From positions 1,153 to 41,466 of the forward strand of contig PLOC01000034.1 in NCBI GenBank assembly GCA_003141955.1: a stretch of 40,314 nt of DNA, given 5' to 3'. Below, one piece after another: positions 1 through 40,314 of this stretch. A model generated the notes under the pieces. It made no database searches. It was not told the origin of the DNA and saw only the letters and a list, made by a program, of their open reading frames with translations. Origin of the DNA: Chloroflexota bacterium. Its GTDB lineage: Bacteria; Chloroflexota; Limnocylindria; Limnocylindrales; CSP1-4. Both the position numbers and the translations under genes were made by a program. Position 1 is the first letter of the stretch; the number at the start of each line of letters is the position of its first letter.

Positions 1-51
1 CCCTGCTCCGGCACCAGCCCTTCGCGAGTCGACCCAGAGCGCCCGCCCGGG

Positions 52-624
52 TCAGGGGAGGCGAGTAGGGGAGGATCCTCGAACGGGTACGTTGTGGGCC
101 GCCGCCGTTGCGGCAGCAACGAACTCCGGGATCAGGACCGCAACTCGCAGGGCGAGGACCTCGGGCGGCTCGGGGTCGTCCATGTTCAGCGTCAGGTCGG
201 GCGAGGCAGGCTCGTGCCAGGGGATGTCGACGCCGCCGACGTTGCTCCTCTGCCCGGCGTTCGCTCGGGCATAGACACCCCGGAGATCGCGGCGCGCGAG
301 CTTCGCGAGAGAGGCTCGCAGGAGCACCTCCCGATAGCCCGGCAGGTTCGCCCTGTTCCAGGCCAGCCTCTCCGGGTCCGAGCATGAGTCGGCCACGACG
401 ACGATGAGCTTCTGCATTGCCAGCAGGCGCGCGATCCGGCCGAGGCGGGCCGACTGAGTGCCACGGTCCTCCGGCGAGTAGCCGAGGTCGTCGTCCACGG
501 CCGCGCGAACGGCGTCGCCATCGAGGACGGCGACCGAGGCGATCGGAGCCAGCGCGCCGTGCAGCGCCTGCGCCAGGGTCGACTTGCCCGAGCCGGAGAG
601 CCCCACGAGCCAGACGACGCTCAT
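52..624 (-). CDS. cysC: Adenylylsulfate (APS) kinase-like protein
   Basis: The 190-residue product resembles APS kinase, which phosphorylates adenosine 5'-phosphosulfate to PAPS in the cytoplasm. Visible motifs are a P-loop GLSGSGKST (residues 8-16), the DGDAVR block (35-40) followed by DLGYSPEDR, and a C-terminal block around DLRGVYARANAG and GVDIPWHEP that matches the family's substrate-binding end. Two places are divergent: the usual ISPYRxDR segment reads VVADSCSDPER, and the family's DPKGLYKKA reads DLRGVYARA, so the substrate may differ. The ATG at 624 begins just before the core domain. An in-frame GTG at 729 would add 35 residues of unknown character, and neither start has a strong ribosome binding site. 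No other sulfate-assimilation gene is visible. P-loop kinase: very sure; APS as substrate: moderately sure. Confidence 0.8.
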   Translation of the reverse strand: MSVVWLVGLSGSGKSTLAQALHGALAPIASVAVLDGDAVRAAVDDDLGYSPEDRGTQSARLGRIARLLAMQKLIVVVADSCSDPERLAWNRANLPGYREVLLRASLAKLARRDLRGVYARANAGQRSNVGGVDIPWHEPASPDLTLNMDDPEPPEVLALRVAVLIPEFVAAATAAAHNVPVRGSSPTRLP

Positions 625-858
625 CGGCTCGCGGCCGGCCAGCGGCTTTCCCGTGCCGGCACGGAAGGAAGCGCGGGAGGCGTGGGCGAAGGCTGGCGAA
701 TCATCGGCGAAGCAGTCATCCAATTGCACGGAGGCTTGAGTCTTCGGTCCGTTAGGTAGCTGGGCCCCATGTTCGGGCGGGTCGGGGGCGCCGTAAAGGC
801 GGCATCCGGGGCCCCGGCCCGGGGTGGTGCGGACGTCCCAGCAGGCGCCTCTGATACC

Positions 859-889
859 AAAAAAGGCGGGCCGCTTGCGCGGCCCGCCT
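859..889 (-). terminator. Rho-independent terminator after the Flp pilin genes
   Basis: A perfect 11-bp stem (864-874 with 879-889) closes a 4-base loop. On the minus strand it is followed by six T residues (859-864). It lies 20 bases beyond the stop of the distal pilin gene and before the APS kinase-like gene, so pilin transcription should end here. This is the strongest intrinsic terminator in the window. Confidence 0.9.
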
Positions 890-909
890 CACTCCAGCCC
901 GTGACGTCC

Positions 910-1059
910 CTAAATGCTGGCCCCAATGTGGCTGATCTCGGAATTCAGATTGCCGCCGAAGAACAAGAGTGCGGCAACGGCGAGAATCGCGATCAAAGAA
1001 AGGATGAGTGCGTATTCCGCGAGACCCTGCCCTTCCTCGCGGTGAAGGAACAAGAACAA
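910..1059 (-). CDS. Flp-family type IVb pilin (49 aa, TTG start)
   Basis: This very short gene encodes a 49-residue Flp-type pilin. The residues MFLFLHREEG precede the family motif QGLAEYALIL, and a hydrophobic stretch (SLIAILAVAALLFF) forms the single helix that builds the pilus fibre. The Gly10/Gln11 junction with Glu at mature position 5 is the site expected for a type IV prepilin peptidase. The start is a TTG at 1059, chosen because an ideal GGAGG (1066-1070) sits six bases upstream and no ATG or GTG is in frame. A strong terminator follows. No tad assembly genes are in the window. The product should be exported and assembled at the cell surface; family very likely, exact start slightly less so. 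Confidence 0.87.
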   Translation of the reverse strand: MFLFLHREEGQGLAEYALILSLIAILAVAALLFFGGNLNSEISHIGASI

Positions 1060-1171
1060 GAACGGCCTCCTTTCACCAGGACTGCCTGGCGACTCCGAAC
1101 CGTGGCTGGTTGGGGCTCGGATCGGTCAGGCGACTTGCGGGTCGTCGGTGGCGTGGATGCTCATCAGAAAG

Positions 1172-1200
1172 CCTACCCAGGAAAGCTGGGGCTGGGTAGG
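1172..1200 (-). repeat. 9-bp inverted repeat (hairpin) between the two pilin genes
   Basis: CCTACCCAG (1172-1180) and CTGGGTAGG (1192-1200) form a perfect 9-bp stem with an 11-base loop. On the minus strand the stem is followed by CTTTCTG, a poor U-tract, so it could be a weak terminator or attenuator, or a 3'-end stabiliser between the two pilin cistrons. Confidence 0.6.
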
Positions 1201-1222
1201 GTTACTATCGTTTACCCCATTC

Positions 1223-1260
1223 GGGCGACGAGCGGATGGCTTCGCTCGTGGCTTGCGCCC
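1223..1260 (-). repeat. Two-tier hairpin just after the upstream pilin stop
   Basis: Read on the minus strand, an outer GGGCG/CGCCC stem (1256-1260 with 1223-1227) stacks on an inner perfect 7-bp stem ACGAGCG/CGCTCGT (1243-1249 with 1228-1234). A six-base bulge and the eight-base loop both contain AAGCC. The element begins 10 bases after the pilin stop at 1270 and has no U-tract. It may stabilise the first cistron or form part of a regulatory RNA; it does not match a riboswitch consensus that I know. Confidence 0.55.
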
Positions 1261-1269
1261 GGGTCCGCT

Positions 1270-1425
1270 CTAGAGGCTGTGACCGATGACGCTGAGGATG
1301 GTGTCGATCCGGCCGCTCAAGAAGAGCAGCGCGGTAATGGCGAGAATGGCGATGAGGGCGAGGATGAGTGCGTATTCCGCAAGGCCTTGCCCGCGGCGAC
1401 GGACCCTCCGTGCGATGGAGGGCAT
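1270..1425 (-). CDS. Flp-family type IVb pilin (51 aa)
   Basis: The 51-residue product is a second Flp pilin. A basic leader (MPSIARRVRRRG) ends in Gly, followed by QGLAEYALILALIAI and a hydrophobic helix that ends near residue 39, then a short tail RIDTILSVIGHSL. Cleavage after Gly12 by a type IV prepilin peptidase is expected, leaving a mature pilin of about 39 residues. The ATG at 1425 has a GGGAGG ribosome binding site about six bases upstream; a longer in-frame reading back to 1584 has no such site and no family support. Its core is almost identical to that of the next gene at 910-1059, so the two are recent or co-functioning paralogues, perhaps a major and a minor pilin. No assembly genes are in view. 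Confidence 0.9.
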   Translation of the reverse strand: MPSIARRVRRRGQGLAEYALILALIAILAITALLFLSGRIDTILSVIGHSL

Positions 1426-1482
1426 ATAGGCCTCCCAACGACGGCCCAATGAGCGACTGAATGGACCGAATGGCGCTGGCAA

Positions 1483-1522
1483 GCGTATGGGCGAGGCCGC
1501 CGGGCGGCAATGGCCCATACGC
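1483..1522. repeat. Nested inverted repeat upstream of pilin genes
   Basis: GCGTATGGGC (1483-1492) and GCCCATACGC (1513-1522) are perfect 10-bp inverted arms. Between them GCCGCC/GGCGGC forms a second, inner stem. It sits about 58 bases upstream of the first pilin start, so on the minus strand it could lie in the pilin mRNA leader, or as DNA it could be a regulator site or a bidirectional transcription block. Confidence 0.6.
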
Positions 1523-1616
1523 CGGGCGCGGAGGGACTTGGGTCCTTCGGCGGATGCGGTGGGCGCCCGCGGGAGTAGCCGCACCGGGCCGCTTCGCCAT
1601 CGGCTTCGCCGGCCGC

Positions 1617-1650
1617 GCGAGATGGCGGGCGGCGCGAGATGGCGGGCGGC
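1617..1650. repeat. 17-bp tandem direct repeat
   Basis: Two adjacent perfect copies of a 17-base unit (1617-1633 and 1634-1650), containing GAGATGGCGGGC, lie just upstream of the likely rpsF promoter. A third copy has begun (GCGA at 1651). It could be a slippage product or a protein binding array. Confidence 0.65.
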
Positions 1651-1669
1651 GCGACGGGCATGGCACTGC

Positions 1670-1675
1670 TAGAAT
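1670..1675 (+). promoter_or_regulatory. Probable -10 element (TAGAAT) for rpsF operon
   Basis: TAGAAT matches the TAtaaT consensus at four of six positions, including the essential A2 and T6. Transcription would begin near 1682 and leave a leader of about 75 bases before rpsF. No clear -35 hexamer is visible. Confidence 0.4.
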
Positions 1676-1679
1676 GCGT

Positions 1680-1742
1680 CGGTCCTTTCGGCTCCGACCG
1701 GATGGCGTTGCCGTGCGCGCATCGGAGCATTTCCCATGGGAA
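1680..1742 (+). promoter_or_regulatory. Structured rpsF leader, possible S6:S18 binding RNA
   Basis: The leader contains CGGTC/GACCG arms (1680-1684 and 1696-1700), a GATG-GCG/CGC-CATC hairpin (1701-1723), and a 12-bp perfect palindrome TTCCCATGGGAA (1731-1742) touching the rpsF ribosome binding site. Many bacteria place an autoregulatory RNA that binds the S6:S18 complex in front of rpsF. The location and the presence of operon partner rpsR fit, but I could not verify the conserved bulge. Confidence 0.3.
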
Positions 1743-1756
1743 GGAGTATTTGGCGC

Positions 1757-2176
1757 ATGCGCCGTTACGAACTCATGCTCGTGCTGCGCCCGGATCTTGC
1801 GGATGACAAGGTCCAGGCCTCACTCGAGCGAACCGCCCGAGCCATCGCGGCAGGCGGCGGTCAGATCGTCAAGCAGGCCCCCTGGGGTCGGCGGCGGCTG
1901 GCCTATCCCATCGACCACCATCGCGAAGGGTCGTACTACGTCGTTCTCTTCGAGGCGCCGGCGACGGCGATCGCCGAGCTGGAGCGCGGCTTGATGATCA
2001 GCGAGGAAGTCCTGCGCCACCTCGTTACCCGCGTCGAGCGCCCGGTGCGGGCGGCTCGCGGACGTGACGTCGAGGGCGACGTCGAGGTCGAGCCTCCGAG
2101 CGACGACGAGGAGCTCGAGGACGAGGCGCTCATCGACGAGTCGGAGAGCGAAGCGGCGCCTGCCGCGATCGACTGA
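1757..2176 (+). CDS. rpsF: 30S ribosomal protein S6
   Basis: S6 binds the platform of the small ribosomal subunit together with S18. The 139-residue product begins MRRYELMLVLRPDL and shows the conserved WGRRRLAYPIDHHREG block, which interacts with S18 and rRNA. The core ends near residue 100. A strongly acidic tail follows (EPPSDDEELEDEALIDESES), reminiscent of the polyglutamate tail that RimK adds to E. coli S6, but here it is encoded in the gene. The ATG at 1757 is preferred over one at 1736 because the homologous N-terminus starts there and AAGGAG precedes it. It is followed by ssb and rpsR in the classic operon order. Confidence 0.96.
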   Translation: MRRYELMLVLRPDLADDKVQASLERTARAIAAGGGQIVKQAPWGRRRLAYPIDHHREGSYYVVLFEAPATAIAELERGLMISEEVLRHLVTRVERPVRAARGRDVEGDVEVEPPSDDEELEDEALIDESESEAAPAAID

Positions 2177-2209
2177 GGCCCGCGCGACGCGGAGCTGGAG
2201 GCACGCTCG

Positions 2210-2650
2210 ATGTCGCTGAACAAGGCAATGATCATCGGCAATCTCGGCAAGGACCCCGAGATGCGGTACACGCCCAACGGCCAGGCGGTCACGCAGTTCA
2301 CGGTTGCTGTCAACCGCAACTACAAGGACGCCAGCGGGGAGTGGAAGGAAGAGACCGAGTGGTTCCGGGTGGTTGCCTGGGCCGCGCTCGCCGAGCGGAC
2401 GGCGGAGTACCTCCGCAAGGGCCGCAAGGTCTACGTCGAAGGTCGACTCCAGACACGCACCTGGGAAGGCCAGGACGGGCAGAAGCACTACACCACGGAG
2501 CTGATCGCCAGCACCGTCACAGGTCTGGACCCTCGACCGCGCGAGGACGGAGCCCAGGAACCCGCGGGCGCGCGACCAGCGCGCGGCGCCGCTCCGGCGG
2601 GGTCGTCCGAGGATCTCGGCTCGAGCGACCTGGACGAGCTGCCCTTCTGA
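2210..2650 (+). CDS. ssb: Single-stranded DNA-binding protein
   Basis: SSB coats single-stranded DNA during replication, recombination and repair and recruits partner proteins through its C-terminal tip. The 146-residue product has a complete OB fold (residues 1-105) with NKAMIIGNLGKDPEMRYTPNG, the FTVAVNR strand and KVYVEGRLQTRTWEG. A short Pro/Ala-rich linker and an acidic tip ending DLDELPF follow, the equivalent of DDDIPF that binds proteins such as PriA and RecG, both of which are encoded in this window. It sits 33 bases after rpsF, with a GGAG site before the ATG, and is co-transcribed with rpsF and rpsR. Confidence 0.97.
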   Translation: MSLNKAMIIGNLGKDPEMRYTPNGQAVTQFTVAVNRNYKDASGEWKEETEWFRVVAWAALAERTAEYLRKGRKVYVEGRLQTRTWEGQDGQKHYTTELIASTVTGLDPRPREDGAQEPAGARPARGAAPAGSSEDLGSSDLDELPF

Positions 2651-2731
2651 ACATCGCCGGCCGGTTGCCGGCGTCCACGAACCCAATCGCCGCGCCGCGA
2701 GCGTGGCCCTGCTGACAAAGGAACGACACGG

Positions 2732-3010
2732 ATGCCTGCATACACTCGAGAGAAGCCCAAGGGCAAGCGCGACGACTACTACCGCGATCGGCGCCGTCGC
2801 AAGGTCTGCACGTTCTGTGCGGACAAGACCGTCATGATCGACTACAAGGAAGTGAACCGGTTGCGGCGCTACCTCTCCGAGCGTGCCAAGATCGAGCCGC
2901 GACGCAAGACCGGGACCTGCGCCAATCACCAGCGCCAGCTCGCCGTCGCCTTGAAGCGTGCCCGCATCGTCGCCTTGCTGCCGTACGCGCCCCAGCACGT
3001 CCGGCCCTGA
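2732..3010 (+). CDS. rpsR: 30S ribosomal protein S18 (zinc-binding type)
   Basis: S18 pairs with S6 on the platform of the 30S subunit. The 92-residue product has a basic N-terminus, then [11 protein letters not shown] with a CxxC pair, the [18 protein letters not shown] block diagnostic of S18, and [29 protein letters not shown]. The Cys pair plus the later Cys and His look like a zinc site (the C+ form), whereas E. coli S18 lacks it. The ATG at 2732 follows AAAGGAACG. It is the last gene of rpsF-ssb-rpsR. Confidence 0.97.
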
Positions 3011-3071
3011 CCCCGTGGAGCCTGGCGCGCCGGCTCGACTCGGTTGCGCCGGGACGGGCTGATCCGCGGCC

Positions 3072-3944
3072 GTGGCTGAGCTGCTGCTGATCGTCGGCGG
3101 CGTGGCCGCGGGCGCATTCGGCGCGCTGCTCGGCCTGGGCGGCGGGGTGTTGATCGTGCCGCTGCTCACCCTGGGCTTCGGGTTGCCACTTCGAGAGTCG
3201 GTCGGCGCCAGTCTGGTCTGCGTCATCGTGACCAGCAGCGCAGCCGCCTCAGTCTATCTCCAGCGCGACGTCGCGAATCTGCGGCTCGGCATGACGCTGG
3301 AGATGTTCACGGCGATCGCGGCGATGGCGGGCGGGCTGGTGGCGTTTCTCGTGCCAGATCGTGTCCTGGCCCTGATGTTCGCGGCCCTGCTCGCATATGT
3401 TGCGGTCACGATGGCCCGCGCCCGGGACGCCAGGGACGGCCGAGTTGCCCAAGACGCCGCCGATGCGCCAGGCGACGCCCCCCGAGAAGCAGCTGAGGAC
3501 GCCGAGCGGCGACCAGGCGGCACGAATACTGCGGGCGACGGCGGGCTGATCGCCTCCCTGTCGGGTCCCGGCTATCGTGTTCGCAACCTCGGCCTCGGCG
3601 TGCTCGGGAGCCTGGTGGCCGGGGTAGTCAGCGCCCTGTTCGGGGTCGGAGGCGGGATCGTCAAGGTGCCGGTCATGAACCTGATCATGGGCGTGCCGAT
3701 TCGGGTGGCCACGGCAACGAGCAACCTCATGATCGGCGTGACCGCCTCGGCGGGCGCTCTGATCTACCTGTTCCGCGGGGGCATCGACCCATACGTGGCC
3801 GCGCCTACGGCCCTGGGTGTCTTCGCCGGGGCGAGCCTGGCGTCGCGCCTGTCCCACCGGGTCGACCTGGGCACTCTTCGGCTGCTGTTCGTCGCCGTGC
3901 TGGTTGTCACTGCCGCCCAGATGGCGCTGCGGGGAATCGGATGA
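3072..3944 (+). CDS. TauE/SafE family sulfite/anion exporter
   Basis: The 290-residue polytopic membrane protein belongs to the TauE/SafE (sulfite exporter) family, which moves sulfite, sulfonates or related small anions across the cytoplasmic membrane. It has the two family repeats: GAFGALLGLGGGVLIVPLL near residue 17 and ALFGVGGGIVKVPVMNL near residue 190, each followed by several hydrophobic helices. A hydrophilic, acidic loop of about 45 residues (115-160) separates the halves. The start is GTG at 3072. Its stop overlaps the start of the DUF1634 gene by four bases, so the two are translationally coupled. The true substrate cannot be told from sequence; the APS kinase-like gene 2.4 kb away makes a sulfur compound possible. 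Confidence 0.88.
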   Translation: MAELLLIVGGVAAGAFGALLGLGGGVLIVPLLTLGFGLPLRESVGASLVCVIVTSSAAASVYLQRDVANLRLGMTLEMFTAIAAMAGGLVAFLVPDRVLALMFAALLAYVAVTMARARDARDGRVAQDAADAPGDAPREAAEDAERRPGGTNTAGDGGLIASLSGPGYRVRNLGLGVLGSLVAGVVSALFGVGGGIVKVPVMNLIMGVPIRVATATSNLMIGVTASAGALIYLFRGGIDPYVAAPTALGVFAGASLASRLSHRVDLGTLRLLFVAVLVVTAAQMALRGIG

Positions 3945-4291
3945 AGGCCGGGCGGCTGGAGCGGACCGTCGGCCTCGTGCTCGGGGTCGGGGCGATCGTC
4001 AGCGTCGCGCTGCTTGCGATGGGCATCGCCGGCATGTGGGCCGCGCACGTCGGGCCGCTGGATCGGCCCTTTCCGCCATTCGACCTCGGGAGATTGCCCG
4101 TCGATCTGGCGTCCCTGAAGGCGGCGGGGTTCCTGTGGCTCGGGCTCCTTGCTGTGATACTTACCCCGTCGTTCCGGGTGATCGCATCGCTGGTGGGCTT
4201 TGCCGCGGCAGGCGAGCGACGGATGGTCGCGGTGGCCGTCGTCGTGCTGGCGGCCATCTGCCTGAGTGCCGCGCTGGGGGCTGGAGGCTGA
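3941..4291 (+). CDS. DUF1634 membrane protein
   Basis: The 116-residue protein has three predicted membrane helices (about residues 11-33, 62-83 and 92-112) and matches my recollection of the DUF1634 family, small membrane proteins commonly encoded next to TauE/SafE exporters. Its ATG overlaps the TauE stop codon (ATGA), and its stop is two bases from the next start. Function is not established; the fixed pairing suggests an accessory subunit of the exporter. The start has no independent ribosome binding site, in line with coupling. Confidence 0.75.
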   Translation: MKAGRLERTVGLVLGVGAIVSVALLAMGIAGMWAAHVGPLDRPFPPFDLGRLPVDLASLKAAGFLWLGLLAVILTPSFRVIASLVGFAAAGERRMVAVAVVVLAAICLSAALGAGG

Positions 4292-4293
4292 GT

Positions 4294-5337
4294 TTGGACG
4301 TCGTCTTCCTGGCCGTGTCGTTCGGGGTCATTCTCGCCGGAGCCGAGCTCTTCACAAACGGCATCGAGTGGTTCGGCCACAAGCTCGAGCTGGCGGAAGG
4401 CGCGATCGGGTCAGTGCTGGCCGCCGTCGGCACGGCGCTACCGGAGACGATGATCCCGTTCATCGCGATCGTTTTCGGCGGCGGTGCGGCAGCCAGTGAG
4501 GTTGGCGTCGGCGCGATTCTGGGCGCGCCATTCATGCTCTCGACCCTGGCGATGTTCGTGACCGGCGCAGCCGTTCTGGTGATGCGAGATCGCCGGGCGA
4601 ACCGGGAGGACCTCGTCGTCGATCCGGACGTTCTCGGCCACGACATCGCCTACTTCGGGGTGGCCTACGCGATCGCGGTCGGCGCGGCCCTCTTGCCCGC
4701 CGACCTGCTCCTCCCGCGCCAGCTGACGGCGGTCCTTTTGATCGGCCTCTACGCTTGGTACGTGATCGGGCACTTGCGGGCCGAGGCCGCCCAGGAGGCC
4801 GAGCTGGCGCCGTTGCGGTTTCACAGGCTGGATCGGCGGGCGCCGGCGCATCCTGCGCCGCCGCGGCTCCGGATCGTGACCGTGCAGGTTCTCGTCGCCC
4901 TCGGCTGCATCGTCGGAGGGGCCTGGGGCTTCGTTCATGCGGTGGAGGGTCTGTCGTCCTCGCTTGGCCTCAACGGCACGCTCCTCGCCCTGCTCGTGGC
5001 CCCGATTGCCACCGAGCTTCCCGAGAAGCTGAACAGCGTCATCTGGGTCCGGCAGGGCAAGGACACCCTGGCCATGGGCAACATCACCGGCGCCATGGTC
5101 TTCCAGAGCGCGTTTCCGACCTCCGTCGGTCTCGTGTTCGCGCCGCAGATCTGGTCGGCATCGGCAGCGGGAGTTGCCTTCGCTTCGGCCGGGATCACTT
5201 TCCTGTCGGCGGCGGCGATCGTTCTGCCGATGCTCGTTCGGCGCCGGCTCGATGGCCGGGCGCTGCTCGTCGGAGGCGTTTTCTACGTGGCCTACGTGGC
5301 GGTCGTGGTGGCGTCGCTGGCCGGCGGCCACGTCTGA
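4294..5337 (+). CDS. Sodium/calcium exchanger-like membrane protein (TTG start)
   Basis: The 347-residue membrane protein has two inverted alpha-repeats typical of the Ca2+:cation antiporter superfamily: AVGTALPETMIPFIAIVFGG in the N-terminal half and APIATELPEKLNSVIWV in the C-terminal half, each with the acidic residue expected to bind the cation. About ten hydrophobic helices are visible, with a cytoplasmic loop around residues 165-195. It probably exchanges Na+ or H+ for Ca2+ or another cation. The start is TTG at 4294, supported by GGAGG (4283-4287) six bases upstream and by the hydrophobic first helix beginning at once. It is the third gene of an operon with TauE and DUF1634. Confidence 0.87.
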   Translation: MDVVFLAVSFGVILAGAELFTNGIEWFGHKLELAEGAIGSVLAAVGTALPETMIPFIAIVFGGGAAASEVGVGAILGAPFMLSTLAMFVTGAAVLVMRDRRANREDLVVDPDVLGHDIAYFGVAYAIAVGAALLPADLLLPRQLTAVLLIGLYAWYVIGHLRAEAAQEAELAPLRFHRLDRRAPAHPAPPRLRIVTVQVLVALGCIVGGAWGFVHAVEGLSSSLGLNGTLLALLVAPIATELPEKLNSVIWVRQGKDTLAMGNITGAMVFQSAFPTSVGLVFAPQIWSASAAGVAFASAGITFLSAAAIVLPMLVRRRLDGRALLVGGVFYVAYVAVVVASLAGGHV

Positions 5338-5395
5338 TCTCCGGGCGAATCGACCTAGCGGTCGGTCGAGTTCCTCCGAGGAAAGGGTCGGGCGG

Positions 5396-5401
5396 TATAC
5401 T
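5396..5401 (+). promoter_or_regulatory. Possible -10 element (TATACT) for ilvE
   Basis: TATACT matches five of six consensus positions and lies 49 bases upstream of the ilvE ATG. No good -35 hexamer is seen at the usual distance. Confidence 0.4.
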
Positions 5402-5450
5402 CGGGGGCACGCTGGTCTATACCGGCGGTCAGCACCAGGAGCGACGATCG

Positions 5451-6428
5451 ATGGTCACTGAGCACGCCCAGGCCCCCGCCGCTGGCGCGGCGGCCACGCC
5501 CGATCAGTCCAACCTCATCTGCTACTTCCAGGGCGGATACGTAAGGCTGGGCGAGGCACGTATTCCGCTCATGACCCACGCCTTCCTGTACGGCACGGGT
5601 GTGTTCGAGGGGATCCGGGCGTATTGGAACCCGGACGAGAAGCAGCTCTACGGGCTCCGGATCAAGGAGCACATCGTCCGGCTGCGAAACTCCAGCAAGA
5701 TCATGCTCATGGCGGATGTGCCGACGGTCGACGAGTTCACCGAGATCGTCAAGCAAGTCCTGCGGCGCAACAACTTTCACGAAGACGCGTACTGCCGCCC
5801 CTCGGTCTACAAGAGCACCGAGGCCATCGGTGTCAAGCTCCACGGCCTGACCCACGACTTCTACGTCCTGGCCGTTCCGATGGGCGACTACATCGACACG
5901 GAGAAGGGAATCCCCACGGGCACGGTGTCATGGCGGCGCACCAGCGATACCTCGATCCCGTCGCGCAGCAAGATCACGGGCAGCTACGTGAATCCTGCCT
6001 TCTCCAAGAGTGAGGCCATGCTCAACGGCTTCGAGGAGGCGATCGTCCTGACTGCCGACGGGCATGTCTCGGAGGGCTCGGCGGAGAACCTGTTCATGGT
6101 CCGTGACGGCATCCTGATCACACCTTCGGTCAGCGAAGACATCCTCGAGGGGATCACGCGGGCCGGGATCATGGAGATCGCGAAGTACCTGGACATCCCG
6201 GTCAAGGAACGCCAGATCGACCGGTCCGAGCTCTACATAGCCGACGAGATCTTCCTCTGCGGCACCGGCGCTCAGGTCTCGCCGGTGGCGTCGGTCGACC
6301 ACCGGCCGGTTGGCGATGGGCACGTCGGTCCGATGGCGAAGAAGATCAGCCGGACCTACTTCGACGCCGTGCGGGGGCGACTGGACGCCTTCCGGCATTG
6401 GGTCACGCCCATCTACACGAGTGAGTGA
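5451..6428 (+). CDS. ilvE: Branched-chain amino acid aminotransferase
   Basis: IlvE transfers the amino group of glutamate to branched-chain 2-oxo acids, the last step of leucine, isoleucine and valine synthesis, using pyridoxal phosphate. The 325-residue product is a fold-type IV aminotransferase. It shows MTHAFLYGTGVFEGIRAY near the N-terminus, the cofactor lysine in SRSKITGSYVN (about residue 178), EAIVLTADGHVSEGSAENLF, which contains the conserved Glu for the PLP pyridine nitrogen, and FLCGTGAQVSPV near the end. The ATG at 5451 follows CAGGAG by nine bases. The next gene starts inside its last codons. D-amino acid or aminodeoxychorismate relatives share the fold, but the length and motifs favour IlvE. 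Confidence 0.93.
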   Translation: MVTEHAQAPAAGAAATPDQSNLICYFQGGYVRLGEARIPLMTHAFLYGTGVFEGIRAYWNPDEKQLYGLRIKEHIVRLRNSSKIMLMADVPTVDEFTEIVKQVLRRNNFHEDAYCRPSVYKSTEAIGVKLHGLTHDFYVLAVPMGDYIDTEKGIPTGTVSWRRTSDTSIPSRSKITGSYVNPAFSKSEAMLNGFEEAIVLTADGHVSEGSAENLFMVRDGILITPSVSEDILEGITRAGIMEIAKYLDIPVKERQIDRSELYIADEIFLCGTGAQVSPVASVDHRPVGDGHVGPMAKKISRTYFDAVRGRLDAFRHWVTPIYTSE

Positions 6429-8151
6429 GGTAGCCGCGCGCGACTCATCGGCCGTTCGACCAGGCTTCTCCGCCGTTCGGGCGGAGGGGCAGGTCGAGAA
6501 GAGGGCTGCGCGCCGATACCGGGTCCTGGAGATCATTCCCGGTCTTGTCACCTGGCTGCTGATCCTGGGACCCATCCCTCTGTCGCTGCGCTACCCGCAG
6601 GTCGTGGGCTGGTTCGTCCTGTGCTTCGACTGCTACTGGCTCTATCGCGCGGCGGAGCTGGCGGTAAGCGTGTGCATCTCGTTCCGGAGGGTGCGCAGGG
6701 TCATGGCGGTCGATTGGCGCGAGCGCGCCTTCGCCCTGGCGGATCCGCAGGCTCGATACGACGAGCTGCCCGGCCTGATCGAGGTCATCGGTCAGCGCGT
6801 CTCGGGGCTGCGCCGGACCGGAAACGAGCTGGCCGCGCAAGGCGGGCTTCGGGAGCAACGACGCCTGATCGCGGAGAGGCGCGACCTTGGCCGGCTACTG
6901 CGGTCGCTCGCCCCGGGACAGCAGCTGCCGGACCCACGCCAGCTCTGGCACGTTGCCCTCATTCCTACATACACGGAGCCGTACGAGAAGCTGTACGAGA
7001 CAGTCAAGGCGCTGGCTGAATCCGACTTCCCGCGAGACCTGAAGATGGTCGCGATCATCACCCGGGAGACGGACCTCCAGGGCCGCGAGAACGTGGTCAA
7101 GCTGCAGGAGGTATTCGGGTCGGAGTTCCGCCACTTCTTCCACATCCTCGATCCGCTCGAGCCCGGCGTCGTGGTTGGCAAGTCGAGCGCGATGGCCTAT
7201 GGCGGACGGTGGCTGTACCGGGAGCTCTCTGATCTGGGCTTCGATCCCAGGAAGGTCATCGTCACGGATCTGGACTCGGACTACCGCGTCCACCGGCAGT
7301 ACTTCGGCTACCTGACCTACACGTTCGTGACGGACCCGGACCGCTACCATCGGCTATACCAGCCGATCCCGATGTTCCACAACAACCTGTGGCAGTGCCC
7401 GCTGCCGGTCCGGCTGGTCGCCGTGACCACGACCCACGTCCAGATGTGGCGGCACCTGACCCCGGAGCGATTGGTGAGTTTCAGCTCCTACGCCGTGTCG
7501 CTGCAGACGATCCACGACGTGGATTACTGGGCGACGGACGCAATTCCCGAGGACAGCCGGTTCTACTGGAAGAGCTTCTTCCGATATAGCGGTAAGTTTC
7601 AGTCGGTCCCGCTTTTCATGCCGGTGTATGGCGATGCTGTCCGGGCCCGCTCGTATCCGCGCAGCCTGGTCCAGCAGTACACGCAGATCAGGCGCTGGGC
7701 CTGGGGCATCACGGACATCCCGTACTACATAGACAATGCCCTGGACCACCCAGAGATCCCGCGGCTTCAGCGGATCACGAGGCTGCTCTCCCTCTGGGCA
7801 GACCACATCAACTGGGCGGTGGCGCCGTTCGTCTTGATGTTCGGGCCCACCCTGCCGCTGCTTCTGAACGACTCGTTCCGACCGACCACGCTTGGTCAGC
7901 AGCTGCCGGTGTACGCGGCCTGGCTGCTCACCGGCGCCCTCGCGTCGCTGATCGTGCTGGTCTTCATCGAGGATCAGCTTGCCCCACCGCGCCCGAAGGA
8001 GTGGGGGATCGGGATGAAGCTCGTGTCGTGGCTGCAGTGGCTGTGCTTGCCTGCGGTGGGGGTTGTCTTCACCAACCTGCCGGCGCTTGACGCACAGACA
8101 CGTCTCTTGACCGGGCGCTACCTGGAGTACCGCGTAACCGAGAAGGCCTGA
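6421..8151 (+). CDS. Membrane-bound family 2 glycosyltransferase
   Basis: The 576-residue protein is a GT-A fold glycosyltransferase with membrane anchors at both ends. Two hydrophobic helices (about residues 35-57 and 64-85) precede a cytoplasmic catalytic domain: a start strand WHVALIPTYTE, the metal-binding DSD in VTDLDSDYRVH, a likely catalytic acid in IPEDSRFYWK, and the QIRRWAWG (QxxRW-like) motif of processive or membrane-linked GT2 enzymes. Three more hydrophobic segments follow after residue 480. The sugar and acceptor are unknown; lipid- or wall-linked glycan synthesis is likely. The GTG at 6421 is used because it lies in frame before the first helix and overlaps the ilvE stop by eight bases. 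The gene converges on the LCP gene, which also acts at the envelope. Confidence 0.82.
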   Translation: MSEVAARDSSAVRPGFSAVRAEGQVEKRAARRYRVLEIIPGLVTWLLILGPIPLSLRYPQVVGWFVLCFDCYWLYRAAELAVSVCISFRRVRRVMAVDWRERAFALADPQARYDELPGLIEVIGQRVSGLRRTGNELAAQGGLREQRRLIAERRDLGRLLRSLAPGQQLPDPRQLWHVALIPTYTEPYEKLYETVKALAESDFPRDLKMVAIITRETDLQGRENVVKLQEVFGSEFRHFFHILDPLEPGVVVGKSSAMAYGGRWLYRELSDLGFDPRKVIVTDLDSDYRVHRQYFGYLTYTFVTDPDRYHRLYQPIPMFHNNLWQCPLPVRLVAVTTTHVQMWRHLTPERLVSFSSYAVSLQTIHDVDYWATDAIPEDSRFYWKSFFRYSGKFQSVPLFMPVYGDAVRARSYPRSLVQQYTQIRRWAWGITDIPYYIDNALDHPEIPRLQRITRLLSLWADHINWAVAPFVLMFGPTLPLLLNDSFRPTTLGQQLPVYAAWLLTGALASLIVLVFIEDQLAPPRPKEWGIGMKLVSWLQWLCLPAVGVVFTNLPALDAQTRLLTGRYLEYRVTEKA

Positions 8152-8159
8152 CCGCGGGC

Positions 8160-8175
8160 TGGCGGCGCGCTGCCA
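8160..8175. terminator. Weak hairpin between convergent GT2 and LCP genes
   Basis: A six-pair hairpin with one G-T pair (TGGCGG, loop CGCG, CTGCCA) lies in the 47-bp convergent gap. No run of T follows on either strand, so it is only a possible terminator. Confidence 0.3.
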
Positions 8176-8198
8176 CCGTTAGTTTGCGCGAATCGTCG

Positions 8199-9953
8199 TC
8201 AGTTCGGCGCCGCCGAAAGTGTGGGCATGTTCGCGCCGGTCACGACCACGAACTCGGTTTCCTCGTTGAGGTCTCTGATGATCTGGACGGGTGCAGACAG
8301 GTTGACCGACGGCGCAGACGTCAGGCCCAGCGTCTGCTGCAGGAACGCCAGCGTCGCGGGGTACTCTGTGTCGGCGCCGTTGACGCACAGGAGCTCGGTC
8401 GGACCGCCCAGCTGCGCCGGATGGTCGGCGCTCGGCTGGGCGTCGAGGCCCTGGTTCTGGAGGAAGGTAGCAACCGTCGTGTCCTGCCCTGAGATACCGG
8501 TGCCGTTCTCGACGATGATGGGCGCACTCTCGGCGACCGCCGCCTGAAGGGCGTTGGGGACACTGCTGGCGGGGGCGATCGCGGCCTTCACGGTGGCCCG
8601 GATTGCCGCGTAGTTGGGGTTGGACGTGGCCCAGACGTAGCTCTTGATATCGTCCGCTTTGATGGTCTCGGCCAGCTGGATCATGGGCCCGAGCACGTCG
8701 GGTCCCTCTGGAATGTCCGTGTGAACGGTCTGGCCCAGCGTATCCACCAGATCGCCAAGGTGGGCGGAGATGTCGCTGAAGTTGTCCTGCTGCTCTAGGG
8801 CGACGACGACCTGCTGCTGGCGAATGGTCCTGGCGTAGACGCTGGAGCCAAGCACGTGACCTATGCGAGCGTAGGTGAGCGCCTCGTTCCCGTCCATGTG
8901 CTGAATGCCGGCGGGAAAGTAGACGCGCAGGTGCACGCTGTCGCTCGCGTTGCTGGGGAAGCCGTTGTCAAATACGGGGGCGGGAACGTTGATCGTCACG
9001 CCGCCCAGGGTGTCGACCACCTTCTCGAATCCGCTGAAGCCGACCTCAACGTAGTACTGGATGGCGTTCTGATCGCCGAAGAAGGTGTAGCCGAGAGCCT
9101 GCTTGAGCGCGTCGGCGCCGCCGCCGGGGAACAGATTCCTGTACTTGTCCGCATCTTCCCAGAGGTTGGTGAGTTTCGAGTTGAACGTTGGGCCGAAGAG
9201 CAGCGAGAGCGGTGACTTGGGCGGCATCGGCACGCCTGTCGCGTCACGCAAGATGCTGAACAAAGCGACCTGATGGCTCACCGGGTCGATGCTGACGACG
9301 ATCATCGAGTCCGTTCGGATGCCGCCCCGGGTGTCCGCGCCGACCAGCAGGATGTTCAGGCGACTCGTTCCAGTCCACGGCTGGATGGTCGCTGCCGGAG
9401 CCAGTGTCTCCTGAGGCGGGAATGTGACCGTCGGCTCCGGTGAGGCCGAAGGGCCGAGGGTCGGTTGCTCGATCACGAGGGGTGCGTGAATTTCCCTGGT
9501 GACGTTGTAGAACTTGAGATCCCAGTAGCCCACGATGATGTGGCCCGAGACGAGTATGGCCAGGATCAAGCCCAAGCCGATGATGGACAGCGGATCGATC
9601 TGGCCGGACTTGCGGCCGAAACGCCGAATTCCGGCGGCCGACGGCGCGGCTGGCTCGATGGCGAGCCGGTAGGCGTCCAGGCAGGCGAGGGCCCGGTAGG
9701 CCAGGAGGACGATGTTCACGATCGCCAGGGGTCCGAGGACCGAGGACTGGCTGAGCCACAGGCCGAAGTCGACGATCCCGCTGGCGAGAACGTAGACGAC
9801 CAAGATCGCCGCGGCGATCAGGAGAGGGGCTGCCAGCGCCAGCCCTCGGACGTATGCGCCGGCGTATGCCTGGCCCAATCCCGGGAAGAGGAAGGATAGG
9901 AAGGCAGCGCTAAAGGCGGATCGATGAGACGGGGAGCGGACGGTGGTGGTCAC
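8199..9953 (-). CDS. LytR-CpsA-Psr (LCP) family protein with N-terminal membrane domain
   Basis: LCP proteins transfer undecaprenyl-phosphate-linked glycopolymers onto the cell wall. The 584-residue product has an LCP catalytic domain (about residues 200-430) with NILLVGADTR, RTDSMIVVSIDP, SILRDATGV and EALTYARIGH, carrying the Arg and Asp residues used for pyrophosphate and metal binding. A LytR_C-type domain ends it (IIVENGTGISGQD, about 490-580). Unusually, the first 150 residues carry about four hydrophobic helices starting with LSFLFPGLGQAYAG, a signature seen in small multi-helix membrane domains, instead of the usual single anchor. The GTG at 9953 is the first start consistent with this domain and has TATCCT nine bases upstream. 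A Pro/Thr-rich linker (about 165-190) joins the parts. Confidence 0.88.
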   Translation of the reverse strand: MTTTVRSPSHRSAFSAAFLSFLFPGLGQAYAGAYVRGLALAAPLLIAAAILVVYVLASGIVDFGLWLSQSSVLGPLAIVNIVLLAYRALACLDAYRLAIEPAAPSAAGIRRFGRKSGQIDPLSIIGLGLILAILVSGHIIVGYWDLKFYNVTREIHAPLVIEQPTLGPSASPEPTVTFPPQETLAPAATIQPWTGTSRLNILLVGADTRGGIRTDSMIVVSIDPVSHQVALFSILRDATGVPMPPKSPLSLLFGPTFNSKLTNLWEDADKYRNLFPGGGADALKQALGYTFFGDQNAIQYYVEVGFSGFEKVVDTLGGVTINVPAPVFDNGFPSNASDSVHLRVYFPAGIQHMDGNEALTYARIGHVLGSSVYARTIRQQQVVVALEQQDNFSDISAHLGDLVDTLGQTVHTDIPEGPDVLGPMIQLAETIKADDIKSYVWATSNPNYAAIRATVKAAIAPASSVPNALQAAVAESAPIIVENGTGISGQDTTVATFLQNQGLDAQPSADHPAQLGGPTELLCVNGADTEYPATLAFLQQTLGLTSAPSVNLSAPVQIIRDLNEETEFVVVTGANMPTLSAAPN

Positions 9954-9962
9954 TGGTTCGTT

Positions 9963-9968
9963 AGGATA
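9963..9968 (-). promoter_or_regulatory. Probable -10 element (TATCCT) for LCP gene
   Basis: TATCCT on the minus strand ends nine bases before the GTG start at 9953. That spacing puts the expected transcription start almost on the start codon, as for several other genes here. Confidence 0.45.
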
Positions 9969-10103
9969 GCCGCGAACGCATTGCTTCGCCACGAAACTGG
10001 CGTGCAGAGGCAGGGCACAGCGGCGCCGAAACGTCAGTCGACGTGGGCGAAGTCGTTGCCCAGCCAGTCCACGCGCCCACGAGCACTCAGAGCACCGAGG
10101 ACC

Positions 10104-13448
<3,345 letters not shown>

Positions 13449-13479
13449 GCTTATTGGAACATCCACGGAGGCCACGTAA

Positions 13480-14103
13480 CTGGACCCTATCGAAACGCAC
13501 CCTGAGCCATCCACCGACGGCCCCGCGGCCGGCCCATCCCAGGAGCGTCGCCGCCACGCGGCCTGGACGCTCTTCGCCGCCATCGCTGCGGCGATCGTGG
13601 TGAGCGACCAGCTGCTCAAGCAGTGGATCGTGGCCAACTACGCGCCCTACAGGATCTACCCGGTCGTCGGCGATTGGCTGCGCATCGATCTCATCCACAA
13701 CGCCGGCGGGCTCTTCGGCTTCTTCCAGGGCACGGCCGTCGTCTTCGCCGTCGTGACGGTCGCTGTCGTGGGCCTGATCTCCTGGCTGCAGCTCCGATGG
13801 GGGTGGCGGAGCTGGCCGATCACGCTGGCCCTGGGCCTCCTGCTCGGTGGCGCGATCGGCAACTTCATCGACCGAATCCGGTTCGGGTACGTGGTCGACT
13901 TTGCGGACATCGGCATCGGCACGTGGCGCTGGTACGTCTTCAACATCGCCGACATGGCGGTGACCTGCTTCTTCCTGCTGCTGATCGCGATCTGGCTCTT
14001 CGCACCCAGGCTGCTGTCGGGCGACGATGGCGGCGATGAGCCCGCCACCGTGCCGAGCGATGCCGGGGCATCGAGCGACGCCAAGGGGCCGGTAGCGGAA
14101 TGA
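13480..14103 (+). CDS. lspA: Lipoprotein signal peptidase II (probable CTG start)
   Basis: LspA cleaves signal peptides from prolipoproteins in the cytoplasmic membrane. The product has four membrane helices, the SDQLLKQWI motif at the end of helix 1, and the aspartate-bearing blocks GNFIDRIRFGYVVDFADI with the catalytic Asp pair. Helix 1 (AAWTLFAAIAAAIVVSDQ) is complete only if translation starts upstream of the internal GTG at 13597. In frame, between a TAA at 13477-13479 and that GTG, the only plausible initiator is CTG at 13480, placed eight bases after a good GGAGG (13467-13471). This gives 207 residues with an N-terminal Pro-rich cytoplasmic segment. The stop overlaps the rluD start by four bases. 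Confidence 0.88.
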   Translation: MDPIETHPEPSTDGPAAGPSQERRRHAAWTLFAAIAAAIVVSDQLLKQWIVANYAPYRIYPVVGDWLRIDLIHNAGGLFGFFQGTAVVFAVVTVAVVGLISWLQLRWGWRSWPITLALGLLLGGAIGNFIDRIRFGYVVDFADIGIGTWRWYVFNIADMAVTCFFLLLIAIWLFAPRLLSGDDGGDEPATVPSDAGASSDAKGPVAE

Positions 14104-15062
14104 GGCGGCAAACGATCGTCGTGCCCGAGACCGCTCAGGGTCGTGTCGATCGTTTCGTCGCCGATGTCTCCGGCCTGTCGCGCAGCTACGTCCAGAAGCT
14201 CATCACCGAGGGCCACGTGACCGCCGCCGGTTGCGCAATCAAGGCCAACGACACGATCATCCCCGGCTGGGTTCTGGATCTCGATGTGCCCGATCCGAAG
14301 CCCCTCGAGCTGGAGGCGGAGCCGATCCCTCTCTCCGTGGTGTACGAGGACGGCGACCTGCTGATCGTCGACAAGGCGGCGGGGCTTGTCGTCCATCCGG
14401 CTGTGGGGCATCAAAGCGGCACGCTGGTCAACGCGCTCCTGGCGCGCGACACGGAATACGGCGGCATCGCTGGGGTCCAGCGGCCGGGCATCGTCCATCG
14501 CCTGGACCGGGACACGAGCGGCTTGCTCATGGTCGCCAAGAACGACAGGGCCCAGGCCAGCCTGATGGCCCAGCTCAAGGCGCGCGGCGTCAAGAAGACC
14601 TACCTCGGGCTCGTCCTCGGGGCGGTTGCGGCGACGACGGGGCGCATCGAGGCTCCGATAGGTCGCGATCCGAGCCATCGAACCCGAATGGCCGTCGTGC
14701 CCGACGGACGGGCGTCGGTGACCGGCTACCGGGTTCGCGAGCGACTGGGCGCCTGGACGCTCCTCGAGCTCGATCTCGTGACCGGCCGAACCCACCAGAT
14801 TCGGGTTCACCTGGCCGCAATAGGCCATCCGCTGGCGGGCGATTCCGTGTATGGGAATGGCACGTCGCGGCGGGGTCCGGAGGGCACGACCCGGCTGTTC
14901 CTGCACAGCTGGCGGATCGAGCTGCAGTCGCCGGGGGACGGCCACCTGATCCGTGCCACGGCGCCGCTGCCGCCGGAGCTGGAGGTGGTGCTCACCGGCC
15001 TGCGGGCGCAGTCGCAGGGCTCGATGGGCGTCGCGCCGATCGACGAAGGGGAGCCGGCATGA
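14100..15062 (+). CDS. rluD: RluA/RluD-family 23S rRNA pseudouridine synthase
   Basis: The 320-residue enzyme isomerises uridine to pseudouridine in rRNA. An S4 RNA-binding domain (residues 1-65, with GRVDRFVADVSGLSRSYVQK) precedes the catalytic domain, whose core GIVHRLDRDTSGLLMVAKND carries the catalytic Asp. GRTHQIRVHLAAIGHPLAGD further on is typical of the RluA branch. The lspA-rluD order is common in Firmicutes and Chloroflexota, which favours the RluD-type assignment over RluC. The ATG overlaps the lspA stop and the stop overlaps the gmk start, so the three are coupled. Confidence 0.92.
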   Translation: MRRQTIVVPETAQGRVDRFVADVSGLSRSYVQKLITEGHVTAAGCAIKANDTIIPGWVLDLDVPDPKPLELEAEPIPLSVVYEDGDLLIVDKAAGLVVHPAVGHQSGTLVNALLARDTEYGGIAGVQRPGIVHRLDRDTSGLLMVAKNDRAQASLMAQLKARGVKKTYLGLVLGAVAATTGRIEAPIGRDPSHRTRMAVVPDGRASVTGYRVRERLGAWTLLELDLVTGRTHQIRVHLAAIGHPLAGDSVYGNGTSRRGPEGTTRLFLHSWRIELQSPGDGHLIRATAPLPPELEVVLTGLRAQSQGSMGVAPIDEGEPA

Positions 15063-15733
15063 CCGCGAATCCTCTCGACCGCTCCGGGGGCGACGCCTGG
15101 GCCGCCGACAGGGCCCCGGCGATCGAGGCATCGGATCCGCCGAACCCGATGCTCGTGATCATCTCGGGGCCGTCCGGCGTGGGCAAGGACACCATCATCG
15201 AGGCCCTCCAGAGACGGGGCCACCTCCCGGCGTACCACTACGTCGTGACGTGCACCACGCGGCCCCGGCGCGCGAACGAGATCGACGGCGTCAGCTACAA
15301 GTTCGTCAGCGTGTCGGCGTTCCTGGCGATGCGCGACGCCGGCGAGCTGCTGGAGGCGAACGAAGTCCACGGCAACTGGTACGGCACCCCGCGGGCCGGC
15401 GTTCGCGACGCGCTCGCGCGGGGCCAGCACGCCATTCTCAAGATCGACGTCCAGGGGGCCGAGGTGGTGAAGCGACTGGTTCCCGCCGCGCTTCTGATCT
15501 TCGTCCTGCCGCCGTCGCTGGAAACCCTCGTCGAGCACCTCAAGGCTCGGCGCACCGAATCGGCCGAGCAGCTGGAGATTCGCCAGCGCAACGCCGCGCT
15601 CGAGCTTGCCCGCAAGGACGACTACGACTACGTGGTAGTCAATCAAGAGAACCGCGTGGACGCAACGGCGGAGAACATCGAGCAGATCATCAGTCAGGAA
15701 GAGCGGCGTGGGCCGCGCCAGGTGACCGTCTGA
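15059..15733 (+). CDS. gmk: Guanylate kinase
   Basis: Gmk phosphorylates GMP to GDP with ATP. The 224-residue product shows the P-loop ISGPSGVGKDTI (residues 35-46), the GMP-binding TTRPRRANEIDGVSYKF block, GNWYGTP, and the lid region RRTESAEQLEIRQRNA. An extra 30-residue hydrophilic N-terminus precedes the domain; an ATG at codon 31 (MLVIISGPSG) is an alternative start, though the overlap of the first ATG with the rluD stop supports the longer form. In Bacillus and relatives gmk heads the block that leads to priA, def and fmt; here rpoZ and coaBC, usually in between, are absent. Confidence 0.95.
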   Translation: MTANPLDRSGGDAWAADRAPAIEASDPPNPMLVIISGPSGVGKDTIIEALQRRGHLPAYHYVVTCTTRPRRANEIDGVSYKFVSVSAFLAMRDAGELLEANEVHGNWYGTPRAGVRDALARGQHAILKIDVQGAEVVKRLVPAALLIFVLPPSLETLVEHLKARRTESAEQLEIRQRNAALELARKDDYDYVVVNQENRVDATAENIEQIISQEERRGPRQVTV

Positions 15734-15744
15734 GGAGGCCGACG

Positions 15745-18282
15745 GTGGAATCGGTCTGGGGAGCGCTCGACGAGGGCGGCGACGAAGGCGAGGCAGCGGC
15801 CGAGGCCGGAGCCGGGTTCGACGACGGCCGGCGAGACGAAGGTGGACCCCGGCCGGTTGAAGTCGCGGTCGATGCGCCCGGCGCCTCGCGGACCTATACC
15901 TATCTGCTGCCGCGGCGGTTGGCCGACATTGTGGCCGGCGAGGCAGTGCTGGTCGAGTTCGGGCGGGGTCGGCAGGCCCTGGGCGTTGTTCTCGGGCCTG
16001 CTGCCGGCGAGCTTGTCGGCGAAGCGAAACCCATTCTGGCGCGCGTCAGGGCCGACGGGCCGCTCCTGCCGGCACTGTCGCTGGCCTTCGCGCGGTGGAT
16101 CTCGGAAGAGTACCTGGCGCCCCCTGCCGCCGTTCTGCGATCGATGCTGCCCCCCGGAATGCTGGAACGCATCGACCTCGTGGCGGAGCGGCTTCCACCA
16201 CCTGCCGGCGACGTGGCCGGGGAGACGCTGGGGGTAGCGGCAGTCGATCGGGCGGAGGCGGAACTGCTGGAGCGACTGGAGAACGGGCCCCGCGCCGTCC
16301 GCGATCTCGGGGGCGAGGATGGGCGTGCGGCCACGTTGAGGCGGCTGAGGGCGATGGCGGCGCGCGCCCTCGTCCGGCTCGAATGGACCCTTACGGGGGC
16401 GACGGCAGGGCCACGGTACGAGCGCTGGCTGACACTGACCGAGGACGGGAGGGGAGCGGCGGGGGCCGCGACCGGGGCCGGGCCGCGGCTGGGGCCGCGG
16501 CAACGGGCGCTGCTGGCCGATCTCGCGGCCGCCGGTGAGAGCGGCCTGGCCGGTCCCGCGGCGGCGGAGCACCACGGGACGGGGACGGCGACGAGCCTCG
16601 AACGGCGCGGCCTGGTGGCGGCGGAGTTGCGCGAGAGGCGGCGCCGACCGCTCGATCGACGAAAGGCCGGAAGGCGCGGGACGCGGCCGGAGGGAGTGGC
16701 CCTCACGACGCCGCAGCAAGCGGCGCTCGACGCGATCCTGGCGGCGGTTGCGAGTCGGGACGCCACGCCACTGCTCCTCGAAGGAGTCACGGGCGCTGGC
16801 AAGACGACTGTCTACGCCGAGGCGATAGCCGAGACCCTGATCGCCGGCCGGCCGGCCCTGATCCTCGTGCCGGAGATCGCGCTGGCGATGCCGCTGGTCG
16901 ACCGGCTCCGGGCGGACCTCGATGCTGAGGTCGCGATCCTGCATTCGGGGCTGGGAGAGGGTGAGCGCGCCGACGAGTGGCGCCGAATCCGAGCCGGGGG
17001 CGCGGACGTGGTCGTGGGAACGCGCATTGCTCTGACCGCGCCTCTCGCCGACGTCGGCCTCATCGTCGTCGATGAAGAACACGACGCCGCGTACAAGAGC
17101 GACCGCACGCCGCGGCTGCAGGCCCGCGATGCGGCTCTGGCGCTCGGCCGCCTTGCCGGTGCCGCGGTGGTTCTCGGCAGCGCAACCCCGTCGGTGGAGA
17201 GCGTCGGCCGCGCCAGAGAGGGTCGCTATCGCCATGCGGTGCTGCCGGAGCGGCCCAGCGGCGCGCCGCCCCGTGTGGAGGTAGTTGACCTTCGGGCCGA
17301 GCTCGCCGCCGGCAATCGCGGTCTCCTTTCCGGCGCCTTGAGTGCCGCCCTGGCAACCCTGCCCGAGGGCGAGCGCGCCATCCTCGTCATCAATCGCCGT
17401 GGCACGGCCTCGGTCGTGGTCTGCCGGGACTGCGGCCACGTTCAGCGCTGTCCCGAGTGCGAGCGAACCCTCGTATTCCACCAGGCCGGCGTCACCCTGC
17501 GCTGCCATCACTGCGGGACCGCGACGCCGCTGGCCACCCGCTGTCCCGTCTGCCGTTCGCCGCGCATCCGCTACCTTGGCGGCGGAACCCAGAGGGTGGA
17601 AGAGGAGGTCAGGACAGCCTTCCCGCATCTTCGGGTCGGCCGCCTGGACCGCGACGTGGCCGAGCGCAAGGGCGCCGCAGAGCGGGTCCTCGACGCCTTT
17701 GCCGAAGGTCGCCTGGACGTCCTTGTCGGCACGAGCCTGGTTGCCAAGGGCCTGGACATTGCCGAGGTGACCCTGGTCGGAGTCGTCTCGGCCGACATCG
17801 CACTCAACCTGCCCGACGAGCGAGCCGCCGAGCGGACTTATCAGCTGCTGACCCAGGCCGTCGGCCGCGCCGGGCGCGGAGGGCGGCCGGGGCGGGCCAT
17901 CATCCAGACGTACCAGCCCGACCACGCCGCGATTCAGGCCGTCGCCACCGCCGACGCCGCCGGCTTCTACGACGCCGAGCTCGATGTTCGTCGCCGATTC
18001 GGTTCGCCGCCCTTCGGCCGCCTGGTGAAGCTCACCGTCGGACTGCCCGACCATCTGGCGGCCGAGCAGGAAGCCGGCGCAATGGCTGATCGCCTGCGGG
18101 CCGCAGCTTCGGCGCGCGGTCTCCCGGTCGCGGTGCTCGGGCCGGCGCTGGCCTACATCGCCCGCCGCTCAGGCCGCTGGCGCTGGAACGTCGTGCTCCG
18201 CGGCGACCGGCCGCTGGAGTTGCTCAATCCTTTGCCGGGCGCCGCCTGGTCGATCGACGTGGACCCCGACTCGCTGCTGTAG
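15745..18282 (+). CDS. priA: Primosomal protein N' (replication restart helicase)
   Basis: PriA recognises stalled forks and reloads the replisome, using its 3'-5' helicase. The 845-residue product has an N-terminal DNA-binding region (VEVAVDAPGASRTYTYLLP from about residue 35), a helicase core with Walker A GVTGAGKTTVY and Walker B IVVDEEHDAAYK, and the eight-cysteine zinc module CRDCGHVQRCPECERT...CHHCG...CPVC inserted before motif VI. Helicase C-terminal motifs GTSLVAKGLDI and QAVGRAGRGGRPG are clear. Unusual parts are a 34-residue acidic N-terminal extension and a Gly/Ala/Arg-rich stretch near 235-255. The GTG at 15745 has GAGGAGG six bases upstream. The last 59 bases overlap the convergent RDD gene. 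Confidence 0.95.
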   Translation: MESVWGALDEGGDEGEAAAEAGAGFDDGRRDEGGPRPVEVAVDAPGASRTYTYLLPRRLADIVAGEAVLVEFGRGRQALGVVLGPAAGELVGEAKPILARVRADGPLLPALSLAFARWISEEYLAPPAAVLRSMLPPGMLERIDLVAERLPPPAGDVAGETLGVAAVDRAEAELLERLENGPRAVRDLGGEDGRAATLRRLRAMAARALVRLEWTLTGATAGPRYERWLTLTEDGRGAAGAATGAGPRLGPRQRALLADLAAAGESGLAGPAAAEHHGTGTATSLERRGLVAAELRERRRRPLDRRKAGRRGTRPEGVALTTPQQAALDAILAAVASRDATPLLLEGVTGAGKTTVYAEAIAETLIAGRPALILVPEIALAMPLVDRLRADLDAEVAILHSGLGEGERADEWRRIRAGGADVVVGTRIALTAPLADVGLIVVDEEHDAAYKSDRTPRLQARDAALALGRLAGAAVVLGSATPSVESVGRAREGRYRHAVLPERPSGAPPRVEVVDLRAELAAGNRGLLSGALSAALATLPEGERAILVINRRGTASVVVCRDCGHVQRCPECERTLVFHQAGVTLRCHHCGTATPLATRCPVCRSPRIRYLGGGTQRVEEEVRTAFPHLRVGRLDRDVAERKGAAERVLDAFAEGRLDVLVGTSLVAKGLDIAEVTLVGVVSADIALNLPDERAAERTYQLLTQAVGRAGRGGRPGRAIIQTYQPDHAAIQAVATADAAGFYDAELDVRRRFGSPPFGRLVKLTVGLPDHLAAEQEAGAMADRLRAAASARGLPVAVLGPALAYIARRSGRWRWNVVLRGDRPLELLNPLPGAAWSIDVDPDSLL

Positions 18283-18943
18283 GCGTCTCGGGAGGCGGGG
18301 CGGGGGCAGGACTCTGCGCCGGCTGCGCGCCGGAATCCGCGGCCGGCCGGGGAGCCACGACCTTGTACCACTGTTGCTTTCGGACCTGGCTCCGCGCGAA
18401 CATGTCATGGATGCCGATTCCCTTGCCGCCGCGCCGGGTGCTGACGATCAGCTCGGCGAACCAGGCCAGGAACAGAACCGTGCAGGGCCACGTCACGGCC
18501 GGAATGGTGGACGTGGATGCCATGCCGGGAAAGGTCCAGCCATAGAGAACCAGCCACCTGATCGCCGCCTGGCGCCAGGAAAGGGCACTCGGCACCTCGA
18601 GGCCGAAGACGCGCAGGCCCAGGAGCCGCTGACCGAGCGTGCCGCGGGCCAGTCGCCACAGCGGAATGGCGTAGACCGCCGACGCGATGGCGAGCAGCAG
18701 CTCGAGCCACAGCGTCGGGAGGTAGGTGCCGCTGGCCGTGACCACGGTCCCGTCCAGGTCGGTCCAGCTGCCGTGTCTCGGTTGTGCGAGCCCTAGCAGG
18801 GTCGCTACGAGGAGCACCATCGCCATCAGCAGGGCGAGGTCGATCAGCCAGGCGGACAGCCGGCGCGCCAGGGAGGCTCGGTCCCATGCCTCCTGCCTGA
18901 CGTAGTTTCGGGTCTGCGCTCCTGGACTCCTGGAAAACGCCAT
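18224..18943 (-). CDS. RDD-family membrane protein
   Basis: The 239-residue protein carries an RDD domain: the Arg-Asp-type start ASLARRLSAWLIDLALLM (residues 24-41), three or four hydrophobic helices, and GTLGQRLLGLRVFGLE between the second and third. The C-terminal 40 residues are Pro/Arg-rich and probably cytoplasmic. Some RDD proteins act in Na+/H+ exchange, but most have no known role. The ATG at 18943 has GGGAG about eleven bases upstream. It runs against priA and the two reading frames overlap by 59 bases at their 3' ends, so each transcript would be antisense to the other. Confidence 0.8.
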   Translation of the reverse strand: MAFSRSPGAQTRNYVRQEAWDRASLARRLSAWLIDLALLMAMVLLVATLLGLAQPRHGSWTDLDGTVVTASGTYLPTLWLELLLAIASAVYAIPLWRLARGTLGQRLLGLRVFGLEVPSALSWRQAAIRWLVLYGWTFPGMASTSTIPAVTWPCTVLFLAWFAELIVSTRRGGKGIGIHDMFARSQVRKQQWYKVVAPRPAADSGAQPAQSPAPAPPPETPTAASRGPRRSTRRRPAKD

Positions 18944-19078
18944 CCTTGGCGCAACTCCCTACCGGTCCGGCCGTCATCGGCGCGGTCTCAGGGACCATAC
19001 CTCACCCACGCCCGAAAAGGTGCTCGCCGTCGTTTCGACTACCCGAAACGGGGCGGATGCCTCCGTGGCGGCGCTCGG

Positions 19079-19084
19079 TATACT
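19079..19084 (+). promoter_or_regulatory. Probable -10 element (TATACT) for def
   Basis: TATACT ends eight bases before the def ATG (19093). Initiation six to eight bases downstream of a -10 box would produce an essentially leaderless mRNA; no ribosome binding site is present. Confidence 0.55.
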
Positions 19085-19092
19085 CTGCGGCC

Positions 19093-19614
19093 ATGAGCGT
19101 CCGACCCATCGTTCTTCTCGGTGACCCCCGGCTGCGCATCAAGGGCGAGCCCGTTGACAGCTTCGGCAAGTACCTCCATGAGCTGCTCGACGATCTGACC
19201 GACTCGATGCGCCATGCTCCCGGCGTCGGCCTGGCCGCGCCCCAGATCGGCGAGGCCCAGCGCGCCTGCGTCGTCGAGGTCGCCGGCCAGCTGCACGAGC
19301 TGGTCAATCCGCGCATCGTGCGGGCGGATGGTGACAACCGCGACCTGGAGGGATGCCTCTCGATTCCGGGTTACGTGGCATACGTGACTCGGCGCGAGAA
19401 GATCTGGGTCGTGGCCCAGAACCGGCACGGCAAGAAGATCAAGGTGGCCGGCGGCGGTCTCCTGTCGCGGGGAATGCAGCACGAGATCGACCACCTGGAC
19501 GGCAAGCTCTACATCGACTACCTCGACACGCTCGACGACCTGATCTCGACCGAGCACGGCGACGATGAGGACGAGGAAGGTCGATCGGCAGCCGCGCGCA
19601 CCGCCGTCGGGTGA
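19093..19614 (+). CDS. def: Peptide deformylase
   Basis: Def removes the N-formyl group from nascent proteins with a metal-bound water. The 173-residue product has all three motifs: PGVGLAAPQIG (motif 1), EGCLSIPGY (motif 2, with the metal Cys) and QHEIDHLDG (motif 3, HExxH). The C-terminal 25 residues are acidic and extend beyond the core. The ATG at 19093 is chosen from homology; it has no ribosome binding site but lies eight bases from TATACT, so a leaderless transcript is likely. It overlaps fmt by four bases (GTGA), which couples formylation and deformylation as in most bacteria. Confidence 0.96.
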   Translation: MSVRPIVLLGDPRLRIKGEPVDSFGKYLHELLDDLTDSMRHAPGVGLAAPQIGEAQRACVVEVAGQLHELVNPRIVRADGDNRDLEGCLSIPGYVAYVTRREKIWVVAQNRHGKKIKVAGGGLLSRGMQHEIDHLDGKLYIDYLDTLDDLISTEHGDDEDEEGRSAAARTAVG

Positions 19615-20576
19615 GCGACAGGGCAACGGCCGAACCTTCGACCATCGTTCGCGCCGTCTTCTTCGGCAGCGGCTCGTTCGCCGTCCCGATCCTCGATGCG
19701 CTCGTCGCCCTGCCGGGCATTCGGGTCGAGGCCGTCGTCTCGGTGCCCGATCGACCTGTCGGCCGAAAGGCGATCCCGACGCCGACTCCCGTTACCGTCC
19801 GGGCGCGAGACCTGGGACTGCCGCTCCTGCAGCCGATGCGAGTTCGAAAGCCCCAGGCCGTCGACGCCCTGGCGGCGGTGGCGCCCGACCTGGTCGTCCT
19901 GGCCGACTACGGCCAGCTCATACCGCGGGTGCTGCTCGACCTTCCGCCGCGTGGCTTTCTGAACCTGCATCCGTCTGCGCTGCCGCGGTGGCGCGGAGCG
20001 GCGCCGATCGCGGCCACGATTCTGGCGGGGGACATAGAGTCGGCGGTGACGCTCATGGTCGTAACCGATGAGATGGATGCCGGTCCGATCGTGGCGGTGG
20101 AGGCGCTGTATGTCCGGGCCGACGACACCGCCGTGACCCTGGAGGAGAGGGCATCCGCGGCCGCGGCTCGATTGCTGGTTCGCGCCCTGCCGGAGTGGCT
20201 GGCGGGGCGGCTCGTGGCTCGACCGCAGCCGGCGGAGGGCGTGACGTTCACGCGGCCCCTTCGCCGTGAGGACGGGCTGCTGGATCCGGAGCGTCCTGCT
20301 GCGGAGCTGGAGCGGCAGGTTCGCGCGTACCAGCCCTGGCCGGGCAGCTATATCCAGAGCGCCAGGACCGGAGAGGTGCGATTGATCGTGTCGAAGGCGC
20401 ACGTGGCTGAGAGCGAGCCGGGCGATGTGGCAGGGCGGTTCGTCACCACCCCCGACCGCCGCCTGGCACTTGTGACCGCGGATGACCGCCTGGTGCTCGA
20501 TGTGGCGCAGCGGGCCGGCGGGCGTGAGATGTCATCTGCCGAACTGCTCCGTGGCTGGCCAGGCCTGACCCGCTGA
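19611..20576 (+). CDS. fmt: Methionyl-tRNA formyltransferase
   Basis: Fmt transfers a formyl group from 10-formyl-THF to Met-tRNA for initiation. The 321-residue product has the folate-binding N-terminal domain with FFGSGSFAVPIL and the signature HPSALPRWRGAAPI (catalytic His and the SLLP-like loop reading SALP), then TLMVVTDEMDAGPI with the conserved Asp. The C-terminal tRNA-binding domain begins about residue 205 (RPLRREDGLLD) and includes YQPWPGSY. The GTG at 19611 overlaps the def stop. In B. subtilis rsmB would follow; here rlmN comes directly with its own promoter. Confidence 0.95.
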   Translation: MSDRATAEPSTIVRAVFFGSGSFAVPILDALVALPGIRVEAVVSVPDRPVGRKAIPTPTPVTVRARDLGLPLLQPMRVRKPQAVDALAAVAPDLVVLADYGQLIPRVLLDLPPRGFLNLHPSALPRWRGAAPIAATILAGDIESAVTLMVVTDEMDAGPIVAVEALYVRADDTAVTLEERASAAAARLLVRALPEWLAGRLVARPQPAEGVTFTRPLRREDGLLDPERPAAELERQVRAYQPWPGSYIQSARTGEVRLIVSKAHVAESEPGDVAGRFVTTPDRRLALVTADDRLVLDVAQRAGGREMSSAELLRGWPGLTR

Positions 20577-20595
20577 CCGATCGGCCTGCCCGGCG

Positions 20596-20604
20596 TGCGA
20601 TAAT
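20596..20604 (+). promoter_or_regulatory. Extended -10 element (TGCGATAAT) for rlmN
   Basis: TGC followed by GATAAT is an extended -10 box. It ends nine bases before the GTG start of rlmN at 20614, and no ribosome binding site intervenes. A near-leaderless transcript is expected. Confidence 0.55.
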
Positions 20605-20613
20605 CGCGGCCCT

Positions 20614-21885
20614 GTGACTGAGCCATCGACGGCGGCGCGTGCCCCGCGCCGATCCAAACCCGCCACCGACCCTCGCCCCGGCCTGAGTGGCCTGCCAGAC
20701 GGCGCGCTGGAGGCGTGGGTCGCGGCCCAGGGACAATCGCCGTACCGGGCCGGTCAGATCCGCGACGGCGTCTGGCGCCAGAACATCGTCGCCGCGGAGG
20801 AGCTTGGGACCCTTCCGGCCGGATTGCGTGGGAGCCTGGACCGGGCCTTCCGCGTCGACACGATCGCCGCCGACGAGGTGACCGTCTCCGACAAAGGGTT
20901 GACCGAGAAGACGCTCCACCTGCTCTCCGACGGAGGGCTGATCGAGTCGGTGCTGATGCACTACCCGGCGCGCGGGCGCCGCGAGGACGGCCGGCCCGAG
21001 CACCGCGAGCGGCACACCCTGTGCATCTCCAGCCAGGCCGGCTGCGCCGTCGGCTGTCCGTTCTGTGCCACGGGCGAGCTGGGCCTTGGACGCGATCTCG
21101 AGACCGCGGAGATCCTGGACCAGGTCCGGCACGCTGCCCGGCGTCTGGCGCCCGGCGGGGCCCACCTGACCAACGTCGTCTTCATGGGCATGGGCGAGCC
21201 GCTGCTGAACCTTGATCGCGTGCTGGAGGCGGTGGCCGCGCTTTCGGACCCACACCGGTTCGGCCTGGGCGCTCGCCACGTCGTGGTTTCGACCTCCGGG
21301 GTCGTGCCCGGGATCCGCCGCCTGACGGAGCTCAACCCGCAGTTCACGCTGGCGATCAGCCTGCACGCCGCCCGAGATCCCCTGCGCGACGTCCTCGTCC
21401 CGCTGAACCGCCGCTGGCCCGTGGCCGAGGTCGTCGCAGCTGCACGCGCCTGCGCCCGCACAACCGGCCGGCGCGTGAGTTACGAGTACGTGATGATCTC
21501 CGGTGTGAACGACACCGACGTCGACGCGGATGCACTGGCCGGCTTGTTGCGCGGCGACCTGGCCCACGTCAACCTGATCCCGATGAATCCCGTCGCCCAC
21601 ACGCCCTGGCAGGCCAGCAGCCCACAGCGGGTCGCGCAGTTCGCCGCCCGCCTCCAACAGGGCGGCGTCGGCGCCACGGTCCGGCGCAACCGCGGCCAGG
21701 ACGCCGGCGCGGCGTGCGGCCAGCTGGCGGCCGATCGGGCCGGCGAGCCGCCTGCTCCGACGGTAGCCCACCGGCGCGCGGTGATCGTCCGCCAGAGCGA
21801 GATGGCGCTTCGGGGCGACCGAAGCGCCGAGCGCCTCCCGGCGGATCTCGAGGCGGCAGTGGCAGGCTGGGCGGGGAATCGCTGA
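20614..21885 (+). CDS. rlmN: 23S rRNA (adenine2503-C2)-methyltransferase
   Basis: RlmN is a radical-SAM enzyme that methylates C2 of A2503 in 23S rRNA and A37 of some tRNAs. The 423-residue product has the iron-sulfur motif CAVGCPFC (CxxxCxxC), FMGMGEPLLN, the SAM-binding strand VVSTSGVVPGI, and EYVMISGVNDTD. The second catalytic cysteine is in GAACGQLA near residue 369. Its N-terminal helical domain is intact. About 50 residues follow the last conserved motif, somewhat longer than in E. coli. The GTG at 20614 has no ribosome binding site but follows an extended -10 box by nine bases. The stop overlaps the rpe start by one base. Confidence 0.95.
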   Translation: MTEPSTAARAPRRSKPATDPRPGLSGLPDGALEAWVAAQGQSPYRAGQIRDGVWRQNIVAAEELGTLPAGLRGSLDRAFRVDTIAADEVTVSDKGLTEKTLHLLSDGGLIESVLMHYPARGRREDGRPEHRERHTLCISSQAGCAVGCPFCATGELGLGRDLETAEILDQVRHAARRLAPGGAHLTNVVFMGMGEPLLNLDRVLEAVAALSDPHRFGLGARHVVVSTSGVVPGIRRLTELNPQFTLAISLHAARDPLRDVLVPLNRRWPVAEVVAAARACARTTGRRVSYEYVMISGVNDTDVDADALAGLLRGDLAHVNLIPMNPVAHTPWQASSPQRVAQFAARLQQGGVGATVRRNRGQDAGAACGQLAADRAGEPPAPTVAHRRAVIVRQSEMALRGDRSAERLPADLEAAVAGWAGNR

Positions 21886-22634
21886 TGGCCCGGCGCCGCA
21901 CCCTGGTGAGCACGAGCATTCTCGATTGCGACCTCTCGGACCTGGCCCGAGAATCGCTGCGGGCGTTCAAGGCCGGTTCCGACCGCCTCCATCTCGACGT
22001 CATGGACGGGCACTTCGTCCCTAACATCACCTTCGGCCCGACGGTAATCAAGCGCCTGCGGCACGTCGGCAAGCAGCCGTTCGACGCTCACCTGATGATC
22101 TCCGAGCCGGGCCGCTACGTGGACCAGTTCATCGATGCCGGCTGCGACTCGATCACGTTCCATGTGGAGGTCGAGGAGCCGATCGAGCCGACGCTGCTCA
22201 AGATTCGAAAGGCCGGCCGGCAGGCGGGGCTGGCGCTGAGACCGGCAACTCCGCTGGCGACGCTGGAGCCGTACCGCGAGCTGCTCGACATCGTCATGGT
22301 GATGACCGTCGAGCCGGGCTTCGGCGGGCAATCGTTCATGACCGACGCAGCCACCAAGATCCTGCCGGCGCATGAGCTATTCCGCGACCGCGAGGTGGGG
22401 CGGCCCCGCGGACAGGTCCACGTGGACGGCGGGGTCAATCGCCACTCTGCGAAGTTGTGCGGCGAGCTCGGAGCGGAAGTGCTGGTGGTCGGCTCCACGC
22501 TGTGGCAGAAGGGCGTCGACATCGCCCGGGAGATGCGGTTGATCAGGGCCCTCGCCGACGAAGGCTATGAGAACGGCGCGGGCCGGGGCGAAGCGGATGC
22601 CGGGGCGCGAACTGAGCGAGGAGAGACCGCGTGA
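21885..22634 (+). CDS. rpe: Ribulose-phosphate 3-epimerase
   Basis: Rpe interconverts ribulose-5-phosphate and xylulose-5-phosphate in the pentose phosphate pathway. The 249-residue TIM barrel shows STSILDCDLSDLA, HLDVMDGHFVPNITFGP (catalytic Asp and metal His), FDAHLMISEP, VMVMTVEPGFGGQSF, and VHVDGGVN with the second catalytic Asp. The last 25 residues are a hydrophilic, Gly/Arg-rich tail. The ATG at 21885 shares a base with the rlmN stop. In B. subtilis prpC, prkC and rsgA lie between rlmN and rpe; all are missing here. Confidence 0.95.
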   Translation: MARRRTLVSTSILDCDLSDLARESLRAFKAGSDRLHLDVMDGHFVPNITFGPTVIKRLRHVGKQPFDAHLMISEPGRYVDQFIDAGCDSITFHVEVEEPIEPTLLKIRKAGRQAGLALRPATPLATLEPYRELLDIVMVMTVEPGFGGQSFMTDAATKILPAHELFRDREVGRPRGQVHVDGGVNRHSAKLCGELGAEVLVVGSTLWQKGVDIAREMRLIRALADEGYENGAGRGEADAGARTERGETA

Positions 22635-23905
22635 GCGAAGAAGCGGCCCCGGGTCGGGAACTGGCGGCGACGGAGCCGTCGCCGCCAGGGGCCGTGGGCG
22701 TGGACGGCACATCGGCCGAGGTCGGGGCGCAGCTGCCGCACACCCACCCGGGACGCCGCAACGACCGGCTGCTGCTGGCCGCGGTGGCATCCTACGCGGT
22801 CCTGCTCTCCATCCTGATGATCGCGCGCGGCATCTCGGTCACGCCCGAGCTGATCGTCGTCGCCTTTGGGCTCGCCGCGCTGCTGCTCGGCCGTGGGAAG
22901 CTCTTCCTGCGAGACTGGATCCCGTTCCTGGCCCTGTTCTTCGCCTACGAGCTGATGCGTGGCTACGCCGACAAGTTCGGTCTGCCGATCCACGTCACCG
23001 ACGTGATCTCGATCGAGCGGATCATCGGCCTCGGTGGCCTGCCCACCACCTATCTGCAGGAGCTCCTCCACCATGGTCCGGCTTCCGCCCCGGACAACGT
23101 GGCGACGATCTCGGTCGTCTTCTACTTCCTGCACTTCCCCCTGCCGCTGGCCGTCGGATTCTTGCTGTGGATCCACCAGCGCCGTTTCTACTACGACTAC
23201 GTGGCCGCCTTGATCCTCCTTTCCATGGCGGCCTTCGTGACGTTCCTGCTGCTGCCCGTGGCGCCGCCCTGGTGGGCCGCGCAGAACGGCTACGTAACTG
23301 GAGTTCTGCACCTGCGCGACACAGGCTTCGACGGGTTGGTGAGTCTCTTCGGCTTCGGCAAGAACAACTACCTCTACACGTACTCGCTCTACAGCATCAG
23401 CTCCAACGACGTGGCGGCATTTCCGTCGCTCCACGCCGCCTATCCGTTCCTGGCGTTCCTCTTCGCCCGGCGCGCCTTCGGCAGGGTTGGTTGGCTGATG
23501 GCGGCCTACACGGCCTGCGTCTGGTTCTCGATCGTCTACTTGGGCGAGCACTGGGTCGTCGACATCATCGGCGGGGTGGTCTACGCGTCGGTCGCATACC
23601 TGGTCATCCTGCACGGGCCGGCGTGGGGGCGGCGATTCCTGAAGCAGGTTGCAGACGAGGAGATCGAAGCCGGCGTGGAGGCGGAGGACGCCGGCGACGT
23701 GGGCGCGCTGCGGAGGATAGGCCGGCGGGTGCGTTGGGCGCTGGTCATCCAGGGTGCGGTGGTGGCCGTGCTGGGTCTGGCCGTCGCCATCGGGATCGAC
23801 ACGCAGGGGTGGTTCGGCGGCTCGCAGAGCGGGCTCTACCTGGTCGCGTGTCTGGTGGTGCTCGGCGGGTTGTGGCGGGCCGCCGTCGGCCTAGTCAGCC
23901 GCTGA
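22631..23905 (+). CDS. PAP2-family membrane phosphatase/phosphotransferase
   Basis: The 424-residue membrane protein belongs to the PAP2-like superfamily, in the branch that includes inositol-phosphate transferases of the Aur1/Ipt1 type. A hydrophilic N-terminus of 50 residues is followed by about eight helices. The catalytic motifs are PSLHAAYPF (SLH) and YLGEHWVVDIIGG (conserved His and Asp), both on the extracytoplasmic side by family analogy. It may dephosphorylate a lipid phosphate or move a phospho-alcohol head group onto a lipid. A cytoplasmic acidic loop (about 340-365) and two more helices extend the C-terminus. The GTG at 22631 overlaps the rpe stop, so it is coupled to rpe although no functional link is obvious. 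Confidence 0.83.
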   Translation: MSEEAAPGRELAATEPSPPGAVGVDGTSAEVGAQLPHTHPGRRNDRLLLAAVASYAVLLSILMIARGISVTPELIVVAFGLAALLLGRGKLFLRDWIPFLALFFAYELMRGYADKFGLPIHVTDVISIERIIGLGGLPTTYLQELLHHGPASAPDNVATISVVFYFLHFPLPLAVGFLLWIHQRRFYYDYVAALILLSMAAFVTFLLLPVAPPWWAAQNGYVTGVLHLRDTGFDGLVSLFGFGKNNYLYTYSLYSISSNDVAAFPSLHAAYPFLAFLFARRAFGRVGWLMAAYTACVWFSIVYLGEHWVVDIIGGVVYASVAYLVILHGPAWGRRFLKQVADEEIEAGVEAEDAGDVGALRRIGRRVRWALVIQGAVVAVLGLAVAIGIDTQGWFGGSQSGLYLVACLVVLGGLWRAAVGLVSR

Positions 23906-23930
23906 GCCGGCCGGGGCAGGAGGGTCGCAG

Positions 23931-24401
23931 ATGCGCGCGCTGCTGCAGCGGGTGTCCCGGGCGGAGGTCCGGATCGACGGCGAGTCCGTCGCTTCGATCG
24001 GGCCGGGGCTGCTGGTCCTGCTGGGCGTGGGCCCCGCCGACGACGAGTGGGTCGCCTCCGGCCTGGCGGCCAAGGTGGCTGGTCTGCGGATCTTCGCCGA
24101 CTCGGACGGGCTGACGAACCTGTCCCTGACCGAGGTGGGTGGAGCAGCCCTGGTGGTGAGCCAGTTCACGCTGTACGCGGACTCACGCCGGGGACGGCGA
24201 CCCTCGTTCATCCGCGCCGCCGGGCCGATCATGGGAGAGCGGTTGTACGAGGTCTTCTGCGAGATCTTGGCCAGCTCCGGCATCCCCGTGGCGCAGGGCC
24301 GCTTCGGCGCCGAGATGGCAGTCGAGCTGGTCAACGAGGGGCCGTTCACGGTGTGGCTGGACTCGGACGAGCTCGGCATTCAGCCGAAGCCAGCATCCTG
24401 A
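23931..24401 (+). CDS. dtd: D-aminoacyl-tRNA deacylase
   Basis: Dtd hydrolyses D-amino acids (and glycine) from mischarged tRNA. The 156-residue product has MRALLQRVSRAEV at the N-terminus, the SQFTLYAD motif with the catalytic-site residues, and NEGPFTVWLDS, which holds the Gly-cisPro element that excludes L-amino acids; the usual GPVT reads GPFT. Length matches the family. The ATG follows GGAGGGTCGCAG, with GGAGG about nine bases upstream. It ends the rlmN-rpe-PAP2-dtd run and converges on the methyltransferase gene across a strong palindrome. Confidence 0.94.
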   Translation: MRALLQRVSRAEVRIDGESVASIGPGLLVLLGVGPADDEWVASGLAAKVAGLRIFADSDGLTNLSLTEVGGAALVVSQFTLYADSRRGRRPSFIRAAGPIMGERLYEVFCEILASSGIPVAQGRFGAEMAVELVNEGPFTVWLDSDELGIQPKPAS

Positions 24402-24423
24402 GCCGCGATCCACGGGTCAAGCG

Positions 24424-24452
24424 CCGCAGCTCGCCGGTCCGGCGAGCTGCGG
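24424..24452. terminator. Perfect 14-bp palindromic hairpin between convergent genes
   Basis: CCGCAGCTCGCCGG (24424-24437) and CCGGCGAGCTGCGG (24439-24452) are perfect inverted arms around a single T. It lies 22 bases after the dtd stop, between two convergent genes. Neither side has a T run, so it may block transcription from both sides without a classical U-tract. Confidence 0.55.
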
Positions 24453-24545
24453 CCGGGGCGGCGACAAGCCCTTGAGCGAACTGCAGGCGGCGACCCTGTG
24501 GATGCCGGGTCAGGTAGAGTCGAGTCGGCCGGCTTCTCGCCTGGC

Positions 24546-25424
24546 CTAAGGCCGCCGGCACACCCACACCTGTTCGCCGCCGTAGGCAGGTGGGGAACCC
24601 GCAAAGTCCGAGTACTCAACGATCCGGTCGAACCCGGCCAGGGCCAGCATGTGGCGCATTTCGTATCGGTAGGTCCATCGCAGGACGAGCTCTTCCTCCT
24701 CAACGCGAATGACCGTCCCCGATGGGTCGATCTCGGAAAAGCGCCAGGCCTCCCGCAGCACCTGAGCGACCGTCTCGTTGTGCCGCGAGAGGACCTCCAC
24801 GCGGATCACTCGGCCGGTCGAAGGGTCTGAGGCCGTCTCGGTGCGACCGCCCGTGACCCCAGGCACGCAGAGGTCGAGTCGCGGGTCGAACAAGTGGATC
24901 GACAGGACGCCCTCCGGACGAAGGTGCTCGAAGATTCGCTCCAGACACGCGCGTTGGGCTTCTGGAGTGAGGAGGAAGGCGAAGCCTCGAGCCGGAACCT
25001 GGACGCTGTCGAAGGTTGCTCGGAGTGCGAAGTCGGTCATGTCGCCCTGGACGAAGCTCAACCGCGCTGCGGTCGCATGGTCGAGCCGCGCCAGCTTCGA
25101 GGCGGCCTCTCGCAGCATCCCGGGAGAACGATCCAGGCCGGTCGCCTCGAGTCCGGCTTGAGCAAGGGCGATCGTGACGCGGCCGGTGCCGCAGCCGAGC
25201 TCCAGGACACGCGGCCCGGACGCTGCCGCAAGGTCGCGGTAGAAGGGAACGTCCACGTCGGTCCCGGGACCACCGCGACCGACGCCGAGGTCGTAGGTCT
25301 GCGTGTTCAGGTCGGTTGAGTAGAACGGGGCGGGTCGCATCTCATCGCGATGCTCGTTGTCGGGCTGCCACTCGTCAAGGGTGAGCCAGCCTCGATCGTC
25401 ACTCAAGCGAGAGTGAAGGGCCAT
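24546..25424 (-). CDS. Class I SAM-dependent methyltransferase
   Basis: The 292-residue product is a Rossmann-fold methyltransferase. SAM-binding motif I reads VLELGCGTGRV (about residues 71-81), followed by the acidic motif II residue in GLDRSPGML and motif IV around FVQGDMTDF. After LRPEGVLSIHLFD the C-terminal part forms strands (RWTYRYEMRHMLALAGF) as in SAM methyltransferases of the Methyltransf_25 type. The substrate is unknown. The first 28 residues are outside the family core, so the ATG at 25340 is an alternative start; neither has a convincing ribosome binding site. It lies downstream of rpmB on the same strand. Confidence 0.82.
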   Translation of the reverse strand: MALHSRLSDDRGWLTLDEWQPDNEHRDEMRPAPFYSTDLNTQTYDLGVGRGGPGTDVDVPFYRDLAAASGPRVLELGCGTGRVTIALAQAGLEATGLDRSPGMLREAASKLARLDHATAARLSFVQGDMTDFALRATFDSVQVPARGFAFLLTPEAQRACLERIFEHLRPEGVLSIHLFDPRLDLCVPGVTGGRTETASDPSTGRVIRVEVLSRHNETVAQVLREAWRFSEIDPSGTVIRVEEEELVLRWTYRYEMRHMLALAGFDRIVEYSDFAGSPPAYGGEQVWVCRRP

Positions 25425-25469
25425 GGGTCCGTTGCGGCCTGGGCCTGGGGGCCGGTGCCTGGGCGGCTG

Positions 25470-25496
25470 CCGGAGCGACGGGTTCCCCTGCTCCGG
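25470..25496 (-). repeat. Hairpin in the methyltransferase upstream region
   Basis: CCGGAGC (25490-25496 on minus) pairs perfectly with GCTCCGG (25470-25476), enclosing GGGG-AA-CCC that can pair further. It lies about 45 bases upstream of the methyltransferase ATG. The GGGGAACCC core recalls part of the ydaO riboswitch, but the other conserved parts are not present. Confidence 0.4.
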
Positions 25497-25534
25497 TCGC
25501 GGTGAGAGCGGGCTAAGTACCCACGAACATGATC

Positions 25535-25595
25535 GGCGCCGAGCCTGGGGCTCGACGCCGGGTGAGTCGCGTATGGCCGGCCGCAGCGGGCCGGC
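25535..25595 (-). terminator. Two hairpins after rpmB
   Basis: Downstream of the rpmB stop on the minus strand lie GCCGGCC/GGCCGGC (25576-25595, 6-base loop) and a longer interrupted stem (25535-25559) with CGAGCC/GGCTCG inside GGCG/CGCC. No T-rich tract follows, so termination is plausible but unproven. Confidence 0.4.
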
Positions 25596-25601
25596 GTGGG
25601 C

Positions 25602-25799
25602 CTACCGGGCGCCGCGCGAAAGGGTGCGCTGGCAGCGGGTGCAGACCAGGGTCTTCACCATCTTGCCGTTCTGCTCGATGGTGGTCTGCTGGAGGTTCGG
25701 GCGGAAGCGCCTGTGGGCGCGGACCCGGTTCATTCCGGACGACTGCGGGTTGAAGCCGTCCATGGAGACCTTCCCGCAGACGGCACAGGAGCGAGCCAT
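25602..25799 (-). CDS. rpmB: 50S ribosomal protein L28 (zinc-binding type)
   Basis: L28 is a small protein of the large ribosomal subunit. The 65-residue product begins MARSCAVCGKVSMDGFNPQ and has the family's SSGMNRVRAHRRFRPNLQ core. A second cysteine pair, CTRCQRTL, completes a CxxC...CxxC zinc site (the C+ form). AGAGG precedes the ATG by about six bases. It is transcribed away from yloU, exactly as rpmB and yloU are divergently placed in B. subtilis. Confidence 0.97.
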   Translation of the reverse strand: MARSCAVCGKVSMDGFNPQSSGMNRVRAHRRFRPNLQQTTIEQNGKMVKTLVCTRCQRTLSRGAR

Positions 25800-25857
25800 T
25801 AGGTCCTCTCGGGTTCGTGGATCAAGGAGCGACCCCGACTGGGGCCGACCGGGGCGG

Positions 25858-25864
25858 TATGATA
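25858..25864. promoter_or_regulatory. Overlapping divergent -10 boxes of rpmB and yloU
   Basis: The sequence TATGATA reads TATGAT on the plus strand (toward the Asp23-like gene at 25905) and TATCAT on the minus strand (toward rpmB at 25799). Both are good -10 matches, but a -35 is not evident for either. Confidence 0.45.
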
Positions 25865-25904
25865 GCACACCGTTTCCGTCCCCCAGGCTGGGAGTCGCAC
25901 CCAT

Positions 25905-26396
25905 ATGCCCGAGCGCTCGGTGGCCGGCAGATCGATCGTAACGCGCCGCGCCATCGTCGACATCGTCCGAACGGCCGTTCAGAGCAGCTATGGCGTGACC
26001 GGCTTTAGCGACCCGTCGTTCGCACGTCGGCTCTCTCGCTGGATCGGCCTCGATCGACCCGGGATCGAGCTCGCGACCGAAGGCGGCCTGAGCCTCGACC
26101 TGTACATAAAGGTGGCCTTCGGGGTGCCGGTCGCCGAGGTCGCGCGCCAGGTCGATTCGGCCGTGCGCTACTCGCTTCGCAGCCTGGCCGGGGTGGAAAT
26201 TGCCAGCATGACGATCCACGTCGACGGCCTTGGATACCAGCCTGCCGCCGTGGAGCGTGCCGCGGCGATCGGACGGGAGTCGAGCGAGCTGGACGAACCG
26301 GCACGGGATGCCGCCCAGGAGCTGCCCGGCGCGGACCAGGCCCACAAGACACCGGCCGAGGGACAGACGGCTCCGAGACGACGCAGGACCAGATGA
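25905..26396 (+). CDS. yloU: Asp23/Gls24 (YloU) family protein
   Basis: The 163-residue product belongs to the Asp23/Gls24 family of small cytoplasmic or membrane-associated envelope-stress proteins. It shows IVTRRAIVDIVRTAVQSSYGVTGF at the start and LDLYIKVAFGVPVAEVARQV in the middle, with VEIASMTIHVDGL closing the domain about residue 110. The remaining 50 residues are hydrophilic and end in RRRRTR. The ATG at 25905 lacks a strong ribosome binding site. It precedes the fakA-like gene by 16 bases, the conserved yloU-yloV pair. The exact function is not known. Confidence 0.88.
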   Translation: MPERSVAGRSIVTRRAIVDIVRTAVQSSYGVTGFSDPSFARRLSRWIGLDRPGIELATEGGLSLDLYIKVAFGVPVAEVARQVDSAVRYSLRSLAGVEIASMTIHVDGLGYQPAAVERAAAIGRESSELDEPARDAAQELPGADQAHKTPAEGQTAPRRRRTR

Positions 26397-26412
26397 TCTA
26401 CCGAGCTTCCCG

Positions 26413-28239
<1,827 letters not shown>

Positions 28240-28243
28240 GGCG

Positions 28244-30631
28244 GTGGCGACGCGGGGGCCCGGGCGTTCGACGTCGCGTGCCGGTACTTCGAAAGTCACC
28301 GTAGCGCGCGCTCCCGTCGGCCCCGCCACGAAGATTGGGGAGAGCGGCTTCGCGGGCGCGACGGCGCTGCGGCGGGTTGGCTCGAGGCTCGGCATCTACA
28401 CGGTCCGCGACCTGCTCTTCCATTTGCCCCGCCGCTACGACGACCTGCGGGCCCTGAGCACCGCGCGGGAGCTGGCCTGGGTGGCCGACGGCGAGCCGGC
28501 CAGCGCCAGGCTGCAGGTTCGCGGGATCCGCGTCGCGCCGACATTCCGCCGGCATGTCGAGCGGACGACGGTCTATCTGGGCGACGACACGGGCGAAGCC
28601 GAGGCCACGTGGTTCGGGCGGCGCTTCATCGCCAACCGGCTGCGCGAGGGGCAGTGGATCGTGATCAGCGGCAAGATCCGCCGCCGCGGTTTCAAGACCA
28701 GCTTCGACAACCCCGAGTTCCAGCTCGACGACGGCTCGGCTCTCCTGCACGCGGGCCGAATCGTGCCCGTATACAAGCTCACGGCGGGGCTGACGGCGGC
28801 CACTCTCCGGCGGGCGATCCGGCAGGCTCTTGACGCGGTCGGCGCCACATATTCGGAGTATCTGCCGGCCGAGGCCCTGGCGGTGGCCGATGCCGGCGCC
28901 GCGGTTGCAGCCGGCTCCGCGGGCCAACCGAGCGCGATGCCGATCTCGGCGGCCCTGGAAAGCGCCCACTATCCGGATGACTTCGGGCGGCGCGATGCCG
29001 CCCTGCGCCGTCTCGGGTTCGACGAGCTCCTGGCGTTGCAGATCGGCATGGTCGCCCGCGACCGGCAGCGGAGGGTCGCCGTCGGCGAACCCGTGGCCGT
29101 CCCGCCGGCTCGTGTGCTCGAGGCGATCGAGGCGGTGGAGGCGGCCCTGACGGAGCAAGTCCACGCTCGAATGGGTGCCGCCGATCCTGCTCGCCTGACG
29201 CCGGACCAGGCGGCGGCAGTGGAGGCGATCGTCTCCGACCTGGGCCAGGCGCGGCCGATGATGCGGCTTCTCCAGGGCGACGTGGGATCCGGCAAGACCG
29301 CGGTCGCGGCGCTGGCGCTGGCCTTCGTCGCCGACGCGGGGCGCCAGGGCGCGCTGCTCGCGCCGACGGACCTGCTCGCCCGCCAGCACGCTGTGGCGCT
29401 GCGCCGGCTCGTCGAGCCGCTCGGCCACGGAGTGACGCTGCTGACCGGGTCGCTCCCCGCTGGTGAGCGGCGCGAGGCGCTCAAGGTGCTGGCCGCGCCG
29501 CCCGCCGGCGGCGGCCTGCTCGGCCTCACGAGCGGCCGGGTAGTCGTGGGCACGCACGCGCTCGTGCAGGAAGCGGTCCAGTTCGCCGATCTGGCGCTGG
29601 CCGTGGTCGACGAGCAGCACCGCTTCGGCGTCGCGCAGCGCGAGGCGCTCGCCACCAAGGGCCGCTCGCCACATGTCCTGCTTATGACCGCCACGCCGAT
29701 CCCGCGAACCCTGGGTCAGATCGTGCTGGCCGACCTGGACGTGTCGGATCTGCGGACCCCGCCGGCCGGCCGCCTCAAGGTCAGGACCGGCATTCGCCAC
29801 ACCGAGGAGCTGGCCGGGACGGCGGCGGATCCGCCCAGAGGCACCTACCAGCTCATCGTTCGCGAGGTCCGCGACGAGCACCGGGCTTTCGTAGTCGTGC
29901 CGCTCATCGAGGAGGACGAGGAGTCGGCCGCTCGCTCCGCCGACGAGGTCGCCGCGGCGCTGCCGGCCCAGCTCGCGGAGGCCGCCGCGCGAATGAGCGT
30001 CCCCGCCCAGCCGGCGCCGCGGGTCGGCGTCGTGCACGGGCAGATGAAGGCAGCCGATCGCGACGCCACGATGGACCTCTTCCGCCGCGGCGAGCTCGAC
30101 GTGCTCGTGGGCACCACGGTGCTGGAGGTCGGGGTGGACGTGCCCGAGGCCACGGTCATGGTGATCCTCGACGCCGATCGCTTCGGCCTGGCCCAGCTCC
30201 ACCAGCTGCGCGGCCGCGTGGGCCGGGGAGAGGCCCAGGCCTACTGCATCCTCGTCTCGGACTCGAACGACGAGACTGCGAAGGCGCGCCTCGACGCGCT
30301 CGCAACCACCAACGACGGCTTCGTGCTGGCCGAGCTCGACCTGGAGCTGCGCCGCGAGGGCGAGCTGCTGGGCCTGCACCAGAGTGGACTGCCTACCCTG
30401 CGGATCGCGTCGCTGCGGAACAAGGAGGACCGTGAGCGCGCTGCCCAGGCGCGGGCCATGGCCGAGCGGCTGCTCGACGAGCGAGGCGCGCTGCTGGCGG
30501 GCCATGACGCCCTCGCGACGGAGCTTCGGAACGGCTGGCTTGCCCGGGTGGGCGCGGGCGAGGTGCTGGCGGAAGTCGCGGACGCGGCCGAGATGGGCGC
30601 CGCCGCGGCGGCGCCGGAGGCGTCCGAATGA
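28244..30631 (+). CDS. recG: ATP-dependent DNA helicase RecG
   Basis: RecG reverses stalled forks and moves branched DNA. The 795-residue product has an N-terminal wedge/OB domain (LGIYTVRDLLFHLPRRYDD, then the ARLQVRGIRV strand), Walker A LLQGDVGSGKTAV, the DExH-type box VVDEQHRFG, TATPIPRTL, and C-terminal motifs VVHGQMKAADRD, GTTVLEVGVDVP and QLRGRVGRGEAQAYC. It is about 100 residues longer than E. coli RecG, partly through an Ala-rich insert near 215-230. The GTG at 28244 lies four bases after the fakA stop with GGAG nearby. Its stop overlaps the rsmD start. Confidence 0.95.
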   Translation: MATRGPGRSTSRAGTSKVTVARAPVGPATKIGESGFAGATALRRVGSRLGIYTVRDLLFHLPRRYDDLRALSTARELAWVADGEPASARLQVRGIRVAPTFRRHVERTTVYLGDDTGEAEATWFGRRFIANRLREGQWIVISGKIRRRGFKTSFDNPEFQLDDGSALLHAGRIVPVYKLTAGLTAATLRRAIRQALDAVGATYSEYLPAEALAVADAGAAVAAGSAGQPSAMPISAALESAHYPDDFGRRDAALRRLGFDELLALQIGMVARDRQRRVAVGEPVAVPPARVLEAIEAVEAALTEQVHARMGAADPARLTPDQAAAVEAIVSDLGQARPMMRLLQGDVGSGKTAVAALALAFVADAGRQGALLAPTDLLARQHAVALRRLVEPLGHGVTLLTGSLPAGERREALKVLAAPPAGGGLLGLTSGRVVVGTHALVQEAVQFADLALAVVDEQHRFGVAQREALATKGRSPHVLLMTATPIPRTLGQIVLADLDVSDLRTPPAGRLKVRTGIRHTEELAGTAADPPRGTYQLIVREVRDEHRAFVVVPLIEEDEESAARSADEVAAALPAQLAEAAARMSVPAQPAPRVGVVHGQMKAADRDATMDLFRRGELDVLVGTTVLEVGVDVPEATVMVILDADRFGLAQLHQLRGRVGRGEAQAYCILVSDSNDETAKARLDALATTNDGFVLAELDLELRREGELLGLHQSGLPTLRIASLRNKEDRERAAQARAMAERLLDERGALLAGHDALATELRNGWLARVGAGEVLAEVADAAEMGAAAAAPEASE

Positions 30632-31278
30632 GCGAGGCTGGAAGGGTCATCGCCGGGACCGCCAGGGGCACCCGGCTGACGGCGCCGGGCGAGGGCACCA
30701 GGCCCCTCGCCGATCGAGTGAAGGAGACCCTCTTCGCGATCCTGGAGCCGGATCTGCCGGGCGCACGGGTTCTCGACCTGTTCGCCGGCTCGGGCGCCGG
30801 CGGCATCGAAGCCCTGTCACGGGGAGCGGCCCACGCTGTCTTCGTGGAACGCGACGCCATCGCCGGCCGCGTCATCGGCGACAACCTGACGAAGACTCAT
30901 CTCGCCGACCGCGGGCACGTCGCCCGCGCCGACGTGCTCACATACCTTGGCGCTCGAGCCGCCGCCGACGGCCCATTCGACCTCGTCCTCGTCGACCCGC
31001 CGTACGCCGAGTTCAAGCTTCTTGAGTCGGCTATGGCTCGATTGGCCGCCCCGCCGGCTCCGCTGCTCACCGCCTCGGCGTGGGTTGTGGCCAAGCACTT
31101 CTGGCGGACCCCTCCACCGCCGGCCCTGGGGCTGCTAGCATCGGTCCGAACCAGACGGTTTGGAGAGACCGCCCTGACGTTCTACCGTCGGACGGGCGCC
31201 GAGCCGCCGGTCGCGGAAGAGTCGGTCGCCGTTACCCCGGATCGGCCCGCCGCCGAGGCGGAGGAGGCAGGCAGGTGA
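30628..31278 (+). CDS. rsmD: 16S rRNA (guanine966-N2)-methyltransferase
   Basis: RsmD methylates G966 of 16S rRNA in the small subunit. The 216-residue product starts RVIAGTARGTRLTAP, has TRPLADRVKETLFAIL, the SAM-binding motif VLDLFAGSGAGGIEALSRGA and the catalytic VLVDPPYAEF (DPPY). The last 30 residues are an Ala/Glu-rich tail beyond the domain. It overlaps recG by four bases and its stop overlaps the coaD GTG by four bases, giving the common rsmD-coaD pair. Confidence 0.94.
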   Translation: MSEAGRVIAGTARGTRLTAPGEGTRPLADRVKETLFAILEPDLPGARVLDLFAGSGAGGIEALSRGAAHAVFVERDAIAGRVIGDNLTKTHLADRGHVARADVLTYLGARAAADGPFDLVLVDPPYAEFKLLESAMARLAAPPAPLLTASAWVVAKHFWRTPPPPALGLLASVRTRRFGETALTFYRRTGAEPPVAEESVAVTPDRPAAEAEEAGR

Positions 31279-31778
31279 AGATCGCCGTTTACCCGGGCTC
31301 GTTCGACCCGATGACGAACGGCCACCTCGATGTCGTCGCCCGCGCGGCCGCCGTCTTCGACCGGGTCGTGTTCGCCGTCCTGGTCAATCCTCGCAAGTCG
31401 GAGCCGATCTTCCCGACCGACGTCCGCCTGGCGGTCATCCGCGAAGCCGTCGACGAGTGCTGTCCGGCCGATGTCGCCGCCCGCATCGACGTCGAGTCGT
31501 TTGACGGGCTGACGGTCGAGTTCTGTCGCAGGCGCGGCGCCAACTTCGTCGTGCGCGGGCTGCGTGCCATCTCGGACTTCGAGTCCGAGTTGCAGATGGC
31601 CCACATGAATCGCAAGCTGGACCCCGAGGTCGACACCGTGTTCTTCATGAGCGCCCTCGAACACAGCTACCTGAGCTCCAGCCTGGTCAAGGAGATCGCC
31701 ACTTTCGGTGGCGATGTGACTCAGATGGTGCCCCCGGCGGTCGCAAGGCGCCTGGCGGCGCGAATCCCGAGTCTATAA
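31275..31778 (+). CDS. coaD: Phosphopantetheine adenylyltransferase
   Basis: CoaD makes dephospho-CoA from 4'-phosphopantetheine and ATP. The 167-residue product begins MKIAVYPGSFDPMTNGHLDV, with the nucleotidyltransferase motif TNGH, then FVVRGLRAISDFESELQMAH, typical of CoaD, and SYLSSSLVKEIATFGGDV (the ISSTxVR-like motif, reading SSSLVK). The GTG at 31275 overlaps the rsmD stop and is preceded by GAGGAGG at about nine bases. A TATAAT box lies at the end of the gene and may serve the next one. Confidence 0.95.
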   Translation: MKIAVYPGSFDPMTNGHLDVVARAAAVFDRVVFAVLVNPRKSEPIFPTDVRLAVIREAVDECCPADVAARIDVESFDGLTVEFCRRRGANFVVRGLRAISDFESELQMAHMNRKLDPEVDTVFFMSALEHSYLSSSLVKEIATFGGDVTQMVPPAVARRLAARIPSL

Positions 31779-31779
31779 T
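31774..31779 (+). promoter_or_regulatory. TATAAT -10 element upstream of the coiled-coil gene
   Basis: A perfect TATAAT spans the coaD stop codon region, 46 bases before the proposed ATC start at 31826. No -35 is obvious. It could drive the coiled-coil and yceD genes. Confidence 0.5.
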
Positions 31780-31825
31780 CGACGAAACCGGCAGCCCGAA
31801 ACCTCGCCCCAGGAGGGCCAGTCCG

Positions 31826-32362
31826 ATCGACATCATCCACCTCGTCGAGCGACTCGAGTCGCTGCTGGCGGACGGCCGGAAGCTTCCCTTCACCAGCAGC
31901 GTCATGGTTGATCAGGCGTACGCGCTGGACCTGATCGATCAGCTCCGGATGACGATCCCCGAAGAGATCAAGACCGCCAAGCGGGTCAACTCGGAGGTGG
32001 ATCGGCTGCTCGAGCAGGCGCGCGAGGAAGCGGAGCAGATCCTCGCCCGCGCCCAGGAGCAGGCAACGTATCTGATCGAGGAACGTGAGCTGACGCGTCA
32101 GGCCGAGGAGATGAGCCTGGAAATCGTGCGCCAGGCCAGATCCGAGGCGGACGTCGTGCGCCGCGGCGCAGACGACTACGCCGCCGAGGTGCTCTCCAAG
32201 CTCGAAGTCGAAGTCATGAGGACCCTCAAGAGCATCAGGCTGGGGTTGGACCTGCTCGATGAGAGGCGCGCCGTCCCCGCGGTCGCGGACGACACCGATG
32301 GAGAAGGGGCGCTCGATGAATACGAAGAGTCGGCAGGCGCAGAAGAGCCAATCAGTCGCTGA
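31826..32362 (+). CDS. Coiled-coil protein, DivIVA/ATPase-b-like (probable ATC start)
   Basis: The 178-residue hydrophilic protein is mostly helical. Heptad-like runs (VNSEVDRLLEQAREEAEQIL, then a stretch to about residue 135) resemble DivIVA or ATP synthase subunit b stalks. No function is known. The recognisable N-terminus of such Chloroflexota proteins, (M)DIIHLVERLESLL, is encoded upstream of the first ATG (31904). The only codon that fits as initiator is ATC at 31826, nine bases after GGAGG; no ATG, GTG or TTG is in frame there. If that is wrong, the gene runs 31904-32362. Its end overlaps yceD by 47 bases. Confidence 0.7.
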   Translation: MDIIHLVERLESLLADGRKLPFTSSVMVDQAYALDLIDQLRMTIPEEIKTAKRVNSEVDRLLEQAREEAEQILARAQEQATYLIEERELTRQAEEMSLEIVRQARSEADVVRRGADDYAAEVLSKLEVEVMRTLKSIRLGLDLLDERRAVPAVADDTDGEGALDEYEESAGAEEPISR

Positions 32363-32897
32363 GGCGCTGACCTTCAACGTGGCCGGCCTGCTAGGCGAGC
32401 CGGTCGGGTCGATCCGCGATCTCGATGTCGGCTCGCCGCCGTTGAACCTCGGGCCCGACCTGCGCCAGGGCAGCGGCGTGGTTGGGCAGCTGCGTCTGAC
32501 CCGCACGAACCGCGGGCTGCTGGTCAGGGGCACGCTCGCCACGTCGATCGAACAGGAGTGCAGCCGCTGCCTGCGCGAGATCGACTACCCCCTCGAGCTG
32601 GAGATCGAGGAAGAGGCTCTGCCGACCATCGACCTGGCGAGCGGCCTCCCGCTCGACACATCGGCCGAGCCGGACGTTCTGCGGCTCACGGACCACCACG
32701 AGCTCCAGCTCGAGGAGGAGGTCCGCGAAGCGATTCTTCTGGCCGAGCCGATCGCGCCGCTCTGCCGGGAGGACTGCCCGGGGCTGTGTGTGGTCTGCGG
32801 GCAGGAGCTGGGCAGCGGTCCGCACGATCACCCCGATGCGGACATCGATCCGCGGCTGGAGGCGCTGCGGCAGTTTCGGTCGCCGGCCGAAGGCTGA
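32316..32897 (+). CDS. yceD: YceD family (DUF177) protein
   Basis: YceD proteins are metal-binding proteins linked to 23S rRNA accumulation, usually co-transcribed with rpmF. The 193-residue product has the strand-rich core VVGQLRLTRTNRGLLVRGTL, the cysteine-bearing CSRCLREIDYPLELEIEEEA, and the C-terminal CREDCPGLCVVCGQELG cysteine cluster with DPRLEALRQF, which together identify the family. The ATG at 32316 is preceded by GAAGGGG. It overlaps the upstream gene by 47 bases. rpmF does not follow, in contrast to most genomes. Confidence 0.9.
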   Translation: MNTKSRQAQKSQSVAEALTFNVAGLLGEPVGSIRDLDVGSPPLNLGPDLRQGSGVVGQLRLTRTNRGLLVRGTLATSIEQECSRCLREIDYPLELEIEEEALPTIDLASGLPLDTSAEPDVLRLTDHHELQLEEEVREAILLAEPIAPLCREDCPGLCVVCGQELGSGPHDHPDADIDPRLEALRQFRSPAEG

Positions 32898-32916
32898 ACC
32901 GGGATCCTGCCTGCAC

Positions 32917-32947
32917 TTGACGCGGTGAACCGGCGGTCAGCTATAGT
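32917..32947 (+). promoter_or_regulatory. Promoter for the YbjN-like gene
   Basis: TTGACG (32917-32922) and TATAGT (32942-32947) are good -35 and -10 hexamers, though the 19-base spacer is slightly long. A leader of about 74 bases would follow. Confidence 0.5.
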
Positions 32948-33027
32948 CGGCCAACCGGTCCCACGTCTGTCTCGAGCCGTCGCTCAGGGCGATGGACCCC
33001 GGGCGATCCAGCCGGCAGGAGGCTTAT

Positions 33028-33438
33028 GTGCCCGACGAGCTCATTCGTCCCGAGGAAGTGAGTTCGACCTCGCTCAAGCAGCTGTTCGATGACGCCTACA
33101 TGGAGACGTCGATCGACAGCGATGGCGACGTACGGATTAAAGACAAGTACAGCTGCTTCCTGCGCCCGGATCCCGACGGCAAGATGATCGCCATCTACGC
33201 CATCTTCGGCGTCAACGCCAGCGCCCAGCCGGCTGCCAAGCTGGAGTACGTGAATCGGGTCAACGACCAGGTCAAGCTCATCCGGGCCTCGGTCATGGGT
33301 GACGGCCGGTTCTTCCTCGACTACTACATTCCCGTCGATGGGGGCATCACCAAGCGGGCCGTGGTCCTGGCCGCCCGCCGCTTCCTCTCCTGTATCGAGG
33401 CTGCCATTTCGCAGGACACGGGCAACGTCGTCGCCTGA
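33028..33438 (+). CDS. YbjN-domain protein
   Basis: The 136-residue protein matches the YbjN family, a small cytoplasmic fold like type III secretion chaperones whose members influence stress tolerance and motility. Visible hallmarks are the two helix/strand halves: SSTSLKQLFDDAYMETSIDS, DKYSCFLRPDPDGKMIAIYA, and VNDQVKLIRASVMGDGRFFLDYYI. The biochemical role is unknown. The GTG at 33028 has GGAGG seven bases upstream; an ATG at 32992 in frame would add 12 residues but has no ribosome binding site. It has its own promoter and precedes hisS. Confidence 0.8.
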   Translation: MPDELIRPEEVSSTSLKQLFDDAYMETSIDSDGDVRIKDKYSCFLRPDPDGKMIAIYAIFGVNASAQPAAKLEYVNRVNDQVKLIRASVMGDGRFFLDYYIPVDGGITKRAVVLAARRFLSCIEAAISQDTGNVVA

Positions 33439-33504
33439 CGGAGTGTCCGCGGGGGCTCAGGCCGGGGCCCGGACCCTCGCGCCGCCCACGTCCTCGTCTG
33501 CCGG

Positions 33505-33531
33505 TTGGAAGCGCCGCCCAGCCGCTAGACT
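33505..33531 (+). promoter_or_regulatory. Probable promoter for hisS
   Basis: TAGACT (33526-33531) ends six bases before the hisS ATG. TTGGAA (33505-33510) could be the -35 with a short 15-base spacer. The mRNA would be essentially leaderless. Confidence 0.45.
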
Positions 33532-33537
33532 TCGGCC

Positions 33538-34824
33538 ATGCCGTCATTTCGAGCCCCCAGGGGCACCCGCGACCTGCTCCCCGATGTCAGCTCGGGACTG
33601 AATCGACTCGAGGGAATCGCCCGCTCGCTGGCCGGCCGCTACGGCTATCGCGAGATGGAGATCCCGATGTTCGAGCAGACGGCCGTCTTCGAGCGCGGGA
33701 TCGGCGAAGTGACCGACGTCGTCGAGAAGGAGTTGTTCCGGCTCGCGCCTCGAACCGAGGAGGCGGAGGCGTGGGCGCTCCGGCCCGAGGCCACGGCCGG
33801 GATCGTCAGGGCGTTCGTGCAGCACGGCATGCAGACGTGGCCGCAGCCGGTGAAGCTGACCGTGGTCGGTCCGATGTTCCGCTACGACCGGCCGCAGGCC
33901 GGCCGCTACCGTCAGTTCTGGCAGTGGGACGCGGAGGCGATCGGCGATCCGGGGCCGGCTGTGGACGCCGAGATGATCGAGATGGGCTACCGCTTCTACG
34001 TGGAGGCGGGCGTGCCCGACGTGCAGGTTCTGCTGAACTCGATCGGCGACGGGGCCTGCCGGCCGGCTTACCTGGCGCAGCTGACGGCCTACTTCCGGCG
34101 CCACGAGGCGGAGTTGCCCGAACTCGAGCGGCGACGGCTGGACGCGAACCCGCTTCGCCTGCTGGATTCGAAGGATGCGGCGATGGCGGCCCTGGTGGCG
34201 GCCGCGCCCAGGATCGGCGACTGCCTGTGCGAAGCCTGCGCGGCCCATTTCGCCGCCGTGAGGGCCCACCTGGAGGCGATCGGCGTGCCCTATCGCGTGG
34301 AGCCGACGCTCGTGCGCGGCCTGGACTACTACACCCGGACGACCTTCGAGTACTACCGCCGCGGCGCCGAGGGGCAACAGCAGGCCCTGGGTGGCGGCGG
34401 CCGATACGACGGCCTGGTCGAGTTGCTGGGCGGCCGGCCAACGCCCGGTATCGGCTTTGCCCTCGGCCTGGACCGCGTCCTGCTGGCGCTCGACGAGACG
34501 CGGGCCATGGCCGCGGCCATGGCTCCGCCGCTGGCGGTCGTCGTCGGGGCTGATCCGGCCGACACGATCGCGCGCCTGCGGGTGGCCAGCCTGCTTCGCG
34601 CCGAGGGGCTGTGCGTTCGGGCGGAGCTGGCGCAGCGCAAGCTGGGTCGGCAGCTCGAGACGGCGTCGCGCGACCACGCCCACTTTGCGGTGATCATCGG
34701 CGACGAGCTCAACGAGGGGCACGTCCAGCTCAAGGACCTCGAGGCCGGCACGCAGCGGCTGGTGCCGCTCGGGGAACTCGCCCGCGAATTGGCCCGGGCG
34801 GCGAAGAGCCATCATCACGGGTAG
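33538..34824 (+). CDS. hisS: Histidyl-tRNA synthetase
   Basis: HisRS charges tRNA-His. The 428-residue class II enzyme has RAPRGTRDLLPD, motif 2 with FRYDRPQAGRYRQFWQWDAE, the histidine-specific loop VRGLDYYTRTTFEYYRRG (HisA), GGGGRYDGLVELLGG, and motif 3 GIGFALGLDRVLLAL. A Rossmann-like anticodon domain starts about residue 335. The ATG at 33538 lies six bases from a -10-like TAGACT and has no ribosome binding site. The usual hisS-aspS pairing is split here by a sigma factor pair. Confidence 0.95.
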   Translation: MPSFRAPRGTRDLLPDVSSGLNRLEGIARSLAGRYGYREMEIPMFEQTAVFERGIGEVTDVVEKELFRLAPRTEEAEAWALRPEATAGIVRAFVQHGMQTWPQPVKLTVVGPMFRYDRPQAGRYRQFWQWDAEAIGDPGPAVDAEMIEMGYRFYVEAGVPDVQVLLNSIGDGACRPAYLAQLTAYFRRHEAELPELERRRLDANPLRLLDSKDAAMAALVAAAPRIGDCLCEACAAHFAAVRAHLEAIGVPYRVEPTLVRGLDYYTRTTFEYYRRGAEGQQQALGGGGRYDGLVELLGGRPTPGIGFALGLDRVLLALDETRAMAAAMAPPLAVVVGADPADTIARLRVASLLRAEGLCVRAELAQRKLGRQLETASRDHAHFAVIIGDELNEGHVQLKDLEAGTQRLVPLGELARELARAAKSHHHG

Positions 34825-34858
34825 CTGAAGCGCCTGGAAGGCCGCGGCAGGGCCTCCG

Positions 34859-34884
34859 GGAACGAATCGCCCGTGCGGACGGTC
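34859..34884 (+). promoter_or_regulatory. Possible ECF-sigma-type promoter (GGAAC-16-CGGTC)
   Basis: GGAAC (34859-34863) and CGGTC (34880-34884) separated by 16 bases resemble ECF promoters, whose -35 contains AAC and whose -10 contains CGT or GTC. It sits about 19 bases before the sigma factor ATG, fitting autoregulation. Confidence 0.4.
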
Positions 34885-34902
34885 ATAGGTGGTGACAGGC
34901 CA

Positions 34903-35448
34903 ATGGAGGGAGCGGTGGAGCTGGAGCTGGTGCTCGCGGCCCGGCGTGGCGACGAGGTCGCCTTCGCTCGGCTAGTCGAAGCGGAAGCTCCGCGCACCTA
35001 TCGCGCCGTTCTGGCGATCGTCCGCTCCCCCGAGGATGCGCAGGAGGTGATGCAGGATGCGTCGATGCGAGCCTGGCGTCAGCTTCGGGGTCTGCGGGAG
35101 GCCGACAGCTGGCCGGCCTGGTTTCGTCGAATCGCCGTTCGACAGGCATTCGATCGCGCGGGCCGACAGGGGCGTACCCGCCTGCGTGAGGTCAGCCTGG
35201 AATCTGCCGAGGGCGAGGCCGGGCACGATCCGAGCTCGGGTTGGGCATACCGGGCGACCGTAATGGCTGCGTTGCATCACCTGTCCAGCGAGGATCGAGC
35301 TCTGCTCGGCTTGCGATTCGGTGCCGACCTCGCGGTGCCGGACGTCGCCGCGGCTCTCGGGATTCCGCTAGGCACGGCGAAGTCGAGGCTCCACCGGGCG
35401 CTCGGCCGTCTGGCGGCGGCGATGGGAGAAGACGATGTCCGACGATGA
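34903..35448 (+). CDS. ECF-type RNA polymerase sigma factor
   Basis: The 181-residue product is an extracytoplasmic-function sigma factor. Region 2 (about residues 15-75) includes AFARLVEAEAPRTYRAVLAI, RSPEDAQEVMQDASMRAWRQL and the WPAWFRRIAVRQAFD stretch. Region 4 (about 120-170) has LSSEDRALLGLRFGADLAV and the helix-turn-helix DVAAALGIPLGTAKSRLHRAL. It directs polymerase to a stress-specific promoter set, unknown here. The ATG at 34903 is preferred over a GTG at 34873. The next gene overlaps it by 14 bases and encodes a single-span membrane protein, the usual place of an anti-sigma factor. Confidence 0.93.
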   Translation: MEGAVELELVLAARRGDEVAFARLVEAEAPRTYRAVLAIVRSPEDAQEVMQDASMRAWRQLRGLREADSWPAWFRRIAVRQAFDRAGRQGRTRLREVSLESAEGEAGHDPSSGWAYRATVMAALHHLSSEDRALLGLRFGADLAVPDVAAALGIPLGTAKSRLHRALGRLAAAMGEDDVRR

Positions 35449-36223
35449 GCCGGTCCTCAAGGCCCGAGAAGAGCGTGCCGCCGCCGGGCTGCGGCTTGCG
35501 CTCCGCGCCACGAGTGAGGAATGGCCTTTGCGAGTGGATGCGGCCGCGTGGGTGGCGAGCGTGCCGAATCGACGATCGATCGGGCGTCGTCTCCCGGTCG
35601 GCATCGCCGCGACGCTGGTCGTGATAGTCGTGGGCACCGTGGCGTTCGCCGCGTGGTCTCGGGGTGCGCCCGAAGGTGGAGGGGCTTCTCCCTCGGCGGG
35701 ACCCTCGATCCCGGGGACCCCTGGCCACTTCGACAACGGCGAGCTGTCCTTCGACTACCCTGCCGACTGGCCGGTCCTCGCAGGGGGGTTCTCCAGCGGT
35801 GGCGTGGAATACGTGCTGGCGGTGCTCGGCAACGGCACCTGGCGAGAAGGATGTGTTTACACGGCCAATTCAATGACGTGCGGCCCCGACACATTCGACG
35901 TCTCGCGCGGTGGGATTCTCGTGAAGGTATACCGGTGGTGGGGCGGGCCCATGGTGCCGTGCCGCGGCGACACGCAGGCCAACGCCACTTTCGGCGACCT
36001 TGCCGTGCGCAAGACTGTCGACGGGACGATGACGACGTGGGAGATCCGACTCCCCGGAAACGAGTTCGGCCAGCCCAACAACATCTTCGTTGAAGTACAC
36101 ACGAGCAGCTCGAGCCAGCTGACTCGAGCCGAAGACCTGGTCGCGAGCTTCCAGTGGATCGATACCTCGGGCAACTTCGCATGCCCGACCGGACTGCCGA
36201 CTGGAATGCCCGGCCCAAGCTAG
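35435..36223 (+). CDS. Probable anti-sigma factor with PsbP-like outer domain
   Basis: The 262-residue protein has a cytoplasmic part (residues 1-50), one membrane helix (about 53-74, PVGIAATLVVIVVGTVAFAA), a Pro/Gly-rich linker, and an extracytoplasmic domain (about 95-250) starting FDNGELSFDYPADWPV. That FDYPxDW stretch resembles PsbP/DUF1795-type domains. The domain contains four cysteines that could form disulfides. No zinc-binding anti-sigma (HxxxCxxC) motif is visible. Position and a 14-base overlap with the sigma gene suggest that it holds the sigma factor inactive until an outer signal is sensed. That role is inference; no family name is certain. Confidence 0.65.
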   Translation: MSDDEPVLKAREERAAAGLRLALRATSEEWPLRVDAAAWVASVPNRRSIGRRLPVGIAATLVVIVVGTVAFAAWSRGAPEGGGASPSAGPSIPGTPGHFDNGELSFDYPADWPVLAGGFSSGGVEYVLAVLGNGTWREGCVYTANSMTCGPDTFDVSRGGILVKVYRWWGGPMVPCRGDTQANATFGDLAVRKTVDGTMTTWEIRLPGNEFGQPNNIFVEVHTSSSSQLTRAEDLVASFQWIDTSGNFACPTGLPTGMPGPS

Positions 36224-36258
36224 TCAACCGAGGCCGGAAGATACCGCCTCCGTTCCGG

Positions 36259-36264
36259 TACGAT
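36259..36264 (+). promoter_or_regulatory. Possible -10 element (TACGAT) for aspS
   Basis: TACGAT ends seven bases before the aspS ATG at 36272, again implying a near-leaderless mRNA. No ribosome binding site or clear -35 is seen. Confidence 0.45.
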
Positions 36265-36271
36265 GCGCGGC

Positions 36272-38170
36272 ATGAGTGAGCCCACGCCGTCCTCGACCTC
36301 GCCCGAAGCAGCCTTCAGCCTGACTACGCCGTATCGCGACGTGACGTGCGGCGAGCTGCGCGCTGGCGACGCCGGGCGCGAAGTGCGAATAGCCGGCTGG
36401 GTCCATCGACGCCGGGACCACGGCCAGCTCATCTTCCTGGACCTGCGCGATCGCTACGGCATCACCCAGGTGGTTGTCAACCAGGCGGAGACACCTCAGG
36501 CCGCTTCGGTGGCCGCGAGGGTCCGCAACGAGTTCGTACTCGAGATCCGAGGCGCGGTCGCTCACAGGCTGGCCGGGATGGAGAACGCGAAGCTGGCAAC
36601 CGGCGAGATCGAAGTTCAGGCCCAATCGGTCGAGATCCTGAGCGAGGCGGAGACCCCACCCTTCTACATCAACGAGCCCGACGCGCCGGTCGACGAGAGC
36701 CTGCGGCTGAAGTATCGATACCTCGACATTCGGCGGCGGCCGATGCTCGAGCGGCTGATGCTGCGCTCGGAGCTTGTCCACGCCATCCGCGAGGCCCACT
36801 ACCGGGCCGGCTTCGTCGAGGTTGAGACGCCGATCCTGCTCAAGTCCACGCCCGAGGGTGCGCGCGATTTCATCGTCCCCAGCCGGCTTCAGCCCGGCAC
36901 CGTGTACGCGCTGCCCCAGAGCCCGCAGCAGCTCAAGCAGCTGTTGATGGTCGCCGGCATGGACCGCTACTTCCAGATCGCCCGCTGCTTCCGCGACGAG
37001 GACTTGCGCGGCGATCGCCAGCTCGAGTTCACCCAGCTTGACTTGGAGATGAGCTTCGTCACCGAACAGCGGGTGATGGACTTCGTCGAGGCAATGATCG
37101 TCGAGGTCAGCCGCAAGGTCGTGCCGGATCGGCCGATCCAGCAGCTGCCGTTTCCCCGGATCGACTATGCCGAGGCGCTCGAACGTTTCGGCTCCGACAA
37201 GCCCGACCTTCGGTTCGGCATGGAGCTGGTGGATCTCGCGCCGGCCCTGGGAGAGGGGAGCACGGGCTTCCACGTCTTTGACGAGGCCCTCGCCGCCGGA
37301 GGGCGCGTCAAAGCGATCGCGGCCCCGGGCATGGCCGATGCCAGCCGCTCACAGATCGATGAGCTGGTGCAGTTTGCGCGCCTGTACGGGGCCGGGGGCC
37401 TGGCCCATGTCTCGGTGGATGCCGACGGCGCGGCGCACTCGCCGATCGCGAAGTTCCTGGGCGAGGAGCGGATCGCGGCGGTGATTTCGGCCGCGGCGGC
37501 CGGGCCGGGCGACCTGGTCCTCATCGTCGCCAACGCGAACCATGAGATCGTGGCCGACGTGCTCGGCCGCCTGCGCCAGGAGCTGGGCCAGCGTCTCAGC
37601 CTGGCCGACCCGAACGTCCTGGCCTACTGCTGGGTGTACCACTTCCCGATGTACCAGTGGGATTCCGAGCGAGGACGCTGGGACGCCACTCACAATCCAT
37701 TCAGCGGGGTCTTGCCCGACGACGAGGGGCTTCTCGTCACCGCGTCCGGCGATCCGTACAGGCCGTCGCGCGGGGATCCGGCCGGTCGGGCGCGGGCGAT
37801 GCAGTACGACATCGCCCTCAACGGCTGGGAGCTCGGCGGCGGGTCGGTTCGGATCCACAGGCGCGAGCTGCTGCAGCGCAGCTTCGCGCTGCAGGGCTAC
37901 TCGCTCGAGAAGATGCACGACCTGTTCGGTGGGATCCTGGAGGCCTTCGACTACGGTGCGCCGCCGCACGGCGGGATCGCCATGGGCATCGACCGCTGGG
38001 CCGCTCTCTTCTCGAATCAGACCAACATTCGTGAGGTCATGGCCTTCCCGAAGACCCAGTCCGGGACCGACTTGATGCTGGAAGCCCCTTCACAGCCCGA
38101 TCCGGAGCAGTACGCTGAGCTCGGCCTGCGGTTTGAGGGTGTTAGCTCGCAGCAAATCGGCGGCCGCTAG
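36272..38170 (+). CDS. aspS: Aspartyl-tRNA synthetase (bacterial type)
   Basis: AspRS charges tRNA-Asp (and tRNA-Asn if non-discriminating, for later amidation by GatCAB). The 632-residue product has the OB anticodon domain (VRIAGWVHRRRDHGQLIFLDLRD), motif 2 FRDEDLRGDRQLEFTQLD, the bacterial-type GAD insertion (about residues 310-430), and motif 3 PPHGGIAMGIDRWAALF. GARDFIVPSR and YALPQSPQQLKQLLMVAGMD are typical. Its length exceeds E. coli AspRS (590) by an N-terminal extension and a C-terminal tail. The in-frame ATG at 36263 is three codons earlier, inside the likely -10 box, so 36272 is preferred. Confidence 0.95.
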   Translation: MSEPTPSSTSPEAAFSLTTPYRDVTCGELRAGDAGREVRIAGWVHRRRDHGQLIFLDLRDRYGITQVVVNQAETPQAASVAARVRNEFVLEIRGAVAHRLAGMENAKLATGEIEVQAQSVEILSEAETPPFYINEPDAPVDESLRLKYRYLDIRRRPMLERLMLRSELVHAIREAHYRAGFVEVETPILLKSTPEGARDFIVPSRLQPGTVYALPQSPQQLKQLLMVAGMDRYFQIARCFRDEDLRGDRQLEFTQLDLEMSFVTEQRVMDFVEAMIVEVSRKVVPDRPIQQLPFPRIDYAEALERFGSDKPDLRFGMELVDLAPALGEGSTGFHVFDEALAAGGRVKAIAAPGMADASRSQIDELVQFARLYGAGGLAHVSVDADGAAHSPIAKFLGEERIAAVISAAAAGPGDLVLIVANANHEIVADVLGRLRQELGQRLSLADPNVLAYCWVYHFPMYQWDSERGRWDATHNPFSGVLPDDEGLLVTASGDPYRPSRGDPAGRARAMQYDIALNGWELGGGSVRIHRRELLQRSFALQGYSLEKMHDLFGGILEAFDYGAPPHGGIAMGIDRWAALFSNQTNIREVMAFPKTQSGTDLMLEAPSQPDPEQYAELGLRFEGVSSQQIGGR

Positions 38171-38186
38171 GACACGAACACTCGGA

Positions 38187-38210
38187 CGCGGCCGCGCGGC
38201 CGCGCGGCCG
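38187..38210. repeat. Tandem 8-bp GCGGCCGC repeats
   Basis: Three adjacent copies of the self-complementary octamer GCGGCCGC (the last ending in G) lie between aspS and the next gene. The array can fold on itself and may end aspS transcription, or be a simple slippage tract. Confidence 0.6.
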
Positions 38211-38229
38211 GAGAAGGAGAGGGCGGAGT

Positions 38230-39216
38230 TTGGAATCAGAGACGGATCAGAGATACGTTCGCTCCCGGCGCTGCCACGGCGTTTTCGAGGCGGGGCTTCC
38301 CAACTGCTCGAGGTGCGGAGCGGCCTACGTCCCGTCCCCCGATGCACCGGAGGCCCAGCCCGGTTCGTACGCGGAGAAGTACATGGGCTCGGAGTTTGCC
38401 CCGTCGCCGGACGTGCCGCCATCGATCCCGCCGGCCAATCGGTCGGGGCTGGGCTTTCTGCTCGCGATTGGCGTGGTCCTGGTCATCACCGCGCTGGCTG
38501 TGGGTGGGTTGGTCGCGATGGGCGCCTTCGACAATCCGGCGCCGACGCCGCGCCAGGACATCGTCGTGGCCAAGCCGCCGACGCCGACTCCTGTGCCCAC
38601 CCTGCCACCGATCGTAACCAAGACGCTCCAGGAGCTCGCCGATCCCGACCTGAACATACACGTCTCGATCCGGACGACCGTATCGGTCAATGCCCGCGTA
38701 AACGGTCGTTCGGTATCGATGAACGTGAACATGGAGGTCGATTGCGCGGGCGGCAATGAATCGGGCACGGACACCACTGGCGGAGTCACCTATGACTGGC
38801 GTCTGGTCGACGGAACGTACTACCTGCGGCGAGAGCCCACCGGAACGTGGAAGGCCCAGGGTACGGTTTCTCCTTTCGTGGTCCTGAGCCCGCTGTTTTC
38901 GCTCACCGAACCTCGAATGCTCCAATACGATGGCCCCGACGAGGTGAATGGGGTACAGGCCGACAAGCTGGAGAGCACGCCCTGGTGGACTCCGGACTCC
39001 GGCAAATTGAGCGGCCTGGACGTTGCCACCCTGGACATCAGCCCCCAGCACACCCAGCTCGTGCTTTGGGTCGCCGGTGACGGCTCGCCGGTCTACGCCA
39101 CCTTCAGGGCGTGGACGGACGCCAGCGACGGGACCAACCTGCTCAACATCTCGACGACGTACACGTTCTCGAATGAGGGCGTAGTAATGCCTATCCCCAC
39201 GCCGACGATGAAGTAG
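38230..39216 (+). CDS. Zinc-ribbon/TM protein with exported beta-rich domain (TTG start)
   Basis: The 328-residue protein starts with a short Cys-containing segment (RCHGVFEAGLPNCSRCGAAY) that looks like a degenerate zinc ribbon with three cysteines. A Pro-rich stretch and one membrane helix (about residues 74-98, GLGFLLAIGVVLVITALAVG) follow, then a Pro/Thr linker (TPTPVPTLPP). The outer domain (about 130-328) is beta-rich (VSIRTTVSVNARVNGRSVSM, YDWRLVDGTYYLRR, KLSGLDVATLDIS), reminiscent of LppX/LprG-like lipid-binding folds, but I cannot confirm that. The TTG at 38230 is supported by GGAG and GGAGAGGG upstream. Function unknown. Confidence 0.7.
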   Translation: MESETDQRYVRSRRCHGVFEAGLPNCSRCGAAYVPSPDAPEAQPGSYAEKYMGSEFAPSPDVPPSIPPANRSGLGFLLAIGVVLVITALAVGGLVAMGAFDNPAPTPRQDIVVAKPPTPTPVPTLPPIVTKTLQELADPDLNIHVSIRTTVSVNARVNGRSVSMNVNMEVDCAGGNESGTDTTGGVTYDWRLVDGTYYLRREPTGTWKAQGTVSPFVVLSPLFSLTEPRMLQYDGPDEVNGVQADKLESTPWWTPDSGKLSGLDVATLDISPQHTQLVLWVAGDGSPVYATFRAWTDASDGTNLLNISTTYTFSNEGVVMPIPTPTMK

Positions 39217-39237
39217 CCGGCGCCGCGATCCAAAGGC

Positions 39238-39253
39238 CAGCGGCGATCCGCTG
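39238..39253. terminator. Hairpin between convergent genes
   Basis: CAGCGG and CCGCTG form a perfect six-pair stem around the tetraloop CGAT in the convergent gap between the zinc-ribbon/TM gene and the MobA-like gene. No T run follows on either side. Confidence 0.35.
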
Positions 39254-39277
39254 TCCGAGGTGCTCGGCCGGCACGAG

Positions 39278-39934
39278 CTACCGAGGCGGGTCGCCGGCTT
39301 GCGCCGGGAGCGCGGAGCTCCAATCCGTGGGCGGCGCGCTCGCCGGCTCGGGCGGGCCCTGGTAGCGGGGCAGATCGGCGCGGGACGTTGATATGTCGTG
39401 GACGATCCCCGGGTCGCCCAGCTCGATCTGGCGAATGGCAACGGCTGCGGCCGCGAGCGATTGGACCGCTTCTTCGGCCTGGAGTCCGGACAGGGCGGCC
39501 AAACGGTCGACCAGGGCCACGGGGAAAAGCATCGGGAAGCCGGGCTGCCCGCCGTAGGCCGCCCGAACGATCGCGTCTGGAGTGGCCCCATGCGCCTCCA
39601 CGAGTGAGGTGACGGTCTCCGGATCGACCCACACGAACTTGAAAGGCCACAGCAGCGCGGCCGATGTCTCTGCCACGCCGGCGACGGCGGTCCGCATCCC
39701 GTGCACGAACCAGCCGATGCCGCGCGGCTCGTCCGGCCCGGGCCTGGTCAGGGTAACGCCGACACCGGCGGCCGCGCGACGCAGGTCTTCGGTAACCTCC
39801 GGGACGACGACCACCGTGGGGAGGGCGCCTCCTGACCACGCGGCCTGGGCCAGGCGGCGAAGAGCGGGTTCCCCGTCGGCCGGGGCGAGGGCGGCCGACG
39901 GCTCCGGGACAATGACGACGGCGGCAACGGTCAT
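39278..39934 (-). CDS. MobA/MocA-like nucleotidyltransferase-fold protein, degenerate
   Basis: The 218-residue protein resembles the NTP_transf_3 (MobA/MocA/CTP-molybdopterin cytidylyltransferase) fold by its middle and C-terminal blocks: [33 protein letters not shown], and [22 protein letters not shown]. The N-terminal nucleotide loop of the family (LAAGxSxRMG...K) is replaced by [17 protein letters not shown], so nucleotide transfer is doubtful; it may be a regulator, a scaffold or a relic. The ATG at 39934 has AAGGAG seven bases upstream and a TACACT -10 box (39953-39958). The Pro-rich tail ([14 protein letters not shown]) is not conserved in the family. Fold fairly sure, function unknown. 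Confidence 0.6.
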
Positions 39935-39952
39935 GGGCTATCTCCTTGGCCG

Positions 39953-39958
39953 AGTGTA
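39953..39958 (-). promoter_or_regulatory. -10 element (TACACT) for the MobA-like gene
   Basis: TACACT on the minus strand lies 18 bases upstream of the ATG at 39934, with AAGGAG in between, so this gene has a conventional short leader. Confidence 0.45.
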
Positions 39959-40014
39959 GCGCCTGTCGACGCTGGCGCTAATCGAGGCCAGGGGCGGCCG
40001 TTCTCCTGGGACTG

Positions 40015-40023
40015 TGCGACAAT
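40015..40023 (+). promoter_or_regulatory. Extended -10 element (TGCGACAAT) for typA
   Basis: TGC followed by GACAAT forms an extended -10 box that ends ten bases before the typA ATG. It nearly repeats the TGCGATAAT found before rlmN. Confidence 0.5.
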
Positions 40024-40033
40024 TCCGCCGCCC

Positions 40034-40314
40034 ATGAGTGACTCACGCAGTTCCGGCACGCCCGCGAGCCCTGGCTCGGCCACGCGATCCGATGTCCGGA
40101 ATCTGGCCATCGTCGCTCACGTCGACCACGGCAAGACCACCCTCGTCGACGCCATGCTTCGCCAGGCCGGGGCCTTCCGCGCCAACCAGATCGTGATGGA
40201 GCGGGTCATGGACTCCAACGACCTGGAGCGTGAGAAGGGGATCACCATCCTCGCCAAGCAGACTGCGGTCGACTACGACGGGATTCGCCTGAACATCGTC
40301 GACACGCCCGGCCA
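40034..40314 (+). CDS. typA: Translational GTPase TypA/BipA (5' part, cut by window end)
   Basis: TypA (BipA) is a ribosome-associated GTPase related to EF-G that supports 50S assembly and growth under stress. The visible 93 residues include the G1 motif [14 protein letters not shown], then [20 protein letters not shown] (the switch I/G2 region that separates TypA from EF-G and LepA), and NIVDTPG (G3). A 20-residue Ser/Pro-rich extension precedes the domain. The ATG at 40034 has no ribosome binding site but an extended -10 box ten bases upstream. The gene runs off the window at 40314. Confidence 0.94.

Follow-up and report, generated by a model that had tools for sequence, protein, structure and literature searches.

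What do two overlapping genes do between hisS and aspS, and how did they come to stand there? The window, our name for the whole stretch of 40,314 nucleotides analysed here, derives from a Chloroflexota genome, and all positions given below refer to it unless another contig is named. Gene calls and neighbour comparison place hisS at 33538..34824 and aspS at 36263..38170, both on the plus strand, and the gap between them consists of a sigma factor gene and a gene for its partner protein. The first-pass annotation had suggested that the pair splits a usual hisS-aspS neighbourhood by insertion, and the comparison bears this out: of 17 loci from further genera of this family and class, 16 were found to have hisS ahead of aspS, and in 11 of those 16 it lies within 300 nt. 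For the genus itself we used 21 genomes, the named relatives being Chloroflexi bacteria from fen metagenome-assembled genomes (MAGs), and the hisS-aspS gap is readable in 20 (the G019 contig begins at aspS).

The sigma gene and its start

The upstream gene (34915..35448, plus strand) encodes an ECF sigma factor of 177 aa from a likely GTG start. Pfam Sigma70_r2 (E 9.9e-12), Sigma70_r4 (E 1.5e-9) and NCBIfam sigma70-ECF are all matched above cut-off, in keeping with the earlier description of a compact ECF sigma gene, and TIGR02983 reaches 98 bits, below its cut-off of 141.6. The definition of ECF (group IV) factors given in an excerpt of PMC8103513 requires sigma2 and sigma4 domains only, with a linker of fewer than 50 residues; the window protein has this two-domain layout, with r2 at residues 34-102 and r4 at 130/133-180 of the 191-aa ORF. 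A dN/dS of 0.12-0.20 across six orthologue pairs shows that the gene is under purifying selection.

ORF callers put the start at GTG 34873, which falls inside the promoter, or at ATG 34903. Because ATG 34903 is lost in two of the six orthologues (G014 and G018, the latter with an in-frame TAG in its place) while GTG 34915 and the Shine-Dalgarno-like stretch before it (GGAGGGAG, 34905..34912, plus strand, a conserved block in the orthologue alignment) persist across orthologues, we take GTG 34915 as the likely start; the promoter would therefore lie wholly outside the gene.

A probable autoregulatory promoter

Alignment of the upstream regions of the six orthologues revealed two conserved islands, GGGAACGAA(T/A)CG and CGGTCATAG(G/C)T(G/A)GTGAC, separated by 10-11 nt. 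The -35 element, GGGAACGAATCG (34858..34869, plus strand), is identical at 11 of 12 bases in all six, the single difference being A/T, and its flanks are unconserved; the -10 element with its downstream block, CGGTCATAGGTGGTGAC (34880..34896, plus strand), is delimited by the alignment and by a genome motif search. The AAC expected of an ECF -35 box is present as GGGAAC in every orthologue, whereas the -10 box is CGGTCATA in all six and lacks CGT. According to the excerpted text of PMC8103513, CGT in the -10 was an early ECF criterion, from a definition since narrowed to the pair of domains and the core contacts. The combined motif GGGAACGAATCG-N10-11-CGGTCATAGGTGGTGAC is conserved in 6/6 orthologues and has exactly one site, always at the sigma gene, in each of the six sigma-bearing genomes, none in the 15 other genomes of the genus and none as a reversed control, a strict co-occurrence of the extended promoter motif with the sigma gene.

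The promoter had originally been proposed in a shorter form, GGAAC-N16-CGGTC, with the proviso that the idea would fall if the motif were not enriched upstream of the sigma gene in relatives. When this was examined the motif was present in all six, and the sigma gene's own promoter stands in its longer, conserved form. The short form is indeed found at 34859-34884, and the window holds two copies of it, a number reached by 2 of 100 shuffles. The spacing between GGAAC and CGGTC is 16 nt in the window genome (G000) and G010 and 17 nt in the other four orthologues. The second copy lies on the minus strand at 11972-11997, inside a tRNA-synthetase gene, and near-identical sites recur in relatives, as expected of conserved coding DNA. 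Searched across the genus genomes, the strict promoter gave no site beyond the sigma gene's own. Looser forms fared as follows: GGGAAC-N15-18-CGGTC had 6 sites against 17 for its reversed control; GGAAC-N15-18-CGGTCA averaged 13.3 sites in the six sigma genomes and 14.7 in the 15 sigma-less ones, which is no difference; and GGAACGAAWCG had 5 sites against 2 in the control, the four apart from the sigma gene's own being without a CGGTCATA-like -10 and situated within long open frames or next to them. No target other than the sigma gene's own promoter was detected, and we claim no wider regulon.

The partner protein

Gene calls, paralogue pairs and sequence define the downstream gene (35435..36223, plus strand), which encodes a probable membrane-bound anti-sigma factor of 262 aa and starts inside the end of the sigma gene with a 14-nt overlap. 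Its previous description as a single-span protein with an FDYPADW motif, four outer cysteines and no standard zinc anti-sigma domain is confirmed. Model and sequence predict one transmembrane helix (residues 55-76, 35597..35662, plus strand); FDYPADW begins at residue 106; the only four cysteines (140, 149, 176 and 250) all lie beyond the membrane, outside; and residues 1-139 contain no cysteine, so that the zinc Cys/His motif of class I is absent. We propose that the cytosolic stem (residues 1-52, 35435..35590, plus strand; delimited by model and stem comparison) is an anti-sigma domain without a zinc motif. An excerpt of PMC7406223 describes the class I anti-sigma domain as a four-helix structure averaging 101 residues, with at least 50; the window protein departs from it, with about 52 residues before the membrane and two helices (residues 10-29 and 36-41) in a low-confidence model (pLDDT mostly 41-65). 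The partner has no Pfam or NCBIfam match above cut-off, and the stem has neither a Pfam family match nor a profile match to a solved anti-sigma factor in the PDB; a solved anti-sigma domain is also absent from the VIA-align lists for the stem, an absence that carries no evidential weight. Over six pairs, stem and membrane helix have a dN/dS of 0.21-0.45.

The outer domain (residues 94-245, 35714..36169, plus strand), which we assign to class A from models, fold matches and the tree, is found in sister species as the domain of a free lipoprotein. In the AlphaFold models (11 rows) a beta domain that has a single helix at its C-terminal end is predicted with confidence (pLDDT mostly 80-94). With Foldseek, neither model matched a PDB entry at E 0.001 or below. 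In a second look at the matches BT_1490 was best (Z 8.1-8.3) and the sole match above 8, followed at Z 5.6-7.4 by PsbP, Mog1p, Tsi3, the C-terminal domain of RseB/MucB, LpqN and MTC28. The PsbP match has Z 6-7.4 and an rmsd of 3.7-4.8 over about 110 residues, below 8 and in the range for which the tool warns of common arrangements; with Mog1 (6.6-6.8), LpqN (5.8-6.3) and MTC28 (5.6-6.1) it belongs to a consistent set, all of Z below 8. The domain is best matched as Mog1/PsbP-like, at the level of the predicted fold only and with modest scores. The PsbP-like label attached to it by the first-pass annotation is retained at that level (Z about 6-7) but does not extend to the Pfam family PsbP_2, which the window partner does not match and which a relative reaches at only 14.3 bits against a cut-off of 27. 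All 26 aligned outer domains have Cys149, and 24 of them have Cys140.

A paralogous family in the genus

Judged by sequence, the pair belongs to a sigma family that is expanded in the genus. Defined as the sigma genes matching at E 1e-30 or better across the 21 genomes, the family has 25 members in 13 genomes, six of them the hisS-aspS orthologues. GGAACGWW occurs within 150 nt upstream of 24 of the 25, where shuffles predict 0.18; only L059, whose match is incomplete at the N-terminus, lacks it. The -10, by comparison, varies by paralogue group, with CGGTCATA, GCGCCATAGTAG, CGTCA and TTGCGTCACAGTAG forms, and CGTC is found in the -10 of paralogue groups. The partners examined have in common the short stem (ERLxxAL...PSPxxxDR...) and one membrane helix, while their outer parts vary between FDYP-type (Mog1/PsbP-like) domains and a Kelch propeller, and sigma/partner overlaps of 3-25 nt recur in many pairs. 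The view of the partner as a one-off of a new type is not supported, given that paralogous pairs in the genus have the same stem and -35 element. On contig 12 of the window genome itself, at positions 2006-3421 of that contig (L063), a paralogous sigma gene is followed by a short-stem partner with an outer Kelch propeller (Kelch_6, E 8.8e-35).

Free and fused outer domains at one site

The 20 readable genomes fall into three states at hisS-aspS: sigma gene and partner in six, the outer domain alone in 11, and neither in three. The same outer domain stands unfused between hisS and aspS in sister species, where the free proteins, without a sigma gene, are usually lipoproteins; by a simple pattern, 10 of 12 have a lipobox-like cysteine, the G011 protein has WGC, and the G005 protein has a membrane helix and no lipobox. 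That the outer domain occurs without the sigma gene at the same site in 11 species, and varies between close relatives, had escaped the first-pass annotation. Outside the genus the partner query matched in 1 of 40 genomes, and weakly (G035, E 5e-5), and the 17 aspS loci from other genera all proved to be without it. One genome, G020, has two hisS-aspS copies on separate contigs (L094 and L110), of which one is empty and the other carries a tandem pair of lipoproteins, and is possibly a mixed bin.

The outer domains sort into classes A, B, C and P. Among the six fused partners the window protein has A, G002 has A+P, G003 has B+P, and G010, G014 and G018 have C+B; the free forms are A, B in G004, and A and B in tandem in G020. 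AU tests, for groups that were named after a first tree, rejected a single clade both for the first domains of the six fused partners (p 9.4e-5) and for the whole set of fused domains once P is left aside (p 2.8e-4). The P class clusters with paralogue partners (99/98), a placement that carries a long-branch warning. The window genome and G003 are sisters: aspS is 93% identical at the protein level and, in 100-nt bins, 79-97% identical in DNA (most bins above 88%), against 55-64% for the outer-domain DNA. At the level of sequence comparison, these results show that close relatives combine a constant sigma-stem unit with outer domains that differ in ancestry, and the pair appears to document, in nature, how a single switch was fitted with different sensors. 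On the fuller history, in which a lipoprotein was turned into an anti-sigma sensor by insertion of the sigma-stem unit and its outer domain has since been exchanged several times with sigma factor and promoter unchanged, we are evenly divided. If true, it would provide a sensor-swap series with all states (empty, free lipoprotein, one- and two-domain fusions, loss) extant in one genus, and exchange of the sensor would presumably retarget the switch.

Capture or release of the outer domain

In a capture history the sigma gene and stem would have arrived once, in the ancestor of one clade, before a resident lipoprotein gene whose outer domain the arriving unit took over; the outer part would have been reshuffled later, and sigma gene and stem lost again in G005. 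The four-gene tree unites the six sigma genomes with G005 in a clade (SH-aLRT 100), and in G005 as well as in five of those six (the G014 contig ends) recG is found 2.4-2.9 kb ahead of hisS. The other 13 genus genomes with a located hisS have recG on another contig in 12 cases and about 200 kb away in G012. The rooting of the two-gene and four-gene trees is compatible with both capture and release, and upstream synteny is too poor to supply further markers.

Release would run the other way, with sigma gene and fused partner already in the genus ancestor and the free lipoproteins formed by loss of sigma gene and stem and gain of a signal peptide. We regard this as a serious but less than even prospect. 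Sigma genomes are basal in the rooted hisS-aspS tree, and a tree constrained to keep the other 14 genomes together as a clade is not rejected, and in fact scores slightly better. G005 resembles such a loss, lying inside the sigma clade (SH-aLRT 99) with a membrane helix instead of a lipobox and with a weak promoter-like relic (score 11.3, 3/300 shuffles) that is the best of the 15 sigma-less loci; placing G005 outside the sigma genomes is, however, not rejected either (p 0.21), and the free proteins of the 14-genome clade, unlike that of G005, mostly have lipoprotein signals. Release also demands more losses, one for the 14-genome clade and one for G005. Capture is weakly favoured because it needs fewer steps.

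Proposed mechanism and related systems

We consider it probable that the pair is an autoregulated ECF sigma factor with a membrane partner, the latter most likely inhibiting through its short cytosolic stem and sensing through its Mog1/PsbP-like domain. By analogy with the ECF systems described in excerpts of PMC7406223, PMC8103513 and PMC6056542, the stem would hold the sigma factor inactive at the membrane while the outer domain reads the outside; the sigma factor, set free by a ligand or by proteolytic cleavage of the partner, would then transcribe its own operon from GGGAACGAATCG-N10-11-CGGTCATA. Binding and inhibition by the partner, the signal and the release are inferred.

It is unlikely, though worth weighing, that the partner is a surface protein merely co-expressed by the sigma factor, whose activity would be set by its own level or by another protein. 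Such a role would fit a stem without sequence match to a known anti-sigma domain and an outer domain that exists without the sigma gene in 11 genomes. Against it, the stem is found only alongside a sigma gene, is missing from the free outer-domain proteins and recurs in paralogous pairs, and gene overlap with a lone cytosolic stem before one helix is the usual anti-sigma layout in the excerpted text of PMC6056542 and PMC7406223. Chance ORFs or an artefact of metagenome-bin assembly are very improbable, for although the named genomes are all MAGs and G020 has its two hisS-aspS copies, the same arrangement recurs on five separately named MAG contigs (L032-L036), the genes are under purifying selection, and the window genome is 95.6% complete with 0.63% contamination.

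The probable inhibitory pair resembles the RpoE-RseA, SigW-RsiW and SigK-RskA type in its sigma2 and sigma4 domains only, its overlapping downstream gene with one span, and its autoregulatory promoter with AAC in the -35. It differs in its stem of about 52 residues, shorter than class I and without zinc ligands, in a -10 (CGGTCATA) without the usual CGT, and in its Mog1/PsbP-like outer domain. Class II anti-sigma factors such as CnrY use two helices that clasp sigma4 and sigma2; the window stem is similar in length, with two helices predicted in its short stretch on the cytosolic side of the membrane, but a PDB profile search found no sequence similarity between them. RseB and MucB, whose small C-terminal domain is among the fold matches (Z about 6.2-7.1), act on an anti-sigma factor beyond the membrane, outside, but each is a separate protein with a further domain, and identity is 9-13%. 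Mog1/PsbP-like proteins (PsbP, Mog1p, LpqN and MTC28) share the predicted outer-domain fold but give no family-level sequence match, and here the domain is fused to an anti-sigma-like stem or is a free lipoprotein. SigI/RsgI of cellulolytic clostridia also form paralogous autoregulated sigma/anti-sigma pairs with outer sensory modules, although they are not ECF; an excerpt of PMC6056542 assigns their specificity to the -35, whereas here it is the -10 that varies from group to group and the -35 is common to all.

ECF pairs, autoregulation, non-zinc stems and modular sensors (the last also in SigI/RsgI) are already known. Among the papers listed in the literature searched (anti-sigma/ECF, also for Chloroflexota, PsbP-like, sensor fusion and RsgI, with few subscription papers covered) we found no description of this pair; what appears new is the combination, above all the free and fused states at one site in one genus. 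New inputs of signalling proteins are usually inferred from distant paralogues. Here sister species have the same sigma factor, promoter and site with different outer domains, and other species have one domain unfused, as a lipoprotein that offers a handle on what the sensor binds. The paralogue set, with its common -35 and group-specific -10, offers a way to test the insulation of related ECF pairs.

Other genes around hisS and aspS

Five loci of other genera (L127, L129, L131, L134 and L135) have a hisS-aspS gap of 0.5-1.4 kb with other open frames, which suggests that the site takes insertions repeatedly. Within the genus, the gap of L093 (G012) is occupied by a small ORF unrelated to the sigma pair, which we take to resemble a glyoxalase/VOC fold protein, and L108 (G017) has an open frame between hisS and the lipoprotein gene with an HHHLDH motif, presumably like that of metallo-beta-lactamase fold proteins. 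Behind aspS, the product of the gene at 38230-39216 has, by eye, a CxxC pair in its N-terminal part, a single membrane helix and an outer part rich in beta structure; all its Pfam matches are sub-threshold, and it is retained at this position in several relatives at 30-82% identity.
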